NCBI RefSeq assembly: GCF_001641125.1
Contig: NZ_LWLP01000001.1
Span: 256,156 to 320,155 of the forward strand
Direction of reading: 5' to 3'
Length of the DNA: 64,000 bases
Origin: Arthrobacter sp. OY3WO11
Lineage (GTDB): Bacteria; Actinomycetota; Actinomycetes; Actinomycetales; Micrococcaceae
A program made the position numbers and the translations under genes. The stretch's first letter is position 1. Each line of letters starts with the position of its first letter. The notes below the pieces were generated by a model, which was given only the letters and a program-made list of their open reading frames with translations, was not told the DNA's origin and did no database searches. Positions 1 through 64,000 of this stretch are shown piece by piece.

Positions 1-408
1 GGCCAGGGCAACGCAGGCCTTGTGAAGCCTGCTCCGAAAGCAAAGGTCCGGCGAGCACGGCTGCTCATCAGCAAGGTGGACCCGTGGTCTGTCCTGAAGA
101 TGGCCTTCCTCCTGTCCGTGGCCCTGGGAATCGTCACGGTTGTGGCCGCCATTGTCCTGTGGACTGTCCTTGACCTGACGGGCATCTTTGACCAGGTGGA
201 CAGCCTGCTGGGCACGCTGGCCGGCTCCGAGGGCGGCGGCTTTGAGCTGAAGAAGGTGGCTTCCCTGGGCCAGGTGGCCTCTTTCGCCACTATCATCGCG
301 GTGGTGAACGTGGTCCTGCTGACCGCGCTTTCCATGCTTTCGGCTGTGCTGTACAACATCTCCGCCACCCTGGTGGGCGGCATCGGCGTTACCCTCACGG
401 ACGACTAA
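1..408 (+). CDS. DUF3566 membrane protein, 5' end outside the window
   Basis: The frame is open to the left edge, so the gene probably starts upstream; a GTG at 22 is the first possible start inside the window but need not be the real one. The visible protein has two hydrophobic helices (about residues 27-52 and 86-112 counted from the GTG) separated by a Gly/Glu-rich loop. This matches the DUF3566 family, which in actinobacteria lies directly downstream of gyrA (Rv0007 in M. tuberculosis) and has a disordered N-terminus. The tRNA-Ile/tRNA-Ala pair that follows supports this position. The biochemical function is unknown; a cell-envelope or division role is only suggested by location. Confidence 0.85.
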   Translation, partial: GQGNAGLVKPAPKAKVRRARLLISKVDPWSVLKMAFLLSVALGIVTVVAAIVLWTVLDLTGIFDQVDSLLGTLAGSEGGGFELKKVASLGQVASFATIIAVVNVVLLTALSMLSAVLYNISATLVGGIGVTLTDD

Positions 409-415
409 GGTCCCG

Positions 416-463
416 TTTCCGCAGGCCTGACAGCTGCGGAAAGGCCCGATTTGAGATCGGGCC
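416..463 (+). terminator. Two tandem hairpins after the DUF3566 gene
   Basis: The first hairpin pairs TTTCCGCAG (416-424) with CTGCGGAAA (434-442). The second pairs GGCCCGAT (443-450) with ATCGGGCC (456-463). No long T-run follows. They probably end transcription from the gyrase side, and the second stem overlaps the candidate -35 box of tRNA-Ile. Confidence 0.55.
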
Positions 464-480
464 GGGATGTGCTGTAAAGT
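451..480 (+). promoter_or_regulatory. Candidate promoter of tRNA-Ile
   Basis: TTGAGA (451-456) and TAAAGT (475-480) are separated by 18 bp and lie 26 bp before the tRNA, a normal distance for a processed tRNA transcript. Assigned from sequence only. Confidence 0.4.
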
Positions 481-505
481 CATGTCTCGGCCCGATGAGG
501 CATCG

Positions 506-579
506 GGGCGTATAGCTCAGGCGGTTAGAGCGCTTCGCTGATAACGAAGAGGTCCCAGGTTCAAGTCCTGGTACGCCCA
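506..579 (+). tRNA. tRNA-Ile (GAT)
   Basis: A 74-nt cloverleaf: the acceptor stem GGGCGTA (506-512) pairs with TACGCCC (572-578), followed by discriminator A579. The anticodon stem CTTCG/CGAAG (533-537/545-549) carries anticodon GAT at 540-542. The T-arm contains GTTCAAG. The 3' CCA is not encoded. The position between gyrA-DUF3566 and tRNA-Ala is the usual one in actinobacteria. Confidence 0.97.
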
Positions 580-647
580 CGGAACCTGTGCAGGTTCAAG
601 TGTAGGTCTGGATGTGTAACCCGCAGCCGGACCGGAACGGGGAGCAT

Positions 648-764
648 GTGAAGAAGTTGCTTGTATTGGCAGCGGCAATCGCAGGCGTCCTGCTCTACCG
701 AAAAGCACAGGAGTCCGAGGCCCGGAAGGATGTCTGGAGCAAGTCAACCGACACGGTGGACTAG
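648..764 (+). CDS. DLW-39 family micro-protein (38 aa)
   Basis: The GTG start at 648 follows GGGGAG (639-644). The product has a hydrophobic N-terminal stretch (KKLLVLAAAIAGVLLYRK), which looks like a single membrane anchor, then a charged tail with a D-V-W motif at residues 28-30. Length, motif and location between tRNA-Ile and tRNA-Ala match the actinobacterial DLW-39 family, named for its length and Asp-Leu-Trp motif (Val replaces Leu here). Function unknown. An ATG at 646 is out of frame and runs into a stop at once, so GTG is the start. Confidence 0.8.
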   Translation: MKKLLVLAAAIAGVLLYRKAQESEARKDVWSKSTDTVD

Positions 765-811
765 CCCCGGGGCCCGGAACGGAGCTGGTCAAAGGCTCCC
801 TGGTTCTAGGG

Positions 812-817
812 TATGAT
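812..817 (+). promoter_or_regulatory. Candidate -10 box of tRNA-Ala
   Basis: TATGAT lies 18 bp before the mature tRNA 5' end. The best upstream match to a -35 box (TGGTCA, 786-791) is 20 bp away, so the promoter is only tentative. Confidence 0.3.
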
Positions 818-835
818 TGACGGGTTGCTTCTTAT

Positions 836-911
836 GGGGGCATGGCGCAATTGGTAGCGCACCTGCTTTGCAAGCAGGGGGTTCGGGGTTCGAGTCCCCG
901 TGCCTCCACCA
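836..911 (+). tRNA. tRNA-Ala (TGC), CCA encoded
   Basis: The acceptor stem GGGGGCA (836-842) pairs with TGCCTCC (901-907; one G-T pair), followed by discriminator A and encoded CCA (909-911). The anticodon arm CCTGC-TTTGCAA-GCAGG gives anticodon TGC. Total length is 76 nt. It is the second tRNA of the conserved post-gyrA pair. Confidence 0.97.
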
Positions 912-916
912 TAAGA

Positions 917-954
917 AAGTCCCGGTCAGCGGAAACGCTGGCCGGGACTTTTGC
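917..954 (+). terminator. Rho-independent terminator after tRNA-Ala
   Basis: AAGTCCCGGTCAGC and GCTGGCCGGGACTT form a long stem around the loop GGAAAC and are followed by TTTT. It separates the tRNA from the EamA gene. Confidence 0.85.
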
Positions 955-1007
955 TTTGGCAGCCGGACCGCACAATCCCCGGCCCGAGCGCCCATTAGGG
1001 TAGTGCA

Positions 1008-1958
1008 GTGAACTTCTTTCTCGCAGCCGTCGGCGTACTGGGCGTCGCCTCGTCCGGCCCCTTGATTGCTGCCACCCTCGGGGCCACAACCGTGAGTGCC
1101 CTGGCCATTGCATTCTGGCGCAACGCCATCGGCGCTGCCGTGATGGCCTCTCCCACCCTGATCAGGGAGCCCCGGAAGTTCGGCCAGATCTCCCGACGCG
1201 AGTTCCGCTGGTGCCTGCTGGCCGCCGTCGCGCTGGCCCTGCATTTCGCCTGCTTCATCACCTCCCTGCAGCTCACCTCCGTTGCCGCAGCCACGGCACT
1301 GGTATGCCTTCAGTCCGCCTGGATAGCCGTCTTCCAGCTCTTCCGCGGGATCCGCCACCGGTGGCAGGTGCTGGCGGGCCTCGGCATCGCTTTTGCCGGC
1401 GTCGTTGCCATCACCGGATTCGACATGGGTTCTTCACCGGACGCCCTGCTGGGTGACCTGCTGGCCGTCGCCGGCGGGGCGCTGGCCGGCCTCTACACAC
1501 TGGCAGGAGGAAAAGCCCGGCAAAGCATGACGACGGGCACCTACACCACGCTCTGCTACGGAATGTGCGCAGCCCTGGTCGCCGTACTGGCGGCCCTGGG
1601 CAGACAGCCCCTGGTGGGGTTTGAAGCCGCGGGCTGGCTGGGGATCCTGGCCATCACGGTCTGTGCACAGCTGGTGGGGCATACCGCGTTCAACCACCTG
1701 CTGGCCACCATGAGTCCGCTCCTGGTTTCCATGATCATCCTCCTGGAGATCCCGGGTGCTGCACTTCTTGCCGCGGTCTTCCTCCACGAGACACTTCCCG
1801 CCGGTACTTACGCCGGCCTGGGGCTTATCCTGGCGGGACTTGCCGTCGTGGTGCTGGGCCAGCGGTCGGGCAAAGCCGCACGCCGCGTAAGCCCGGCGGC
1901 AAACGGGCGGGAGGAACCGCCGTCGGACCGGCCGCTCGCGGAGCTGGGAACCGACTGA
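1008..1958 (+). CDS. EamA/DMT family transporter
   Basis: A 316-aa protein with about ten hydrophobic segments arranged as two similar halves of five helices, the pattern of the EamA (drug/metabolite transporter) superfamily. These inner-membrane carriers export or import small metabolites such as amino acids, but the substrate cannot be read from the sequence. The GTG start at 1008 follows AGGGT. The last 35 residues are polar and rich in Arg, Pro and Gly. It is a single gene between the tRNA-Ala terminator and a convergent glycosyltransferase. Confidence 0.82.
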   Translation: MNFFLAAVGVLGVASSGPLIAATLGATTVSALAIAFWRNAIGAAVMASPTLIREPRKFGQISRREFRWCLLAAVALALHFACFITSLQLTSVAAATALVCLQSAWIAVFQLFRGIRHRWQVLAGLGIAFAGVVAITGFDMGSSPDALLGDLLAVAGGALAGLYTLAGGKARQSMTTGTYTTLCYGMCAALVAVLAALGRQPLVGFEAAGWLGILAITVCAQLVGHTAFNHLLATMSPLLVSMIILLEIPGAALLAAVFLHETLPAGTYAGLGLILAGLAVVVLGQRSGKAARRVSPAANGREEPPSDRPLAELGTD

Positions 1959-1980
1959 CGCCGGCCGCGCTCTTTGGCCT

Positions 1981-2856
1981 CTACTGACCGCCGCGGCGCA
2001 CTGGCTGGGCGGTATTCACGGTGTGGATGGCCCGCAGGAGCTTGGCGGGGAAGTACACCGAGAAGAACACCACCATGGGAGCCTTCAGCGCCATCTTCTT
2101 GACGTTGTGGGCCTTGTAGGTCCGGTCGAAGCGGGTGACGTAGTAGCGGTAATCCCTCGGTGAATCCTCAAGCCTGCGGGCAGACATCCCGGACACCATC
2201 TGGGGGCAGTACTGGATCTTCAGATCGTTCTCGGCCAGATGCAGGGACAGGTCGATGTCCTCATGCATCTCGTCCCTTTCGTCACGGCAGGTTTCGGCCC
2301 GGATGGTATCCCAGGCGGTGGAACGCAGTGCCATGTTGGAGCCGAAGAGGAAATGATACTGGTGCTTGGCCAGCTTCAACATGAGCTGGCGCATTTTGTC
2401 GTCTGCCTTGAGGCCAAAGCGGCGCATCGGCATGTCGTAGTACACCACCGGTCCCGTGGCCGCCTGGACGGACTGGTCGAGGAAGGCTTTCTGCACCTGC
2501 TCCACCCAGTCCGGCTCCACCACAGAATCGGCGTCGATCCTGCCCAGGACATCCCCGGTTGCATGGTCCAGCCCGAAGTTCCGGGTGGGGATGAGCCCCT
2601 GCTCCTGGTCCTGGCTCAGCAGGACGATGGGGGTTTCCGGGTACTCGAGCTGCATCTGTTGCACAATGCGGGCCGTGCGGTCCTTGGACAGGTTGTCCAC
2701 AACCACGATCTCGTGGGCCGGGACGGACTGGTAGATGGCAGCTATGAGGCACTGCCGGATGACGCTCTCCTCGTTGTACGCCGGGATGACAATGGACACG
2801 CGGGGCAGGTCTGCTGCGTCGTTCAAGGCATCCCCAGAGGATTGTTCGGCTGACAT
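1981..2856 (-). CDS. Glycosyltransferase family 2
   Basis: A 291-aa GT-A fold enzyme. The N-terminal VSIVIPAYNEE motif, a VVVDNLSKDRT segment, the DxD-type motif RIDADS (about residues 108-113) and the downstream ED pair (HEDIDLS) are those of GT2 enzymes, which transfer a sugar from a nucleotide donor. A hydrophobic helix near the C-terminus (about 255-275) suggests attachment to the membrane, as for polyprenyl-phosphate or exopolysaccharide glycosyltransferases. Acceptor and donor are not predictable. It converges on the EamA gene with 22 bp between them and has no clear ribosome binding site, so the start is less certain than the rest. Confidence 0.85.
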   Translation of the reverse strand: MSAEQSSGDALNDAADLPRVSIVIPAYNEESVIRQCLIAAIYQSVPAHEIVVVDNLSKDRTARIVQQMQLEYPETPIVLLSQDQEQGLIPTRNFGLDHATGDVLGRIDADSVVEPDWVEQVQKAFLDQSVQAATGPVVYYDMPMRRFGLKADDKMRQLMLKLAKHQYHFLFGSNMALRSTAWDTIRAETCRDERDEMHEDIDLSLHLAENDLKIQYCPQMVSGMSARRLEDSPRDYRYYVTRFDRTYKAHNVKKMALKAPMVVFFSVYFPAKLLRAIHTVNTAQPVRRGGQ

Positions 2857-2919
2857 CGGTTCAAATCTAGCACCGAACGGTGCCCCGCCTCCGAAACGCC
2901 GGAGCCATCTGAGACAGGA

Positions 2920-2949
2920 AAAGGGCCCCGCCTTGCGGCGAGGCCCTTT
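2920..2949 (-). terminator. Terminator of the 11-mer-repeat protein gene
   Basis: AAAGGGCC (2920-2927) pairs with GGCCCTTT (2942-2949), and an inner CGCC/GGCG stem closes on loop TTGC. Read leftward it ends in TTTT, 50 bp beyond the stop at 3000. Confidence 0.7.
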
Positions 2950-2999
2950 CCGGCTGATGTTCCGGCCCGGCGGGGACCGGATACATCAGGAATGTTGCA

Positions 3000-3932
3000 T
3001 CAGGACTGTGACGCGCCCTTGTCACCGTTGCCGATGTTGGAGGCGATGTTCTTGGTGGCGGTCTTCGCGTCCGTGGCTGCCTTCGCTGTGCTGTCCGCAG
3101 CGTCCTCGGCCACGTGCTTGGCTTTCTCCCCGGTTTCCTCAGCCTTGTCCGTGGGGGTGCCAGCCTCGGCCGTTGCCGGGGCTGCCGCGGCTACCGGTGA
3201 CTCCTGGACCTCGTTCACCGTGGTGGCGGGTACGGGTGCAGGCGTGGGTGTTACCGGTGACGGGGTCTTCCAGGGGTCTTCCACCGGCTTGGAAGCCTTC
3301 CAGGCCGCGACGCCGGCGGCAACCGCAGCCGCGATCACACCGAAAACCAGCCAGCCGCGCTTCTTCTTGGGGGGTTCCGGCTGTGCAAGCTGGATGCCCA
3401 CCGTGCGGCCAGCTTCGGTTGCTGCTGCCTTCAGCTGGGTACCGGTGGCCTGCGCCTGTTCCTGGAGGGCGTGGATGATTCCCACATCGCCAAGTTTGTG
3501 GGCGACGGCATCGACCCGTGCAGGCGCGTTCTCCAGCGTGCGGTGCACGGCGTAGGAGGCGGAACCGATCTGGTCCGAAAGGCGCGGGAGGTATTCCACA
3601 ACCACGCGGTCGCGGGCGTTGAGGATCACCGGGGTGGCCTTGTCCAGGGCCTCGTGCAGGCGGGGCGACGCATTGTCCACAGCATCGTTGATTTTAGGAG
3701 CGAGCTGGGCCAGGCCGTCCTGGATGCGCGGGGTCACCGTTGCAACACCGTCGGCCAGGTTGTGGGCCGCGGACTTCAGGCCTTCCTGGACCTTTGGAGA
3801 CGCGGTGTCCAGGCCATGCTGGAGACGGTCAATGGCTGCTTCCACACGGGGGGCTGCCCAATCCTTGGCATTCTCCACTGCGCTGGTGACTGACAGTTCA
3901 AGGTCACGGGCAATACGGTCCGACTTCTTCAC
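3000..3932 (-). CDS. Membrane-anchored protein with 11-residue amphipathic repeats
   Basis: A 310-aa protein of unknown function. Residues about 25-125 hold repeats that each begin with Ser/Thr/Ala-Pro and continue in an 11-residue period (SPKVQEGL, TPRIQDGLAQL, APKINDAVDNA, SPRLHEALDKA). This pattern is typical of amphipathic helices in apolipoprotein-like and LEA-like proteins. A KKKRG stop signal precedes one hydrophobic helix (about 190-210). The C-terminal 100 residues are Ala/Pro/Glu-rich and likely disordered. It may lie along the membrane surface; that is inference. It is divergent from ppiA with 155 bp between the starts and has its own terminator. Confidence 0.7.
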   Translation of the reverse strand: MKKSDRIARDLELSVTSAVENAKDWAAPRVEAAIDRLQHGLDTASPKVQEGLKSAAHNLADGVATVTPRIQDGLAQLAPKINDAVDNASPRLHEALDKATPVILNARDRVVVEYLPRLSDQIGSASYAVHRTLENAPARVDAVAHKLGDVGIIHALQEQAQATGTQLKAAATEAGRTVGIQLAQPEPPKKKRGWLVFGVIAAAVAAGVAAWKASKPVEDPWKTPSPVTPTPAPVPATTVNEVQESPVAAAAPATAEAGTPTDKAEETGEKAKHVAEDAADSTAKAATDAKTATKNIASNIGNGDKGASQS

Positions 3933-4087
3933 TACTACCTCCCGATTAATGTGACGGTTCTGTGGTTAGCCTACGTGGCTTGGTGTTCACCTGCTATTCC
4001 CCCAGCGGATTTTAGGAGGATTTCACCCAGCGCGGAACTGCGGCGGCAGCCGTTCGCTCCCCAGACCGCCGTGGAAGAATAGGGCCT

Positions 4088-4633
4088 ATGACTGCCACAG
4101 CAACTGCAAAAGCAACCATCCACACCAGCCTCGGCGACATCGTCGTCAACCTCTTCGGCAACCACGCCCCCAAGACGGTCAAGAACTTCGTTGGCCTCGC
4201 CACGGGTGAGCAGGCATGGACCCACCCGGAGACGGGCGAAGACAAGAGCGGTACGCCCCTGTACAACGGCACCATCTTCCACCGCATCATCAAGGACTTC
4301 ATGGTCCAGGCCGGCGATCCGCTGGGCCGCGGCACGGGCGGTCCGGGCTACCAGTTCGACGACGAGATCCACCCCGAACTTAGCTTCAACCAGCCCTACA
4401 AGCTGGCCATGGCCAACGCCGGCATCCGGATGGGCAAGGGCACCAACGGCTCGCAGTTCTTCATCACCACCATTCCCACCGACTGGCTGCAGGGCAAGCA
4501 CACCATCTTCGGTGAGGTGGCGGACGATGACTCCAAGAAGGTTGTTGACGCCATCGAGGGCGTGCGCACCGGCATGGGCGACCGTCCGGTGGAGGATGTC
4601 ACCATCAACAGCATCGACATCGAACAGCTGTAA
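4088..4633 (+). CDS. ppiA: Peptidyl-prolyl cis-trans isomerase, cyclophilin type
   Basis: A 181-aa cyclophilin that catalyses cis-trans isomerisation of Xaa-Pro bonds. Family motifs are present: FHRIIKDFMVQAGDP with the catalytic Arg (about residues 59-73), and NGSQFFIT (about 120-127). No signal peptide is seen, so it should be cytoplasmic. The length is standard for actinobacterial PpiA (Rv0009), which occupies the same chromosomal position. The rhomboid gene begins 9 bp after the stop, suggesting co-transcription. Confidence 0.95.
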   Translation: MTATATAKATIHTSLGDIVVNLFGNHAPKTVKNFVGLATGEQAWTHPETGEDKSGTPLYNGTIFHRIIKDFMVQAGDPLGRGTGGPGYQFDDEIHPELSFNQPYKLAMANAGIRMGKGTNGSQFFITTIPTDWLQGKHTIFGEVADDDSKKVVDAIEGVRTGMGDRPVEDVTINSIDIEQL

Positions 4634-4642
4634 TACCGCACC

Positions 4643-5521
4643 ATGAGTTACGGAATTCCGGCGGCTGAGCCGTCCGCCCAGGTTCCGGTGTGCCCGCGGC
4701 ACCCGGACCGGCCCTCCTACGTCCGCTGCCAGCGCTGCGGGCGACCGGCCTGCCCCGACTGCCAGCGGGCGGCCGCCGTCGGATTCCAGTGCGTGGACTG
4801 CGTCAACGAAACAAAACGTACGACGCCGGAGGTGCGGACCGTCTATGGCGGTGCCGCCGCTGCCGGCAAACCACGGGTGACGTTCGGGATCATCGCAGTG
4901 TGCGCCGTTGTGTATGCCCTGCAGTGGCTGATCCCGGGCCAGGTGGTCTACGAACAGTTCGCCTACAACAATGTGTTTGCCACGCCCCAATACGGTGTAT
5001 TCGAACCATGGAGGATGCTCACCGCCGCGTTCCTGCACTCGCCGGACTCACTCCTGCACATCATCCTCAACATGTACACGCTGTGGATTTTCGGCCAGGC
5101 GCTGGAGCCGCTCCTGGGCCGTGCCCGCTTTCTCGCACTGTATCTAATCTCTGCCGTGGGCGGTTACGTGGGATACCTCCTCCTGAACCCGGTCCTTGTT
5201 CCGGGCCAGGGGCTTGTAGGTGTTGTAGGTGCTTCCGGTGCCATCTTCGGCCTCTTTGGGGCCATGCTGCTGGTGCAGCGGCACAGGGGCGGCGAGACCC
5301 GGCAGCTTTGGGTCCTCATTGCCATCAATGGGGTGATCGGGTTCCTCATTCCCCAGATCGCCTGGCAGGCGCACTTGGGTGGACTTATCACCGGCGGCCT
5401 CTGCGCCGCGGTCCTGGCATATGCCCCTCGCGGTCCGCGGCAGCGGCTCCTCCAGGCGGCAGGACTGGCAGGAGTTCTCCTCCTGCTTATTGCCGTCAGT
5501 TGGCTAAAGATTTCCCTTTAG
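4643..5521 (+). CDS. Rhomboid family intramembrane serine protease with N-terminal zinc-binding motif
   Basis: A 292-aa membrane protease. Residues 13-55 contain CxxH and CxxC pairs (CPRH, CQRCGRPACPDC, CVDC), a B-box-like zinc module. Six to seven hydrophobic helices follow. The rhomboid features are HIILNMYTLW (helix 2), GASGAIFG with the nucleophilic Ser near residue 197, and QAHLGG with the catalytic His near 244. It cleaves transmembrane substrates within the bilayer; the natural substrate is unknown. It follows ppiA by 9 bp and ends at a strong terminator. Confidence 0.92.
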   Translation: MSYGIPAAEPSAQVPVCPRHPDRPSYVRCQRCGRPACPDCQRAAAVGFQCVDCVNETKRTTPEVRTVYGGAAAAGKPRVTFGIIAVCAVVYALQWLIPGQVVYEQFAYNNVFATPQYGVFEPWRMLTAAFLHSPDSLLHIILNMYTLWIFGQALEPLLGRARFLALYLISAVGGYVGYLLLNPVLVPGQGLVGVVGASGAIFGLFGAMLLVQRHRGGETRQLWVLIAINGVIGFLIPQIAWQAHLGGLITGGLCAAVLAYAPRGPRQRLLQAAGLAGVLLLLIAVSWLKISL

Positions 5522-5559
5522 GGCCAGGTTCAGCAGCCCACATCCCACCACGCACAAGA

Positions 5560-5592
5560 AATCCCGCCGTCCCCAGGACAGCGGGGTTTTTT
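5560..5592 (+). terminator. Terminator of ppiA-rhomboid
   Basis: AATCCCGC (5560-5567) pairs with GCGGGGTT (5581-5588) and runs into TTTTTT (5587-5592). The first DnaA box begins two bases later. Confidence 0.85.
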
Positions 5593-5593
5593 G

Positions 5594-6000
5594 TTTTCCA
5601 CAGCCCTTATCCACAGTGTTGGTAACTTACAGGCGTGTAGTTCATCGTGCCGAGCCTCCCAGACCGCTGAATTGGGGCCGTTTTCCCCAGAACACACCCG
5701 TTTTTCTCCACAGCTGTGGATAACCTCTGGGGATATGGGTGTGTTTAAGTGGAAAAGCCTGCCTGAGGATGCTGTTCTGTGGATAACCCTGGGAAGATTC
5801 TTCAGATAGGGGCCCTGGCCGCCGTCCAGGACCGAACTATCAACACCGTTATTCACACTGTTAATAAACAACAACGCTGTAGTTCACCTACCGATAAAGG
5901 CTCGCATGGCAGCGTGCAGGCCACGGCCGCCGAGATTCGATTCGACTGTATCCACAACTGTGGATAACTTGTGGGTATCGGCATGTTGGTAAGTGGATAA
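5594..6000. promoter_or_regulatory. DnaA-box cluster, left part (non-coding 5522-6050)
   Basis: No gene is supported between 5522 and 6050. Exact TTATCCACA boxes lie at 5607-5615 (+), 5715-5723 (-), 5778-5786 (-) and 5959-5967 (-). Relaxed-consensus boxes are TTTTCCACA at 5594-5602 and TTATTCACA at 5849-5857. Single-mismatch boxes lie at 5704-5712, 5948-5956 and 5992-6000. Two pairs are back to back (5704/5715 and 5948/5959). A local AT-rich stretch (TTAATAAACAACAAC, 5861-5875) follows the box at 5849. DnaA binding here is inferred from the motif. The origin itself is expected to the left of the window, so this looks like an extra DnaA-binding locus. Confidence 0.7.
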
Positions 6001-6050
6001 GCACCAGGCGCCTACCCTTGGCTTAAGTCCGTTTTCCGACAGGAGGGTCC

Positions 6051-6518
6051 ATGACTGCGACCACCAAGCACATCTTCCTCGACAAACAGCACCCCGCCGT
6101 GTGGCGCGCACTCAATGGCCTGGGGCTCAGGGCCAGGGAGGCGGCGCAGGAAGCAGGCATGGAGCCCAGGACCATGGAACTCCTGCACGTGCGGATCTCG
6201 CAGCTGAACGGTTGTGCCTACTGCCTGGACCTCCATGTCAGGGAGGCGGTCCAGGCCGGAGAGTCGCCGCAGCGGCTGGCCGTACTACCGGCCTGGCGGG
6301 ACACCGCGCTGTTTACCGAGAAGGAACGTGCCGCGCTGGCACTGGCTGAGAGCATTACGTCACTCCCCGGCCACAGCTCACAGGAGCAGGAGGAAGCCTA
6401 CGCCCGGGAACACCTGACGGAGGAGGAGTTCTCCGTGGTCAGCTGGCTGGCCATTGCCATGAACGCCTTCAATCGGGTGTCGATCACCAGCCACCACCCG
6501 GTCCGCAAAGAGCGCTAA
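6051..6518 (+). CDS. Carboxymuconolactone decarboxylase / AhpD-like protein
   Basis: A 155-aa all-helical protein. The motif NGCAYCLDLH (about residues 55-64) supplies the CxxC and nearby His of the AhpD-like proton-relay site, so a thiol-dependent peroxidase or reductase role is likelier than lactone decarboxylation. The ATG at 6051 follows AGGAGG (6041-6046). The gene is flanked on both sides by DnaA boxes and by copies of ACACTGTTAATAA, so its promoter lies in that region. It has no operon partner. The exact substrate is unknown. Confidence 0.85.
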   Translation: MTATTKHIFLDKQHPAVWRALNGLGLRAREAAQEAGMEPRTMELLHVRISQLNGCAYCLDLHVREAVQAGESPQRLAVLPAWRDTALFTEKERAALALAESITSLPGHSSQEQEEAYAREHLTEEEFSVVSWLAIAMNAFNRVSITSHHPVRKER

Positions 6519-6543
6519 GCCCGCCGGGTCTGTCCCCATCTTG

Positions 6544-6664
6544 TTATCCACAGGTATTCCACACTGTTAATAACTGCGTCCGGGGTGCAGGATTAGCCCG
6601 TGGCGCCGTCGCGGCGGGGATTGGCACGTTGAACATCCTCCGATGGGCGGGTGGCTGTGGATAA
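6544..6664. promoter_or_regulatory. DnaA-box cluster, right part
   Basis: Exact TTATCCACA boxes lie at 6544-6552 (+) and 6656-6664 (-), in the 241-bp gap between the AhpD-like gene and the convergent tag gene. A weaker box (TATTCCACA, 6555-6563) is followed by CTGTTAATAA, which repeats the context of the box at 5849. Nothing else is seen in this gap. Confidence 0.6.
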
Positions 6665-6759
6665 GGTTCCCAACAGCTGGGGAAAAGCACGTGGGTTCCA
6701 TTGTGTTGCGGCCACCGCTGGCTCATTCGCCAGGGCAAGCCCGCCCAGGGTGCTTCCGC

Positions 6760-7371
6760 CTAGCCTGCGTCCGGCCACATCCCGGAGGATCCCCGCCGGT
6801 GGCTTCCCACCAGATGGGTGTCCACCATTCCGATGGCTTCCATGAGGGCGAACATGGTGGTGGGGCCCACGAAGGCGAAGCCCTTTTTCCGGAGGGCCTT
6901 GGAGAGTGCGATGGATTCCGCCGACTGGGTGGGGATGTCCGCATGGGACCGGGGGCGGGGGCTCGCTGCGGGCTGGAACTGCCACACAAAGTCCACCAGG
7001 CCGCCGTCCTGCCGCAACGAAAGCGTCGCATGGGCATTAGTGACCGCGGCACGTATCTTCAGCCGGTTCCGGACAATGCCGGCGTCCTGCAGCAGCCGCT
7101 CGACGTCGGCCTCCGTGAACTGTGCGACGGCGTCGGGGTTGAAGCCTGCAAAAGCTGTCCGGAACGCGGGGCGCTTTCGCAGGATAGTGGCCCAGGAAAG
7201 CCCTGCTTGGAAGCCTTCCAGGCAGATGCGTTCGTAGAGGCCCTGCTCGTCCCTGACGGGCATGCCCCACTCATGGTCGTAGTAGTCCCGCAGCAACGGG
7301 TCCGAGGACGCCCACGCCGGGCGGGCCAGGCCGTCACCGCCCAGCAGGACACCGTGATCGTCAGGGGGCAT
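6760..7371 (-). CDS. tag: DNA-3-methyladenine glycosylase I
   Basis: A 203-aa base-excision-repair enzyme that removes 3-methyladenine from alkylated DNA. Family landmarks are YYDHEWGMP near residue 30, FEGFQAGLSW-type text (LEGFQAGLSWATIL, about 51-64) with the substrate-pocket Glu, GFAFVGPTTMFALMEAIGMV (about 163-182) and the terminal HLVGSHRR. In E. coli Tag a structural zinc is held by an N-terminal Cys, a His, a C-terminal His and a Cys; here both cysteine positions are replaced (ARPAW at the start, HLVGS at the end), so zinc binding is probably lost. The start follows GAGG. It lies 50 bp downstream of crgA. Confidence 0.88.
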   Translation of the reverse strand: MPPDDHGVLLGGDGLARPAWASSDPLLRDYYDHEWGMPVRDEQGLYERICLEGFQAGLSWATILRKRPAFRTAFAGFNPDAVAQFTEADVERLLQDAGIVRNRLKIRAAVTNAHATLSLRQDGGLVDFVWQFQPAASPRPRSHADIPTQSAESIALSKALRKKGFAFVGPTTMFALMEAIGMVDTHLVGSHRRGSSGMWPDAG

Positions 7372-7421
7372 GCGTTTCCCTCGGTGCTAAGGTCCGGCCT
7401 GCCGGCCGTCCGGGCAAAAAC

Positions 7422-7673
7422 CTATGAGCGCCAGCGGGTGGTCATCAGGAATCCAACAATGGCGATACCGAAACCGGCCACGATGTTCCACGACTCCCAA
7501 GCCTGGACGGGAAAGCGTCCTTCGCTGATGTAGAACGTGATGATCCAGAACAGGCCGATGATCATCAGTCCGAACATCACGGGCTTGAACCACACAGGGT
7601 TCGGCTTGTACGTCTGGGAAGAAGCCTGTGGGGCGGTGCTGGCAGTCTTCTTGCGCGGCTTTGACTCGGGCAC
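7422..7673 (-). CDS. crgA: Cell division protein CrgA
   Basis: An 83-aa protein with a basic N-terminus (PESKPRKK), two transmembrane helices (about residues 30-48 and 60-78) and the family signature NPVWFKPVMFGLMIIG. CrgA is a small divisome membrane protein that helps recruit FtsI and other septal proteins in actinobacteria. The start is placed at GTG 7673 because AAGGAG lies 5 bp before it and the family begins here; an upstream ATG at 7766 would add 31 atypical residues. The position and leftward strand match Rv0011c. Confidence 0.9.
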   Translation of the reverse strand: MPESKPRKKTASTAPQASSQTYKPNPVWFKPVMFGLMIIGLFWIITFYISEGRFPVQAWESWNIVAGFGIAIVGFLMTTRWRS

Positions 7674-7806
7674 TGGCTCTCCTTGGCGGGCTGAGGCAAG
7701 CTCGGCGTTCCGGGCTTGGTATCCTGCAAGAAGGAAATTGCCAGCGGTCTGCGCGATCTTGGTCAAATCTGGATTCTTACTTAGCAGCCAATTCTAGCCG
7801 TAGTTC

Positions 7807-8643
7807 ATGGGCCGCCGGTGCCCGATGGAACCGCCCCGAGGAGAACGCGTGGTGTTGCAGGAGAAGGCGGGGCGAGCCGCTGCGGCGCCTGCCGGCGTCG
7901 TAATTCTGCGTGGAGCAGTCCAGGTGGTTGGCGAGCTGCTGATAACGGCCGGCATCATCCTCCTGTTGTTCGTTGCCTGGCAGCTGTGGTGGACTAACGT
8001 CGAATCGGATGCCAGGCAGAGCGAAGTGATCAAGGAATTCGCCCAGGACCTTGGCGGCGCTGCCCCGGCCGCACCAGCTGCCCCGGACGCTTCTGGGCCT
8101 CCCGCCGGGGAGGACTTCGGCGAGCCGGTGGTATCCGCCGCACCCGGCCACGCCGGCACTATCGGCATCATGTACATCCCGCGGTTCGGCGCGAACTACA
8201 CCCGCCCCATTGTGGAGGGTACCACCAGCGATGTGCTGGACACCCTGGGTCTGGGGCACTACGGCACCACCGCCATGCCGGGAGCAGTCGGCAATTTTGC
8301 CGTTGCCGGGCACCGCCAGACCCACGGCGCCGTCCTGGACAACATCCACACCCTGGTTCCCGGGGACAAGATCTATGTCCAGACCAAGGACGGGTATTAC
8401 GTCTATGTTTTCCGCAACAACCAGATTGTGATGCCGTCACGCACCGACGTCCTGGAACCGGTGCCCACACTCCCGGGGACTGTTCCCACCGAAAGATACC
8501 TGACCATGACAAGCTGCAACCCCCGTTTTGGGGCGGAAGAACGCATCATTGCCTACTCGCTCCTGGACAGCTGGCGCCCCGCCTCGGCAGGCCCGCCCGC
8601 CGAAATTGCGGACCAGGTTGCTGCGGCGATCGGAAAGGGCTGA
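7807..8643 (+). CDS. Class E sortase
   Basis: A 278-aa transpeptidase that attaches surface proteins to the cell wall. It has one N-terminal membrane anchor (about residues 38-58), a variable linker, then the sortase barrel. The catalytic residues are visible: His in VAGHRQTHG (about 164), Cys in TMTSCNPRF (about 238) and Arg three residues later. Class E enzymes of high-GC actinobacteria favour LAxTG signals. The start could instead be the ATG at 7825. It lies between crgA (divergent) and a 56-aa membrane protein 2 bp downstream; no obvious sortase substrate is encoded next to it. Confidence 0.88.
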   Translation: MGRRCPMEPPRGERVVLQEKAGRAAAAPAGVVILRGAVQVVGELLITAGIILLLFVAWQLWWTNVESDARQSEVIKEFAQDLGGAAPAAPAAPDASGPPAGEDFGEPVVSAAPGHAGTIGIMYIPRFGANYTRPIVEGTTSDVLDTLGLGHYGTTAMPGAVGNFAVAGHRQTHGAVLDNIHTLVPGDKIYVQTKDGYYVYVFRNNQIVMPSRTDVLEPVPTLPGTVPTERYLTMTSCNPRFGAEERIIAYSLLDSWRPASAGPPAEIADQVAAAIGKG

Positions 8644-8645
8644 GC

Positions 8646-8816
8646 ATGTACGGCTGGATCTTCCGGCATCTTCCCGGGCCCCTCTGGCTGCGGATCGTCA
8701 CCTCATTGGTGCTCATCGCTGCCGCACTGGTATTGATGGTTCAGTTCCTTTTTCCCTGGATGTCCGAATACACCCAATTCACCGACTCAACGATTGGTTC
8801 AGCAAGCCAGCCATGA
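8646..8816 (+). CDS. Small conserved-position membrane protein (56 aa)
   Basis: The ATG at 8646 lies 2 bp after the sortase stop, and the stop TGA (8814-8816) overlaps the ATG of the next gene by 4 bp, so translation is coupled on both sides. The protein has one hydrophobic helix (LRIVTSLVLIAAALVLMVQF, residues 15-34) followed by FPWMSEYTQF. Function unknown. The tight coupling, good codon use and position suggest a real envelope micro-protein working with the sortase, but this is inference. Confidence 0.75.
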   Translation: MYGWIFRHLPGPLWLRIVTSLVLIAAALVLMVQFLFPWMSEYTQFTDSTIGSASQP

Positions 8817-9454
8817 CCACAACCAAAATCCTCGTGGTGGATAACTACGACAGCTTCGTCTACACCCTGGTGGGCTACCTTCAGGAACTCGGCGCCGAGA
8901 CCACGGTTGTCCGCAATGACGATGTCACCCTGGCGGAGGCCATCGAATTGGCCGGCACCCGGGACGGTGTGCTCATCTCACCCGGTCCCGGCAACCCCGC
9001 GGAGGCCGGGGTGTGCATTGAACTGATCAAGTGGTGCGGCGAGAACAGCGTGCCAATGTTCGGTGTGTGCCTTGGGCACCAGGCGCTGGCGGAGGCCTTC
9101 GGCGGGAAGGTCACGCACGCCCCTGAGTTGATGCACGGCAAGACGTCCCTGGTACAGCACATTGGCACCAGCGTCTTCTCCGGGCTCCCCTCCCCCGTTA
9201 CCGCAACGCGCTACCACTCGCTGGCAGCCGTCCGCGAATCGATTCCTGACGTCCTTGAAATCACTGCCGAAACCGCAACAGGCGTGGTGATGGGACTCCA
9301 GCACCGGACGGCGCCGCTGTGCGGCGTACAGTTCCACCCGGAGTCAGTGCTGACCGAAGGCGGCTACCAGATGCTGGGCAACTGGCTGGAGTCGCTGGGA
9401 ATGAAGGGTGCAGCTGCCCGGGCAGCAAAACTGAGTCCGCTCATCCAGCACTGA
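8813..9454 (+). CDS. pabA/trpG: Glutamine amidotransferase, anthranilate/aminodeoxychorismate synthase component II
   Basis: A 213-aa class I glutamine amidotransferase that supplies ammonia for making anthranilate or 4-amino-4-deoxychorismate. The nucleophile is in FGVCLGHQALAEAFGG (Cys about 84), with His/Glu in QFHPESV (about 174-176). The N-terminal ILVVDNYDSFVYTLVGY is typical. The start at 8813 overlaps the preceding stop (ATGA). Its place opposite pknB matches Rv0013. No component I gene is nearby, so tryptophan and folate roles cannot be separated. Confidence 0.92.
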   Translation: MTTTKILVVDNYDSFVYTLVGYLQELGAETTVVRNDDVTLAEAIELAGTRDGVLISPGPGNPAEAGVCIELIKWCGENSVPMFGVCLGHQALAEAFGGKVTHAPELMHGKTSLVQHIGTSVFSGLPSPVTATRYHSLAAVRESIPDVLEITAETATGVVMGLQHRTAPLCGVQFHPESVLTEGGYQMLGNWLESLGMKGAAARAAKLSPLIQH

Positions 9455-9471
9455 CCTGCGGGCCGTCCCCG

Positions 9472-11415
9472 TCAGTCGTCATCCTTGGTGGAGGTCGGCT
9501 TGGGTGTCGGTGTCGGCGTCGGGGTCGGCTCGGGGCTTGGCGGGGGCGGCGGCGGAGCTTTGGCCACCACGATCGTGACGGTCTTGCCCTGCTCCACTGT
9601 GGAATTGACCGGATCACTTTGGTCCGTCACCCTGCCTGCCTCAACCTGGGCGTTCTCCACCTCGATCACGGCAGGGACCAGGCTGAGTTCCTTCAGTGCG
9701 GCTTCAGCCTCTTCGCGGGTACGTCCCCGCAGTTCCGGGAGCGCAACCTTGCCCGTGGACACAATCAGTTCGACGCTGGTTCCCACGCCGACCATCTGGC
9801 CTGGTGCGGGGCTGGTGGTGATCACGATGCCGGCTGGAACCGTGGCGCTGTTGGCCGTGGTGGTGGAAGGGGCTCCAGCCAGTCCGCTTTGCCGCAGAAT
9901 ATCCCTGGCCGCCGCTTCCGTCTTCCCCGGCAGGCTTTCAGGAATCATCACGGCGCTGGGGCCCTCGGAGATGTTCAGGACCACCTCCGCCCCCGGATCC
10001 ATGGACGCGCCGGATTCCGGTTCGGTGCCGATGGCCGTGCCCTTGGGAACGGTATCGTGCTGCGACCGGACAATCCTGGGCTTGAGGTCGGCGTTATACA
10101 GTTCCTGCAGCGCCGCTGACTCCGTCATGGCAGCGACCACCGGGATCTGGACTTTCGGCACTTCCGGGGCCGGCCGGTTGACGGTGCTGTATAGCCATAG
10201 CGCGCCGCCGGCGAGCACAAGCAGGGTGAAGACCACCAGGGTGGCAATCCATGCACGACGGCGGGACTTCTGCCGGGGGCTCGGCTCACGTTCCGGGGGG
10301 AGGCCCAGCGGCAGCGCCTCTGCCTGGGTCCGGTCATCGAAGCCGGCCGCGTGGTCACCGGCGGAGGCATGCATTGCGGCCAGCCTGCCGGTCGGAGCAT
10401 CATCCAGGAAACCGGCCCCTGTGACACCAAAAGCTTCGGTGGCCGGAGCAGGCGGGGCAGGGACGTGGTCATTGGGGTCCGTCGGCGCTTCGGAGGCCGG
10501 TACCGCAGGAACCGGCACCCCCGACCGGGCAGCGCGCAGGGCACGGCGGAAGGCCGCCGCATCCTGGAACCGGTCGTCGCGGTTCTTCTGCAGGGCTTTT
10601 GCCAGCACACTGTCCAGGGCCGGAGTGACTTCAGGGTTCAGTTTGCTCGCCGGCTCCGCTATTTCCCGGACATGCTGGTAGGCCACCGAAACGGGGCTGT
10701 CGCCGACGAACGGCGGTCGGGACGTGAGCATCTCGTACAGCAGGCACGCGGCGGAGTAGAGGTCGCTCCGCGCGTCCACGGCTTCACCGCGGGCCTGTTC
10801 AGGAGACAGGTACTGGGCAGTGCCCACCACGGCCTGGGTTTGGGTCATGGTGGCCGAAGAATCGGCAATGGCGCGGGCGATCCCGAAATCCATCACCTTC
10901 ACCGAGTTGGTGCTTTCGCAGTACATTACATTGGCCGGTTTGATGTCCCGGTGGACGATCCCGGCCTTATGGCTGTATTCGAGCGCCCCCAGGACGCCCA
11001 TGCAGTAGTCGATGGCCTGGCCAATGGTGACGCGGTGGCCGCGGATCAGTTCGCGGAGGGTCTTTCCCTCCACGAACTCCATCACGATGTAGGGCACCCG
11101 GACGTCCTCGGAGCCATCGTGGACGAGGTGTTCGCCTGTGTCGTAGATGGCGACGATGGACGAGTGGTTGAGCGCCGCCACAGCCTGTGCTTCGCGCTTG
11201 AACCTTGCCTGGAACTGCGGGTCACGGGCGAGGTCGGGGCGCAGCAGCTTGATGGCCACCGTCCGCCCCAGCCGGGTATCCACGCCGCGGTACACGTCCG
11301 CCATGCCACCGCGCCCGATCAGGCCGCCCAGTTCGTAGCGGCCACTCAGGACACGGCGGTTATCCACCGGGAGGCTGTCCTCACGGTGCAACGGGGTGCG
11401 CGGTGACTCATTCAT
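9472..11415 (-). CDS. pknB: Serine/threonine protein kinase PknB with three PASTA domains
   Basis: A 647-aa transmembrane kinase. The cytoplasmic kinase domain (about 25-290) has the glycine loop GRGGMADVY, VAIK, HRDIKPAN and DFG. A basic juxtamembrane segment leads to one transmembrane helix (about 390-410). Outside are three PASTA repeats (about 422-625), which bind peptidoglycan fragments, and a Pro/Thr-rich tail ending in TKDDD. M. tuberculosis PknB has four PASTA repeats. It is the last gene of the fha-pstP-rodA-pbpA-pknA-pknB operon and converges on pabA/trpG. Likely role: phosphorylation control of cell-wall synthesis and division. Confidence 0.96.
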   Translation of the reverse strand: MNESPRTPLHREDSLPVDNRRVLSGRYELGGLIGRGGMADVYRGVDTRLGRTVAIKLLRPDLARDPQFQARFKREAQAVAALNHSSIVAIYDTGEHLVHDGSEDVRVPYIVMEFVEGKTLRELIRGHRVTIGQAIDYCMGVLGALEYSHKAGIVHRDIKPANVMYCESTNSVKVMDFGIARAIADSSATMTQTQAVVGTAQYLSPEQARGEAVDARSDLYSAACLLYEMLTSRPPFVGDSPVSVAYQHVREIAEPASKLNPEVTPALDSVLAKALQKNRDDRFQDAAAFRRALRAARSGVPVPAVPASEAPTDPNDHVPAPPAPATEAFGVTGAGFLDDAPTGRLAAMHASAGDHAAGFDDRTQAEALPLGLPPEREPSPRQKSRRRAWIATLVVFTLLVLAGGALWLYSTVNRPAPEVPKVQIPVVAAMTESAALQELYNADLKPRIVRSQHDTVPKGTAIGTEPESGASMDPGAEVVLNISEGPSAVMIPESLPGKTEAAARDILRQSGLAGAPSTTTANSATVPAGIVITTSPAPGQMVGVGTSVELIVSTGKVALPELRGRTREEAEAALKELSLVPAVIEVENAQVEAGRVTDQSDPVNSTVEQGKTVTIVVAKAPPPPPPSPEPTPTPTPTPKPTSTKDDD

Positions 11416-11430
11416 GGGATGTCCTGGCGG

Positions 11431-13167
11431 CTACGGGTTGCAGGTTGGGGGCGTACCCGGCTGCTGGCCGTCCGTGCAGTCGGGCAGGGGTGACTCCAGG
11501 GTGGGCGCCGCCACCGACGAGGTGGTGGGCGCCGAGGTTGGAGCCGGAGCTGGGGCCGGAGCAGATGTTGTGGGCTCGGGTTCGGGTGCCACGGCATAGA
11601 CGACGGTGATTGCAGTGCCCTCCGGCACTGCACCCGTGGGGTTCAGCTCAATGACTCTCCCAGGGGCGTCGTCGGTGCTTTCCTGCGGCACAACGGTTAC
11701 TGCGAGTCCCAGGGCAGCAAGATCCGCCTGCACCTGCCGGTAGTCCTTGCCCAGGTAAGCGGCCGGTATCACGTTGACCAGTTCCGGCGTGGGTTCTTGC
11801 GTCGCCGTGGGCGTCGAGCGGGTCTGCGTGGGAGTAGCTGACGGGGTTGTCCTGGTGGGGGTGGCGCTGCTCGGCGCCGCGCTGCTTGTGGTCACCGCGG
11901 ACGTGGGGTCCTCTGACGGGAAAAGGATTCCGCGCTGGCTGAGGAAGAACCCCACCAGGGCGAACAGAAGCAGCAGGATCAGGGCGATCAGGGGCCAGGT
12001 CCAGGGACTGCGGCCCTTGCGCTGGGGCTCATCGGCGGGCTCGTCGTCGTACGTTGTTTCTTCCGGAACCCACGTGCGCTCCGCAGCGAGGGCGTTGGCC
12101 CGGGCCAACGTCCCCTGGGGGGCATCGGCGTCGGCTGCTGCCCCCGCAGCGCCGGCCGCCGCTCCTGCGGCTGCACCCGCCGCACCTGCGCCAAGCACCG
12201 GCAAAGCGGAGGTCCGGCTTGGGGAGTCATCCCGCTGTGCGCCGATGACGCCGGTCGGCGCCGTCGCAGTGTCTACCGGAGCCGTGATGGGGCCGGTGTC
12301 AGCGTCGAAGAGGAGCATTCCCGGAACGGCTGCGCGCGCTGCGCTGATGTCGCCGTTGCGGATGGCCTCTGCTGCTTCGGCCAGCTTGATGGCGTTCTCC
12401 GGCCGGTCCTTGGGGTCCTTGGCCAGCATGGACATCAGGAGGGCGCGCACCGGGGTGGGCAGTGATTCAGGCAGGGGCGGCGGAGCGTCATTGACCTGGG
12501 CGAGGGCAATCGCAATCTGGGATTCGCCGGAGAAAGGGCGGTGGCCGGTCAGGCACTCATAGCCGATGACGCCGAGCGCGTAAATGTCGGACGACCCGGT
12601 GGCCGTCTGGCCGGTGGCCTGCTCGGGTGCAAGGTACTGTGCGGTGCCCATCACCTGGCCGGTCTGGGTGAGCGGCACCTGGTTGGCGAGCCGGGCAATG
12701 CCGAAGTCGGTGACCTTGACCCGTCCGTCAGGGGTAATCAGGAGGTTGCCTGGCTTCACGTCGCGGTGCACCAGGCCCTGCGCGTGCGCAACGGAGAGGG
12801 CGCGGGCGGTCTGCGCGATGATGGACAGCGTGCGGTCCGGCGAGAGGACCTGCTCGTGTTCGATGATGCTGCTCAGCGGCTGGCCGGGGACCAGCTCCAT
12901 GACCAGGTAGGCGGAACCTTCCTCCTCGCCGTAGTCGAAGACGTTGGCGATGCCCACGTGGTTCAGGAGCGCTGTGTGGCGGGCCTCGGCGCGGAAACGC
13001 TGGAGGAACCCGGGATCGCCGGTGTACTCCTCTTTCAGCACCTTGATCGCGACGATGCGGCCCAGGACGAGGTCTTTCGCCTTCCACACTTCACCCATGC
13101 CACCAATCGCGATCCGCGTGGTCAGCTGGAACCGCCCGCCGAGGGTGATTCCGGTTGTAGGCCTCAC
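11431..13167 (-). CDS. pknA: Serine/threonine protein kinase, PknA position, with one PASTA-like domain
   Basis: A 578-aa kinase. The catalytic domain (about 10-270) has [24 protein letters not shown] and DFG. A long Ala-rich, probably disordered linker precedes a transmembrane helix (about 396-416). After a Thr/Pro-rich stretch comes one PASTA-like unit (about 470-530, [17 protein letters not shown]...), then another Pro/Ala-rich tail with two Cys. PknA of mycobacteria lacks a PASTA domain, so this architecture is different. The GTG start overlaps the pbpA stop (GTGA, 13164-13167); pknB follows after 15 bp. Assignment to pknA rests on operon order. Confidence 0.9.
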
Positions 13168-14624
13168 TTATTCAACACCGCCTCAAAAATTCTCTTCGCG
13201 TTCGGACTGGTTAGCTGTGCTCCGGTGGTGATGTCCACGTCTTCCATGACGATCGTGACACCCACCTGCGGGTTGTTTGCGGGGGCAAAGCCGGTGAACC
13301 AGGAGTTGTTCGCTCCATTGCCCAGCTCGGCGGTTCCGGTCTTTCCTGCCACCTGGACGCCGGGAACAGCCGCCCGGTTGGCGATGCCCTCACTGACCGC
13401 ACTCACCATCCACTCCGTAATCTGGTTGGCGATGTCCGGGGTGGCGGAGGTCCGCAACTGCTTCGGCTGAGGTTCATCAATCACGCGGAGGTCCGGGGAG
13501 CGCAGGGTCTTGATAAGGGTGGGCTGCATCTGGACGCCGTCGTTCGCGATTGCGGCGGTCATCAGTGCCACCTGCAACGGCGTAGCCCTGACGTCCTTCT
13601 GCCCGATGACGGACTGCGCCAGGCCGGGGCCGTCGAGGTCGTCAGGGAAGGTGTTTTCGCTGGCGTAGTCCAGCTTGAGCTGGTCGCCCATGTCCTGGCC
13701 GAACCCGAACTTCGCAGCCTGTTCGGCGATGGCGTCACGGCCAAGGTCCAAGGCGATACTCGCGAAGGGGGTGTTGCAGGACTGCTGGAGCGCGAAGGCG
13801 AAACTGGCTGTGTCCCGGGTGTAGCAGTTGCCGCCCGCGTAGTTGGGCAGGCGGTACTGGATGCCTTCGAAGGGCAGCTCCGCAGGGTTGGGGAGCTCGC
13901 TGTCCTTGTTGTACTTCCCGGATGCCAGGGCCGCTGCGGTATCCACCAGCTTGAACACTGAGCCAGGGGCCAGCAGCTCCCCGGTGGGTCCGCTGACGTT
14001 CGGGTTCAGGTTGATCCCGGGCACCTTGATCAGTTCGTTCATGCTGGCATCGGCCGCGGCGAGGTCCTGGGTGGCCACCAGGTTCGGATCATAGGACGGC
14101 TTGGACACCATGGCCAGGATGGCTCCGGTCTTGGGGTTGGTGACCACAATGGAGCCACGCTGCCCGTCCGGGATCAGGCTGTAGGCCAGCTGCTGGATTT
14201 CGGGGTCGATGGTGAGTTCCACCGAGGCGCCCTTGGGCTGGTTTCCGAGGAACAGCTGCCCCACCCGGTCAAGGAACAGTTGGTCCGAGTTGCCGGCTAG
14301 TTCCGCTCCCATGGACTGCTCCAGGCCGGTGGCGCCGAAGTTCTGCGAGAAGTACCCCGTGATCCCTGCGTAGGCCTCCGGCTGCGGGTACGTACGCTGG
14401 AAGGCGCAGGTCTCCGAGCCGGTTTCCACGGATTCCGCCACGGGCGATCCACCCACAATGACGGCGCCACGGTCGTTGCAGAAGCTCTGCAGGACGGCGC
14501 GCTGGTTCCAGGGGTTGGCTTTTAGTTCATCGGCCCCGATCACCTGGACGTAGCTGATGGCTCCGAAGATGAGTGCGAACATGGCGATGGCCGCCACCCA
14601 TGAATGCCGTATTGCCTGGTTCAC
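13164..14624 (-). CDS. pbpA: Penicillin-binding protein, transpeptidase (PbpA/FtsI-like)
   Basis: A 486-aa class B penicillin-binding protein that cross-links peptidoglycan. It has an N-terminal membrane anchor (about 10-26), a dimerisation/pedestal domain, then a transpeptidase domain with the active-site motif SVFK, the SCN motif (QQSCNTPF) and AGKTGTAE. It overlaps rodA upstream and pknA downstream by 4 bp each, so the polymerase/transpeptidase pair and its kinases are translationally coupled, as in M. tuberculosis Rv0016c. Confidence 0.95.
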
Positions 14625-16018
14625 AGGTGCTTCACCGCCTCGGTAGGAGTATCAATGCCTGGTGCTTCCGATCCCTTGCCCGGCGGCAAGGGAGTGGTGT
14701 CCACGGGGCCGCGCGCGGTATGCGAAATCATCAGGAGCAGCCCAACAATGATCCAGTTGGCCAGCAGGGACGAGCCGCCGGCCGCCAGGAAAGGTGTGGT
14801 GAGGCCCGTCAGCGGGATCAGGCGGGTTACGCCGCCGATCACCACGAAGCACTGCAGCGCCACGGCGAAGGACAACCCGCAGGCAAGGAGCTTTCCGAAC
14901 GCGTCGCGGGTGCCCAGGGCAGCCCGGAAACCGCGCGTGAACAGCAGCAGATACATCAGGACGACGGCAAACAGGCCAATAAGCCCCAGCTCCTCGCCCA
15001 GGGAAGCAATGATCATGTCGCTGTTCGCGAAGGGAACCAGGTCGGGGCGCCCCTGCCCCAGTCCGGTGCCCACCAGGCCGCCATTGGCCATGCCGAAGAG
15101 TCCCTGGATGATTTGCCGGCTTCCGCCGGGAAACCGGTCGTAGACCTCGGGCGTGAAGGCATTGAGCCAGCCGTCGATGCGTAGCTGTACGTGGGAGAAC
15201 ACCTGGGCGGCCACGAACCCGCCGCCGGCGATGAGGGCCAGGCCTATGACCACCCAGCTGATCCGGCTCGTGGCCACGTAGATCATCACGATGAACAGGC
15301 CGAAGAAGAGGATGGAGGAGCCCAGGTCCCGCTGGAAGATGAGCACACCGATGCTGACCAGCCACGCGGTGATCATGGGGCCCATGTCCTTGAACCGCGG
15401 GAACTGCAGCGGCCCGACCTTCCGGCCTGCCAGCAGTATCAGGTCCCGGTTGGAGGAAAGATAACCAGCGAAGAATATAGCCAGGGTGATCTTGGCGACC
15501 TCGCCGGGCTGGAACGTCATGGGGCCAAGGCGGATCCAGACCCGCGCGCCGAGGATTTCGCCGGCGGTGATGCCCGGAACAAGCGGCAGGATCAGGAGGA
15601 GTGCGCTGGCGGCCAGCGAAATGAAGGTGAACCGGCGGAGGATCCGGTGGTCCTTGAGGAACCAGATGACCCCGATGGCCACGGCCATGGCGATCAGTGT
15701 CCAGCGCAGCTGGTTGTTGCCGGTGTCGTCACCGGGGGCGTCAAGCCGGTGGATCATGGCAAGCCCTAGCCCGTTCAGTGCGACTACCAACGGAAGTATT
15801 ACTGGATCGGCATATTTTGCCCGAAAGCGAAGGACGCCGTGAAAGACCAGGGCAGCCACGGCCAGGAGGCCGGACTGGAACCAGAAGTCTGAATCAAACG
15901 CGTTTTCCCGGTCGATGCCCACCAGCATGCTGGCGCCGATGCCAACGGCGAGGGCCAGCAGGAGCAGGGCGAGTTCAACGTTGCGGCGGGGTTTGGGCAT
16001 GGTGCTGAGCTGGCTCAT
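14621..16018 (-). CDS. rodA: FtsW/RodA/SpoVE family peptidoglycan polymerase
   Basis: A 465-aa SEDS protein with about twelve transmembrane helices. It polymerises lipid II into glycan strands together with a class B penicillin-binding protein. The family region FTPEVYDRFPGGSRQIIQGLFGMANGG followed by GTGLGQGRPDLVPFANSDMI contains the conserved extracellular Asp-rich loop, and EELGLIGL follows. The C-terminus is Pro-rich. Pairing with pbpA by a 4-bp overlap indicates RodA rather than the divisional FtsW, but the two cannot be told apart by sequence alone. Confidence 0.93.
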   Translation of the reverse strand: MSQLSTMPKPRRNVELALLLLALAVGIGASMLVGIDRENAFDSDFWFQSGLLAVAALVFHGVLRFRAKYADPVILPLVVALNGLGLAMIHRLDAPGDDTGNNQLRWTLIAMAVAIGVIWFLKDHRILRRFTFISLAASALLLILPLVPGITAGEILGARVWIRLGPMTFQPGEVAKITLAIFFAGYLSSNRDLILLAGRKVGPLQFPRFKDMGPMITAWLVSIGVLIFQRDLGSSILFFGLFIVMIYVATSRISWVVIGLALIAGGGFVAAQVFSHVQLRIDGWLNAFTPEVYDRFPGGSRQIIQGLFGMANGGLVGTGLGQGRPDLVPFANSDMIIASLGEELGLIGLFAVVLMYLLLFTRGFRAALGTRDAFGKLLACGLSFAVALQCFVVIGGVTRLIPLTGLTTPFLAAGGSSLLANWIIVGLLLMISHTARGPVDTTPLPPGKGSEAPGIDTPTEAVKHL

Positions 16019-17685
16019 TGGACCGCCTCACAGGTGACGGAGGGGCTGGGGGACGGGGACGGACCCGCCGGGGCAGGAGCAGCATCCGGGGCCGGTGCAG
16101 CAACTGCGGAGTCCGTGGGCGCCGGGGCCGGGGTGGATGCTGCCGGGGACGGAGAAGGCGTAGGGCAATCCTGTTCGGGAGACGTGGTCCCGGTGAGCTC
16201 TAGGTTCTTCACGATGCGCTGGGCGTCGTACAAGTCGTTGGCAGGAACGGTCTGGCGGACCCGCTGCTGTGAAAAGGGCGGCAGGGAATCCATCCGGATC
16301 TCCGTGACGGTCTCCAGGCTGGACAGTCCGATGGGTCCAAGGCGTTGCGAAACTCCGTTGAAGATAGCCACCCGCGAATCGTGTTCGCCCACGTAATACC
16401 GGGTCTGCGTCCACGCATAGCCCAGCCAGAGACCCGCCGTCAGTGCCACCAGCACCGAAGCAGCGATGGCCCAAGTGACCCACCGGCGCGGCTTAAGCGG
16501 GACGAGGTTGTCCTCAGCGTCATTGGCGGGCTGTTCGGCCCTGTGGGTCAAGAGGGTCGCTGCCCGGCGCGCCACAGTGCGCCCCGCGATGGTGGGGATG
16601 GAGCCGGACTCTGCGGCCGCCGCGGCAGCACCCACAAGTTCGTGCGGCCGTGACGCCAGCTCCTCCCGGAGGACTTCCGCTGACAGGTGCTCGCCCAGGT
16701 GCGGATCGGTGGCGCCCGCCTGCGCGGACGGAGTGCCGTCGGCGTCCTGGGAGGAACCTTCCGCGTTCTTCGCTTCCTTGGAATCAGGGTCCGCGTCATC
16801 CCCGGCGGCGGTGTTCCTGTCCTCCGGCGGTGAGTTTTTCCGGGCTGCCGCGGCAGCGGCCAAGGCGGCACCCGTGGAAGGTATGACTTCGACGGCGGCT
16901 GTACTGACGTCGTCGGGCGTTTCTTCGACGATTTCCACCATGATCACCGTGACGTTGTCCGGGGAACCGGCTTCGAGGGTCAGGTCCACCAGGGTTTCCA
17001 CGCACTCGCGAAGGTTTTTGGTCTCCCGTACCGTCCGCTCAACGGCGTGGCCGGCAACGTAGTTGAGCCCGTCGGAGCAGAGCAGCCAGCGGTCGCCCGG
17101 CCGAACGTCCAGGGTGTCGAGATCAAGTTCGGGACTGGCATCGACATCGCCCAGGACCCGCATCAGGACGTTCTTGTGCGGGTGGGTCTCGGCTTCCTCC
17201 GGGCGGAGCCTGCCTTCGTCGATGAGCCGCTGGACGAACGTGTGGTCCACGCTCACCTGCTTGAACTCGCCGTCGCGCAGGCGGTAGGCCCGGGAATCGC
17301 CGATGTGAGCGAAGTGCAGCTTTCCCTCAGCCAGCAGGAGTGCCGTGACCGTGGTGCCCATTCCAGCGAGCTTGGGGTTCTGGTGCACCAGTTCGGACAG
17401 CAGGGAATTCGCGGTCTGGATTTCATCGGCAAGGACCGTGCCGGCATCACCGTGGTAGCCGCCGCGGTCCAGGTGGATCATGTCCAGGACTGTGGCGGCG
17501 GAGGCAACATCGCCGCCTGCATGGCCGCCCATTCCGTCCGCGACGACGGCGAGGTGCCGGCCCGCGTAGGCGGAATCGTCATTCTTGGAGCGGATGCGGC
17601 CGACGTCGGAGCGCGCGGCGAAGCGCATGATGAGGGGCCGCTGCGGGGGCTGGTGCCCGTTTGCGGGGGATTGCGTGGCGGCCAC
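16015..17685 (-). CDS. pstP: PP2C-family Ser/Thr protein phosphatase
   Basis: A 556-aa phosphatase that reverses PknA/PknB phosphorylation. The catalytic PP2C domain fills residues about 18-255, with RSKNDDSAY, VVADGMGGHAGGDVAS, GDSRAYRLRDG and CSDGL holding the metal-binding Asp residues. A long variable linker, unusually rich in Ala/Glu/Asp, leads to one transmembrane helix (about 405-428) and an external domain with a Pro/Ser/Ala-rich tail. It starts 2 bp after the fhaB stop and overlaps rodA by 4 bp. Confidence 0.95.
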   Translation of the reverse strand: MAATQSPANGHQPPQRPLIMRFAARSDVGRIRSKNDDSAYAGRHLAVVADGMGGHAGGDVASAATVLDMIHLDRGGYHGDAGTVLADEIQTANSLLSELVHQNPKLAGMGTTVTALLLAEGKLHFAHIGDSRAYRLRDGEFKQVSVDHTFVQRLIDEGRLRPEEAETHPHKNVLMRVLGDVDASPELDLDTLDVRPGDRWLLCSDGLNYVAGHAVERTVRETKNLRECVETLVDLTLEAGSPDNVTVIMVEIVEETPDDVSTAAVEVIPSTGAALAAAAAARKNSPPEDRNTAAGDDADPDSKEAKNAEGSSQDADGTPSAQAGATDPHLGEHLSAEVLREELASRPHELVGAAAAAAESGSIPTIAGRTVARRAATLLTHRAEQPANDAEDNLVPLKPRRWVTWAIAASVLVALTAGLWLGYAWTQTRYYVGEHDSRVAIFNGVSQRLGPIGLSSLETVTEIRMDSLPPFSQQRVRQTVPANDLYDAQRIVKNLELTGTTSPEQDCPTPSPSPAASTPAPAPTDSAVAAPAPDAAPAPAGPSPSPSPSVTCEAVQ

Positions 17686-17687
17686 GG

Positions 17688-18170
17688 CTATGGCCTCAAT
17701 TCGATGACCGTCTTGCCGATTCTCACGGGTACCCCTGGCTCAACCGGCAGGGCACGGGTGAGTTGCTGGTCCGCCAGGTACGTTCCGTTTGTTGATCCGA
17801 GATCCTCGATGAACCAGCGGCTGCCTTGGGGGAACAGCCGTGCGTGGCGGCCGGAGGCGTAGTCGTCCTCCAGGACCAGCGTTGCCTCCTGGGCCCGTCC
17901 CAGGAGGATGGGACTGGCGGCAAGCGGAAGGGTGGTTCCCTTGAGCGGTCCCTCGATGACAACCAGCTGGTGGGCCTGCTGCTTCACCGGCTGCGGAGCG
18001 GCTTCCGCCAGGCCCGGGTTCTTGCGGACCTGGCGTTGGGTTGGAGCGCCGGACGCTGCCTTGCGCCCCACCATGAGGTCCCTCCGCATCGCCGACACGA
18101 TGCTGAAAATCAGCACCCAGAGGAGCAGGAGGAAGCCAAAGCGCAGGGCCGTGATGGTCAGGTCGCTCAT
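17688..18170 (-). CDS. fhaB: FHA-domain protein FhaB
   Basis: A 160-aa protein: an N-terminal transmembrane helix (about 8-25), a short basic linker, and a C-terminal FHA domain (about 75-158) with RAQEATLVLEDDYASGRHARLF and DLGSTNGTYLADQQL, the phosphothreonine-binding loops. FhaB (FipA in mycobacteria) links phosphorylated partners to the division machinery. The start overlaps the fhaA stop by 4 bp. Confidence 0.93.
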   Translation of the reverse strand: MSDLTITALRFGFLLLLWVLIFSIVSAMRRDLMVGRKAASGAPTQRQVRKNPGLAEAAPQPVKQQAHQLVVIEGPLKGTTLPLAASPILLGRAQEATLVLEDDYASGRHARLFPQGSRWFIEDLGSTNGTYLADQQLTRALPVEPGVPVRIGKTVIELRP

Positions 18171-18910
18171 GCGCGGCCACCAGGGCCGGCAGGCAGAAGG
18201 CGGAAGATGATTTTTGTCCGTCCCATAGTGATGGTGGAGCCGTCAGTGAGCTCGGTGCTCCCTGACACCTTCTGCCCGTTGACGTAGCTGCCGTTGGTGG
18301 AACCCATGTCCACTGCGCTTGTCACTCCGTTGGCCGTGCGGATTTCCAGGTGGCGGCGCGAAACACCGGTGTCCTCGACATGGATGTCGGCATCGGAAGA
18401 CCTGCCCAGCACGATGGACGGCGCATTGAGGGAGTAGCGCTGCCCGTCGATGTCCAGGACGGGCTGGAGCCGGACCGGCTGGCGGCTGGGGGCTGCCGGC
18501 ACGTTGGAGCGTGCGGGGGCACCCGCCGGGGAACCCTGGGACTTCTCCGTGGAGGAGAGGATTTCGAAGTCGCCGGCGCGCAGCTCCGTGTCCCGGCGGA
18601 AGGAAATCCGCACCGAACCCTGAAGCGTGTAGCCCTGGCTGCGGACGTGGTTGATCACCACATCGCACAGTTCTTCGGCCAGCGGGGTGCCCCATTCCTG
18701 GGCCCTCTTGAAGTCGTCTTCACTGAGCTGGACGTCGAAGACGTTGGGCGCCAGTGTGCGGCCGGCCGACACCGTCAGGGCCTTGTGGTCCACCTCGCGG
18801 CGCAGCCTGCTGGCGATTTCCACAGGCTCAACCTGGGCGCGGGAGCCGGTGGAGAAGACGCCCCGGACAGCCTTTTCAATGCCGCGTTCAACTTTGTCCA
18901 GCAGACCCAT
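18167..18910 (-). CDS. fhaA: FhaA: DUF3662 plus FHA domain protein
   Basis: A 247-aa cytoplasmic protein. Residues 1-125 are the DUF3662 (FhaA N-terminal) domain beginning MGLLDKVERGIEKAV; residues about 160-245 form an FHA domain with LGRSSDADIHVEDTGVSRRH and DMGSTNGSYVNGQ. In mycobacteria FhaA binds the phosphorylated pseudokinase domain of MviN and regulates peptidoglycan synthesis. The ATG at 18910 is chosen because GGAGAAG precedes it; a longer frame from 18979 has no such site. The linker between the domains is short compared with mycobacterial FhaA. First gene of the leftward operon. Confidence 0.94.
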   Translation of the reverse strand: MGLLDKVERGIEKAVRGVFSTGSRAQVEPVEIASRLRREVDHKALTVSAGRTLAPNVFDVQLSEDDFKRAQEWGTPLAEELCDVVINHVRSQGYTLQGSVRISFRRDTELRAGDFEILSSTEKSQGSPAGAPARSNVPAAPSRQPVRLQPVLDIDGQRYSLNAPSIVLGRSSDADIHVEDTGVSRRHLEIRTANGVTSAVDMGSTNGSYVNGQKVSGSTELTDGSTITMGRTKIIFRLLPAGPGGRA

Positions 18911-19285
18911 GATTCTTCTCCTTTCCCCCCGGCTGCGGGGCAGTTTGCGTTCCGGAACTTCACCCGCCGTGCAGTTCACAACTCAGGAGCGTGCGCGCGT
19001 GCGGCAGCCGCTCCTACATCCGATACTACTGGGCAGGCATGTGAATGACCTTAATCAACAACGGCCCGCCGCCTGCAAAAGTTCACTCTAATGCCGCAGC
19101 CGGGCCCGATCCGGCGCCGGTTCCGCCCCTGGACGGGGGCCCGAATTTACGGGCTTCGCCGGGGCCGGGCAGCCGCCTGGAAGCTCAATTGGTAATTTCC
19201 GTCCACTGTCCGTTATGCTTGATCTCGCTGCTTTTGCAAGGTTGCGGATCCGGGAAACCGGCCGTGGCTGGGTGAAAGAAGTTGC
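18911..19285. other. Non-coding stretch between fhaA and tRNA-Leu
   Basis: This 375-bp gap must hold the leftward promoter of the fha-pknB operon and the rightward promoter of tRNA-Leu. A possible leftward -10 is TAGTAT (minus strand, near 19023-19028), without a convincing -35. For tRNA-Leu, TTGGTA (19189-19194) and TATGCT (19214-19219) are 19 bp apart. No coding sequence is supported. Confidence 0.4.
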
Positions 19286-19368
19286 GCGCGAGTGGCGGAA
19301 CGGCAGACGCGCTGGCTTCAGGTGCCAGTATCCGAAAGGGTGTGGGGGTTCAAATCCCCCCTCGCGCA
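19286..19368 (+). tRNA. tRNA-Leu (CAG)
   Basis: An 83-nt class II tRNA. The acceptor stem GCGCGAG (19286-19292) pairs with CTCGCGC (19361-19367), discriminator A19368. The anticodon arm CTGGC-TTCAGGT-GCCAG gives CAG. A long variable arm (around ATCCGAAAGGGTGT) and T-arm GGGGGTTCAAATCCCCC are present. CCA is not encoded. It marks the end of the conserved core, as leuT does in M. tuberculosis. Confidence 0.96.
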
Positions 19369-19376
19369 CGCAAACA

Positions 19377-19410
19377 AGAAGAGCCCCGGTCTTAGGACCG
19401 GGGCTCTTCT
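19377..19410 (+). terminator. Terminator of tRNA-Leu
   Basis: A perfect 15-bp stem, AGAAGAGCCCCGGTC (19377-19391) with GACCGGGGCTCTTCT (19396-19410), loop TTAG. Confidence 0.85.
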
Positions 19411-19450
19411 GCGTTCGGCGACCTGCGTAGAGCCGATTTCACCGCTGACT

Positions 19451-19486
19451 GGACTTTTCACCCCGGGGTTCCCGGGTGTTAAGTCC
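19451..19486 (-). terminator. Possible terminator of the GntR/dehydratase operon
   Basis: GGACTT (19451-19456) and AAGTCC (19481-19486) enclose CACCC/GGGTG around a GC-rich loop. It lies 77 bp beyond the GntR stop. The match is imperfect. Confidence 0.4.
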
Positions 19487-19562
19487 AAACCCGGGTGCCT
19501 CAAAGTCTGGTCCGACGACGGGCGCCGGGTTGGTGCCACGGGGCGGCGATATTCCCCGACCG

Positions 19563-20261
19563 TCAGGGACGCGCCGAAGCCTTGAACCGGCGTCGTGAAT
19601 TCGCCAGGTGGCTGCGCATGGCAGCCGCGGCAGCGGCCTCATCCCCGTCCGCGATGGCCTCCGCGATGGACCGGTGTTCCTGCACCACCTGGTCAAAGTG
19701 GTCCCGGGCATAGTGTTCGACGCCGGTCATCAGCCGGGTGCGCGGCATCGCGATCATCGTCTGGCCCAGCGCCGCGAGGCAGTCGGAGTAATAGGGGTTG
19801 CCGGAAGCGGCGGCTACTGCCCGGTGGAACTCAAAGTCCGACTTCATGGCGTGTGCCGGGTGCCCCGCGCTGGCGGCGAACTCCGCCAGCGTTGCGGTGA
19901 CGGCCCGCAGTTGCCGCTCCGTATGGTTGCGCGCTGCCAGCGCCGCGGCCTCGGCTTCCACCCCCATCCGGAACTCCAGCAGGTGCAGGCGGTCCTCCAT
20001 GGTGGCCACCGGACGCGCCCCCGGAGCGGGGGAGGGTCCGTCCGACGGCGGGATGAGGGCAAAGCTTCCACGCCCCCGTTCGGTTTCCACAAGTCCCTCG
20101 GCCTGCAGCCGGGTCAGCGCGGCACGCACTACCGTACGGCTGACGCCAAAGTCGCTGATCAGGGTGTTTTCGCTGGGGAGCTTCTCGCCCGGCTGGATAA
20201 CGCCGTCGACGATGCGGGTGCGAAGGTCAGCGGCGAGGTCCGCGGTGAGGTTCCGGCTCAT
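19563..20261 (-). CDS. GntR family regulator, FadR/FCD subfamily
   Basis: A 232-aa repressor. A winged helix-turn-helix (about 5-75) contains QPGEKLPSENTLISDFGVSR and the wing GLVETERGRGSF; an FCD ligand-binding domain (about 90-225) has the metal-site-type residues in SDFEFHRAVAAASGNPYY. This family senses carboxylates such as sugar acids. It follows the dehydratase gene by 10 bp in the same direction. The 31-bp palindrome at 21452-21482 contains TTGTAATACAA, which fits the FadR-subfamily pattern TnGTnnnACnA, so this protein is the likely binder. Confidence 0.9.
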   Translation of the reverse strand: MSRNLTADLAADLRTRIVDGVIQPGEKLPSENTLISDFGVSRTVVRAALTRLQAEGLVETERGRGSFALIPPSDGPSPAPGARPVATMEDRLHLLEFRMGVEAEAAALAARNHTERQLRAVTATLAEFAASAGHPAHAMKSDFEFHRAVAAASGNPYYSDCLAALGQTMIAMPRTRLMTGVEHYARDHFDQVVQEHRSIAEAIADGDEAAAAAAMRSHLANSRRRFKASARP

Positions 20262-20271
20262 GGCAACTAGG

Positions 20272-21399
20272 TTACGCGCCGAACTCCACTGAATCGGTGG
20301 TCCAGGCGCGCGCCTGGTCGCTCAGCGTGATGCCCAGGCCGGGGCGGTCCGGGACGATCATCCGGCCGTTCTTGGTTTCGAGGCGTTCGTTGAACAGCGG
20401 ATCGAGCCAGTCGAAGTGCTCCACCCACGGCTCGCGCGGGTAGGCGGCGGCCAGGTGCAGGTGGATTTCCATGGCGAAGTGCGGGGCCAGGCCCAGGCCG
20501 CGCTCATCCGCCAGGGCGGCGAGGCGCAGGAACTGCGTAATGCCGCCCACCCGCGGCGCATCCGGCTGGATGATGTCGCAGCTGTTTGCGCTGATGAGGC
20601 CTTTGTGTTCGGCCACGGAGGCGAGCATTTCTCCGGTGGCGATGGGAGTGTCCAGGACCTGCGCCAGGTGCGCGTGGCCCTCGAAGTCGTAGGCGTCCAG
20701 GGGCTCTTCGATCCAGATGAGGTTGAACTCCTCGAGCTGGCGGCCCATCCGCAGGGCAGTTGCCCGGTCCCACTGCTGGTTGGCGTCCACCATCAGCGGA
20801 ACGTCCCAGCCAATGTGCTCGCGGATCCCGGCGACGCGGCGGAGATCCTCCTTGCTGTCCGGAAGGCCGACCTTGATCTTGATGCCGCCGATGCCTTCCC
20901 CGAGCGACTGCGTGGCACGGGCCTTTACTTCCGCGAGGCTGGCGTTGAGGAAGCCGCCCGAGGTGTTGTAGGTCTGCACGGAGTCGCGGTAAGAGCCCAG
21001 GAACTTGGCCAGGGGCAGGCCGGCCCGCTTGGCTTTGAGGTCGTAGAGGGCAATGTCGATCGCCGCCAGGGCCTGCGTGGCCACCCCCGAGCGGCCCACG
21101 GACGCTCCGGCCCACAGCAGTTTGGTATAGATCTTCGCAATGTCGTTGGGGTCCTCGCCGATGATGCCGCCGGCGACCTCCTTGGCGTGTGCGTACTGCG
21201 CCGGACCGCCAGCGCGCTTGGAGTAGCTGAAGCCGATGCCGGTATGCCCCAGCTCCGTGGTGATCTCGGCGAAGAGAAAGATGACCTCGGTCATGGGCTT
21301 CTGCCGGCCCGTGAAGACCTTCGCGTCGCTGATGGGAACAACGAGGGGCAGGTGGGCGGTGGACAGCTTGACGTGCCGGATCAGATCGACGGTACTCAC
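20272..21399 (-). CDS. Enolase-superfamily sugar-acid dehydratase, L-talarate/galactarate type
   Basis: A 375-aa mandelate racemase/enolase-family enzyme. The acid-sugar dehydratase layout is visible: KxK base GGIKIKVG (Lys about 195-197), metal ligands in MVDANQQW, WIEEPLDAYD and ATGEML, and a C-terminal His in GLGLAPHFAMEIHLHLA (about 325). The text around DAPRVGGITQFLRL and PWVEHFDWLDPLFNE resembles Salmonella L-talarate/galactarate dehydratase as I remember it. It would dehydrate a C6 aldarate to a keto-deoxy acid. The GTG start follows AAGGAG. It is the first gene after the palindromic operator and is followed by its probable regulator. Confidence 0.82.
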   Translation of the reverse strand: MSTVDLIRHVKLSTAHLPLVVPISDAKVFTGRQKPMTEVIFLFAEITTELGHTGIGFSYSKRAGGPAQYAHAKEVAGGIIGEDPNDIAKIYTKLLWAGASVGRSGVATQALAAIDIALYDLKAKRAGLPLAKFLGSYRDSVQTYNTSGGFLNASLAEVKARATQSLGEGIGGIKIKVGLPDSKEDLRRVAGIREHIGWDVPLMVDANQQWDRATALRMGRQLEEFNLIWIEEPLDAYDFEGHAHLAQVLDTPIATGEMLASVAEHKGLISANSCDIIQPDAPRVGGITQFLRLAALADERGLGLAPHFAMEIHLHLAAAYPREPWVEHFDWLDPLFNERLETKNGRMIVPDRPGLGITLSDQARAWTTDSVEFGA

Positions 21400-21451
21400 G
21401 GGTTCTCCTTCAGGCGGGACCGGGCTCCTTCGCCCGCCCTCTTAGGATATA

Positions 21452-21482
21452 AGTAGAGTACTTGTAATACAAGTACTCTACT
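21452..21482. promoter_or_regulatory. Perfect 31-bp palindromic operator (GntR type)
   Basis: Arms AGTAGAGTACTTGTA (21452-21466) and TACAAGTACTCTACT (21468-21482) are exact inverse complements around A21467. It sits 53 bp before the dehydratase start and 71 bp before the divergent oxidoreductase. On the minus strand TATATC follows directly and could be the -10 box, so a bound repressor would block it. Confidence 0.8.
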
Positions 21483-21552
21483 GCTTCGTGTGATAGGCCA
21501 CTCCCGGTACAGGGCAGGAATAGCGGCGGGCCGGGACGCTGTTGACGCAGGA

Positions 21553-22482
21553 ATGAAGGCGATTACTTACAGCGAATATGGCAGCCCTGACGTTCTTGAG
21601 CTCACCGAGCAACCCACGCCGAAAGTTGGGCCTGGAATGGTCCTGGTCAAGGTGAAGGCGGCGTCGGTCAACCCGGTCGACTGGAAAATCATGGCAGGCT
21701 ACCTGGATGCGGCGATGGACCTGCAGTTCCCGGCGATCCCGGGGTGGGATGTGGCCGGCGTGGTGGAATCCGTGGGAATTGATTCCCGGCAGTTCAAGCC
21801 CGGAGACGAAGTGATCTCCTATGGACGCAAAGACTATGTCCACGGCGGCAGCTTTGCTGAATACATTGCCCTCCCGGAGAGGCTCCTGGCCCGGAAGCCG
21901 GCATCCCTTGAATGGAGCGAGTCGGCAGGGCTTCCCCTGGCGGGCTTGACCGCCTACCAGGTCCTGAACCGCCTGGGCCTCACGTCCGGCGAGACCGTCC
22001 TGATCCACGGCGGAGCCGGCGGCGTGGGATCGTTGGGCGTCCAGATTGCCGTGGCCATGGGCGCCGACGTCATTGCGACGGCGTCGGAAAAGAACCACGA
22101 TTTCCTCCGCTCCCTGGGCGCGCATCCCATCACCTATGGTGAGGGCCTTGCCGGCCGGGTCAGGTCGCTCCGTCCGGGCGGGGTGGAGGTGGTTGCCGAT
22201 TTTGTCGGGGGGAACCTTGAGGCAACCCTGGCGGTCCTTGCAGAAGGCGGCAGGCATGCCTCCATCGCCGACAGTGACGTTGAGGAACATGGCGGCACCT
22301 GGATGTGGGTAAGCCCTGTGGGCGCGCAGCTGCAGGAGCTTGCCGACATGGTGGACGACAGGAAGATGCGGGTGGAGGTTGCCAAGGTGTTCCCCTTGGC
22401 CCACGCGGCGGAGGCATTCCGGCTCAACATGGAGGGGCATACCCGCGGCAAGATTGTTGTGGCAGTGGGCCAGTCCGCCTGA
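21553..22482 (+). CDS. NADP-dependent zinc-free alcohol dehydrogenase/quinone oxidoreductase (MDR family)
   Basis: A 309-aa medium-chain reductase. The N-terminal GroES-like domain begins MKAITYSEYGSPDVLEL; the cofactor domain has GETVLIHGGAGGVGSLGVQIA (about 143-163), a glycine motif for NAD(P)H. The zinc-ligand cysteines are absent, as in quinone or enoyl reductases. The start at 21553 is favoured because the family begins here; an upstream in-frame ATG at 21490 adds atypical residues. It is divergent from the dehydratase across the palindrome, so it may share control. Substrate unknown. Confidence 0.88.
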   Translation: MKAITYSEYGSPDVLELTEQPTPKVGPGMVLVKVKAASVNPVDWKIMAGYLDAAMDLQFPAIPGWDVAGVVESVGIDSRQFKPGDEVISYGRKDYVHGGSFAEYIALPERLLARKPASLEWSESAGLPLAGLTAYQVLNRLGLTSGETVLIHGGAGGVGSLGVQIAVAMGADVIATASEKNHDFLRSLGAHPITYGEGLAGRVRSLRPGGVEVVADFVGGNLEATLAVLAEGGRHASIADSDVEEHGGTWMWVSPVGAQLQELADMVDDRKMRVEVAKVFPLAHAAEAFRLNMEGHTRGKIVVAVGQSA

Positions 22483-22497
22483 TGCCCGGGGTGGACG

Positions 22498-23238
22498 CTA
22501 CTTCCTGATTGCCCCGAATCCCGCAATCAGGGCCTCGAGTCCCCGGTGGAACGCGGTGTCGGCCGGGCGGCCCCGTTCCTGCCCGGCCGGTGCGTCCTGG
22601 CGCGACGCCGAACTCCGTACGGCAGCCGTGAAGTAAGGGGTGGACTCCGCCATGGATCCGGATTCGAAGATGTCCTCCGGTGCCGTGACGTCGTAAGCGG
22701 AGCCAAAGATGAAGGACTCCAGCGCCACGACGGCGGGAATTATGTGCTCCTGCGGGAACCCGGCGTCGGCGAAGCCCTTGCTTACGGTCTCATACATGGC
22801 CAGGGTCTGGGGCGCATCGGTGACGGGCAGGACGGCGATCACGGGAATCAGTGGGGTGTGGGCGGCAAAGACGTCCCGGTAGCTCCAGGCCCAGGTGCGG
22901 ACCGCGTCCTCCCAGGCTCCGGAGCCGAATCCTGAGACGTCCACCAGGGACATCAGGTGGTCCTCCACCAGAAGCAGGACGTCCTGCTTGGATGCCACGT
23001 GGTTGTAGAGGGCAGACGGCGCCACGTCCAATTCCTTGGCCAGCGCGGCCATGGTGAGACCGTCATACCCCTTGCGGTTGATCAACTCCAGTGCCGCCGC
23101 GGTAATACCAGCCTTGTCCAGGACGGCGGCTGCCGGCCTGCCGGCCTTTCGCCTCTGGGTTCCGGCACTCCCCGAGGGGCGCCCCTGAGTGGCTGATACT
23201 GCCGGCATGCCTGCCCTTTCGTTGGTGGTCTCCAGCAT
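22498..23238 (-). CDS. TetR/AcrR family regulator
   Basis: A 246-aa regulator. After a basic, Gly-rich N-terminus of about 35 residues comes the TetR helix-turn-helix (LTMAALAKELDVAPSALYNH, about 60-79) and an all-helical ligand domain. It resembles the second TetR protein at 39342-39965 in both halves (SALYNHV/SLYNHID; TVSKGFADAG and related text), so the two look like paralogues. It is divergent from the putrescine-oxidase-like gene, and the palindrome at 23288-23308 lies between them. ATG at 23238 or 23208 may be the start. Confidence 0.88.
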   Translation of the reverse strand: MLETTNERAGMPAVSATQGRPSGSAGTQRRKAGRPAAAVLDKAGITAAALELINRKGYDGLTMAALAKELDVAPSALYNHVASKQDVLLLVEDHLMSLVDVSGFGSGAWEDAVRTWAWSYRDVFAAHTPLIPVIAVLPVTDAPQTLAMYETVSKGFADAGFPQEHIIPAVVALESFIFGSAYDVTAPEDIFESGSMAESTPYFTAAVRSSASRQDAPAGQERGRPADTAFHRGLEALIAGFGAIRK

Positions 23239-23287
23239 TATTCCACCGGGCCCTTCCCGTCCATGCCAGGACCGGCTATAGTTCTAA

Positions 23288-23308
23288 TAAATGAATGCCG
23301 TTCATTTA
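23288..23308. promoter_or_regulatory. TetR-type operator before the amine oxidase gene
   Basis: TAAATGAA (23288-23295) and TTCATTTA (23301-23308) are exact inverse repeats around TGCCG. A -10-like TATAGT lies just upstream (23277-23282). Nearly the same palindrome occurs at 39276-39294. Confidence 0.75.
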
Positions 23309-23347
23309 GTGGTTCCCGTCACCAGACAGGACCAAAGAAAGGACATC

Positions 23348-24736
23348 ATGCTGAACCTTAACCGCGACGTCGTGGTAGTTGGAGCCGGGCCGTCCGGACT
23401 CACCGCAGCCCGGGAACTCAAGAAGGCAGGCCTGTCCGTCGCCGTGCTCGAGGCCCGGGACCGCGTGGGCGGCCGCACCTGGACCGGCACGGTTGACGGC
23501 GCAATGCTGGAGATCGGCGGCCAGTGGGTCTCGCCGGACCAGACTGTGCTCCTGGAGCTCCTGGACGAGCTTGGCCTTCAGACCTACCCCCGGTACCGCG
23601 AGGGCGAGTCGATGTACATCGGCGCCGACGGAGTGCCCGTGCGCTATACCGGCGATTCGTTCCCCGTGGACCGGGACACGCAGGCCGAGATGGACAAACT
23701 GACCGCACTGCTGGACGGGCTTGCGGCGGAAATAGGTGCCACCGAGCCATGGGCACACCCGAAAGCGCGCGAGCTGGACACTACCTCCTTCCACCACTGG
23801 CTCCGGCAGCACTCGTCCAACGAGGAAGCGTGCAACAACATCGGCCTCTTCATCGCCGGCGGCATGCTCACCAAACCGGCACACGCCTTCTCCGCCCTGC
23901 AGGCCGTGCTGATGGCGGCGTCGGCGGGGTCCTTTAGCCACCTCACGGATGAGGACTTCATCCTGGACCGGCGCGTGGTGGGCGGAATGCAGCAGGTCTC
24001 CCTGCTGCTCGCGCAGGAGCTGGGGGACGACGTCGTCCTTAATTCCCCGGTGCGCACCATCAACTGGGAGCCGGACACCGAAGGGCACCGCGTCACCGTG
24101 GTCTCTGACGGGGCAACCGTCAACGCGCGGTACGTGATTATGGCCGTGCCGCCCAACCTGTACTCGCGCGTCTCCTTTAATCCGCCACTGCCGCGCCGCC
24201 AGCACCAGATGCACCAGCACCAGTCGCTGGGCCTGGTCATCAAGGTCCACGCCGTCTACAGCCGCCCGTTCTGGCGGAACTCCGGCCTGTCCGGCACTTG
24301 CTTCGGCGCCGGATCCCTGGTCCAGGAGGTGTACGACAACACCAACTTCGGCGACGCCAGGGGCACCCTGGTGGGATTTGTCTCGGATGAAAAGGCCGAC
24401 GCCGTCTTCGAGCTGGGTGCCGAAGAGCGCAAGCGCGCCATCCTGGAGTCCATTGCCGGGTTCCTTGGCGCTGAGGCGCTGGAACCGGAGGTCTATTACG
24501 AATCGGACTGGGGCTCCGAGGAGTGGACCCGCGGCGCCTACGCCTCCAGTTACGACCTCGGCGGCCTGCACCGCTACGGCAAGGACCAGCATGCCCCGGT
24601 GGGGCCCATCTACTGGTCCTCCTCGGACCTCGCCGCGGAAGGCTACCAGCATGTTGACGGAGCCATCCGGATGGGCCGGCACACCGCGGCCCGGATCCTC
24701 GAAGTAGCCCGCGTGGCCGTCCCGGCCGGAGCCTGA
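23348..24736 (+). CDS. Flavin monoamine oxidase family protein, putrescine-oxidase-like
   Basis: A 462-aa FAD enzyme. The dinucleotide motif VVVVGAGPSGLTAARELKKAG (split here as VVVVGAGPSGL plus TAARELKKAG) is followed by LEARDRVGGRTWTG and GGQWVSPDQT. The C-terminal YQHVDGAIRMGRHTAARI binds FAD. Blocks such as FHHWLRQHS, GGMLTKPAHAFSALQAVL and YASSYDLGGLHRYG resemble actinobacterial putrescine oxidase as remembered; that enzyme converts putrescine to 4-aminobutanal, ammonia and peroxide. The ATG at 23348 follows AAAGGA; the earlier ATG at 23291 lies inside the operator. A tyramine or other amine oxidase is the alternative. Confidence 0.85.
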   Translation: MLNLNRDVVVVGAGPSGLTAARELKKAGLSVAVLEARDRVGGRTWTGTVDGAMLEIGGQWVSPDQTVLLELLDELGLQTYPRYREGESMYIGADGVPVRYTGDSFPVDRDTQAEMDKLTALLDGLAAEIGATEPWAHPKARELDTTSFHHWLRQHSSNEEACNNIGLFIAGGMLTKPAHAFSALQAVLMAASAGSFSHLTDEDFILDRRVVGGMQQVSLLLAQELGDDVVLNSPVRTINWEPDTEGHRVTVVSDGATVNARYVIMAVPPNLYSRVSFNPPLPRRQHQMHQHQSLGLVIKVHAVYSRPFWRNSGLSGTCFGAGSLVQEVYDNTNFGDARGTLVGFVSDEKADAVFELGAEERKRAILESIAGFLGAEALEPEVYYESDWGSEEWTRGAYASSYDLGGLHRYGKDQHAPVGPIYWSSSDLAAEGYQHVDGAIRMGRHTAARILEVARVAVPAGA

Positions 24737-24782
24737 CCCCCGGTTTCAGCGCAGGGCGGACAGGCCCTTCCGGGCTGGAAAA

Positions 24783-24794
24783 TAAGCATGCTTA
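24783..24794. promoter_or_regulatory. MarR-type box before the FMN stress-protein gene
   Basis: The exact palindrome TAAGCATGCTTA lies 56 bp before the start codon at 24850. The identical 12-mer occurs upstream of the marR gene at 30713-30724, with close variants nearby. Confidence 0.65.
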
Positions 24795-24849
24795 CCAATA
24801 GGCTGGGCCAGAGGGGAGTTCCCCCGCACGCAGACGAACGAGGTGAGAT

Positions 24850-25332
24850 ATGACTGACACTGAGAGCATCAGCAAGGTTACGGACATCATCAACGATTCC
24901 CGCATCGGAATGTTGACCACCATCAACGAAGAAGGCGCCCTCGTGAGCCGGCCGCTGGCTGTCCAGGATGTAAAGGACGACGGCGACATGTGGTTCTTCA
25001 CGGGCCTTGGCACCTCGCAGGTGGCCCATGTCCGGGCGGACCCCCGCGTCAACGTCTCCTTTGGCAAGAACACCGAGTGGGTTTCAGTTGCGGGCACGGC
25101 CGAGGTTGTCACGGACCGGGAGAAGATCCGTGAAATGTGGAACCAGGCTGTCGAAGCATGGTTCCCGGACGGACCGGACACCCCTGAGGTGTGCCTGCTC
25201 CGCATCGACTCCGATTCGGCGGAATACTGGACCAGCCCCGGCGGCACCGCTGCCACGGTGCTCCAGTGGGTCAAGTCCAAGGTCACCAACAGCCGGATGA
25301 GCGTCGGCGAGAGCGGCACGGTGGACCTGTAG
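24850..25332 (+). CDS. Pyridoxamine 5'-phosphate oxidase family protein (general stress protein 26 type)
   Basis: A 160-aa split-barrel flavoprotein. The pattern RIGMLTTINEEGALVSRPL, DMWFFTGLGTSQVAHV and VNVSFGKNTEWVSVAGTAEVV is that of the FMN-binding stress-protein group, and C-terminal EYWTSPGG completes the fold. Members bind FMN or F420 and reduce small molecules; true PNPOx activity is unlikely at this length. The start follows GAGGTGAG. The upstream TAAGCATGCTTA box links it to the MarR gene 6 kb away. It ends at a hairpin shared with the convergent neighbour. Confidence 0.88.
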   Translation: MTDTESISKVTDIINDSRIGMLTTINEEGALVSRPLAVQDVKDDGDMWFFTGLGTSQVAHVRADPRVNVSFGKNTEWVSVAGTAEVVTDREKIREMWNQAVEAWFPDGPDTPEVCLLRIDSDSAEYWTSPGGTAATVLQWVKSKVTNSRMSVGESGTVDL

Positions 25333-25357
25333 GGTCTGCCGGCCGGATGGAATTGCA

Positions 25358-25387
25358 GGGACGGGGCGGCTGAGGCCGCCCCGTCCC
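25358..25387. terminator. Bidirectional hairpin between convergent genes
   Basis: A perfect 13-bp stem, GGGACGGGGCGGC with GCCGCCCCGTCCC, loop TGAG. No T-run on either side. Confidence 0.65.
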
Positions 25388-25401
25388 TGGCGTTTGTGCT
25401 G

Positions 25402-26013
25402 TTATCCGGGCTCCACCGCTGAGAGGGCGGCCAGGACCTCCGGCAGCAGCAGGCTGTTCCGGCCCCAGACGGGATCGAAGACCTCCACATACCAGGAGTC
25501 GGCGAGCAGCAGCGCCAGGGAATCGTTGGTTTCCTCCGCCCAGTCGCGGATCTGTTCCTCGTCCACCGGATTCTCGCTGGAGCCCAGCACCGTGGTGACT
25601 TCAGTTCCTGCCAGCGTCACCGGGATGGCGGCGCTGCTGGCCTCGCCGGGGGCATGCGCCACGGTAACCAGCTCCGTGCGGGCGGACAGGCCGATAAGGG
25701 CTGAGGCGGCGGCGGCGGAGCAAAACCCCGTCACGTACTGCCGCTGCGCCGCCGGGCCCAGGCGGAGGCCGGGCTGGGACTCCTTGGTGAAGAGTCCAAG
25801 ACGGTTCAACTCCGCGAGGGAGGCCGCGATTGGACGGGTTTCGCCGTCAAAGCCGGGGGCGAACGTTCCTGGCTGGTATTGGCTTGCCCCTTCCAGCCAG
25901 CGGGCGGTCAGTTCTCCGGCCGCAGCCAGGGTGGTGGCCTGCCGCCAGACGCCACGGTCCTCAAGCCTTCGGCCGAACTGGTCATGGGTTGGCAACTCCT
26001 GGGGATCCATCAT
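25402..26013 (-). CDS. DUF6919-type hypothetical protein
   Basis: A 203-aa protein without signal peptide or membrane helix. The segment TTLAAAGELTARWLEGASQYQPG followed by ELNRLGLFTKESQPG (about residues 26-83) matches what I recall of DUF6919, a family of actinobacterial proteins of unknown role. The C-terminal half contains SLALLLADSWYVEVFDPVWGRNSLL. No catalytic motif is recognised. It has two adjacent ATG codons and no clear ribosome binding site. Confidence 0.65.
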   Translation of the reverse strand: MMDPQELPTHDQFGRRLEDRGVWRQATTLAAAGELTARWLEGASQYQPGTFAPGFDGETRPIAASLAELNRLGLFTKESQPGLRLGPAAQRQYVTGFCSAAAASALIGLSARTELVTVAHAPGEASSAAIPVTLAGTEVTTVLGSSENPVDEEQIRDWAEETNDSLALLLADSWYVEVFDPVWGRNSLLLPEVLAALSAVEPG

Positions 26014-26070
26014 TGGATGCTATCGCCGCAGGGTTCCCTGTTCCACGGCACGCGACACAGCGGGTAACGT

Positions 26071-26673
26071 CTAGGCCTGCTCCGCGGGGACGCCTGCTGC
26101 CCGCTCGGCAGCGGCAAGGGTGGCACCCAGGCTGGTGACGGCGTCGGGATATCCCTGGTGGGGCGCGCCACGCAGCTCGTCAGCCTGCCGCATGGCCTTG
26201 ATGAGGGCTGAGGTTTCGGGGGTCCGGACGTCCGTCAGCGCCGGATAATCAATGGAGCAGGCCGGATCCAGCTCATAGCGCCGCCACCGGGCAATCAGTT
26301 CGTCATGCCGGGCCTGGGCAGCGAGATGGGCGGACTCCAGCGCCCGGTAGTCATTGCGCGCCGTACGCCGCGCAAGGTACTTCGGCGTCCAGAGGTAGGC
26401 GGCCACGCCGGCGGCAATGCCCGCGCCACCCAGGAACAGTCCCGTCCACGGCGAGATCAAGGTGGGGATGAGCAGGGCGGGAACAGCAACGGCTGACCCA
26501 AGGAACAGGTCCCAGAACAGCTGGTCCGAACGCTCAGTTGGGCCGCTTCCGCCGGCAAGCGCGCGCCGCCGGACCACAAAGATGGTGGCCGCAACACTGG
26601 CAACCAGCACCGGGCCGCAGAGCAGCAGGGCCCAGGCTCCCTGGACCAGTCCCTCGAAGAATCCTTCCCCCAT
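26071..26673 (-). CDS. Hypothetical membrane protein
   Basis: A 200-aa protein with four hydrophobic segments in its first half (about residues 5-30, 48-68, 70-90 and overlapping) and a charged helical second half with YRALESAHLAAQARHDELIARWRRYELDP, here split by position into a likely coiled region (about 105-135). Family not recognised. The ATG at 26673 is preferred over GTG at 26682 because CAGG precedes it at a normal distance. It is separate from its neighbours, with 57 bp to the DUF6919 gene. Confidence 0.6.
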   Translation of the reverse strand: MGEGFFEGLVQGAWALLLCGPVLVASVAATIFVVRRRALAGGSGPTERSDQLFWDLFLGSAVAVPALLIPTLISPWTGLFLGGAGIAAGVAAYLWTPKYLARRTARNDYRALESAHLAAQARHDELIARWRRYELDPACSIDYPALTDVRTPETSALIKAMRQADELRGAPHQGYPDAVTSLGATLAAAERAAGVPAEQA

Positions 26674-26827
26674 GGCGGACACCTGACTTCCAGCGCATGC
26701 CCGGGCCGCGGAATCCCGGGCTGGTTATTCCATTCCACCCCGTTACTGAAGGTGGGTCAATGGTGCGGGCACACCAGGCCGGAACGGGCACCTTCCCGGA
26801 GGGCGGAACGCCACGTACCGTGGGTCC

Positions 26828-27208
26828 ATGAGACTCAAAATGTGCAGCATCCACGTCAAGGACCCCGCCGCCGCCCACGCCTTCTACACGGGAACCCTCG
26901 GCTTCGAGACGCTGATGGCCATGCCCGAGCACAACCTGTACATCATTAAGGACCCCGGCTCGGATGCGGGTTCGGTAGGGCTGCTTCTGGAGCCCAGCGA
27001 CAACCCGATCGGCGCCGCGTACATGAACGCCGTGCACGACGCCGGCCTTCCTGCCATCGTCTTTGGCGTGCCGGATGTGCGGGCGGAGTATGAGCGGCTG
27101 CTGGCGGCGGGGGTCAGCTTCAAGGGCGAGCCCGCTGAGGATCCTTCCGGGATCAGCGCGGTGTTCGACGACGGCTGCGGCAACTACATCCAGCTGCACC
27201 AGGACTGA
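26828..27208 (+). CDS. VOC (glyoxalase/bleomycin-resistance fold) protein
   Basis: A 126-aa protein with the paired beta-alpha-beta-beta-beta units of the vicinal oxygen chelate fold. It opens with MRLKMCSIHVKDPAAAHAFY and closes with VFDDGCGNYIQLHQ, where the His and Gln/Glu positions used for metal binding are found. Length is typical for a single-domain dimeric VOC protein. The reaction is unknown. It is a single gene. Confidence 0.85.
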   Translation: MRLKMCSIHVKDPAAAHAFYTGTLGFETLMAMPEHNLYIIKDPGSDAGSVGLLLEPSDNPIGAAYMNAVHDAGLPAIVFGVPDVRAEYERLLAAGVSFKGEPAEDPSGISAVFDDGCGNYIQLHQD

Positions 27209-27223
27209 GGGTCCCGGGCGGGT

Positions 27224-27628
27224 CTACTCGGCCTTGGCGCGGGCCTTCTTGGCGTCCTTCTTGGCGGATTCTTCCTTGACGCGCTGGGCCTCGGCCCGGA
27301 CGGCGGCATGCGTGGCCCGCTCGGTGACCAGCCACTGCGGGGGAGCCTGCAGCAGCGCGGTGATCTCCGCCGTCGTCAGCGCTTCCTCAACGCCGCCGCG
27401 CGCCAGGCCGCTGATGGAAACGTTCAACTTCTGGGCCACCACCGGGCGGGGGTGCGGGCCGTTGCGGCGGAGCTCGGCAAGCCACTCAGGCGGGTTGGCC
27501 TGCAGTTCGGCGAACTCGGCGCGGGTGATGGTTGAATCCTGGAACTCCTGGGGCGTGGCGGGCAGGTAGATGCCAAGTTTCTTGGCAACAGTGGCCGGCT
27601 TCATGGACTGGGAGTTTGCAGAGGTCAT
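27224..27628 (-). CDS. DUF5997 family protein
   Basis: A 134-aa protein beginning with a short polar leader, then PATVAKKLGIYLPATPQEFQ and NPPEWLAELRRNGPHPRPVVAQKLNVSISGLARGG, which I recognise as DUF5997. The tail is Lys/Ala/Glu-rich and probably helical or disordered. The KLNVSISGLAR segment looks like a small helix-turn-helix, so nucleic-acid binding is possible. It is divergent from a LysR-effector-domain gene with 37 bp between the starts, a pairing I recall from other actinobacteria. Confidence 0.75.
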   Translation of the reverse strand: MTSANSQSMKPATVAKKLGIYLPATPQEFQDSTITRAEFAELQANPPEWLAELRRNGPHPRPVVAQKLNVSISGLARGGVEEALTTAEITALLQAPPQWLVTERATHAAVRAEAQRVKEESAKKDAKKARAKAE

Positions 27629-27665
27629 GCTTCAAGGGTATCCGGGCGGACGGTACTGTGAAGAC

Positions 27666-28433
27666 GTGCCCTCCCACGACATCCCCCAGACAACCGGTCC
27701 CGGTGACCAGGACCAGCCTGCCGGGCAGGCGGAAGACGCCGTTCCCCGCATGCTCCGCATCGCCTATGTGGCCGGCGTAACCCCGGGCAAATGGATCCGG
27801 CGGTGGGAAGAGCGGATGCCGGACGTTCCGCTGCGGGCCTTTATGTCCGACGACGGCGCGCAGGTTGCGGTGCTCCGCGAAGGTTCCGCGGACCTCAGCT
27901 TCGTCCGGCTCCCCGTGGAGCGCGAAGGCCTCAGCGTCATTCCGCTGTACGAGGAGCAGCCGGTGGTGGTGGCGCCCAAGGGACATGAGATTTCCGTGTT
28001 CGAGGAGGTGGCCCTGGCCGACCTCGAACAGGAATCCTTCCTCGACGTGGCTGCACTCGGAGGCCCGGAGCCCGCGCTGCAGGTGGTGGCCACGGGCGCC
28101 GGGCTGGCCATCCTCCCCATGTCCGTTGCCCGGCACTTCAACGTCAAAGACACGGTGGCGCGGCGGCTCACCGGTGCTCCGGCCACGGAAATCGCCGTGG
28201 CGTGGGCTTCGGATTCAACTGATGAAGTGATCGAGGAGTTCATCGGGATCGTCCGCGGACGGACTGCCCAAAGCTCCCGCCAGCCTTCGGCCCAGCCGGT
28301 GAAAACCAAGAAAGAGCCCAAACCGGACCGCCGGGGTACCGGAGCCAAGAAGGCGCCCAAGGTGGCCCAGCGGTACGCGCCGAACCCGGACAAGGGGCGG
28401 GGCAAGGGCTCGCGGAAGAAGGGCAAGCGGTAG
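27666..28433 (+). CDS. LysR-type effector-binding domain protein lacking a helix-turn-helix
   Basis: A 255-aa protein. Residues about 30-195 match the periplasmic-binding-protein-like effector domain of LysR regulators (LRIAYVAGVTPGKWIRRWEER ... GAGLAILPMSVARHFN), but no N-terminal DNA-binding domain exists before it. The last 60 residues are strongly basic (KTKKEPKPDRRG, KGSRKKGKR) and likely disordered. The GTG at 27666 is the first reasonable start; upstream frame overlaps the divergent DUF5997 gene. With that neighbour it may form a two-part sensor; this is inference. Confidence 0.78.
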   Translation: MPSHDIPQTTGPGDQDQPAGQAEDAVPRMLRIAYVAGVTPGKWIRRWEERMPDVPLRAFMSDDGAQVAVLREGSADLSFVRLPVEREGLSVIPLYEEQPVVVAPKGHEISVFEEVALADLEQESFLDVAALGGPEPALQVVATGAGLAILPMSVARHFNVKDTVARRLTGAPATEIAVAWASDSTDEVIEEFIGIVRGRTAQSSRQPSAQPVKTKKEPKPDRRGTGAKKAPKVAQRYAPNPDKGRGKGSRKKGKR

Positions 28434-28523
28434 CCTGTTTGGCCCCCAGCTGCTTAGTGCCGGATGCATAGCGAAGGCGAAGGCCGGGGTCTGCGGTACA
28501 AGCAGGATTAACAGCGATAACGG

Positions 28524-28557
28524 CAACAGGCCGGCTCCAAGGGGAGCCGGCCTGTTG
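28524..28557. terminator. Bidirectional terminator hairpin
   Basis: A perfect 15-bp stem, CAACAGGCCGGCTCC with GGAGCCGGCCTGTTG, loop AAGG. It lies between the LysR-effector gene and the convergent DUF3618 gene. The rest of the 148-bp gap shows nothing. Confidence 0.75.
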
Positions 28558-28581
28558 CTGTCTAGATATTCCTAGATAGTC

Positions 28582-29244
28582 CTAGGTGTTTTTGACGTTG
28601 CTTGCGGCGTCGGTGGTGCGGTCTTTGACGTCTGTGGCGGCGTGTTGGCCTTCGGCTTTGACGTTTTGGGCGGCGTCGGTGGCGGTGGCCTTGACGTTTT
28701 CCATGGCTTCCTGGGCGGGTTCCTTGAGGTCCTGGACCAGGTCCTTGGCGGCGTCGGTGACCTGGGTGGCCAGGGGCTGGGCGGCGGTTTTGAGCTGGTC
28801 CGCGGCTTCCCGTTCCTTTTGGCTGGCCGGGATCAGGGAGGAGATCAGCATTCCGGCGCCGAACGCGATCAGGCCCGCGGCCAGGGGGTTGCCCTGGGTT
28901 TTGGCTTTGACCTGGTCCGGTGCGTTGGAGATCGCTGTTCCGGCATCGCCGAGTTTGGCCGCGGCGGTGTCTTTGGCCCCGTGCAGGGTGTCTCCGGTGG
29001 AGTGCAGTGCGTTGCCGGTGTGTCCGGCGCCGCTGTGCATGGTGTCCTGAACACGGGTAGTGGTGTGGTCTGCTGCGCCCATGATTTTCTCCTTGACCCC
29101 GCTGACTGTGTCTTTAAGCTTGTCGGTCTGGCGGTGGACGATGTTTGAGGGGGTGACTTTGTCGGCCACGGCGTCAACGTTGGTGCCCAGGCGTGCGCGG
29201 GTGGCTTCTATGTCTGAACGGATTGCGTCCGGGTTATCGCTCAT
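28582..29244 (-). CDS. DUF3618 domain protein with LEA-like helix repeats
   Basis: A 220-aa protein. The first 50 residues (NPDAIRSDIEATRARLGTNVDAVADKV) are the DUF3618 helix found in actinobacterial membrane-associated stress proteins. A long amphipathic Ala/Thr/Asp/Lys-rich region follows, with one hydrophobic helix (about 128-148) and a C-terminal stretch of repeats of the form DAAxNVKxxx, LEA-like. Function unknown; membrane protection under stress is a guess. Last gene of a three-gene leftward operon; it overlaps the holin-like gene by 4 bp. Confidence 0.8.
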   Translation of the reverse strand: MSDNPDAIRSDIEATRARLGTNVDAVADKVTPSNIVHRQTDKLKDTVSGVKEKIMGAADHTTTRVQDTMHSGAGHTGNALHSTGDTLHGAKDTAAAKLGDAGTAISNAPDQVKAKTQGNPLAAGLIAFGAGMLISSLIPASQKEREAADQLKTAAQPLATQVTDAAKDLVQDLKEPAQEAMENVKATATDAAQNVKAEGQHAATDVKDRTTDAASNVKNT

Positions 29245-29672
29245 CGGTTTACCTCACCTGGTTTTAGGGTTGGGGGTATTTCGGACAGGGTTTCGCTGGT
29301 CTGGGGCAGGCCCTTGACCTGTTTGAGTTCCTTGCGGCCGATCGAGGCCAGGACCGCGGCGATGATGCCCCAGATCACGGCGACGATCAGGGCGGCCCAG
29401 CCCAGTGGCATCAGGGCGCCCAGGGCGAACATCAGGCCCAGGGACAGGAAGATCAGGACGAAGTGTCCTGCCACGCCTGCCCCGGCGAGCATGCCCGCGC
29501 CCTTGCCCGCCTTGGTGGCGGACTGTTTGGCCTCGGCCTTGGCCAGCTCGACTTCCTGGCGCATGAGCGTGGACAGGTCACGGGTCACGTCCCCGAGCAG
29601 CTCACCCAGCGAGGCGTTATCCGCCTTCTGGTGCGCCTCACTCGGAGCGGGTTCCGGAATCGAACTACTCAC
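29241..29672 (-). CDS. Phage-holin-family (Holin-X) membrane protein
   Basis: A 143-aa protein. An amphipathic helix (LGELLGDVTRDLSTLMRQEV, about 23-42) and KAEAKQSATKAGKGAGMLAG precede two transmembrane helices (about 65-85 and 90-110), the layout of the actinobacterial Holin-X family. Despite the name there is no phage gene nearby. The GTG start overlaps the upstream stop by 4 bp. Probably a chromosomal envelope protein expressed with the DUF3618 partner. Confidence 0.82.
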   Translation of the reverse strand: MSSSIPEPAPSEAHQKADNASLGELLGDVTRDLSTLMRQEVELAKAEAKQSATKAGKGAGMLAGAGVAGHFVLIFLSLGLMFALGALMPLGWAALIVAVIWGIIAAVLASIGRKELKQVKGLPQTSETLSEIPPTLKPGEVNR

Positions 29673-30526
29673 AGCTGACGTCCTTCCGATGAGCGGTAAC
29701 CGCCGTCGGTGCTGCGGTAGGAGCCGTCCTCGTCCCGGTAGGGGTCATCCTCGAACCGGAGGGGAGTGTCCTCAGCCGTGCCGGAGGGCAGGGAAGTGGT
29801 GGATACCGGAGCGCCGGCGCCTACAACAGGCTCGCTGTAGAGGTCGTCATTTCCGGCTGCATACACGGTCTCCTGGCGGAGGGGTGCAACCGGCTGGGGC
29901 TGCACGGACCGCTGCGACGGCGAACCATATGCGGCGCCGCGGGAATCCGGCGCGCCTGCGGTCAGCCCGCGGGTGAGCCGGCCGGCCAGGACGCCGGCGC
30001 CCGCTGCAAGCAGGAGGAAGGTGCCGGGGTTGTTGCGGGCAAACCTCTGGACTTCGCCGAGAATGTCGCCCGGCTGCTTGTTCTCCAGCCAGGAGGCCAC
30101 GGTGTCGGTGGTGCCGGCGGCCTGGCGGATCAGGTCGCTGGCCATGCCCTGTTGATCCGGCGCATCGGCCATGCTGTGCAGCTGGCTGGAGATGGTGCGG
30201 ATGCCTTCGGCGGCCTTCTGCTGCTGGGTTCCAGCCTGGCTTGTCAGGCCCGACTTTGCCTGGTGCAGCAGATCCTGCGCACTGGACTTCGCCTCGAACG
30301 CCACATGCGCGGCTTCTTCCTTGGCGGTCTGTGCAACGTTTTGGGCTGACGTTGCGGCCTGGCCGGCAACGTTCGACGCCTCTTCCTTTGCCGCCTGGCT
30401 CTTGGAGGTGCCGGCAGAACCCTGAACGGGGGCGGTGCCAAAGTTTTCATCGGCTCCTGCTGCGTTCACACCGTAAGGATCGGTGGTTGCAGTGCCGGGG
30501 GTCTGGGGCCATTGGTTCTCTGTCAT
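29669..30526 (-). CDS. LEA-like/membrane-associated hypothetical protein
   Basis: A 285-aa protein. Residues about 35-100 are Ala/Lys/Glu/Gln-rich helical repeats (KEEASNVAGQAATSAQNV, KEEAAHVAFEAKSSAQDL) like LEA proteins. A helix around residues 160-195 (FARNNPGTFLLLAAGAGVLAGRL) is hydrophobic. The last 80 residues are disordered and end in Asp/Tyr/Arg-rich repeats (DPYRDEDGSYRSTDGGYRSS). Family not recognised. It is the first gene of the three-gene operon and is divergent from the marR gene across the duplicated operator. Confidence 0.7.
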   Translation of the reverse strand: MTENQWPQTPGTATTDPYGVNAAGADENFGTAPVQGSAGTSKSQAAKEEASNVAGQAATSAQNVAQTAKEEAAHVAFEAKSSAQDLLHQAKSGLTSQAGTQQQKAAEGIRTISSQLHSMADAPDQQGMASDLIRQAAGTTDTVASWLENKQPGDILGEVQRFARNNPGTFLLLAAGAGVLAGRLTRGLTAGAPDSRGAAYGSPSQRSVQPQPVAPLRQETVYAAGNDDLYSEPVVGAGAPVSTTSLPSGTAEDTPLRFEDDPYRDEDGSYRSTDGGYRSSEGRQL

Positions 30527-30582
30527 CGGGCTCTCTTTCCTGAAGGGTCAGCTGGCGATCAAGAACCAGCAATGCTGGCTAG

Positions 30583-30621
30583 TAGTAAGCATGGTTACTA
30601 ATTAGATACTAAGCACACTTT
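30583..30621. promoter_or_regulatory. MarR-type bipartite operator, copy 1
   Basis: Two half-elements, TAAGCATGGTTA (30586-30597) and TAAGCACACTTT (30610-30621), have starts exactly 24 bp apart. The left one sits in the palindrome TAGTAA-N6-TTACTA (30583-30600). The block lies 57 bp before the start of the LEA/holin operon. Confidence 0.65.
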
Positions 30622-30685
30622 CCTTTTGAAGCGCAAGAGGGCCGCCTAATAAAGGCTCTCAGGAACGGCTCTGGGCCTGGGCGGA

Positions 30686-30724
30686 TAGTAAGCCTACTTG
30701 CGAATTGGATGCTAAGCATGCTTA
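30686..30724. promoter_or_regulatory. MarR-type bipartite operator, copy 2
   Basis: TAAGCCTACTTG (30689-30700) and the perfect palindrome TAAGCATGCTTA (30713-30724) again have starts 24 bp apart. Copy 2 matches copy 1 at about 29 of 38 positions. A possible marR promoter is TTGCGA (30698-30703) with TTATTG (30722-30727), both inside the operator. Confidence 0.65.
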
Positions 30725-30799
30725 TTGTAGAGAACGTAGCGACGCAACAAGAGGTGATCACACTCTGCACTTCGCCACCCACAGGAAGGCCACGGCCCG

Positions 30800-31330
30800 A
30801 TGACCAGCAATCTCGATCCAGATGCCCGCACCAGCTACCGCCTGATTTCTGTGGCGGCCAGGCTGGTGCAGCGGCGCCAGGACGACGCCCTGGCGCACTT
30901 GGGCCTGACCCGCGCGGCTGTGATAGCACTTGAAGGCCTGGCCAGCGGGCCCTTGAACCAAGAACAGCTTGCCGAAACCATACGGGTCCAGAGCCAGACT
31001 CTGGGACGGGTCCTGCTGCGGCTGGAGGGCGCCGGGTACATCACCAGGACGCGCCAGTCCACCGACCGCCGGCAATTCAAGGTGGAACTTACGGAATCAG
31101 GGGCAGCCATCCTGGAGGCCGCGCGTCGGGAAGAAATCAATGCCTACCCTGATGATCCGGACATCGGCTGGAAGGTCCTCAGCGAGGAGCTGGCAAAGTT
31201 CGTGAACGCGCTGCCGGCAAGCCGGAGCCAGGAGGTGCTCCCGTTCGCTCCGCCTGAGCACCGCACTCCGAGGCGCCCCCATGGCGCACGCGGCACCGGC
31301 CTTCGCGGCATGGACCAGTCCGGCCACTAA
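30800..31330 (+). CDS. MarR family transcriptional regulator
   Basis: A 176-aa regulator with a winged helix-turn-helix: LNQEQLAETIRVQSQTLGRVLLRLEGAGYITR (recognition region about residues 52-83) and the wing QSTDRRQFKVELTESG. The C-terminus (about 135-176) is longer than usual and Arg/His-rich. MarR proteins bind palindromes as dimers and release DNA on binding phenolic ligands or on oxidation; no Cys is present here, so redox sensing is unlikely. The nearby TAAGCATGCTTA-type boxes are its probable sites, giving autoregulation and control of the divergent operon. Confidence 0.88.
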   Translation: MTSNLDPDARTSYRLISVAARLVQRRQDDALAHLGLTRAAVIALEGLASGPLNQEQLAETIRVQSQTLGRVLLRLEGAGYITRTRQSTDRRQFKVELTESGAAILEAARREEINAYPDDPDIGWKVLSEELAKFVNALPASRSQEVLPFAPPEHRTPRRPHGARGTGLRGMDQSGH

Positions 31331-31405
31331 GGCGGACTGGCACGGCCGTTCGAGTCGGCGTCTCAACCTGCGCTAAGGCGGTAGCCGCCGGACTATGCCG
31401 GGCTG

Positions 31406-31744
31406 CTAAGCCGAGCAGGCATCCTTGAGTGCCTGGACGGACTCTGCCGGCACCTCGTCTCCGGCTTCCGCAATCTGGCCCAACGGCGTCGTAATTTCAG
31501 CCGGGACGCCAGCAGTGGACGCCGCAGAGACGAGGCCCGCCAGCAGCTGCTTGTCCTCGACGCTGACCAGCCCGTCCTGGACCACAGCGCAGATCTGGCG
31601 GTTCACTTCGGCCGCGCCCGCAGTGGCCACCTTTGAGGCAGCGTCGCTGACGGCATTGCCTGCGGCTTCCTCAACGGCACCACAGCCGGAAAGGAGCAGG
31701 AGCAAGGGAGCGGCGGACAGGACTGCGAGGCGGCGGTTCATCAA
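31406..31744 (-). CDS. Small putative lipoprotein
   Basis: A 112-aa protein with a signal peptide and lipobox LLSGC (Cys about residue 21). The mature part is Ala/Val-rich and helical, with Cys residues near QICAVVQDG and at ALKDACSA that could form a disulphide. Family not recognised. It is located alone between marR and the alditol oxidase gene, 27 bp from the latter's stop, so it may be co-transcribed with it. Confidence 0.65.
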   Translation of the reverse strand: MMNRRLAVLSAAPLLLLLSGCGAVEEAAGNAVSDAASKVATAGAAEVNRQICAVVQDGLVSVEDKQLLAGLVSAASTAGVPAEITTPLGQIAEAGDEVPAESVQALKDACSA

Positions 31745-31771
31745 CCCAGCCTATCGGGTGCGCACAAAGTG

Positions 31772-33028
31772 CTACCGCGCGCTTGCCGCCGGCACCCCCA
31801 GGATGCTGTCCAGCAACCCGTTGCGGAACTTGCCGTCCGGGTCGTGCGCCGATGCCAGCGAACGGAAATCAGCGAAGCGCGGGTACAGCGACTCCCAGTC
31901 GTGCTCCGCTGGGGAGAAGAGCTTGCCCCAGTGCGGACGGGCGCCGAAGGGCCTCAGTAGATTCTCGAGTTCCGGCAGGACCGCTTCCACTTCGGGCTGC
32001 AGCGGCCTCCAGGTGAAGTGCAGGGCAACGCTCTGCTGCCGGTAGAAAGGGCTGAGCCAGAACCCGTCCGCGGCACCTGTACGGATTTCCGAAACAAAAA
32101 GCAGCGGGGCGAGCTTGTCCGCGAGTCCGCGGACTGCCTCGATGGCGGCCGGGGCATGCTCCAGCGGGAGGATGAACTCGCTCTGCAGCTCCTCCCCGTT
32201 GCTCGGCGTGAACTCATGGCGGAAGTGGGGAAGGCGGTCCAGCCACTGGCCGGGTTCATCCAGCTGCAGGGTGCAGTTTTCCGCGGACATGTCCGGCAGC
32301 GGGTGCCGCGGGCTCACAGCGGCGGTGGCGCCGAACAGGGCGTTCAGGGGTGGCTCCGAGTCCAGCGCCTTGAGCCAGACCTGGCTGATGGAATCCCCGG
32401 CATAGTCAGTGAAAAGGCTCACGCTGTAGGCGCTGGACACGAGTTCGTGGAAGCTGGCCAGTGCCCGGTCCCACGGCAGGTTCTCCAGAACGCGCTGGCG
32501 CATCCGGAAGCTCGGCTGGACGGCGAGTTCCAGGCCGGTCACGATCCCCAGGGCGCCGAGCCCCACCACGCTGGCCAGGAATTCGTCGCCATCGGCGCGG
32601 GAGAGGGAAACCTGTTCGCCGGATGGGCGCACCAGGTCGATGGACTGGACTGCTCCGGCCAGGGACTGGTTGTCCACCCCGGAGCCGTGCGTTCCGGTCT
32701 GGACTGCGCCCGCCACGGAAATGTGCGGGAGTGACGCGAGATTGTGAATGGCGGCACCGGACTGTTCCAGGGTCCGGCACAGTTCCCCGTAACTGACGCC
32801 GCCGCTGACCCGCACCGTTGTGCGGTCCGGCGAGAGTTCGATCCGCTGGGGCAGCGCATCCAGGAGCACGTGCACGCCGTCCGTGTCCCCCACGCGGTTG
32901 AACGAGTGCCGCGATCCCAGGGCCTTGACACGCCCGGCGCCGGCCACGATGCCGGCAAGTTCGTCCACCGAGGTTGGCCGCCGGACCTCCGCGGAGGCGT
33001 ATTCAAGGTTCCCTGCCCAGTTCTTCAT
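31772..33028 (-). CDS. FAD-dependent alditol oxidase homologue
   Basis: A 418-aa flavoenzyme of the vanillyl-alcohol-oxidase fold. It starts MKNWAGNLEY, and VKALGSRHSFN supplies His41 for covalent FAD attachment; LPHISVAGAVQTGTHGSG is the second FAD-binding block. The C-terminal domain has FRSLASAHDPDGKFRN. The length equals Streptomyces coelicolor AldO (418 aa), which oxidises terminal hydroxyls of xylitol and sorbitol to aldehydes with peroxide formation. L-gulonolactone-type oxidases are related alternatives. The ATG at 33028 is preferred over 33070 because the family begins there. Confidence 0.85.
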   Translation of the reverse strand: MKNWAGNLEYASAEVRRPTSVDELAGIVAGAGRVKALGSRHSFNRVGDTDGVHVLLDALPQRIELSPDRTTVRVSGGVSYGELCRTLEQSGAAIHNLASLPHISVAGAVQTGTHGSGVDNQSLAGAVQSIDLVRPSGEQVSLSRADGDEFLASVVGLGALGIVTGLELAVQPSFRMRQRVLENLPWDRALASFHELVSSAYSVSLFTDYAGDSISQVWLKALDSEPPLNALFGATAAVSPRHPLPDMSAENCTLQLDEPGQWLDRLPHFRHEFTPSNGEELQSEFILPLEHAPAAIEAVRGLADKLAPLLFVSEIRTGAADGFWLSPFYRQQSVALHFTWRPLQPEVEAVLPELENLLRPFGARPHWGKLFSPAEHDWESLYPRFADFRSLASAHDPDGKFRNGLLDSILGVPAASAR

Positions 33029-33265
33029 CGAGTCGGCTTTCCGGTTGGAGGTGCAAATTGGCTCCCTCAACTGTCAGCGCTAACAATCCCCCTGTCAAGG
33101 CGCGTTCACGCTGCCCGACGGCGCCGGGCCACCGTGCGCCGGGACTGGCTGGCGCATATTCTTCTATCGTTGTAAATTGGCGGGATGACACGTGCGGGCA
33201 CCCCTCCGACGGGATGAAACAGCTGGGACTGCATGCTCGGCTCCGACCTGCCGCTCGCTGACCTT
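33029..33265. other. Non-coding stretch upstream of the alditol oxidase gene
   Basis: This part of the 308-bp gap must contain the leftward promoter of the oxidase gene. A TTTACA on the minus strand (33171-33176) is a -35 candidate, but no convincing -10 accompanies it. No gene is supported. Confidence 0.3.
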
Positions 33266-33304
33266 GGCCTCCCGGGACCGTCGAGCTGGACAGTCCGGGA
33301 GGCC
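33266..33304 (-). terminator. Second hairpin of the polyamine operon terminator
   Basis: GGCCTCCCGGGAC (33266-33278) pairs with GTCCGGGAGGCC (33293-33304) with one bulged G. Confidence 0.5.
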
Positions 33305-33312
33305 TGGAGCGG

Positions 33313-33346
33313 CACCGTATAGCCGGGCTCATCCGGCTATACGGTG
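33313..33346 (-). terminator. Terminator overlapping the amidase stop codon
   Basis: CACCGTATAGCCGG (33313-33326) and CCGGCTATACGGTG (33333-33346) form a perfect 14-bp stem. The amidase stop codon (33337-33339) is inside the right arm. Confidence 0.65.
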
Positions 33347-35181
33347 TCCCGGCCCTTGCGGTGGGTCCCTCCGCCCACGGCGTGCTGTTCTACCGCTTCT
33401 CCCGCACCCCGGCTTAGCTCCCGGGGCGCGGTAGGACTGGTGCGGGGCGGCGGGACCCTGCGCCTGCTGGTAGCTTCAAATGCGGCAGCGAGCCGCAGCA
33501 GGAGTGCATCGCTGTAGGCCCTGCCGGCGAACGTCAGGCCGACGGGCATGGCGATGTCCGCGGCCAGCCCCATGGGAACCGTCACCGTGGGAATGCCGAG
33601 ATGCCGTGGAACCAGGTTGCCGTTGGACACCCAGACGCCGTTGCGCCATGCGAGGTCTGCCGAGCGCTCGTTGCGGTCCGCGTCGGCGGGGCCGACGTCC
33701 GCAGCTGCCGGGAACACCACGGCGTCGAGGCCCAGGCCGTCCATCCACTGCTCCAAGTCAATCCGGCGTGTTTCCTCCAGTCCGCGCAGTCCCTCAGCCA
33801 GGTGGGGTATCGCGGCCAGTTCAGGCACGCCGTTCTTCCGGATCCAGGCGGGGTAGTCGCTGATGTCGTCGTCGAACCCGTGGTACCGGTCCGGCAAGGA
33901 ACCGTCCGGAGCGGGGAAGATGGCGGCACCGTCGACGTCGGCCAGCCGTTTGAGGTGCGGGTCCCCGTTGGCGTCAAGGAAGTCGTTCCAGGCCCAGGCC
34001 GAGAGGTCCACGATTTCCCTGCGAAGGTAGTCGGGGGACACCAGGCCCCTGGTCGAAATGCTGGGGGACCCGGGACGGTCGCCTTCATAGTTGGACACCA
34101 CGGGGAAGTCCACCTCGACGACGTCGGCTCCCGCGGCCTCCAGGTCGCGCCGCGCCGCCTCCCAGAGATCGATGATTGACGCCCTGGTCTCGATCCGCTG
34201 CCCTGTGGGTCCGCCAATCCCCGGAGCAGGGGCCGTTCCGGCATCAGGATCCGCGTTGATGTACATCCGCGGGACCCCAAAGCGCTTGCCGGCCAGGACG
34301 GGAACAGCTGCAGCCCGGTCCGGTGCGGCCAGCTCCAGGTAGGAACCGGGGCGCACCTCGGATGCTTTGGGCAGCTCCACCCAGGGCTGCACCCGCCAGA
34401 AGTCTCCCCGGGTTTCGGCGTCATCGGCCACCACAACATCGAGTACCTCCAGGAGGTCCGACATGGTGCGGGCGTGCGGCACCACCACGTCCATGGTGGG
34501 CACCAGCGGCCAGTTGCCGCGGACTGAGATCACGCCCCGGGACGGGGTGTAGGCGCAGAGTGCATTGTTGGACGCCGGCGCCCGGCCGGAGGACCAGGTT
34601 TCCTCGGCGAGCCCGAACGCGGCGAAGCTGGCGGCGGTGGCCGTTCCGGAACCATTCGAGGATCCGGAGGCGAAGGCGGCGGTGAGATAACCGGCGTTGT
34701 ACGGGCTTTCGGCACGGCCATATACGCCTCGCTGCATACCGCCATTGGCCATCGGGGGCATGTTGGTCAGTCCAATAAGCACGGCTCCGCCTGCGCGCAG
34801 CCGCTCAATGGTGAAGGCATCCTCCTGTGCCACGAGGTCTTTGAACGCCGGGGACCCGGCTGCCACGGTGAGGCCGCGCACCTGGTAGCTGTCCTTGGCC
34901 GTGTAGGGAATGCCGTCCAGGGGTCCGAGCGTTGCGCCCCGGGCCCGGCGTTCGTCCGATGTCCTTGCTTCGGCCACAGCCTCCGGGTTCATCACCACCA
35001 GCGCATTCAAACGTATTCCGGAAGAGTCATACTTCTCGATTCGCTCCAGATACAGGCGCACCAGTTCCTCGCTGGTGACCTCTCCCGCCTCCAGCGCCGT
35101 ACGGAGTTCGCTGATGGAGGCCTCGACGACGTCGAAGCTGCCTTTCGTGACCCGCTTGCCGGCTGTTTCGGCGAGCCTCAT
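33337..35181 (-). CDS. Amidase signature family enzyme
   Basis: A 614-aa amidase. LGPLDGIPYTAKDSYQVRG places the catalytic Lys at about residue 96; ASGSSNGSGTA (about 171-181) holds the cis-Ser; the nucleophile region reads AEETWSSGRAP (about 192-202) instead of the usual GxDTGGS, so this is a divergent subgroup. The C-terminus has GIPTVTVPMGLAADIAMPVGLTFAG. It overlaps the agmatine deiminase gene by 4 bp. In that context it might hydrolyse N-carbamoylputrescine or another amide of the pathway, but the substrate is inferred from neighbours only. Confidence 0.85.
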   Translation of the reverse strand: MRLAETAGKRVTKGSFDVVEASISELRTALEAGEVTSEELVRLYLERIEKYDSSGIRLNALVVMNPEAVAEARTSDERRARGATLGPLDGIPYTAKDSYQVRGLTVAAGSPAFKDLVAQEDAFTIERLRAGGAVLIGLTNMPPMANGGMQRGVYGRAESPYNAGYLTAAFASGSSNGSGTATAASFAAFGLAEETWSSGRAPASNNALCAYTPSRGVISVRGNWPLVPTMDVVVPHARTMSDLLEVLDVVVADDAETRGDFWRVQPWVELPKASEVRPGSYLELAAPDRAAAVPVLAGKRFGVPRMYINADPDAGTAPAPGIGGPTGQRIETRASIIDLWEAARRDLEAAGADVVEVDFPVVSNYEGDRPGSPSISTRGLVSPDYLRREIVDLSAWAWNDFLDANGDPHLKRLADVDGAAIFPAPDGSLPDRYHGFDDDISDYPAWIRKNGVPELAAIPHLAEGLRGLEETRRIDLEQWMDGLGLDAVVFPAAADVGPADADRNERSADLAWRNGVWVSNGNLVPRHLGIPTVTVPMGLAADIAMPVGLTFAGRAYSDALLLRLAAAFEATSRRRVPPPRTSPTAPRELSRGAGEAVEQHAVGGGTHRKGRDTV

Positions 35182-36260
35182 GCCGCGCCTCCCTTTGCTG
35201 CCGGCTGCTGCTGGGTGATGCAGTGGATGCCGCCGCCGAAGGCGAAGATGTCGCGTGCATCCACCAGTTCCACGGTGCGGCCGGGGTAGGCACGCTCCAG
35301 GATGCCGGCGGCGATGGCGTCATTGGGATCGTCGAAGGCGCACAGCACCACCACATTGTTTGCCACGTAGTGGTTGATGTAGGACCAGTCCACGAAGCCT
35401 TCATCGTCCTTCAGCGTGGTGGGGGCGGGGACGTCGAGGATCCGTAGGGGCCGTCCCTGGGCATCCACCTCGCTGGACAGTACGTCCCGCAGTTCCCGGT
35501 AGACCTCGTAGTCCGGGTGGGAGGGGTCGTCCTGCCGGTGCAGCAGGATGGTGCCCGCGCCGGCGAAGGCGGCCACGATGTCCACGTGCCCGCGGGTGCC
35601 GAATTCGCCGTAGTCGCGGGTGAGCCCGCGGGGCAACCAGATGGCCTTGGTGGTGCCCAGGGCAGCGTGGATTTCGGCTTCGACAGATTTCTTTGTGGCG
35701 CCCGGGTTGCGGCCAGGATCCAGTTGGACAGTCTCGGTCAACAGCACGGTTCCCTTACCGTCCACATGGAATCCGCCGCCCTCGTTGACCAGGGAGCTGG
35801 ACCTAGAAGGAACGGAACTTTCCGCCGCGATGGTGCGGGCGACGTCCTGGTCCTTGTCCCACGCGGCCCACTCCTGGGCACCCCACCCGTTGAAAATCCA
35901 GTCCACGGCAGCCAGCGAGCCGTCCGGTTGGTGTACGAATGTGGGTCCGCTGTCCCGCAGCCAGGCGTCATCGAGGGGAACTTCGAGGACGGTGATGCCG
36001 TCGCCGAGCCACTCCCGTGCGGCGGTGGCGTCGCGGGGGTCGGCCACCACAGTGATGGGTTCGTAGCGGGCGATGGTCTGCGCCACCTTGGTCCAGGCGG
36101 CGCGGGCACGGTCCAGGGTTGGACTTCCCGCTTCGCCGAAGGTGTCGTTGGGCGGCGGGAAGGCCATCCAGGTGCCCTGGTGGGCGTCCCATTCAGCGGG
36201 CATGCAGGTTGCAGGTGCCGGTCCGGCGGCGGCTACGGCGGGGGCGGAAGCGGGTTTCAT
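35178..36260 (-). CDS. aguA: Agmatine deiminase
   Basis: A 360-aa member of the guanidine-modifying family. Pathway: agmatine to N-carbamoylputrescine plus ammonia. Motifs: MPAEWDAHQGTWMAFPP, DDAWLRDSGPTF, VNEGGGFHVDGKG, GTRGHVDIVAAF (catalytic His about 225) and the C-terminal GGGIHCITQQQPA with nucleophilic Cys near residue 350. The GH-to-ITQQ block is the agmatine deiminase signature. The start follows AGGAA. It is flanked by an amidohydrolase upstream (44 bp) and the amidase downstream (overlap). No AguB-type nitrilase gene is seen in the window. Confidence 0.93.
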   Translation of the reverse strand: MKPASAPAVAAAGPAPATCMPAEWDAHQGTWMAFPPPNDTFGEAGSPTLDRARAAWTKVAQTIARYEPITVVADPRDATAAREWLGDGITVLEVPLDDAWLRDSGPTFVHQPDGSLAAVDWIFNGWGAQEWAAWDKDQDVARTIAAESSVPSRSSSLVNEGGGFHVDGKGTVLLTETVQLDPGRNPGATKKSVEAEIHAALGTTKAIWLPRGLTRDYGEFGTRGHVDIVAAFAGAGTILLHRQDDPSHPDYEVYRELRDVLSSEVDAQGRPLRILDVPAPTTLKDDEGFVDWSYINHYVANNVVVLCAFDDPNDAIAAGILERAYPGRTVELVDARDIFAFGGGIHCITQQQPAAKGGAA

Positions 36261-36304
36261 CGGTATTCCTGGGTCTCTCGGTCTGGCTTGTGGTGGGGGA
36301 TGTC

Positions 36305-38011
36305 TTAGGCGGGTTGGCCCACGCGGGCACCGTCTGCGGCGGGACGGGCAGCCGGGGAGGCTCCGGCGTCGTACGCCACCTTCCCGCCCACGACCGTGAG
36401 CCGGGCGGAGTTGGTGAGCAGTTCGGCGGCGTCCGCCTGGAGCGGGTTGGTGTCCAGGACGGTGAAGTCTGCCAGGTAGCCGGCCGCGATCCTGCCCTGC
36501 CGGTCCTCGGCCCGGCAGGAGTAGGCAGCATCACGGGTGGCGTGGCAGAACGCGTCGGCAAGCTCCAGGGCGTAGTGGGGAAGGTTCGCTTCCAGCGCGG
36601 GGTCAAGGGCCGAGCGGCGGGTGGCGGCAACGTACATGTTGGGCAGCGGCTGGTGCGGTGCCGTCGGCGCGTCGGTGCTCAGTGCAAGCGTGGCCCCGGC
36701 TTCCGTGAACTCGGTCCAGGGGAAGGCCCGTTCGCAGCGGTGGTCGCCCAGCATGCTGCGCCAGTTGTCCTGGATGGCAGGGTCGGCGTGGACGGGCTGC
36801 ATGGAAGCCACCACGCCGAGGCCGGCCAACCGCAAAACGTTCGCCTCCGTGACTGTTTCCAGGTGTTCGATGCGGTGCCGGCGCTCCCGCGAACCGTTGC
36901 GGCGGTACGCCTCTTCTAGCGCATCCAGGGCAATGTCCGACGCGTCGTCGCCGATGGCGTGCAGGGCGATCTGCAGCCCGGCGGCGTCCGCCGCAACCAC
37001 TACCGGCGTCAGTGATGCGCGGTCCCAGATGGGCTCGGCGCTGCTGCCGTCCACGTACGGCTCCTTCATGGCGGCGGTGCAACTGTCGATGACTCCGTCA
37101 ACCACCAGCTTGATACCGCAGATCTGCAGCCAGTCATCGTGCAGTTCGGCTGCGAGCCGTGCGGCCTTGGCCACCTGTGCCAGGTTGGCAGACTCCGCTT
37201 CGTGGCGGGCCACGAGGATGTGCCCCTTGACCCGAATGGGCAGGGTGCCGTCCCGGCGTTCCATGGCGCGGCGAAAAGCGGTCAGGTCGTCGTCCTGCAC
37301 GGCCATGTCCACGGCACTGGTGACGCCAACCGCCAGATAGTTGGCGAAAGCCTCCTCCAACTGGGCGTCGCGGTCCTGGTCGGTGGCATGCGCCGCGAGG
37401 GCGGGCCAGACGATTTGCTGGGCTGCCGTTTCGTACAGCATGCCGTCAGCCTGGCCAGTCTCCGGGTCCCGGCCGATGCGTCCGCCGATGGGGTCCGGGG
37501 TGCCCCCATCGATGCCCAGTTCAGCCAGGGCCGCGCTGTTGACCCAGACAGAGTGCAGGTCATTGGCGTCTAGGTAGACCGGCCGGTCCGGGACCGCTGC
37601 ATCCAGCAGCTGGCGGGTTGGGGCCTGCCCGTCCAGGGCACTGTAGAGCCAGCCGGCGCCGAGGATCCGCGGAGCATTGGTTGCCGCGGCAGCGTCCCGG
37701 AGGCGCTGCTGCAGGTCGGCGAGGCTGACGGCGTCCCGCAGCTGGACCTTCTGCAGGGCCTGGCCCGTCATCAGCAGGTGGGTGTGCGCGTCGACGAAGC
37801 CGGGCAGGACAAAGCGGCCCGCAAGGTCCACTTCCGCGGCACCTTCACCCGCCGCTTCGCGGGCGCCGGATTCGTCTCCCACGTGGAGGAACTGCGATCC
37901 TTCCACGACGAAGGCTTCCGCGGGAGCGCCGTCGGCGGTGAACACGGCGGCGTTGGTGTAGAGCGTGCGTGCAGGCAAGGGAGTGCTTTCCTTGTGGTCG
38001 GGGACGGGCAT
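36305..38011 (-). CDS. Metal-dependent amidohydrolase, YtcJ-like
   Basis: A 568-aa enzyme of the amidohydrolase superfamily. FVLPGFVDAHTHLLMTG gives the HxH metal motif (about residues 76-78); a Lys/His set follows in the middle (LQICGIKLVVDGVIDSCTAAM, LQIALHAIGDDASDIALDALEEA, with HRIEHLE) and DAPTAPHQPLPNMYVAA near the end. YtcJ-type enzymes hydrolyse N-substituted amides or formamides. The ATG shares one base with the MFS transporter stop, so the genes are coupled. The specific substrate is unknown. Confidence 0.85.
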   Translation of the reverse strand: MPVPDHKESTPLPARTLYTNAAVFTADGAPAEAFVVEGSQFLHVGDESGAREAAGEGAAEVDLAGRFVLPGFVDAHTHLLMTGQALQKVQLRDAVSLADLQQRLRDAAAATNAPRILGAGWLYSALDGQAPTRQLLDAAVPDRPVYLDANDLHSVWVNSAALAELGIDGGTPDPIGGRIGRDPETGQADGMLYETAAQQIVWPALAAHATDQDRDAQLEEAFANYLAVGVTSAVDMAVQDDDLTAFRRAMERRDGTLPIRVKGHILVARHEAESANLAQVAKAARLAAELHDDWLQICGIKLVVDGVIDSCTAAMKEPYVDGSSAEPIWDRASLTPVVVAADAAGLQIALHAIGDDASDIALDALEEAYRRNGSRERRHRIEHLETVTEANVLRLAGLGVVASMQPVHADPAIQDNWRSMLGDHRCERAFPWTEFTEAGATLALSTDAPTAPHQPLPNMYVAATRRSALDPALEANLPHYALELADAFCHATRDAAYSCRAEDRQGRIAAGYLADFTVLDTNPLQADAAELLTNSARLTVVGGKVAYDAGASPAARPAADGARVGQPA

Positions 38012-39237
38012 TAGACGATGACCGCCTTGTTGATGCTGTTCGGAAGGTCGGGGGCCGCCTCCCGGTCCATCCGTACGGACAGGCGGGAGATAAGGACCAG
38101 CGGAACCGCCAGGACGAGGGTCATACCTGCCAGGACGTAGCCGAGGATGTCATACCCTGCCGAAGCCGAGACGAAGGTTCCAAAGAACGGGGCGAACGAG
38201 GATCCGATCAGGTAGACGCCGAGCACCGGGGCGGACCAGCGCCCGGATGCGTCCAGAGCGGCCGCGGTGGCCACGATGTAGATGAAGGTCAGCATGTAGA
38301 TGGTGTTCCAGGCGACAATCACGGCCATGTAGAGGCCCGGCTCAGTGACGGTTCCGGACAGCATCTTCAATGCTGCCCCCGCCACCAGCGCTACGGCCAG
38401 CGGCGCTGTCCTGCCGAGCCGGCGCCCGGCAAGCCCGATGAGGCCCGAGGCCAGGAGCCCGCCCAGCGTGGAGAGGCTGAGGACCAGCCCCATGCCGGTT
38501 TCGTCGAGCTGCGCCTGGTCGGCTCCCATGGTGGCGGCCACAGCCCAGAGGGAGTCCTCACTGAGGGCCCACAGGGCGAAACAGGCCAGCAGGCCGAGGC
38601 CGGCGAGGGTTGTGGTCCGGGAGTCCTTGCCCGGCGCGGCGGCTGCCGGTGGCCCATCTGCGGTACCGGCAGGGCTGCCAGGCAGCCAGGCCGTGGTGAA
38701 CAGGGCTGCCAGGGCAAGTCCCGCGAGCAGGCCGAACGCACTGCCCATGCCGGCGCCCAGGGCAGGAATGATGAAAAGGACCACCGAAACGATCGCGCGG
38801 TTGGTGAAGCCGCTGATGCCGGAGGCGCGGTCCGGGTTACGGAGGGCGCCCAGGGCTGCGCCGCCAGCCGAGACGGCACCGCCCGCGCCGAGCCCGCCGA
38901 GCAGGACACCGGCGACGACGACGGGAACGGACGGGATAAAGGCCGCGGCCGCGAAGCCAGCCGCAGCAAGCCCAAGGCCGGCGCGGGCCACTGGGTGCCT
39001 TCCGTTGCCGGATGCCAGCCTGGACGTCAGCAGGCATGCCACGGCACAGGCGAGCAGCGAGCCGGTCATCAGGGTGCCGGCTTCGGTGTCCGAAAAGCCC
39101 AGTTCGCCGGTCAGGGCGACGATCATGACGGGAACCAGATTGGCGGTCATGAAGCCGACAACGCTGATGCCGAAGACGGATACGGCCCGGCGCGGCGTCA
39201 GGGCCACGCGCCCTGTGGTGAGTTCGTCCTGGGACAT
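38011..39237 (-). CDS. MFS transporter
   Basis: A 408-aa protein with about twelve transmembrane helices in two halves and a central charged loop (about 185-205, PAGTADGPPAAAAPGKDSRTT region). It is the first gene of the leftward operon to amidohydrolase, aguA and amidase. The start follows AAGGAG. It may bring in the compound used by the enzymes downstream (an amine or guanidine), which is inference. Control: the TGAATGGCCTTCA palindrome lies 39 bp before the start. Confidence 0.85.
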   Translation of the reverse strand: MSQDELTTGRVALTPRRAVSVFGISVVGFMTANLVPVMIVALTGELGFSDTEAGTLMTGSLLACAVACLLTSRLASGNGRHPVARAGLGLAAAGFAAAAFIPSVPVVVAGVLLGGLGAGGAVSAGGAALGALRNPDRASGISGFTNRAIVSVVLFIIPALGAGMGSAFGLLAGLALAALFTTAWLPGSPAGTADGPPAAAAPGKDSRTTTLAGLGLLACFALWALSEDSLWAVAATMGADQAQLDETGMGLVLSLSTLGGLLASGLIGLAGRRLGRTAPLAVALVAGAALKMLSGTVTEPGLYMAVIVAWNTIYMLTFIYIVATAAALDASGRWSAPVLGVYLIGSSFAPFFGTFVSASAGYDILGYVLAGMTLVLAVPLVLISRLSVRMDREAAPDLPNSINKAVIV

Positions 39238-39275
39238 GGACTTCTCCTTGCTGGAATGGAGTGAATGCCGTCACA

Positions 39276-39294
39276 AAATGAATGGCCTTCATTT
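39276..39294. promoter_or_regulatory. TetR-type operator before the MFS operon
   Basis: AAATGAA (39276-39282) and TTCATTT (39288-39294) are exact inverse repeats around TGGCC. Same arms and spacing as the site at 23288-23308. A half-site TGAATGCC follows at 39262-39269. Confidence 0.75.
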
Positions 39295-39323
39295 ATTATG
39301 GAGATGCACCCGGTCCAGCACAA
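39295..39323 (-). promoter_or_regulatory. Promoter of the MFS-amidohydrolase-aguA-amidase operon
   Basis: On the minus strand TTGTGC (39318-39323) and CATAAT (39295-39300) are 17 bp apart. The operator starts directly after the -10 box, so repressor binding would block initiation. Confidence 0.6.
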
Positions 39324-39341
39324 GGTTTTGGTGAAAGCCTT

Positions 39342-39965
39342 TCAGAAACTTATTCTTGTTACCTGCCGGATCCCGGTTAGAATCATCTCCAGTCCGAAGG
39401 CGAAGGCGGCATCGGAGCGCTCGGCAGGGGAACCCAGTCCGGCGATGGCTGCGGTCAGGGCAGGGAATTGGCCAGGCGGGGGAGACCAGACGACGTCGGG
39501 AGCAGTCAGTTCCAGTGCGGAGCCAAGGACCAGGTAGTCCACCGTGGTGATGGCCGGGATGACAACCGAAGGGTGCAGGCCTGCCTTGCCCAGGACTACC
39601 GCCATATCCTCGTAGATCCGCATCACGCCCAGGTCCTGCACGGTCTGGGTTACCAGGAGCGGCACCAGCCGGGGGTGGTCCACCAGGCAGTCTCGGTATT
39701 CGTGAGCCAGCGTCCGAAGTGCCTCGTCCCAGGGGAGGCTGGCAGGATCGAGGTGCCTCCGCCCAGCGAACTCGGAGAAGACGAGCCCGCGCATCAGCTC
39801 GATGATGTGTTCCCGGCTGTCAATGTGGTTGTAGAGGGAGGCCTGGCTGACGCCAAGTTCCTTGGCCACTTTGGGAAAACTGAAATCTCCGGTGGAGTCA
39901 ACCAGGGACAGGGCGGCGCGGATGATGGCATCGACGGACAGCAGCGGTGATCGCGGGCGCGGCAT
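39342..39965 (-). CDS. TetR family regulator (paralogue of the one at 22498)
   Basis: A 207-aa regulator. The helix-turn-helix is FSFPKVAKELGVSQASLYNH (about 28-47); the helical C-terminal domain has TVDYLVLGSALELTAPDVVWSP, similar to VALESFIFGSAYDVTAPEDIF of the other TetR protein. The ATG at 39965 follows TAGGAG; a longer frame upstream is the shadow of the hydrolase gene. Its stop is 47 bp before the operator-bearing region of the MFS operon, which it likely regulates. Confidence 0.88.
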   Translation of the reverse strand: MPRPRSPLLSVDAIIRAALSLVDSTGDFSFPKVAKELGVSQASLYNHIDSREHIIELMRGLVFSEFAGRRHLDPASLPWDEALRTLAHEYRDCLVDHPRLVPLLVTQTVQDLGVMRIYEDMAVVLGKAGLHPSVVIPAITTVDYLVLGSALELTAPDVVWSPPPGQFPALTAAIAGLGSPAERSDAAFAFGLEMILTGIRQVTRISF

Positions 39966-39993
39966 TGGAACTCCTAGGCACGGGGCGGTCCGT

Positions 39994-40707
39994 TCAATGT
40001 AGCTGGCCTTTGCGGTCCACGGCGGCAAGGATGGCCCGGGCCAGTTCCGCTGGCTTGGTGAACTGGGGCCAGTGGCCCGTTGGCAGGTCCACGTACTCCA
40101 CGTCGCGCATCCTCGAAAGCTCCGCCACGAAGGGATGGCCGGCCTGGATCCACTCCTGCAGGAGCGAGGTCGGGAATTCGCACGCAATGATGGTGGCCGG
40201 CACGTCGTAGCGCCGCTCGTCATGGAGATGCTGCCGGCCGTAGGCAACGCCCCTGGGCTCCGGAATGGCCCGTGCCCGGAAAGCCTCGCGAAGGCCGTCG
40301 TCGAGGTCCACCAGGTCGGCGTCCTCGAATGCTTCCCACGGCGGCAGCGGAACGTCGTCGCCGTCGGCCGGCAGTTCATCGTTGATCACGCCGCCCTCAC
40401 CCAGCGGTCCGCTGTCCACGTAGATTGCCCGTGCCACCCGGTCCGGGCGGGAATCCAAGGCGCCGTGGATGATGGCTCCGCCGCCGGAATGGCCCACCAG
40501 CACCACCTTGTTGTCCAGGGCATCAATGGCGGCAACTACGGCATCGATGTGGTCCTGCAGGCCAATGCCGGAGCGGTCTGCGTCGACGGATTGCATTCCG
40601 GGAAGCGTGAGCGGATGAGTGCGGTGGCCAGCCGCCTCCAGGGCAGGCGTTATCTCCTCCCACGAGGAAGCATCCAACCAGAAACCGGGAACCAGGATGA
40701 TGTCCAT
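39994..40707 (-). CDS. Alpha/beta hydrolase
   Basis: A 237-aa hydrolase of the salicylate-esterase-like type. MDIILVPGFWLDASSWEEI starts the fold; VVLVGHSGGGAIIHGA carries the nucleophilic Ser (about residue 75); a C-terminal His lies in VDLPTGHWPQFTKP (about 215). It precedes the TetR gene by 28 bp in the same direction, so the two may be co-transcribed. Substrate unknown; an ester or lactone is likely. Confidence 0.85.
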   Translation of the reverse strand: MDIILVPGFWLDASSWEEITPALEAAGHRTHPLTLPGMQSVDADRSGIGLQDHIDAVVAAIDALDNKVVLVGHSGGGAIIHGALDSRPDRVARAIYVDSGPLGEGGVINDELPADGDDVPLPPWEAFEDADLVDLDDGLREAFRARAIPEPRGVAYGRQHLHDERRYDVPATIIACEFPTSLLQEWIQAGHPFVAELSRMRDVEYVDLPTGHWPQFTKPAELARAILAAVDRKGQLH

Positions 40708-40934
40708 GATGGAACCCTACTCCCGGAGAAGGGGGGTGGCGCGTGATCCCGGTCGGGGTGCGGGGGCGGCGGAGCACCAGGGCTTTCGCGGAGCCTTGGC
40801 GGGCAGTAAAGTCCCCGGAGTAGCCTGCGTTTCTCCGACGTGACCTGAGAGGGAGCCCTCATGAAACGGCCAGAATGCCTTTGCGGACCCGCCGGCCCTG
40901 TTCCCGGTCCGGCCAGGATGGGAGGTGTGGCGGC

Positions 40935-42509
40935 ATGAGCGGCCCAACGTCGCCGGGCCAGGCCGCGCCGGCGAAGCGTGAAACCTTTTCCTCCCGCCGG
41001 CTCTTTATCCTCTCGGCCATCGGCTCGGCCGTGGGCCTGGGCAATATCTGGCGCTTCCCCTACATTGCCTATGACAATGGCGGCGGCGCCTTCCTGATTC
41101 CGTATCTGGTGGCATTGCTGACGGCCGGCATCCCGCTGCTGTTCCTCGACTACGCCGTGGGCCATAAGTTCCGCGGGTCGGCGCCGCTGGCCTACCGCCG
41201 GCTCCACCGGGCCGCCGAGCCGCTGGGATGGTGGCAGGTGCTGGTGTGCTTCGTCATTGCCGCGTATTACGCAGTGATCATCGCCTGGTCGCTGATGTAC
41301 ACCATCTTTTCCTTCACGGAGGCCTGGGGTGACGACGCCGAGGGCTACTTCTTCGGGAACTTCCTGGCCGTCGCTGAGGCCCCGGGCATCGGCTTCACCT
41401 ACGTGCCGTCCGTCTTCTTTCCGCTCCTGCTGGTCTGGGTCACGGTCATCATCATCATGGTGGCCGGAATCCGCAAAGGCATCTCCCGCGCCAACTCCAT
41501 CCTCCTGCCCTTGCTGATGGTGATGTTCCTTCTCCTGGTGGTCCAGTCGCTCTTCCTTCCGGGCGCAGCGGAAGGCCTGAACGCGTTCTTCACGCCGGAC
41601 TGGGCCGCACTCGCAGACCCCTCTGTGTGGGCTGCAGCCTACGGACACATCTTCTTCTCGCTGTCCGTGGGCTACGGCATCATGGTCACCTATTCGTCCT
41701 ATCTCAAGCGCCGGACGGACCTCACCGGTTCCGGCATGGTGGTTGCCTTTTCCAACTCCGGATTCGAGATCCTCGCCGGCATCGGTGTTTTCGCGGCTCT
41801 TGGATTTATGGCGCAGGCAGCAGGCACCGGCGTGAACGACGTCGTGACCCAGGGCATCGGCCTTGCCTTCGTCGCATTCCCCACCATCGTGTCCCAGGCA
41901 CCCTTCGGCGGCCTGATGGGCGTGCTCTTCTTCGGATCGCTGGTGTTCGCCGGGATCACCTCCCTGATTTCCGTGCTGGAGGTGATCGTTGCCGCCGTCC
42001 AGGACAAGCTTGGCTGGGGCCGGGTCAAGGCTTCAGTGGTGGTCAGCGTCCTGGTGGCAGCCGTCTCCCTGGGCCTGTTCCCCACCGCAACGGGCCTCTA
42101 CCTGCTGGACACCTCGGACGCCTTCGTCAACAGTTTCGGGATCACCCTGGGCGCGCTGGTCACCGTGGTGGTCCTCGCTTGGTTCCTGCGCAAGCTGCCG
42201 CTGCTCTCGGCCCACCTGAACCGCGTCTCAACCATCAGGATGGGGCGGGTGTGGATAGTGCTGGTGGCCGGCGTGGTGCCCCTCGCCCTGATTTACATGG
42301 TGGCCAACGAATTCATCAGCAAGATCTCCACCACCTACGAGGGGTACCCCGAGTGGTTCGTGGGCCTGTTTGGCTGGGGCATGGCCGGCGCGCTGGTGGT
42401 CCTGGCCCTCGTACTGACGGCCATCCCCTGGAGCCGCAGTTCCAAAGCCCACTATGACCCCGAGTACGACGAAGTAGTCAAAGAGGATGCACAGGAGACG
42501 GCACCATGA
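40935..42509 (+). CDS. Sodium-dependent amino-acid transporter, NSS family (MetP-like large subunit)
   Basis: A 524-aa neurotransmitter:sodium symporter with about twelve helices. ILSAIGSAVGLGNIWRFPYI (helix 1) is the sodium-binding signature, and SVGYGIMVTYSSYLKRRTD (helix 6) forms the substrate site. The ATG at 40935 follows GGGAGG. The small gene that overlaps its stop is a MetS-type subunit. In Corynebacterium glutamicum MetP-MetS takes up methionine and alanine, so the same is likely here. It is divergent from the hydrolase gene (227-bp gap, no operator recognised). Confidence 0.9.
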   Translation: MSGPTSPGQAAPAKRETFSSRRLFILSAIGSAVGLGNIWRFPYIAYDNGGGAFLIPYLVALLTAGIPLLFLDYAVGHKFRGSAPLAYRRLHRAAEPLGWWQVLVCFVIAAYYAVIIAWSLMYTIFSFTEAWGDDAEGYFFGNFLAVAEAPGIGFTYVPSVFFPLLLVWVTVIIIMVAGIRKGISRANSILLPLLMVMFLLLVVQSLFLPGAAEGLNAFFTPDWAALADPSVWAAAYGHIFFSLSVGYGIMVTYSSYLKRRTDLTGSGMVVAFSNSGFEILAGIGVFAALGFMAQAAGTGVNDVVTQGIGLAFVAFPTIVSQAPFGGLMGVLFFGSLVFAGITSLISVLEVIVAAVQDKLGWGRVKASVVVSVLVAAVSLGLFPTATGLYLLDTSDAFVNSFGITLGALVTVVVLAWFLRKLPLLSAHLNRVSTIRMGRVWIVLVAGVVPLALIYMVANEFISKISTTYEGYPEWFVGLFGWGMAGALVVLALVLTAIPWSRSSKAHYDPEYDEVVKEDAQETAP

Positions 42510-42643
42510 CACCCATCGCCATCACCATGATGATCATTGCGATCCTCACCGTCTGGGGCGGACTGGCGCTCGCAATGGTCAACCTCAAGAGGCACCCGGA
42601 GGACGAGGGCGCCCTGCCCGAAGAGCACGCACCCGAGCTCTGA
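42506..42643 (+). CDS. MetS-type small subunit of the NSS transporter (45 aa)
   Basis: The ATG overlaps the transporter stop (ATGA, 42506-42509). The product has one hydrophobic helix (AITMMIIAILTVWGGLALAM, residues 5-24) followed by VNLKRHPEDEG, the motif of methionine/alanine-import small subunits. Overlap ensures equal synthesis with the large subunit. Confidence 0.85.
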   Translation: MTPIAITMMIIAILTVWGGLALAMVNLKRHPEDEGALPEEHAPEL

Positions 42644-42680
42644 CCGGTCTGTGGTCAGCACGGCTGCGCCCCTGCCATGG

Positions 42681-44177
42681 TCACGGGGTGGATTGTCCGT
42701 TGCCACTGCTGTTGCGGCCGTTGGCGGCGGGCAGGACGACGGCGTCGGTAACTGCCTTGCCATGGGCGTTCTGGAACACCGCCCGCACCAGGACTGCGGG
42801 CTGCCCGGGCGTCGCGGAAGGCAGCTCAAGAGTTGAGGTGTACGTGCCCTCATCCGTCCGTTTCGTCACGGGCTGGCGGGCTGCTTTCTGCCAGCTTGCG
42901 CCGTCGTCGGACGAGGTTTCCCACACTGCCACCGGACCCGGGGTGCCTGTCGCCGTAGCCGCCACACTGGCTGTGCTGCCCGCCGCCCTGGCCTTTGGCT
43001 GCTTGGAAACCTGCGGCAGTTCCACTGTCTGGTCGAAGGCGGGCCAGCCGTCCACCCAGTCAATTTTCTGGAGGCCAAGGGTGGGGAAGTAGGGGATGTC
43101 CTGGTTGGAGCCGTCGTAGTAGTGGAAGGCCAGGTAATCGCCAAACACGGACTGGCCACCCGGACCGGTGACGGCACCGTGCGAATCCAGGACCACTGAC
43201 CCTCCGCCGCCGAACATGTCGCGGCCGTCCTTGTCCAGGTAGGGGCCCTTGACGGAGGCGGAACGCCCCACGGCCACCTTGTAGGTGGAGTCGGCACCGC
43301 GGCAGCAGGAGTCGAAGGAGACAAACAGGTAGTAGTAGCCGCCGTGCCTGGTGATGTACGGCGCCTCGACGGGGTTGCCTGGCATGAACCGGTCCGCAAT
43401 GTTTACGGTTTTGGACTGCCAGTCAGCCACCGGCTTGCCGCTGGGCCATTCGATGGGCACCAGGAAGATCCCGTACCAGAACGATCCGATGGCCATGTAC
43501 GGTGTGCCGTCGGTGTCCTCGATGATGCCGGCGTCGATCGCGTTGAACGTCTTGCCGGGGTTGTTCGGGTCCAGGCCGGTAGCGGGGGAGGAGACCACCA
43601 GGCCCCGGTCCACCCACTCGTAGTCCGGGTGGGTGGGATCGAGGGTGGTGTTGGTGGCCAGGGCAGTCAGGGACTTGTTGCCGCCAAAGCGCGACGCCGA
43701 GTAGTACAGGTAGTAGGTGCCGTTGTGTTCCGTGATTTCCGGCGCCCACAGGTTGCCGGGGAGCTCGCCGTCGGAGAAGTGCTCATCGATCCAGGCGGGA
43801 ATCCGGTCCCAGACGGTGCCGCTGTACTCCCACGTGGTTCCCTGGTCATGGGAAGACCAAGCCTGGATGGTGCCGCCGTTTTCCCGGTTCACCATGCCTG
43901 TGGAGTAGACGTACCAGGTGCCGTCGTCGTCGATGATGAGGGCTGGATCGTGGATGGGGGAGGTCTGGCCGACGACGGTCTTTCCGCCCGGCAGGTCCGC
44001 CGGCCTGGTGTCGTTCTTTACGGCCGGCGCTGACACCGTCCCAAGAACCTCCGGGGCCGGAGCGGTTGCCCCTATGTGGGGACCGGCCGCCGTCGGGAGC
44101 GCTGCCGCTGTGAGGGTGAGGGCCAGGGCTGCAGCCAATCCTGCAGCGCGGAGCGCCCATGGACGTGACTTCGTCAT
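42681..44177 (-). CDS. Secreted GH43 arabinanase with C-terminal Ig-like domain
   Basis: A 498-aa extracellular enzyme. A signal peptide (about 1-30, LAAALALTLTAAALPTAAG) precedes a five-bladed propeller with the GH43 residues: base Asp in SPIHDPALIIDDDGTWY, Asp in NAIDAGIIEDTDG, acid Glu in NPVEAPYITRHGG. A conserved CC pair (FDSCCRGADSTY) follows. Residues about 385-480 form an Ig-like domain. It likely cuts alpha-1,5-arabinan. ATG at 44177 follows AAGGA (GTG at 44180 is possible). It is divergent from the ABC importer across two operators. Confidence 0.9.
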   Translation of the reverse strand: MTKSRPWALRAAGLAAALALTLTAAALPTAAGPHIGATAPAPEVLGTVSAPAVKNDTRPADLPGGKTVVGQTSPIHDPALIIDDDGTWYVYSTGMVNRENGGTIQAWSSHDQGTTWEYSGTVWDRIPAWIDEHFSDGELPGNLWAPEITEHNGTYYLYYSASRFGGNKSLTALATNTTLDPTHPDYEWVDRGLVVSSPATGLDPNNPGKTFNAIDAGIIEDTDGTPYMAIGSFWYGIFLVPIEWPSGKPVADWQSKTVNIADRFMPGNPVEAPYITRHGGYYYLFVSFDSCCRGADSTYKVAVGRSASVKGPYLDKDGRDMFGGGGSVVLDSHGAVTGPGGQSVFGDYLAFHYYDGSNQDIPYFPTLGLQKIDWVDGWPAFDQTVELPQVSKQPKARAAGSTASVAATATGTPGPVAVWETSSDDGASWQKAARQPVTKRTDEGTYTSTLELPSATPGQPAVLVRAVFQNAHGKAVTDAVVLPAANGRNSSGNGQSTP

Positions 44178-44232
44178 CACGTGGTCCTTCCGGGATGTGG
44201 AGCGGTTTCAACCGCAGGGATACGTGCCTGTA

Positions 44233-44246
44233 TTGCAACGTTGTAA
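44233..44246. promoter_or_regulatory. LacI-type operator before the secreted GH43 gene
   Basis: TTGCAACGTTGTAA, a CG-centred near-palindrome, 56 bp before the GH43 start. The exact inverse is at 44355-44368. Confidence 0.8.
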
Positions 44247-44354
44247 CGAAGAATATTGCACGAGACCTGGATCACGTCAAGGAGGGTCCGTGACGGCTAA
44301 AAACTAATCGTCGGGGTGCCCTTGACGATCCTTCCCCTCGTGTGTGATTGTTTC

Positions 44355-44368
44355 TTACAACGTTGCAA
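44355..44368. promoter_or_regulatory. LacI-type operator before the arabino-oligosaccharide importer
   Basis: TTACAACGTTGCAA, the reverse complement of the site at 44233-44246. It lies 105 bp before the substrate-binding-protein start. The remaining part of this 295-bp intergenic region contains no gene. Confidence 0.8.
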
Positions 44369-44472
44369 AGCAGCAACAGCTCCGATATCGGCCCGCTACC
44401 GCGGACGGCGGAGCCTGGTACCGCCCAGCCCAATAAACTTGTTTGCTCCACCCAACCCGGAAGGACTGCGTG

Positions 44473-45807
44473 ATGATGAAGTCACGTCCCATGGCCGCGA
44501 CCCTGGCGCTTTTTACCGCCGCCGGCCTCATGCTCGGCGGTTGCTCCGCCCCCTCTGGCGGGGACGCCGGCGGCGAAAAGAAGCTCACCTTTATGTTCCG
44601 CGGGGGTGAAGATGAGAAGAAGGCCTATGAGAAGGCCGTTGAGCAGTTCGAGGCCGCAAACGGCGTTGACGTTGACATCATTGTTACTACGGCGGACCAG
44701 TACGCCACCAAGCTGAAGGCCGCAATTGCCGGCAAGCAGGTCCCGGACGTGTTCTATATCGGACCCGGCGACGTGCAGGCGTACGTGCAGAACGGAATCG
44801 TCAAGGACATCACGGAGTACGTGGAAGGCTCGGACACGATTGACCTGGACAACATCTGGGAATACGGCGTGGACAGCTACCGCTACGACGGCAAGCGCGT
44901 GGGCGAAGGTGCCATCTACGCCCTCCCCAAGGACGTCGGCCCGTTTTCCTTCGGCTACAACAAGAACATGCTCGAAAAAGCCGGGATTCCGCTCCCGGAC
45001 AAGGACAAGCCCTACACCTTTGACGAGTTCGTGGCCGCAGCCAAAAAGCTCACCGCCGACACCAACGGCGACGGCACGCTGGACCAGTGGGGAACAGGCC
45101 TGAACGTCCAGTGGAACCTGCAGCCGTTCGTCTGGTCCAACGGCGGGGACTGGCTCAGCGAGGACCGTACCAAGGTCACCGTGGACACCCCCGAATTCGC
45201 CGAATCGCTGCAGTGGTTCGCTGACCTGCAAAACGTCCACGGCGTCACCCCCTCGGTCGCTGAAGCACAGACCCTGGACACCTACCAGCGCTGGATGAAG
45301 GGCGAAATCGGCTTCTTCCCCATCGCCCCCTGGGACCTCTCCACCTACCAGAAACTGGGCTTCGAGTGGGACGTCATCCCCTACCCGGCAGGCGACACCG
45401 GGGAGACGGCCAGCTGGATCGGAACGCTCGGCGTCGCGGTCTCCGAAAGCACCAAGCACCCCGAAGAAGCAGTAAAGCTGGTGGAGTACCTCACCGCCAA
45501 CAAGGAAGCCCAGCAAAGCCTGGTGGACGCGGGCATCCAGATCCCCAACCTGAAGGACATGGCCGAGACCTGGGCGGCGGACACCAGCACCAAGCCGGCC
45601 AACAAGGAAGAGTTCCTGCAGATCGTCAAGGACTACGGCCGCGCCCTGCCCGGCGGCAACACCTTCAACGCCGAGTGGTACGACGAGCTGTTCACCAACA
45701 TCCAGCCCGTGCTGGACGGCAAGCAGACCGCTGCCGACTACCTGAAGGAAGCCCAGCCCAGGATGCAGGAATTCCTGGACGCCGCCAACCAGCAGGCCGG
45801 CAACTAA
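44473..45807 (+). CDS. CUT1 sugar ABC transporter, substrate-binding lipoprotein
   Basis: A 444-aa lipoprotein. Signal peptide with lipobox LMLGGC (Cys about residue 24), then the family 1 solute-binding fold ([23 protein letters not shown] at the N-terminus). It captures sugar oligomers and hands them to the two permeases downstream. The ATG at 44473 follows AAGGA by 7 bp. Neighbouring GH43/GH51 enzymes and shared operators point to arabino-oligosaccharides. Confidence 0.9.
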
Positions 45808-45820
45808 GGGGATCACCGGT

Positions 45821-46723
45821 ATGACAACAACCATCACCCGCCGCTCGCGGCTTCACCGTAAGGAACACCGGGCCGCCCTCGCTTTTGTTGCCATACCGGT
45901 GATCGGCTTCCTCCTCTTTACGCTCTTCCCGCTCCTCTTCTCCGTGTACGCCTCGTTCACCAACTGGAACGGCATCTCCGCCCCGGTCTTCAAGGGCCTG
46001 GACAACTACACCAAGATGTTCGGCGACCGCTACTTCCTGCAGTCGCTCTGGAACACCCTGTACATGATGATCGGCATTCCCATCGGCCTGGTCATCTCCC
46101 TGGGCCTGGCGCTGGCAATGAACCGGAAGATGCGCGGCACCACGTTCTTCCGCACCGTCTACTACCTGCCCGTAATCTCCTCCATTGCCGCCGTCGCCAT
46201 TCTCTGGCAGTGGGCCTTCAACGGCGACTTCGGCCTCATCAACCAGGGCCTGGCCCTGGTGGGAATCGACGGCCCCAACTGGCTGCAGGACACCGCCACC
46301 GTGAAGCCAGCCCTCATCATCATGGCCATCTGGAAAGGCTTGGGTTATTCCATGCTGCTGTACCTGGCAGCCCTCCAGTCGGTGCCCCGCTACCTTTACG
46401 AGGCTGCAGCGCTGGACGGTGCAACGGCCTGGCAGCAGTTCCGGCACATCACCATCCCCATGGTCCGGCCGGTCACCTTCTTCCTGATTGTCACCAGCAT
46501 CATCGGCGGCTCCCAGATCTTCGTCGAAATCAACATCATGACCCCTACCGGCGGCCCTGAGTTCCAGTCCGCCTCCATCGTTTGGTACATCTGGCAAAAG
46601 GCGTTCGACAACCTCCAGATGGGGTACGCGTCCGCCATGTCCGTGGTCCTGGGGCTGCTGGTCTTCGCCATCACCTTCATCCAGTTCCGGCTCAACCGCC
46701 GCAACCAGTTCTCGATCGATTGA
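45821..46723 (+). CDS. Sugar ABC transporter permease 1
   Basis: A 300-aa permease with six transmembrane helices and the EAA loop YEAAALDGATAWQQFRHITIPMVRP-type sequence near residues 190-215, which contacts the ATPase. MalF/AraP-like member of the CUT1 group. It follows the binding-protein gene by 13 bp and precedes the second permease by 11 bp. Confidence 0.92.
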   Translation: MTTTITRRSRLHRKEHRAALAFVAIPVIGFLLFTLFPLLFSVYASFTNWNGISAPVFKGLDNYTKMFGDRYFLQSLWNTLYMMIGIPIGLVISLGLALAMNRKMRGTTFFRTVYYLPVISSIAAVAILWQWAFNGDFGLINQGLALVGIDGPNWLQDTATVKPALIIMAIWKGLGYSMLLYLAALQSVPRYLYEAAALDGATAWQQFRHITIPMVRPVTFFLIVTSIIGGSQIFVEINIMTPTGGPEFQSASIVWYIWQKAFDNLQMGYASAMSVVLGLLVFAITFIQFRLNRRNQFSID

Positions 46724-46734
46724 GGCAGGCAGCC

Positions 46735-47688
46735 ATGTCCGCACAGAACGTCATCACCACACCCCCGCTGGAGCCCGCGCAGGAAATCCCCGGCGGCGCC
46801 GGGAGCGGAAAGCCTGCCGGGCGCGGGCGGGCAGGCAGGGGCTCGCGGTCCGCGAAGGAAACGCTCCGCCTGGGCAACATCCTCACCACCCTGGTCCTCA
46901 GTGTCGGCGCGATCGTGATGATCGCCCCGCTCGCCTGGACCTTCTCCACCTCGCTCAAGACGAAAGACGGCGTCTTCGAGCTGCCGCCGCAGTGGATTCC
47001 GGATCCGTTCGTGTGGGAGAACTACGCCCGCATCTGGACTGCCGGCCCGCTCCTGACCGGCATCCAGAACAGCCTGATCGTTGCCTGCTCGGTAACCATC
47101 GTGGGCTCGCTGACCTCCGCGCTCGCGGCTTTTGCCTTCGCCAAGATGCGGATGCCCTTAAAGAACGTCCTGTTCCTGGGACTCCTGTCCGGCCTCATGA
47201 TCCCGTTTCCCACCCTGATGATTCCGCAGTTCACCATCTTCGCGAGCATCGGCTGGGTAGACACGCTGCTGCCGCTGATCGTGCCGGGACTCTTCGGTAA
47301 CATCATCATGATCTTCTTCCTGCGCCAGTTCCTGAACAGCATCCCGGACTCCATCGTGGAGGCAGCCCGGATTGACGGCGCCTCCTACCTGCAGATCTTC
47401 TGGACGCTGATCCTGCCGGCCATCCGCCCGGCCCTTGCTGCCCAGTTCATCCTCTGGTTCATGGCCATGTGGAACGACTACCTTGCGCCGATCATCTACC
47501 TGAACTCCCCGGGTACGCAGACCTTGCAGCTGGTCATCGCCAATTTCAATGCCCAGTACGCCATCCAGACGGACTACCCGCTGATCATGGCCGCATCCTT
47601 CGTAGCGCTCCTGCCGGTGCTCATTGTCTTCGTGGTGTTCCAGCGCCAGATCATCGAATCCATTGCGCTCTCCGGTTCCAAGGGCTGA
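46735..47688 (+). CDS. Sugar ABC transporter permease 2
   Basis: A 317-aa MalG/AraQ-like permease with six helices and an EAA loop (EAARIDGASYLQIFWTLILP, about 206-225). The N-terminal 40 residues are polar and cytoplasmic. No ATPase gene follows; as in other actinobacterial CUT1 systems a shared MsiK-type ATPase encoded elsewhere would power it. The next gene starts 3 bp after the stop. Confidence 0.92.
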   Translation: MSAQNVITTPPLEPAQEIPGGAGSGKPAGRGRAGRGSRSAKETLRLGNILTTLVLSVGAIVMIAPLAWTFSTSLKTKDGVFELPPQWIPDPFVWENYARIWTAGPLLTGIQNSLIVACSVTIVGSLTSALAAFAFAKMRMPLKNVLFLGLLSGLMIPFPTLMIPQFTIFASIGWVDTLLPLIVPGLFGNIIMIFFLRQFLNSIPDSIVEAARIDGASYLQIFWTLILPAIRPALAAQFILWFMAMWNDYLAPIIYLNSPGTQTLQLVIANFNAQYAIQTDYPLIMAASFVALLPVLIVFVVFQRQIIESIALSGSKG

Positions 47689-47691
47689 GCC

Positions 47692-49047
47692 GTGCCAGTG
47701 AACACAGACATAGATACCGAGGAGATGCTTCCGCTCCCCGCCGGTGCCGTCCAGGAGCCGTCCTCCTGGGGCGCGCGGCATGCGCATGACCCCACAGTGG
47801 TGCGCGACGACGACGGCACCTACTACATGTTCTCCACCGACGCCGTGGCGAACATGAAAGATATTCCTTCCGGGGTACATGTCCGTACGTCCGCCGACCT
47901 GGTGCGGTGGACGTACCTCGGAACCGCACTCGGCGAAGTGCCGGAAGCGGCAGCGGCGTGGTCCGGCGCCCAGGGGTTGTGGGCGCCGGAGGTGGTCCGC
48001 TGGCCCACCGGGGAATGGCATATGTATTACTCGGCGTCGACTTTCGGTTCCAACACCTCGGCCATCGGCCTTGCCGTCGCGGCATCGCCGAAGGGCCCGT
48101 GGAGGGACCGCGGCTTGGTGGTGGCAACCCGGAAGGGTGAACATTCCCAAAATGCCATAGATGCTGCGGTTGCCTTCGACGCCGGCGGCAACCCCTGGCT
48201 GACCTATGGATCCTTCTTCTCCGGCATCTACATCCTCCCCCTGGACCCCAGCTCCGGCCTGCCCAGGGTGGAAGGAGATCTTGGCCTCGTCATCGCCCGG
48301 CGCCCACGGTCTGTGGAAGGGGCAGTGGAAGGCGCCTTCATCCTCCGCAGCCCGCACGATGGCCGTTACATCCTGTTCACCTCCTATGATTCGCTGTTCA
48401 GCACCTACAACGTGAGGGTGGCCGTCGCGGACCACATCACCGGGCCCTACCGGGATTTCCGGGGGCTGGAGATGACCGACGTGGACGCGCCGCCTGCCGC
48501 GGTAGGCACCAAGGTGCTGGGCAGCTATCAGTTCGACGGCGGAACAGCCTGGCTGGCGCCCGGCCACAATTCAGTCCTGACGCAGAAGGGGCCGGACGGA
48601 GCAGCCGAGCACTTTATGGTCCACCATGTCCGCTTTGGAGCGGATCCCAGCCAGCACGTGGTCCAACTGCGCCGGCTCTTCTTCACTGCCGGCGGCTGGC
48701 CCGTCATCTCACCCCAGCCGTTCGCCGGGCTCCGGAGTGAGGCTGTTCCCGCTCCTGCCGACGTGGCCGGAACGTGGGAGGTCCTGCGCTTCGACCCCGA
48801 GTCCACAGACGTTGTGCCGGCCGTGCGGATGGGCGTGGAGAGCGTTGACCTCCATCCCGCGGACTTCCGCGGGCATCCACTGGCTGTCCGCCTGCGTCCC
48901 ACGGGCCCCGGTGGCGAACCGGGCACAGAGATTGACGCCGTGGTCTTCGGTTCGTGGGACTGGTCCCGCAACAGCCGGGCCCTTTCCTTCAGCGGCATCG
49001 ACCAGTGCGGGGTGGCCTGGTCCGGAACCCGGGAGGGGCTGCTGTGA
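47692..49047 (+). CDS. Cytoplasmic GH43 enzyme
   Basis: A 451-aa GH43 protein without signal peptide, so it acts on imported oligosaccharides. Base Asp in AHDPTVVRDDDGTYY (about 26), Asp in NAIDAAVAFDAGGNPW (about 160), acid Glu in VEGAFILRSPHDG (about 215). It has a C-terminal extension (about 330-450, beta-rich) as in endo-arabinanase-like GH43 enzymes. The GTG start lies 3 bp after the permease stop; the stop overlaps the DUF624 start by 4 bp. Confidence 0.88.
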   Translation: MPVNTDIDTEEMLPLPAGAVQEPSSWGARHAHDPTVVRDDDGTYYMFSTDAVANMKDIPSGVHVRTSADLVRWTYLGTALGEVPEAAAAWSGAQGLWAPEVVRWPTGEWHMYYSASTFGSNTSAIGLAVAASPKGPWRDRGLVVATRKGEHSQNAIDAAVAFDAGGNPWLTYGSFFSGIYILPLDPSSGLPRVEGDLGLVIARRPRSVEGAVEGAFILRSPHDGRYILFTSYDSLFSTYNVRVAVADHITGPYRDFRGLEMTDVDAPPAAVGTKVLGSYQFDGGTAWLAPGHNSVLTQKGPDGAAEHFMVHHVRFGADPSQHVVQLRRLFFTAGGWPVISPQPFAGLRSEAVPAPADVAGTWEVLRFDPESTDVVPAVRMGVESVDLHPADFRGHPLAVRLRPTGPGGEPGTEIDAVVFGSWDWSRNSRALSFSGIDQCGVAWSGTREGLL

Positions 49048-49691
49048 CTGATGGTCCACTGGGGTGGGCCGGGCGGCTGATGGACTGGCTCCGCTTTTCC
49101 ACCCGGCTGGTCCTGGTCAACGTGCTCTTCGTGGCCGGAGCCCTGGCCGGGCTGGTGGTCCTGGGCGTCTTTCCTGCCGCAGTGGCTGCCACCACCGTCC
49201 TGGGCAGGCTGCGGAACGGTTCGGCCGGGGACAGCCTGGTGCGGGAGTTCATCACTGCCTACCGCTTCCAGTTCCGGCACGCCAACAGGGTGGGAAGCGC
49301 CTTCTGGATTGCCGGCGTCGTCCTTGTCCTGGACTTCGCATCACTGCTGGGACCTGCCGGGGCGGCCATGCCGGCGCCCGTACACGCCGTCCTCCTGGCG
49401 CTGTCCACAGCTGCCGCGGGAGTCACGCTGGCTGCTGCCGCCACCGCTGTGGGCCTGTGCAGCCGCTACCGGGATTCCGTGGCCAGGACGTGGCGGACGG
49501 CCTTCATGCTCCCGCTTGTATCACCCGCCATGAGCCTTTCCCTGCTGGCCACCCTGGCGGCGGCCGCCGTCGTCTTCTCCGGAATGACGGCGCTGGTGCC
49601 CCTCATTGGCGCCTCGGTCCCGCTCCTCATCTCCGGATGGCTGGTGGGCCACAGGCTCGCCGGGCTGGAAGCAGGACCTTCCCCCGCCTAG
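49044..49691 (+). CDS. DUF624 (YesL-like) membrane protein
   Basis: A 215-aa protein with about five hydrophobic helices. WAGRLMDWLRFSTRLVLVN at the start and FPAAVAATTVLGRLRNG (about 50-66) fit DUF624/YesL, proteins frequently encoded beside polysaccharide ABC importers. The role in transport or signalling is not established. The GTG start overlaps the GH43 stop (GTGA). Confidence 0.82.
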   Translation: MTDGPLGWAGRLMDWLRFSTRLVLVNVLFVAGALAGLVVLGVFPAAVAATTVLGRLRNGSAGDSLVREFITAYRFQFRHANRVGSAFWIAGVVLVLDFASLLGPAGAAMPAPVHAVLLALSTAAAGVTLAAAATAVGLCSRYRDSVARTWRTAFMLPLVSPAMSLSLLATLAAAAVVFSGMTALVPLIGASVPLLISGWLVGHRLAGLEAGPSPA

Positions 49692-49728
49692 ATTCCCCCA
49701 TCACCACTCCCAATCAGACGCACCACCT

Positions 49729-49742
49729 TTACAACGTTGAAT
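49729..49742. promoter_or_regulatory. LacI-type operator before the GH51 gene
   Basis: TTACAACGTTGAAT, 19 bp before the GTG start at 49761. The identical 14-mer occurs before the LacI gene at 61545-61558. Confidence 0.75.
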
Positions 49743-49760
49743 AGAACAGGAATACACACC

Positions 49761-51311
49761 GTGACCATCACTTCCGCCGCCCCTGAACAGGCCGACCTGG
49801 CTGTCGTGGCACCCACCGTCATTACCGTGGACCGCTCCGCCGTCGTGGCGCCCGTCAACCGCCGCATCTTCGGCTCCTTCGTGGAGCACCTGGGCCGCTG
49901 CGTCTATGACGGCATCTACGAACCCGGGCATCCCACCGCCAACGAGGACGGCTTCCGCCAGGACGTCATCGAACTGGTCAAGGAGCTCGGGTCCAGCACC
50001 ATCCGCTACCCCGGCGGCAACTTCGTTTCGGGCTACCGCTGGGAGGACGGCGTCGGGCCGCGGGAGCAGCGTCCCGTACGCCGGGACCTTGCGTGGCACT
50101 CGCTTGAATCAAACCAGGTTGGCCTGGACGAGTTCGCCCGCTGGTGCGAGCTCACCGGCTCCGAACTGATGATGGCCGTGAACCTGGGCACCCGGGGCAT
50201 CGAGGCGGCCCTTGACCTGCTGGAGTACACCAACCACCCCTCCGGCACCGCACTGAGCGAGCAGCGCATCGCCAACGGCGCCAAGGATCCCTACAACATC
50301 CGCATGTGGTGCCTGGGGAACGAGATGGACGGTCCCTGGCAGATCGGCCACATGTCGGCAGAGGACTACGGAAAGCTCGCTGCCCGCACCGCTTCCGCCA
50401 TGAAGACGGCGGACAAGAACCTGGAGCTGGTGGTCTGCGGCTCGTCCGGATCCGCCATGCCCACGTTCGGCGAGTGGGAGCGCGTGGTGCTGGAACACAG
50501 CTACAACTACGTGGACTACATTTCCTGCCATGCCTACTACCAGGAGCGCAACGGCGACCTCGGCTCCTACCTGGCGTCCTCGCTGGACATGCAGTACTTC
50601 ATCGAGACCGTGGTGGCCACCGCAGACCACGTCAAGCACAAGCTCAAGAGCAAAAAGACCATCCAGCTGTCCTTTGACGAATGGAACATCTGGTACCTGG
50701 ACGAGCACCAGGCCTCCGACGAGGTCAACGAGGAATGGACCCACGCGCCGCGCCAGCTGGAGGACACCTACTCCGTGGCCGACGCCGTGGTGTTCGGCAA
50801 CCTGCTCATGACGCTCCTGAAGAACCACGACCGCGTTGCTGCCGCTTCCCTCGCCCAGCTGGTGAACGTGATCGCGCCCATCATGACCGAACCGGGCGGT
50901 GACACCTGGCGCCAGACCACGTTCTTCCCGTTCTCCGTCACGTCACGGCTCGCCAAGGGTGAGGTGCTTCGTCCCCGCATCGACGCCGGAACCTACACGA
51001 CGGCGGTCTACGGCGAGGCACCGCTGGTGGATGCGGTGGCAACTGCCGACGCCGCCACGGGAGAGTCTGCCCTCTTCCTGGTGAACCGCAGCCAGACCGA
51101 GGCAATTGACATCACCATCAACGTCTCCGACCTCAACGCGAAGGTGATCACCGAGGCCGTCACCCTCCACGACGAGGACGTGTACGCCAAGAACACCCTC
51201 CAGGACCAGGACCGGGTGGGACTCAAGCAGCTCGACGGCGCCGTCCTGGACGAGGGCACGCTCACCGTGACCCTGCCGCCCGTGTCCTGGTCCGCCGTCG
51301 CGCTTGGCTGA
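49761..51311 (+). CDS. GH51 alpha-L-arabinofuranosidase
   Basis: A 516-aa intracellular exo-enzyme that releases arabinose from oligosaccharides. The catalytic residues are the acid/base Glu in WCLGNEMDGPWQ (about 190) and the nucleophile Glu in LSFDEWNIWYLD (about 310). The N-terminal GSFVEHLGRCVYDGIYEP and RYPGGNFVSGYRW are typical of GH51. No signal peptide is present. The GTG at 49761 follows AGGAA; a TTG at 49737 lies inside the operator. It has its own operator besides being next to the importer operon. Confidence 0.93.
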   Translation: MTITSAAPEQADLAVVAPTVITVDRSAVVAPVNRRIFGSFVEHLGRCVYDGIYEPGHPTANEDGFRQDVIELVKELGSSTIRYPGGNFVSGYRWEDGVGPREQRPVRRDLAWHSLESNQVGLDEFARWCELTGSELMMAVNLGTRGIEAALDLLEYTNHPSGTALSEQRIANGAKDPYNIRMWCLGNEMDGPWQIGHMSAEDYGKLAARTASAMKTADKNLELVVCGSSGSAMPTFGEWERVVLEHSYNYVDYISCHAYYQERNGDLGSYLASSLDMQYFIETVVATADHVKHKLKSKKTIQLSFDEWNIWYLDEHQASDEVNEEWTHAPRQLEDTYSVADAVVFGNLLMTLLKNHDRVAAASLAQLVNVIAPIMTEPGGDTWRQTTFFPFSVTSRLAKGEVLRPRIDAGTYTTAVYGEAPLVDAVATADAATGESALFLVNRSQTEAIDITINVSDLNAKVITEAVTLHDEDVYAKNTLQDQDRVGLKQLDGAVLDEGTLTVTLPPVSWSAVALG

Positions 51312-51312
51312 C

Positions 51313-52362
51313 GTGCCCCGGGAAACACAGGGCTCCGCTGCCGGCCGCACTGCTGTTCCAACCTTGGTGGTGCGGCTGGCAGCGGTGCTGGCCGTCGTCG
51401 TCGTGCTGGTCCTGGGCGGTTGCGTTGCCCCGCCGCGTGCGGCACCGGAGGACAAACCGGCTGGACTCACGGGCGACTTCTTCACCCATGACCCCGCGCT
51501 CGTGAAAGGGGAGGCCGGGGAACCCTGGTTCATCTACTCCACCGGCAACGGCCAGGTGGCGGACGGCAACATCCAGGTGCGCCGCTCCAACGACGGTGTG
51601 GACTGGGAATACGCCGGCGAGGTCTGGCAGGAGAAGCCGGCCTGGCTCACCGCAGCAGTGCCGGGCGTGGACAACCTCTGGGCTCCCGAGCTGTATGAGC
51701 ATGACGGCACCTGGTACCTGTACTACTCCGCGTCCAGGTTCGGGAAGAACCTGTCAGTGATCGCGCTGGCCACCAACAGCACGCTGGATCCCGGGGACCC
51801 CTCGTACGAATGGGTGGACCGCGGGCAGGTGATCTCCTCGAAGGGCGAACGGTTCAATGCCATCGATCCCGGCGTCGCGGAGGACGAAAACGGCACGCCG
51901 TGGATGTCCTTCGGGTCATTCTGGACAGGCCTGCAGCTCGTGGAACTCGAATGGCCCACAGGCCTGCGTGCCGACGCTGCTGAACCGATGGCCATCGCGG
52001 ACCGGAAAGCGCTGCCCAACGCCATCGAAGCACCCTACATCCTGCCGCATGGCGGGAAGTACTACCTGTTTTTCTCCCGCGACTTCTGCTGCCAGGGGCT
52101 GGACAGCACCTACAACATTGCCGTGGGGCGCGCGGACACCATCACCGGGCCCTACGTGGACGCCGAGGGCAGGGAACTGCTCGACGGCGGCGGCACGCCG
52201 CTGCTGGCATCCGACAGCGGGCGCGTGGGGCCAGGCGGGCAGTCCGTTTCAGGGAACACCCTCGCCTTCCACTACTACGCGGAAGAACTCGACGGTGCTT
52301 TTCGCCTCGGGCTTGCTGACCTGGAGTGGAAGGACGGCTGGCCTGCTGCGCGGTGGGGCTGA
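51313..52362 (+). CDS. GH43 lipoprotein, arabinanase-like
   Basis: A 349-aa surface-bound enzyme. Signal peptide with lipobox VLVLGGC (Cys about residue 37), then the propeller with base Asp in FFTHDPALVKGE, Asp in NAIDPGVAEDENG, and acid Glu in NAIEAPYILPHGG. A CC pair (RDFCCQGLDSTY) is shared with the secreted GH43 at 42681. The start could be TTG 51304 (overlapping the GH51 stop) or GTG 51313; neither has a strong ribosome site. Confidence 0.87.
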   Translation: MPRETQGSAAGRTAVPTLVVRLAAVLAVVVVLVLGGCVAPPRAAPEDKPAGLTGDFFTHDPALVKGEAGEPWFIYSTGNGQVADGNIQVRRSNDGVDWEYAGEVWQEKPAWLTAAVPGVDNLWAPELYEHDGTWYLYYSASRFGKNLSVIALATNSTLDPGDPSYEWVDRGQVISSKGERFNAIDPGVAEDENGTPWMSFGSFWTGLQLVELEWPTGLRADAAEPMAIADRKALPNAIEAPYILPHGGKYYLFFSRDFCCQGLDSTYNIAVGRADTITGPYVDAEGRELLDGGGTPLLASDSGRVGPGGQSVSGNTLAFHYYAEELDGAFRLGLADLEWKDGWPAARWG

Positions 52363-52364
52363 GC

Positions 52365-52435
52365 CGCGAGTTTTTGTCCAGATACGAGGACTTCCTTGGC
52401 GCGGTTATCCCGGCGCATCTGGACAAAAACTCGCG
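52365..52435. repeat. 19-bp perfect inverted repeat between convergent genes
   Basis: CGCGAGTTTTTGTCCAGAT (52365-52383) and ATCTGGACAAAAACTCGCG (52417-52435) flank a 33-nt loop. It begins 3 bp after the GH43 stop and ends 12 bp before the GH55-like stop. It could be a bidirectional terminator or a copy of a dispersed palindromic repeat. Confidence 0.75.
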
Positions 52436-52446
52436 ACGTGCGCCGG

Positions 52447-54405
52447 TTAGGGGAAGGAGGGCACGTAGCTGGGCACCCCGACGGCGTCCGTTGACACCGG
52501 CGCACCGGTGTTATTGATGACGTGGTCCAGCGTGCCGGCGCCCAGGTTGACGGTCAGCAGGCTGTGCAGCTTCACGCCCGGCGTCACCGGCACCTCAAAG
52601 CCCCGGGTTGCATGGATGGTGGGGTCCACGTTGTTGTAGACGTAGCTGCCGCCGCCCCAGAGTTCGTGGGTTGTGACGGAGTCTGCGATCTTGTAGCCGG
52701 CCCAGCCCAGGACCCCGTCGTGCTGCCAGGCGGCCTGGTTGGGTGCGTCGTAGGGCAGCTCATTCTGGAAGAAGACGGTCCTGCCGTTTTCGCCGTTCCA
52801 GATGACGTTGTACTCCTGGTAGTGCTCCACGAACAGGCCGGTGGCCGTGACATTGTCACCGTTGATGATCACGCCGTTCCGGCCGGTGTTGGTGGTCCAG
52901 CCCACCCCGTTGCCGTGGTCGGCGCGCCAGGCCCAGATGTGGTCCAGGAGGACGTTGTCGCTGTTGACCTCCAGGCTGACAGAGGCTTTGCCCACGTGCG
53001 GCCCGCCGATGCGGAAAAACACGTCGTGGAGCGTGGTGGGATTGGCAGGATCAGTGTGGACAGCCGAGTTCGCGGACCCGCTGCCCTCGCCCTGCTGGGC
53101 CTTTCCGATCCGCATCAAAGCCGGTGAATTCACTTCACCGGCGTCGATCGTGACGGCGGCAATGTCCACGCCGGGCACGTCCGCAACCGTCAGCGGGACG
53201 GCGCCGTTGACGGCGGTGAGGGTGGCAATGCCCAGCCCAAGGACGACGGTGTTGGCCCTTTTGACCTCGATGCTCTCATCGATGCCGTAGACCCCCGGGG
53301 TGAGCAGCAGGTTCTTCCCGCGTGCCAGCTGGGAGTTGATGGTCTTGACGGAATCGGAGGGGCGGGCCACATAGAAATCGGACAGCGGGATGCTGCGCCC
53401 CGGCGTCGGACCGTTTTCCCAGGTGGTCCCGGAGGAGTCCATGCGGACGGCGGGAACGAACACGCTGTACTGGCCGGCCGTATCCAGCGTGAGGTAAGGC
53501 TTCTCGCGGCTGATCGGTGTGTCCGCCAGGGTGGTGTACGGCGGGTTGGGGAAGGACTGCGCCGGTGCCCCGTCCACTCCGGAGAAGACCTGGTTCCAGA
53601 CCCCGTTGGACCAGTGGCCAATGCTGCTGTCCCGGACGAAGTACTGCTGTTGCGAGCCGTTAATGACATCGCCCGTCTTCGAATCGGAGATGAAGCCGCC
53701 GCTGGCGTACTGCGGCCCGGCGGTGCAGTAGTCCATGAGGGAGAGGTTGCCGCCGGTGATGTTGATCCGCCGCATGGGCGACGCCTGCGAGGCCGCCCAG
53801 AAATTGGCGGAGCTGCGGCAGCCCTCGAGGCCGGTGACGTTGATGGTGAGGTTGGACAGGGACCGCCAGAAGTTGTTCAGGGCGATGCAGTTATCCGCGG
53901 TGAGGCACCGGTTGTAGACGTCCACATGCCCGTTGATGGTGACATCCGTGGGGGAAGCGCCCAGCCCCGCCACCTCGGTGGAGTAGCCCACCTGGATGAT
54001 GAGCGGCTCCTCGGCACTGCCGTAGGTTCCCGGCTTGAACAGCAGTGAGTAGCGTTTGGACCCCATCTCATCGTCCACCTGTTCTGCGGCGATGGAATCA
54101 ACCGTGGCCTGGATTTCAGCCACCGGCATGCTCGGATCGAAGATCCGGACATTGGGGCCAAAGTCCGGTTCCGCGCCCTGGGGAAGGGCCGGGGCAGCGG
54201 CAGGTGCAGGGGCCTGTTGCACCGATGCCTGCGAAACGGGGGGAGCTGCCGGCGCAGCGGTGGCCATGCTTCCTCCGCTGGCGACCAGGCCAGCGAGGAG
54301 GGCGACGGTGCCGGCGACGTGCGGGCGCCGGCCCTGGGTGCGCCGCAGGCGCGGCTCCTGGGGGCTGTCTGCACGCGGAGGATGGGGGACGTGGGCTAGC
54401 GGCAT
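52447..54405 (-). CDS. Secreted right-handed beta-helix protein, GH55-like (putative beta-1,3-glucanase)
   Basis: A 652-aa exported protein. Signal sequence about 25-55 (VAGTVALLAGLVASGGSMATAAP). Two beta-helix halves follow: FGPNVRIFDPSMPVAEIQATVD and DFYVARPSDSVKTINSQLARG begin the repeats, with WAWRADHGNGVGW and VWNGENGRTVFFQNELPYDAP in the second half. I recall this arrangement from Streptomyces proteins annotated as coagulation factor 5/8-like and from GH55 laminarinases; no 5/8 domain is visible here. The ATG at 54405 follows AGGA. A CebR-type operator lies 62 bp upstream. Confidence 0.7.
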   Translation of the reverse strand: MPLAHVPHPPRADSPQEPRLRRTQGRRPHVAGTVALLAGLVASGGSMATAAPAAPPVSQASVQQAPAPAAAPALPQGAEPDFGPNVRIFDPSMPVAEIQATVDSIAAEQVDDEMGSKRYSLLFKPGTYGSAEEPLIIQVGYSTEVAGLGASPTDVTINGHVDVYNRCLTADNCIALNNFWRSLSNLTINVTGLEGCRSSANFWAASQASPMRRINITGGNLSLMDYCTAGPQYASGGFISDSKTGDVINGSQQQYFVRDSSIGHWSNGVWNQVFSGVDGAPAQSFPNPPYTTLADTPISREKPYLTLDTAGQYSVFVPAVRMDSSGTTWENGPTPGRSIPLSDFYVARPSDSVKTINSQLARGKNLLLTPGVYGIDESIEVKRANTVVLGLGIATLTAVNGAVPLTVADVPGVDIAAVTIDAGEVNSPALMRIGKAQQGEGSGSANSAVHTDPANPTTLHDVFFRIGGPHVGKASVSLEVNSDNVLLDHIWAWRADHGNGVGWTTNTGRNGVIINGDNVTATGLFVEHYQEYNVIWNGENGRTVFFQNELPYDAPNQAAWQHDGVLGWAGYKIADSVTTHELWGGGSYVYNNVDPTIHATRGFEVPVTPGVKLHSLLTVNLGAGTLDHVINNTGAPVSTDAVGVPSYVPSFP

Positions 54406-54466
54406 TGCTGGTCCTGTTCGTTGGTGGGATTCGTCGAGCCTGGGCGGCAGGGTAAGGCTGCGGCAG

Positions 54467-54480
54467 TGGGAGCGCTCTCG
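54467..54480. promoter_or_regulatory. CebR/CelR-type operator 1
   Basis: TGGGAGCGCTCTCG matches 12 of 14 bases of the known cellobiose-repressor site TGGGAGCGCTCCCA. It is closest to the GH55-like gene. Confidence 0.8.
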
Positions 54481-54524
54481 TCGGGGAAGCGTAACACCGC
54501 CGGGAAAGACCGGCAAGGATCAAG

Positions 54525-54538
54525 TGGAAGCGCTCCTA
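54525..54538. promoter_or_regulatory. CebR/CelR-type operator 2
   Basis: TGGAAGCGCTCCTA, 12 of 14 matches to TGGGAGCGCTCCCA. Directly after it TTGACA (54546-54551) could be the -35 box of the importer operon. Confidence 0.78.
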
Positions 54539-54579
54539 CCGCCTCTTGACAAGCTCTTGTGAGGTGGGACACCATGTGG

Positions 54580-54593
54580 TGAGAGCGCTCCCA
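54580..54593. promoter_or_regulatory. CebR/CelR-type operator 3
   Basis: TGAGAGCGCTCCCA, 13 of 14 matches to TGGGAGCGCTCCCA, 101 bp before the binding-protein start. Sites 2 and 3 flank the putative promoter of the importer operon. Confidence 0.82.
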
Positions 54594-54693
54594 CATCCGT
54601 GCCGCACCCGGTGCGGTTCCACCGCTCACCCCCTCTTCGCCTCCGACCGTCATGCCGGTCGACAGGGCATTTTCTGACGAAGGAGTCTTTCCT

Positions 54694-55986
54694 GTGAAAA
54701 ACCCAACCAAGTTCACCGTGTTATCCGCCGCGGCTGCCTGCCTGGCCCTGTCGCTGGCAGCTTGCGGATCCTCTGCTACCGAATCAGGCGGGGTGGACGG
54801 CGCCACCGGTTCCGAACCCGTCACGCTCACGGTGGGTACCTTCAATGAGTTCGGCTACGAGGAGCTTTTCGAAGAGTACGAAACGCTGAACCCGAACGTG
54901 ACCATTGAGCACAAGAAGGCGGCAACCACCAACGAAGCGCGGGACAACCTCACCACGCGCCTGGCCGCCGGCTCCGGCTTGTCCGATATTGAGGCCGTTG
55001 AGGTGGACTGGCTTCCGGAACTCCTGCAGTACCCGGACCGCTTTGCCGACCTGGCCGACCCCGCCGTGGAAGGACGCTGGCTGGACTGGAAGGCCGAAGC
55101 CGCCACCACCGCCGACGGCAAGCTCCTCGGCTACGGGACGGACTCCGGCCCGGAGGCCGTCTGCTACAACGCCGAGCTGCTCAAGAAGGCCGGCATGCCC
55201 AGCGAACGCGGGGAAGTTGCCACGATGCTGGGGACCACCTGGGACAGCTACTTCGAAGCCGGCAAGGCCTACAAGGCCGCAAACCCTGATTCCGCATGGT
55301 TCGATTCGGCGGGGGCAATCTACCAGGGCATGAGCAACCAGCTTGAGAAGGTCTACGAGGAGGAGGACGGAACCGTCATCGCCACGGAGAATGAGAAGGT
55401 CAAGGACACCTACAACCAGGTCCTGAAGGCCTCCACCGAGGACGGGCTGTCCGCCCACCTCAGCCAGTGGAGCGATGACTGGGCCTCCGGCTTCCAGACA
55501 GGCGCCTTCGCAACAACCCTCTGCCCGGGCTGGATGCTCGGAGTTATCGAGGGCAACGCAGCCGGGGTCACCGGCTGGGATGTGGCCAACGTCTTCCCCG
55601 GCGGCGGCGGAAACTGGGGCGGGTCCTACCTGACAGTCCCCACCCAGGGCGAACACCAGGCCGAGGCCAAGAAGCTGGCAGGCTGGCTGACCGCCCCTGA
55701 GCAGCAGATCAAGGCCTTCACGGCCAAGGGCACCTTCCCCAGCCAGAAAGAGGCGCTGGAAAGCAGCGAACTGCTGGGCCAGACGAACGAGTTCTTCAAC
55801 GGCGCGCCCACCGGCCAGATCTTCGCCGAACGCGCCAAGGCCGTTGAGGTGACTCCCTTCAAGGGGACCAAGTACTTCGCCATCAATGACGCCATGCAGC
55901 AGGCCCTCACCCGCGTTGACGTTGACAAGACGGACGACGCCGCCTCCTCCTGGGAGAAGTTCGTCACCGCAGTGAAGTCCCTCTAA
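54694..55986 (+). CDS. cebE-like: Cellobiose/beta-glucoside ABC transporter substrate-binding lipoprotein
   Basis: A 430-aa lipoprotein with lipobox SLAAC (Cys about residue 24). The stretches TFNEFGYEELFEEYE, KKAATTNEARDNLTTRLAAG and VEVDWLPELLQYPDRFADL resemble Streptomyces CebE as remembered. It binds cellobiose or related beta-glucosides. The GTG at 54694 follows AAGGAG by 8 bp; the ATG at 54652 lies too far upstream. First gene of the operon with two permeases, a GH1 enzyme and a LacI gene. Confidence 0.88.
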   Translation: MKNPTKFTVLSAAAACLALSLAACGSSATESGGVDGATGSEPVTLTVGTFNEFGYEELFEEYETLNPNVTIEHKKAATTNEARDNLTTRLAAGSGLSDIEAVEVDWLPELLQYPDRFADLADPAVEGRWLDWKAEAATTADGKLLGYGTDSGPEAVCYNAELLKKAGMPSERGEVATMLGTTWDSYFEAGKAYKAANPDSAWFDSAGAIYQGMSNQLEKVYEEEDGTVIATENEKVKDTYNQVLKASTEDGLSAHLSQWSDDWASGFQTGAFATTLCPGWMLGVIEGNAAGVTGWDVANVFPGGGGNWGGSYLTVPTQGEHQAEAKKLAGWLTAPEQQIKAFTAKGTFPSQKEALESSELLGQTNEFFNGAPTGQIFAERAKAVEVTPFKGTKYFAINDAMQQALTRVDVDKTDDAASSWEKFVTAVKSL

Positions 55987-55988
55987 GC

Positions 55989-56978
55989 ATGGCTGTCACC
56001 GACCGGGTCCGGCCACGGAGCGCCGGCGGGCAGGTCCCGCCTGAGGGCACGAAGGGTGTCCGGCGCCTGGCCTTCTCGCAGCAGGTCTCCAAGTGGGACG
56101 TCAAGCTGTCCCCCTACCTCTACATCTCGCCGTTCTTTATCCTGTTTACCGTCACCGGGCTCTTCCCGCTGGTGTACACCGCCTGGGTTTCCCTGCATAA
56201 CTGGAACCTCATCGGCGGGCAGGGGAAGTTCACGGGCCTGGAAAACTACGCCTTCGTTGTGGCCCAGCCCTACTTCTGGAACGCCGTGGGCAACACCTTC
56301 AGCATCTTCATCCTGTCCTCCGTGCCCCAGGTTGTCATCGCCCTGGTCATAGCGGCGGTGCTGGACGCGAACCTGCGGGCCAAGACGTTCTGGAGGATGG
56401 GGGTCCTGGTGCCGTTCGTGGTGGCGCCGGTGGCGGTGGGCCTGATCTTCAACAACCTCTTTGCGGACCAGTTTGGGCTGATTAACGGGATGTTGACGGC
56501 GGTAGGGCTGGACCCGGTCCGGTGGCATTCTGATTCCGTTGCAAGCCATCTGGCCATCGCCACCATGGTGAACTTCCGCTGGACCGGCTACAACGCGCTG
56601 ATCTTCCTCGCGGCCATGCAGGCCATCCCGAGGGACGTGTTCGAAGCGGCAACCATCGACGGCGCCGGCAGGCTGCGGCAGTTCTTCTCCGTCACTGTCC
56701 CCATGCTGCGGCCAACGGTGATTTTCGTGGTGATCACCTCCACCATCGGCGGCCTGCAGATCTTCGACGAGCCGCGGGTCTTTGACCAGTCCGGCCTGGG
56801 CGGAGCGGACAGGCAGTGGCAGACGCTGACCATGTACATCTGGGAACTTGGCTGGGGCCAGCGCAACTTCGGCAGGGCCTCTGCCGTAGCCTGGCTGCTC
56901 TTCCTGATCATTGTGGTGATCGCCCTGCTCAACTTCCTCATCACCAAGCGCATTGCAAGCCAGGGAGGCCGCAAGTGA
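55989..56978 (+). CDS. cebF-like: Beta-glucoside ABC transporter permease 1
   Basis: A 329-aa CUT1 permease with six helices; the N-terminal 45 residues are polar. EAA-type loop: VFEAATIDGAGRLRQFFSVT (about 218-237). It begins 3 bp after the cebE-like stop; its stop overlaps the next start (GTGA). Confidence 0.9.
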   Translation: MAVTDRVRPRSAGGQVPPEGTKGVRRLAFSQQVSKWDVKLSPYLYISPFFILFTVTGLFPLVYTAWVSLHNWNLIGGQGKFTGLENYAFVVAQPYFWNAVGNTFSIFILSSVPQVVIALVIAAVLDANLRAKTFWRMGVLVPFVVAPVAVGLIFNNLFADQFGLINGMLTAVGLDPVRWHSDSVASHLAIATMVNFRWTGYNALIFLAAMQAIPRDVFEAATIDGAGRLRQFFSVTVPMLRPTVIFVVITSTIGGLQIFDEPRVFDQSGLGGADRQWQTLTMYIWELGWGQRNFGRASAVAWLLFLIIVVIALLNFLITKRIASQGGRK

Positions 56979-57892
56979 GCTCCATCCCCATGATCGAACA
57001 GACCGCCGGGAAGGGGGCAGCCAAGGCAGCAGCGCGGCGCGGGCCAGGTGCCCGGAAACCAAGGTCCGGCCACGGAAGTGCCCGCCGGCCCGGCTTCCTC
57101 ACCTACGGTTTCCTGGGGGCTGTCCTCCTGGCATCCCTCTTTCCGCTCTATTGGTCCTTCCTGGTGGGCAGTCATGACAACACTGTCCTGAGCCGCGGCA
57201 TCCCGCTGCTGCCCGGCGGGAACTTCCTGGCCAACGCTGCGAAAGTCTTTGACAGCATCCCGTTCTGGAAGGCAATGGGCAACAGCCTCATCGTCTCGTG
57301 CGTGACCGCGGCATCCGTCGTCGTGTTTTCCACCCTTGCCGGATTCGCCTTCGCCAAGCTCCGCTTCCGGGGCAGCAAGGGGCTGCTGGTGTTCGTCATC
57401 GCAACCATGGCGGTTCCCACGCAGCTGGGCGTGGTCCCGCTGTTCATCGTGATGTCCAAGCTGGGGTGGACCGGCTCGCTGTGGGCCGTCATCATTCCGG
57501 GTGTGGTTACCGCCTTCGGCGTCTTTTGGATGACCCAATACCTCCGTGACGCCCTCCCCGATGAGCTCATCGAGGCCGTGCGGATGGACGGGGCCTCCAT
57601 GATCCAGGCCTTCTGGTACATCGGGTTCCCCGCCGCACGCCCTGCGGCCGCCATGCTCGCCCTGTTCACTTTCGTGGCTACCTGGACCAACTTCTTCTGG
57701 CCGTTCATTGTCCTTGACCCGTCAAACCCCACCCTTCCGGTGGCGCTGCAGCTGCTGCAGGCCGCCCACTTCGTGGACTACTCCGTGGTCCTGGCCGGCG
57801 CCGTCCTGGCCACCGTCCCGCTCCTGCTCCTGTTTATCGCGGCAGGCCGTCAACTCGTATCTGGAATTATGCAAGGAGCAGTTAAAGGATGA
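56975..57892 (+). CDS. cebG-like: Beta-glucoside ABC transporter permease 2
   Basis: A 305-aa CUT1 permease. The start is GTG 56975, overlapping the previous stop by 4 bp. N-terminal 40 residues are basic and Ala/Gly-rich; six helices follow, with the EAA loop EAVRMDGASMIQAFWYIGFP (about 205-224). Its stop overlaps the glucosidase start (ATGA). No ATPase gene is nearby, as in Streptomyces ceb loci that use MsiK. Confidence 0.9.
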   Translation: MSSIPMIEQTAGKGAAKAAARRGPGARKPRSGHGSARRPGFLTYGFLGAVLLASLFPLYWSFLVGSHDNTVLSRGIPLLPGGNFLANAAKVFDSIPFWKAMGNSLIVSCVTAASVVVFSTLAGFAFAKLRFRGSKGLLVFVIATMAVPTQLGVVPLFIVMSKLGWTGSLWAVIIPGVVTAFGVFWMTQYLRDALPDELIEAVRMDGASMIQAFWYIGFPAARPAAAMLALFTFVATWTNFFWPFIVLDPSNPTLPVALQLLQAAHFVDYSVVLAGAVLATVPLLLLFIAAGRQLVSGIMQGAVKG

Positions 57893-59373
57893 GTTCCACC
57901 CAACTTCCGTTTCCGGAGGGCTTTCTCTGGGGCGCGGCAACAGCTGCGTACCAGATCGAAGGCGCAGCACACACAGGGGGCAGACAGGACTCCATCTGGG
58001 ACGTGTTCGCCCGGCTGCCCGGAGCCGTGGCGGACGGCCACAACGGTGACGTGGCCTGTGACCACTACCGGCGCTACAAGCAGGACGTGGCGCTGATGGA
58101 CCAGCTGCACATGAAGGCCTACCGGTTCTCCACGTCCTGGGCCCGCTGCATGCCGGACGGCGTTACGCCCAATCCTGAGGGGATCGCTTTCTACTCCCGC
58201 CTGGTGGACGAACTGCTGGCTGCCGGAATCACTCCGTGGCTGACTCTCTACCACTGGGACCTGCCCCAGGCACTTGAGGACAAGGGCGGCTGGGCCAACC
58301 GGGACACCGCCTACCGTTTCGCCGAGTACGCGGCGCTCATGCACGGCGTCCTGGGCGACCGGGTCCGGATCTGGACCACCCTCAACGAACCGTGGTGCTC
58401 GGCGTTCCTGGGCTATGCGGCCGGTGTCCACGCGCCGGGAAGGCAGGACCCGCGGGCGGCTCTGGCTGCCGCCCACCACCTGCTGCTCGGCCACGGCTTG
58501 GCAGCCCGTGGCCTGCGCCGCGAGGATCCGGACGCCTCGGTGGGCATCACCCTGAACCTGACGGTCCCGGATCCGCGGGATCCCGGCAGCGAGGGAGACA
58601 GGGACGCAGCCAGGCGGATCGACGGGCAGTTCAACAGGATCTTCCTGGATCCGTTGTTCAGGGGCGAGTACCCGGCCGACCTTCTGGCAGACGTGGCGCA
58701 CCTTGGACTGGCTGACCTGGTGCAGGACGGGGACCTGGAGGCCATCTCCACGCCGCTGGACCTGCTCGGCGTCAACTACTACCACGGGGAATCCCTCACC
58801 AAGGACCCGGCGGATCCCGGGGAGCGGGCGGGCCAGGAGACGACGGCCGCTCCGGGGCAGGCAGACCGCCCGGTATCCTCCCCGTTCGTGGCAGCCGATG
58901 GCGCACGCTCGGTACCCCGCGGCCTGCCGGTGACGGGAATGGGCTGGGAGGTCCAGCCCGAGGGGCTGCGGCGCCTGCTCAACCGGCTGCAGGCAGAGTA
59001 CACGGGCCCGGCCGGCATCCCCATCTACATCACCGAAAACGGCGCAGCCTACGATGACGTCCCAGACGAGGCGGGCTTCGTCGACGACCAGGACCGGCTG
59101 GGGTTCTTCGCAGCCCACCTCCGGGCAGTGCACGATGCCATCGCGGACGGCGTGGACGTCCGCGGGTACCTGGCCTGGTCCCTGCTGGACAACTTCGAGT
59201 GGTCCTTCGGCTACCACCAGCGCTTCGGCTTGGTCCGGGTGGACTACCCAACCCAGCAACGCATCCCGAAAGCCAGTGCGTGGTGGTACTCGGCGGTGGC
59301 GGCCTCCAACGCCATTCCGGCCAGCAGCAACCCCGTGTCTCCTGCGGAGCCGGGTGTCGTATTGTCTGTGTAA
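57889..59373 (+). CDS. bglC-like: GH1 beta-glucosidase
   Basis: A 494-aa cytoplasmic glycosidase that splits imported cellobiose or other beta-glucosides. N-terminal FPEGFLWGAATAAYQIEGA is the GH1 signature; acid/base Glu in TTLNEPWCSAF (about 167); nucleophile Glu in IYITENGAAYDD (about 383). The length is slightly above the usual 450 because of a Gly/Ala-rich insertion near residues 300-340. It overlaps the permease and the LacI gene by 4 bp and 1 bp. Confidence 0.94.
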   Translation: MSSTQLPFPEGFLWGAATAAYQIEGAAHTGGRQDSIWDVFARLPGAVADGHNGDVACDHYRRYKQDVALMDQLHMKAYRFSTSWARCMPDGVTPNPEGIAFYSRLVDELLAAGITPWLTLYHWDLPQALEDKGGWANRDTAYRFAEYAALMHGVLGDRVRIWTTLNEPWCSAFLGYAAGVHAPGRQDPRAALAAAHHLLLGHGLAARGLRREDPDASVGITLNLTVPDPRDPGSEGDRDAARRIDGQFNRIFLDPLFRGEYPADLLADVAHLGLADLVQDGDLEAISTPLDLLGVNYYHGESLTKDPADPGERAGQETTAAPGQADRPVSSPFVAADGARSVPRGLPVTGMGWEVQPEGLRRLLNRLQAEYTGPAGIPIYITENGAAYDDVPDEAGFVDDQDRLGFFAAHLRAVHDAIADGVDVRGYLAWSLLDNFEWSFGYHQRFGLVRVDYPTQQRIPKASAWWYSAVAASNAIPASSNPVSPAEPGVVLSV

Positions 59374-60434
59374 TGAACGAAAAGTCCCGCCGGCCCGGCC
59401 TCCTGCAAGCCGGGCGGCCCAGCCCGACGCTTGAAGATCTTGCCACGGCCGCCGGAGTGTCCCGCTCCACCGCGTCCAGGGCGATCAACGGCGGGCTGAA
59501 GGTCAGCCCGGAAGCCCAGGCCGCCGTGGACGCCGCCATCGTGGCCCTCGGCTACACGCCAAACCGTGCGGCCCGGAGCCTGGTGACCAGGCGCACCGGG
59601 TCCATTGCGCTGGTCATTCCGGAGCCGGACGCACGGGTGATGATGGACCCCTTCTTTGCCGCCGTCATCACCGGCGTCAACGAGGCCCTCCGGGGCACGG
59701 ACATGCAGCTGGTGCTGCTGATGTCCCGGGCGGGGGATGACTCCGCCCGGACCATGCGGTACCTGCGGGGCGGGCACGTGGACGGCGCGATCGTGGTCTC
59801 GTTCCACGAGGCGGACGACTGGGCGGAGACCCTTGGCACAACCGGCCTGCCCACCGTCTTCATCGGCCGGCCCTGGGCGATGGGCTTCGGGGTCCCTTAC
59901 GTGGACCTGGACAACTTCGAGGGCGGCCGGCTTGCCGCCCGCCACCTGGCCGCCACCGGGCGCACCCGGCTGGGAACCGTGGCAGGGCCCGCCGACATGA
60001 CGGCGGCAGTTGACCGCCTGGAAGGATGGAAGCAGGGTGTCCGGGAGGCCGGGCTGCAGCCCGGGCCCGTCATCCACGGTGACTTTACGACGGCGGGCGG
60101 CGCCGAAGCGGCACGGGACCTGCTCTCCGGGTCGCCGGAGCTGGACGGTGTTTTCGCCGCCTCTGACCTGATGGCGCTGGGCGTTATTGACGTGGTGCGG
60201 GGCGGGGGCCGGAAGGTTCCGGAGGACGTTGCCATTGTGGGGTTCGACAACCATTCCCTCCTGGCCGCCAACGGTATGGGCCTCACCACGGTGACCCAGC
60301 CCATGGTGGACATGGCCGTGACGGCCGGGAAGCTCCTGATCCGCGTGATCGAAAACCCGGAAGAGCAGCTGGAGCCGGTGATTTACCCGGCCGAGCTGGT
60401 TGTCCGCGGCAGCACCGCGGGACACGGCGACTAG
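59373..60434 (+). CDS. cebR-like: LacI family regulator, CebR-like
   Basis: A 353-aa repressor. Helix-turn-helix SPTLEDLATAAGVSRSTASR (about 17-36), hinge helix PNRAARSLVTRRTG, then the sugar-binding domain. The ATG shares one base with the glucosidase stop. Since three TGGGAGCGCTCCCA-like sites lie at the operon promoter, it is the likely cellobiose-type repressor. In Streptomyces cebR is placed upstream of cebEFG; here it is the distal gene of the operon, giving feedback on its own transcription. Confidence 0.9.
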   Translation: MNEKSRRPGLLQAGRPSPTLEDLATAAGVSRSTASRAINGGLKVSPEAQAAVDAAIVALGYTPNRAARSLVTRRTGSIALVIPEPDARVMMDPFFAAVITGVNEALRGTDMQLVLLMSRAGDDSARTMRYLRGGHVDGAIVVSFHEADDWAETLGTTGLPTVFIGRPWAMGFGVPYVDLDNFEGGRLAARHLAATGRTRLGTVAGPADMTAAVDRLEGWKQGVREAGLQPGPVIHGDFTTAGGAEAARDLLSGSPELDGVFAASDLMALGVIDVVRGGGRKVPEDVAIVGFDNHSLLAANGMGLTTVTQPMVDMAVTAGKLLIRVIENPEEQLEPVIYPAELVVRGSTAGHGD

Positions 60435-60436
60435 AT

Positions 60437-60458
60437 TCAATCCGGCAGAGCGGATTGA
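60437..60458. terminator. Hairpin between convergent LacI genes
   Basis: TCAATCCG (60437-60444) pairs with CGGATTGA (60451-60458), loop GCAGAG. No T-run. Confidence 0.5.
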
Positions 60459-60475
60459 TCAGCCGGGGTGGTGTG

Positions 60476-61495
60476 TCAGGCGATGGCCGCGCCTACGGTC
60501 GATTCCCGCGGAACCACCCGGAACGCCGTCTCAACTTCCCGGGGCGGCATTCCGTCCGGGTCCTTGATCCGTTCCATCAGCATCCGGATGGCGGTCTCGG
60601 CGATCTCGGTCCGGCCGGGGTCCACCGTGCTCAGGGTGGGGAGGGTGTACCGGGTTTCATCCAGGTCGTCGAAACCGATCACCGCGACGTCGTCCGGGAC
60701 CCGGTAACCGGCTTCCTGCAGGACGCGCACGGCGCCCTGGGCCAGGGTGTCGTTCAGGCCGAAGACGGCGTCGAAGGAGGCGCCGCGGTCCAGCAGGTCG
60801 TGCATGGCCGCCGCACCGTTGGACCGGTGCCAGTCCACCACGTAGGCGATAATCCCGTCGTCGTACGGAATGCCGCGCCCTTCCAGCGCCTCCCTGTATC
60901 CGCGCAGGCGCAGGCCGGCCGAGCCGATGACCTCGCCCTCGTGGGCGCCGACGACGGCGATGCGCTTCTTTCCGAGGTCCAGCAGGTGTTCGGTGGCGGC
61001 CCGGGCGGCCGTAACGTTCTGCATGGTGACGTGGTCCGAGGAACTGCCGAAGATGCGCTCGCCGAGCAGGACAATCGGGACATCGGCCTTGATCAGGTCT
61101 GCGTCCTCCTGGCCGAGCGCCAGCGGGCTGAAGATCAGGCCGTCGGACATCTTGAGGCGCGGACTGGCCATCACCTCAAGCTCGCGCTTTCGGTCGGCGC
61201 CGGTCTGCTCGATCAGCACCACCAGTCCGTGCTTGGCGGCAGCCTCGATGACCGCGTCCGCGAGTTCGGCGAAGTACGGAAGGCTCAGTTGCGGCAGGGC
61301 CAGGGTGATGGCGCCGGTGTGCCCGGAGCGGAGGCTGCGGGCAGTGAGGTTGGGGCGGTAGCCCAGCTCCGCGATGGCCTTTTCCACCTTGGCGCGGGTG
61401 GTGTCCCGGACGTGCGGGTGGTTGTTGATCACGTTGGAGACGGTCTTGAAGGACACGCCCGCCATCCGCGCCACATCGTGAAGAGTTGCCGCCAT
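60476..61495 (-). CDS. LacI family regulator, probable arabinan regulon repressor
   Basis: A 339-aa repressor. Helix-turn-helix ATLHDVARMAGVSFKTVSNV (about 3-22), hinge YRPNLTARSLRSGHTG, then the periplasmic-binding-like effector domain. The ATG at 61495 follows AAGGGA; a longer frame upstream is not needed. Its promoter has TTACAACGTTGAAT (61545-61558), identical to the GH51 operator 12 kb away and close to the two sites at 44.2-44.4 kb, so it probably controls the arabinan genes and itself. Sensing arabinose or an oligosaccharide is inferred. Confidence 0.85.
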   Translation of the reverse strand: MAATLHDVARMAGVSFKTVSNVINNHPHVRDTTRAKVEKAIAELGYRPNLTARSLRSGHTGAITLALPQLSLPYFAELADAVIEAAAKHGLVVLIEQTGADRKRELEVMASPRLKMSDGLIFSPLALGQEDADLIKADVPIVLLGERIFGSSSDHVTMQNVTAARAATEHLLDLGKKRIAVVGAHEGEVIGSAGLRLRGYREALEGRGIPYDDGIIAYVVDWHRSNGAAAMHDLLDRGASFDAVFGLNDTLAQGAVRVLQEAGYRVPDDVAVIGFDDLDETRYTLPTLSTVDPGRTEIAETAIRMLMERIKDPDGMPPREVETAFRVVPRESTVGAAIA

Positions 61496-61544
61496 CCCAG
61501 TCCCTTTAGGTTCAACCGCGGCCCGCAGGCCAGTACCGCTCACT

Positions 61545-61558
61545 TTACAACGTTGAAT
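61545..61558. promoter_or_regulatory. LacI-type operator before the regulator gene
   Basis: TTACAACGTTGAAT, 50 bp before the LacI start; autoregulation is likely. Confidence 0.75.
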
Positions 61559-61578
61559 CGACTCAACCTGTTGAAAGG

Positions 61579-61612
61579 ACGGCGGTGCCCCGCCCCTGCG
61601 GGGCACCGCCGT
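61579..61612 (-). terminator. Terminator of rsgA
   Basis: A perfect 15-bp stem, ACGGCGGTGCCCCGC with GCGGGGCACCGCCGT, loop CCCT, just beyond the rsgA stop. Confidence 0.75.
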
Positions 61613-61615
61613 GAT

Positions 61616-62797
61616 TCAACGCCGCTTGCGCCCCGCCCGGTCCTGCCGGCCCTGCCGTTCACGCTGTTCCGAGAGGTCGCGTTCGGCGGAACGCTGGGAC
61701 TTTCCGGCCATGACCACTTTTTGGTGCCATTCCCGCTGGTAGGCACGCTGCGCTGCGGCGTCGCTCCGGCGGGCCAGGGCGGCAAGCTCCCGCTGCAGTT
61801 TCAGGTAGTTGTGCCAGCGGCGTTCCTCCAGCACACCGTCCGCTATCGCCTCCTGCACGGCACACCCCGGCTCGCTCTGGTGGCCGCAGTCCGTGAACCG
61901 GCACCGGCCGGCCAGGGCTTCAATGTCACCGAACATCCCGCCGATGCCGTCCTCGGCGTCGAACAATCCAAAACCCCGCACGCCGGGTGTGTCCATGAGG
62001 ACCGTCCCGTTGGGAAGGGGCACGAGTTCCCGGGACGTGGTGGTGTGCTTCCCCCTGAAGTCGCGGGACCGCACCTCCCCGGTGTGCTGGACATCGCGGC
62101 CCGCCAGGGCGTTGATGAGCGTAGACTTCCCGGCGCCGGACGGGCCCAGGAGGACAATGGTGCCGCCCGCCGGAATGTGCGCCAGCAGGTCGGGGATGCC
62201 GTCACCGGTTTCGGCTGAGGTGGTGACCACTTCCACGCCCGCCGCCTGCAGGATGACTTTCCCGACGACGTCGTCCGCCACCCCGGCGAGGTCCGCCTTG
62301 GTGACGATCACCAGGGGAGTGGCGCCGGAGTCCCAGGCGGCCACGAGGGTGCGCTCCAGCCGGTTGTGCGTCAGTGGCCGGTCCACAGGCACCACCACGC
62401 CCACCATGTCCATGTTGGCCGCAAGGACCTGCGCATCGGAGGAGTCCTCGAAGGCGCGCTTCCGGCTGAGCTCCGAGAGTCGTGGAAGGACACCGAGGAC
62501 CTGGCGGTCGCCGGCCCTGTTGGGCCCCATCCACACCCAGTCGCCGGTGACTGCCACGTCACCGGTCAGCGGGTATGGAAGGTGGAGCAGGTCTGTTCCT
62601 GCCGCCACCAGGAGCAGGGAACGGTCCACGCGGACCACGCGGCCGCGCTCCGTTGCCCCTGGCAGGGGGTGGTTGTCGAAGTGCCGGGCGACCGCCGGGG
62701 TGTAGCCGTAGGCAAGCGGGCCGTTTGGAGGGGCGTTGTGTGTGGTGCTGCTTGACGTGGTGATGCTGTCCAGGCCGTTGCCTGATGATGATTTCAC
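61616..62797 (-). CDS. rsgA: Ribosome small subunit-dependent GTPase A
   Basis: A 393-aa circularly permuted GTPase that acts in 30S subunit maturation. An OB fold (about 50-115) precedes the G domain, where the motifs appear in the order VTKAD (G4), LGPSGAGKSTLINAL (G1), then DTPGVRGFGL (G3). The C-terminal zinc module is CRFTDCGHQSEPGC (about 298-311). A basic tail (QRERQGRQDRAGRKRR) ends the protein. The start is GTG 62797 with GAGG 8 bp before it. Single gene with its own terminator. Confidence 0.94.
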   Translation of the reverse strand: MKSSSGNGLDSITTSSSTTHNAPPNGPLAYGYTPAVARHFDNHPLPGATERGRVVRVDRSLLLVAAGTDLLHLPYPLTGDVAVTGDWVWMGPNRAGDRQVLGVLPRLSELSRKRAFEDSSDAQVLAANMDMVGVVVPVDRPLTHNRLERTLVAAWDSGATPLVIVTKADLAGVADDVVGKVILQAAGVEVVTTSAETGDGIPDLLAHIPAGGTIVLLGPSGAGKSTLINALAGRDVQHTGEVRSRDFRGKHTTTSRELVPLPNGTVLMDTPGVRGFGLFDAEDGIGGMFGDIEALAGRCRFTDCGHQSEPGCAVQEAIADGVLEERRWHNYLKLQRELAALARRSDAAAQRAYQREWHQKVVMAGKSQRSAERDLSEQRERQGRQDRAGRKRR

Positions 62798-63190
62798 TGT
62801 GATACCTCAGGGAAGGCCCCTGCGCTCCGGCCGCCTTGGGCCTGGGGGTGTTGGCGCTCCGCGGTGAGGTCAGGCGGGGCCGGTGCGGTACAGGGGAGGA
62901 GTCTGGATGATGGGTGCGGAGCGCTCAAGGCGCGGGGCTGTAACAGTCATCAAAACCACCTCCCTCTCCAGCCGTTGGGACCGGCATCAGGTCCCGTGGG
63001 TTCCGCCGGCAGCATCCGGCGGAACCCACTTTAGCCCCGGCCGGCGGAATCCACCAGAGCCCGGAATCGAACCTGCAAATCCGGGAAACTGGCCCGGACC
63101 AGCACGTTGTTCTTTGAGGGGGTGCCGGTTGGGGCATAGGTTGGCTGCAGTTGTGTTTTCCAGGGACGCAGGACGAGTTGAGGAGGAACC
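62798..63190 (+). other. Non-coding leader region of the Nramp-like gene
   Basis: This 393-bp gap between divergent rsgA and the transporter holds two strong hairpins. GCGCTCCGC (62854-62862) pairs with GCGGAGCGC (62916-62924) around 53 nt, and GTGGGTTCCGCCGG (62996-63009) pairs with CCGGCGGAACCCAC (63016-63029). A metal-sensing leader is possible; no known riboswitch was recognised. AGGAGG (63181-63186) is the transporter's ribosome binding site. Confidence 0.4.
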
Positions 63191-64000
63191 ATGGGCGATG
63201 ACGCCATGGACCGGGCCGCTGCAAGGAACGATGCCGTGTTGAACGCAGGCAAGGAGAGCGGGCCCGGAATCAGCCATGCTGACAGGATTGATGACGACGG
63301 CGGCCGTCCGGCGAAGTGGCGCATCGTCGGTCCCGGCCTGGTGGTGGCTGCCACCGGCGTGGGTGCCGCTGACATGGTGGCCACGCTGGTTGCGGGCTCG
63401 CGCTACGGCTACGGCCTGTTCTGGGCAGTCATTGTGGGTGTGGTGCTGAAGATCATCCTCGTCGAAGGGGCCGGCAGGTACACGCTGGCAACCGGAAAGA
63501 CCATCTTCGAGGGCTGGCGCTCCCTGGGAAAATGGACCACCTGGTACTTCGGCCCGTACATCATGATCTGGGGTTTCGTGTACGGGGCCACGGCCATGTC
63601 CTCCGCGGCCCTGCCACTGGCTGCCGTGTTCCCTTTCCTGCCGCTGTGGGCGTGGGCCATCCTGATGGGACTCGCCGGCTTCGCGATGGTGTGGTGGGGC
63701 AAATACGCCACCTTCGAGAAGATCACCGCCGTGCTGGTGGGCTTGATGTTCGTGACCGTGGTGGGTCTGGCCGTGATTGCCGCGCCTAACATTCCGGAGA
63801 TGCTCGCCGGGCTGATCCCGATGATCCCCTCGACGGACGGCGGCATCTTCTACACGCTGGCGCTGGCCGGCGGAGTGGGCGGCACCATCACGCTCGCCGC
63901 CTACGGCTACTGGCTTCGCGAGAAGGGCTGGTACACGCCCAAGTGGATGAAGGTCATGCGGATCGACAACTCCATGGCCTACGTCATGACCGGCATCTTC
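63191..64000 (+). CDS. Nramp-family-like divalent metal transporter, 3' end outside the window
   Basis: The frame is open from ATG 63191 to the window edge (270 codons, no stop). After a polar N-terminus (about 40 residues) there are at least seven hydrophobic helices. KWRIVGPGLVVAATGVGAAD, then GSRYGYGLFWAVIVG, follow the layout of Nramp helix 1 and loop. The usual helix-1 metal motif DPGN is replaced by GVGAAD, and the helix-6 region reads GGVGGTITLAAYGYW rather than MPHN, so substrate or mechanism may differ. AGGAGG lies 4 bp before the start. Confidence 0.82.
   Translation, partial: MGDDAMDRAAARNDAVLNAGKESGPGISHADRIDDDGGRPAKWRIVGPGLVVAATGVGAADMVATLVAGSRYGYGLFWAVIVGVVLKIILVEGAGRYTLATGKTIFEGWRSLGKWTTWYFGPYIMIWGFVYGATAMSSAALPLAAVFPFLPLWAWAILMGLAGFAMVWWGKYATFEKITAVLVGLMFVTVVGLAVIAAPNIPEMLAGLIPMIPSTDGGIFYTLALAGGVGGTITLAAYGYWLREKGWYTPKWMKVMRIDNSMAYVMTGIF

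What the first reader, a model, noticed from the sequence alone, without database searches (positions are those of the whole stretch)
33337..36260. Agmatine deiminase coupled to an amidase-signature enzyme in place of AguB
N-carbamoylputrescine is normally hydrolysed by AguB, a nitrilase-family amidohydrolase. No such gene is seen here, but an amidase-signature enzyme overlaps aguA by 4 bp and a YtcJ-like amidohydrolase precedes it. The amidase has an unusual nucleophile region (EETWSSG instead of GxDTGGS). One of the two enzymes may be a non-homologous replacement.
Basis: inference. Interest (0 to 1): 0.6.

Follow-up and report, generated by a model that had tools for sequence, protein, structure and literature searches.

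The report
Agmatine operon with alternative hydrolase AguY
A soil actinobacterium appears to break down agmatine with a known but recently described substitute enzyme, AguY, in place of the usual AguB; the unexplained part is a neighbouring hydrolase and transporter that travel with the pair in some relatives.

Summary
The amidase (window 33337-35181, minus strand) overlaps an AguA-family deiminase by 4 bp, and the 4.5-Mb genome has no AguB over the curated cut-off. The 'odd' EETWSSG motif is invariant in 12 aligned family members, identical in the closest solved structure, Tse8 (404 of 571 residues identical), and keeps the nucleophilic serine. Li et al. 2025 (Biochem J, PMC12283126) showed that amidases of this family from Shewanella oneidensis and the actinobacterium Microterricola gilva, named AguY, hydrolyse N-carbamoylputrescine to putrescine, and that the toxin Tse8 derives from them. 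In 60 of 80 related loci the amidase lies directly beside the deiminase. The YtcJ-like amidohydrolase is not the replacement: five close relatives have AguA-AguY without it nearby. It belongs to a TetR-MFS-YtcJ module that recurs near AguA-AguY in three arrangements (7 of 22 other YtcJ loci); the AguY paper's text does not mention it and its substrate is unknown. The AguY-linked deiminases score below the agmatine-deiminase cut-off (9 of 9 tested), and the actinobacterial ones were not assayed in that paper.

The parts
33337..35181 (-). aguY: amidase-signature enzyme, 614 aa, predicted N-carbamoylputrescine amidohydrolase. Predicted catalytic triad K96, cis-S174, nucleophile S198
   Evidence: NF005127/PRK06565 1057.9 bits, cut-off 575; Tse8 6te4 full-length match, 875.7 bits, 404 of 571 identical; K96, S174, S198 invariant in 12 aligned members
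35178..36260 (-). aguA-like deiminase, 360 aa, predicted agmatine -> N-carbamoylputrescine + ammonia
   Evidence: PF04371 352.7 bits; best PDB matches are agmatine deiminases 3h7c/1vkp; D103, E160, H225, D227, C347 invariant in 62 of 62 aligned deiminases from AguY loci, window included; below TIGR03380 cut-off
35178..35181 (-). ATGA overlap of deiminase stop and amidase start (translational coupling likely)
   Evidence: sequence read directly
36305..38011 (-). YtcJ-like metal-dependent amidohydrolase, 568 aa; accessory, substrate unknown
   Evidence: PF07969 311.9 bits; metal-ligand-like H76, H78, K301, H351, H383, D447 invariant in 23 aligned sequences, window included (roles inferred); none of the 23 NCBIfam families matched is over its cut-off
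38011..39237 (-). MFS transporter, 408 aa, shares 1 bp with the YtcJ-like gene
   Evidence: PF07690 58.7 bits; TAATG junction
39342..39965 (-). TetR-type regulator, probable start at 39965 (207 aa) inside a longer open frame
   Evidence: PF02909 50.5 bits; TetR_N 20.1 bits, below its cut-off of 24; start inferred

Best explanation
This is an agmatine-utilisation operon of the AguA-AguY type. [quoted passage not shown] The translationally coupled amidase, AguY, an amidase-signature enzyme with a Ser-cisSer-Lys triad, hydrolyses N-carbamoylputrescine to putrescine, ammonia and CO2. It replaces the unrelated nitrilase-family AguB. Shown for homologues by others: the AguY reaction. Shown here: family membership, retained catalytic residues, conserved gene pairing, no AguB over the cut-off. 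Inferred: that this particular pair acts on agmatine; that it serves catabolism of imported agmatine (searches for the two PLP-dependent arginine-decarboxylase folds gave only a diaminopimelate-decarboxylase-like protein); that the TetR-MFS-YtcJ genes upstream supply or process a related substrate.
For: Amidase: NF005127 1057.9 bits; Tse8 is the closest solved relative, 404 of 571 identical, about as close as the assayed M. gilva AguY is to Tse8 in the paper (69%). Purified S. oneidensis and M. gilva AguY hydrolyse N-carbamoylputrescine, Km 0.74 and 0.07 mM (PMC12283126). AguA is directly beside AguY in 60 of 80 loci, 59 upstream on the same strand and one downstream; in 44 of those 59 the first candidate start overlaps the deiminase stop by 4 or 1 bp (recounted). 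Deiminase catalytic residues invariant in 62 of 62. No AguB over cut-off; the only two carbamoyltransferases are of ornithine and aspartate type. Arthrobacter sp. Rue61a grows on agmatine as carbon and as nitrogen source although its pathway is tabulated as 'incomplete' (PMC3534580, passages), which an unannotated AguY would explain (inference; its genome was not searched here).
Against: The window's own proteins are not assayed. The deiminase is below the TIGR03380 cut-off (296.3 of 381.8), and so were all 8 AguY-linked deiminases tested from other loci (251.7-305.5 bits; all eight were taken at their tblastn bounds, 326-361 aa, which may lower scores somewhat). The paper's co-expression used P. 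aeruginosa AguA, with E. faecalis AguA alone as a further control, not an actinobacterial one. 19 of 80 AguY loci have no deiminase in the fetched stretch, and 3 of these 19 genomes show no PF04371 gene at all. The genome also has an agmatinase-like gene over its cut-off (TIGR01230 222.5 of 174.3), so the pathway may not be the only route from agmatine. No tree with the assayed AguY sequences was made.
Confidence: 0.87

Rival explanations
1. The deiminase-amidase pair has the same two-step chemistry (guanidine -> ureido -> amine) but on a different substrate than agmatine, for example a longer or acylated alkylguanidine released by the YtcJ-like enzyme.
For: All 9 AguY-linked deiminases tested, window included, fall below the agmatine-deiminase cut-off; TetR-MFS-YtcJ sits directly upstream in the window and in four of 80 loci; no actinobacterial deiminase of this type was assayed in the parts of the AguY paper that I read.
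Against: M. gilva AguY has Km 0.07 mM and kcat/Km about 640,000 per M per s for N-carbamoylputrescine, which fits agmatine as the upstream substrate; best PDB matches of the deiminase are agmatine deiminases; an Arthrobacter strain grows on agmatine.
Confidence: 0.09
2. The YtcJ-like amidohydrolase is the N-carbamoylputrescine hydrolase and the amidase does something else.
For: It is a metal amidohydrolase with its predicted metal ligands intact and lies in the same operon.
Against: Near relatives L049, L050, L051, L053 and L054 keep AguA-AguY with no YtcJ match in the fetched stretch; AguY homologues have the activity; 13 of 22 other YtcJ-like genes have neither AguA nor AguY in the fetched stretch.
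Confidence: 0.02
3. The amidase is a Tse8-like antibacterial effector rather than a metabolic enzyme.
For: 404 of 571 residues identical to Tse8.
Against: It overlaps a deiminase gene in what looks like a metabolic operon; Tse8 is described as a derivative nested inside AguY and lying beside an immunity gene; the host is an actinobacterium (type VI secretion is known from Gram-negative bacteria, recalled; its genes were not searched for here).
Confidence: 0.01

Closest known systems
AguY, noncanonical N-carbamoylputrescine amidohydrolase (Li et al. 2025, PMC12283126)
   Same: Amidase family of about 570-610 aa, gene directly downstream of an AguA gene, also in Actinomycetota; high identity to the family member Tse8
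   Different: The window operon adds TetR, MFS and a YtcJ-like amidohydrolase; the paper's main text has no occurrence of TetR, MFS, YtcJ or Arthrobacter (figures not held). The window protein was not assayed.
Tse8 (P. aeruginosa type VI effector, PDB 6te4, 6yhv)
   Same: Full-length homologue, identical EETWSSG region
   Different: Tse8 is secreted, sits beside an immunity gene and not beside aguA
AguB (nitrilase-family N-carbamoylputrescine amidohydrolase, TIGR03381)
   Same: Same predicted reaction
   Different: Unrelated family; none over the cut-off in this genome
YtcJ-like / Amidohydro_3 enzymes (PF07969)
   Same: Family and predicted metal ligands of the accessory enzyme; PMC13081902 (passages seen) reports a metallo bile salt hydrolase of this family and lists N-substituted formamide deformylase among its characterised members
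   Different: No curated NCBIfam family matches over its cut-off; substrate unknown

Membership tests
AguY (PRK06565/NF005127 amidase) | Score over the curated family cut-off | tested here: met
   1057.9 bits, cut-off 575
AguY (PRK06565/NF005127 amidase) | Gene adjacent to an aguA-family gene | tested here: met
   4-bp overlap in the window; adjacency in 60 of 80 loci
AguY (PRK06565/NF005127 amidase) | Ser-cisSer-Lys catalytic triad of amidase-signature enzymes | tested here: met
   K96, S174, S198 invariant in 12 aligned members; assignment to catalytic roles rests on alignment with amidases and on recalled knowledge of the family; no structural model was made
AguY (PRK06565/NF005127 amidase) | Groups with the assayed S. 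oneidensis and M. gilva enzymes in a tree | not tested
   Neither organism was among the 80 loci; the tree of 78 rows holds no assayed member
AguY (PRK06565/NF005127 amidase) | Hydrolyses N-carbamoylputrescine | not testable with these tools
   Needs an enzyme assay
AguA agmatine deiminase (TIGR03380) | Score over the curated equivalog cut-off | tested here: not met
   296.3 of 381.8 bits
AguA agmatine deiminase (TIGR03380) | Catalytic Cys, His, Asp and Glu of the guanidine-modifying fold | tested here: met
   D103, E160, H225, D227, C347 invariant in 62 of 62; roles recalled from the family
AguB (TIGR03381) | Nitrilase-family gene over the AguB cut-off in the genome | tested here: not met
   Best 96 of 410 bits
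Putrescine carbamoyltransferase (TIGR04384) | A carbamoyltransferase over that cut-off | tested here: not met
   Two PF00185 proteins only, ornithine and aspartate type; the former has 277.4 of 500 bits for TIGR04384

The most novel reading that the evidence does not exclude
The TetR-MFS-YtcJ genes form a separate, mobile uptake-and-release module: the transporter takes up a conjugated agmatine or putrescine (acylated or formylated), the YtcJ-like enzyme cleaves the amide, and the freed amine feeds AguA-AguY. The operon would then serve to scavenge a conjugated guanidine from plants or soil, and the divergent AguA subfamily might accept it directly.
Probability: 0.2. Interest if true: 0.45.

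Novelty: new member of a known kind. Interest (0 to 1): 0.25.

Why it matters
It indicates that the AguA-AguY pair is widespread in soil Micrococcaceae and may fill a step that annotation leaves open: a 2012 Arthrobacter genome paper tabulates agmatine use as 'incomplete' although the strain grows on it (passages). The family is still named only 'amidase' in NCBIfam release 20. The recurring TetR-MFS-YtcJ module gives one concrete, testable extension, and the unassayed substrate of the AguY-linked AguA subfamily is a real gap behind a much-used annotation.

Tried and rejected
YtcJ as the AguB substitute: rejected because AguA-AguY persists without it in five near relatives. A nitrilase-family AguB elsewhere: none over the cut-off. 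Putrescine transcarbamylase route: only ornithine and aspartate transcarbamylases. Arginine decarboxylase: PF01276 none, PF02784 one protein that is diaminopimelate-decarboxylase-like (best NCBIfam match lysA at 229.2 of 297.9 bits for the matched stretch only); the pyruvoyl type was not searched. Absence of AguB as evidence: weak, since 0 of 296 class genomes have one over the cut-off, with one near miss at 335.9 of 410 bits. RNA elements: none at gathering score in 31000-43000. Promoter and terminator patterns in 32900-40100: three, all on the plus strand, none on the operon's strand. Clustering of neighbour genes was muddied by shadow frames in GC-rich DNA; I used it only to pick ten neighbours of AguY genes without a local deiminase, where nothing polyamine-specific appeared. 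A paper search for agmatine deiminase, amidase and Arthrobacter gave 4 papers, of which I looked into one (PMC3534580). No structure prediction was made.

Rows dropped before counts: L025 (AguY with an internal stop) was left out of alignment A1, so A1 holds 12 of the 13 members over the cut-off. The tree holds 77 of the 80 loci plus the window; L077, L081 and L096 are missing because their match ran past a stop codon. Alignment A2 holds the window, 20 of the 22 other YtcJ matches (L141 and L142 were not put in) and L052 and L068; L063, L073, L089 and L117 were dropped after one search failed.

Full report
What is there. On the minus strand the window holds, in order, a TetR regulator (about 39965-39342), an MFS transporter (39237-38011), a YtcJ-like amidohydrolase (38011-36305), a deiminase of the agmatine-deiminase family (36260-35178) and an amidase (35181-33337). 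The deiminase and amidase overlap by 4 bp (ATGA); the transporter and the YtcJ-like gene share one base.

The amidase. It matches the NCBIfam amidase model NF005127 (PRK06565) at 1057.9 bits against a cut-off of 575. The best solved relative is Tse8 of Pseudomonas aeruginosa (6te4, 875.7 bits, query 16-586); I counted 404 identical positions over these 571 residues from the printed match line. In the alignment with amidase 5ewq it keeps the nucleophilic serine (S198); K96 and the cis-serine S174 are also invariant. So the motif marks a family and is no sign of a lost or new active site. Catalytic roles are assigned from recalled knowledge of amidase-signature enzymes.

What the family does. 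A search for 'AguY' returned 45 papers; of the 20 listed, the other 19 look unrelated by title. A search for N-carbamoylputrescine together with 'amidase signature' returned none.

The genome. It has 4.5 Mb in three contigs and is 99.99% complete. AguB: best match 96 bits of 410; five nitrilase-family proteins, none named AguB. Carbamoyltransferases: one ornithine and one aspartate type. Agmatinase-like: one protein over the TIGR01230 cut-off, besides a formimidoylglutamase. Arginine decarboxylase: none of PF01276, and the one PF02784 protein looks like diaminopimelate decarboxylase. This fits use of imported agmatine, with the reservation that the pyruvoyl-type decarboxylase was not searched. 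A caution on the AguB argument: none of 296 genomes sampled from the class has AguB over the cut-off, while 13 of 296 have the amidase over its cut-off.

Conservation of the pair. By tblastn, 61 of the 80 loci hold a deiminase. It is directly upstream on the same strand in 59, directly downstream in one (L074), and 5.4 kb upstream with 37% identity in one (L113). In 44 of the 59 the first candidate amidase start overlaps the deiminase stop by 4 or 1 bp (recounted). Of the 19 genomes whose locus has no deiminase in the fetched stretch, 16 have PF04371 genes elsewhere and 3 have none; some of these stretches are cut short by contig ends (L125, for example, has under 0.8 kb upstream). In the tree of 78 amidases the window groups with Micrococcaceae, nearest L050 (Pseudarthrobacter sp. 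GA104, 88% identity); loci without a deiminase cluster, notably the 5 Brevibacterium rows and the 8 Streptomycetaceae rows.

The deiminase. It scores 296.3 bits on the agmatine-deiminase equivalog model, below the cut-off of 381.8, and so do the 8 AguY-linked deiminases that I tested of the 61 found (251.7-305.5 bits, at tblastn bounds). All 62 aligned sequences, window included, keep D103, E160, H225, D227 and C347. They look like working deiminases; that agmatine is the substrate is inferred from AguY's substrate and from gene pairing. The AguY paper's experiments used the P. aeruginosa and E. faecalis deiminases.

The YtcJ-like enzyme. Its predicted metal ligands are invariant in 23 aligned sequences, window included, and no curated NCBIfam family fits over its cut-off. 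It is not needed for the pair: L049, L050, L051, L053 and L054, near relatives of the window, have AguA-AguY without a YtcJ match in the fetched stretch. TetR-MFS-YtcJ stands directly upstream of AguA in 4 of the 80 loci (L052, L063, L068, L089) and nearby in the opposite direction in L062; four more loci (L073, L100, L117, L125) hold a YtcJ relative at 29-59% identity without the full module in order. Searching 149 genomes of the family gave 23 matches at E up to 1e-100 in 21 genomes, the window's own included. Around the other 22 I fetched 12-19 kb: 7 have both AguA and AguY, in three arrangements: same order (L161), divergent (L162, L177) and convergent (L169, L170, L172, L174); 2 have AguA alone (L179, L181); 13 have neither, one of these on a short contig (L164). 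The four convergent cases bear one genus code and the seven four genus codes, so they are not all independent. Repeated linkage in different orders suggests a functional tie with the pair, with YtcJ as an accessory. Enzymes of this Pfam family can cleave N-acyl amides: PMC13081902 (passages) reports a metallo bile salt hydrolase and lists N-substituted formamide deformylase among characterised members. The AguY paper's main text has no occurrence of YtcJ, MFS, TetR or Arthrobacter; its figures could not be seen. My search for YtcJ with amidohydrolase gave 8 papers; none of the titles and abstract openings listed concerns agmatine.

Physiology in print. Arthrobacter sp. Rue61a grows on agmatine as carbon and as nitrogen source, while its pathway is tabulated as 'incomplete' and the second step is ascribed to AguB (PMC3534580, passages); which step was missing was not stated in what I saw. 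An AguY gene would explain the gap; a Paenarthrobacter genome among the 80 loci has the pair (L064). Rue61a itself was not searched.

Verdict. What remains open is the substrate of the AguY-linked AguA subfamily and the role of the TetR-MFS-YtcJ module.

Noticed in passing
L065, L072, L078, L083, L123 (Brevibacterium); L092, L094, L095, L103, L106, L108, L114, L116 (Streptomycetaceae): AguY homologues with no deiminase in the fetched stretch form two tight clades. In L072 the next genes downstream include PEP-mutase-like and glyoxalase-like ones, and in L094 a TetR gene lies upstream. They may have changed substrate or partner.
   Followed up: partly
G305 (L105), G313 (L125), G314 (L126): Three AguY-bearing genomes without any PF04371 match, so AguY there may not follow an AguA of this family; L125 sits near a contig end and the completeness of these genomes is not given.
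   Followed up: no
G301:C1:42145-63680, G310:C34:120702-127355, G309:C13:13691-25246: Streptomycetaceae genomes among those searched carry up to 8 PF04371 matches, several in clusters; whether their substrates differ is unknown.
   Followed up: no
L157:3652-9001 (plasmid of Arthrobacter sp. ERGS1:01): A divergent AguY relative (57% identity) lies on a plasmid with a cytosine-permease-like gene, a TetR gene and an agmatine deiminase family gene on the opposite strand.
   Followed up: no
L025: AguY match with one internal TAG stop in one genome (G168): perhaps a pseudogene or a sequencing error.
   Followed up: no
window 31772-33070 (-): FAD-linked sugar/alditol oxidase-like gene 0.27 kb downstream of aguY, kept near the pair in 5 Pseudarthrobacter/Arthrobacter loci (L049, L050, L051, L053, L054); probably only chromosomal context.
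   Followed up: partly
window 27570-28433 (+): LysR-type substrate-binding domain without a recognised N-terminal DNA-binding domain in the frame scanned.
   Followed up: no
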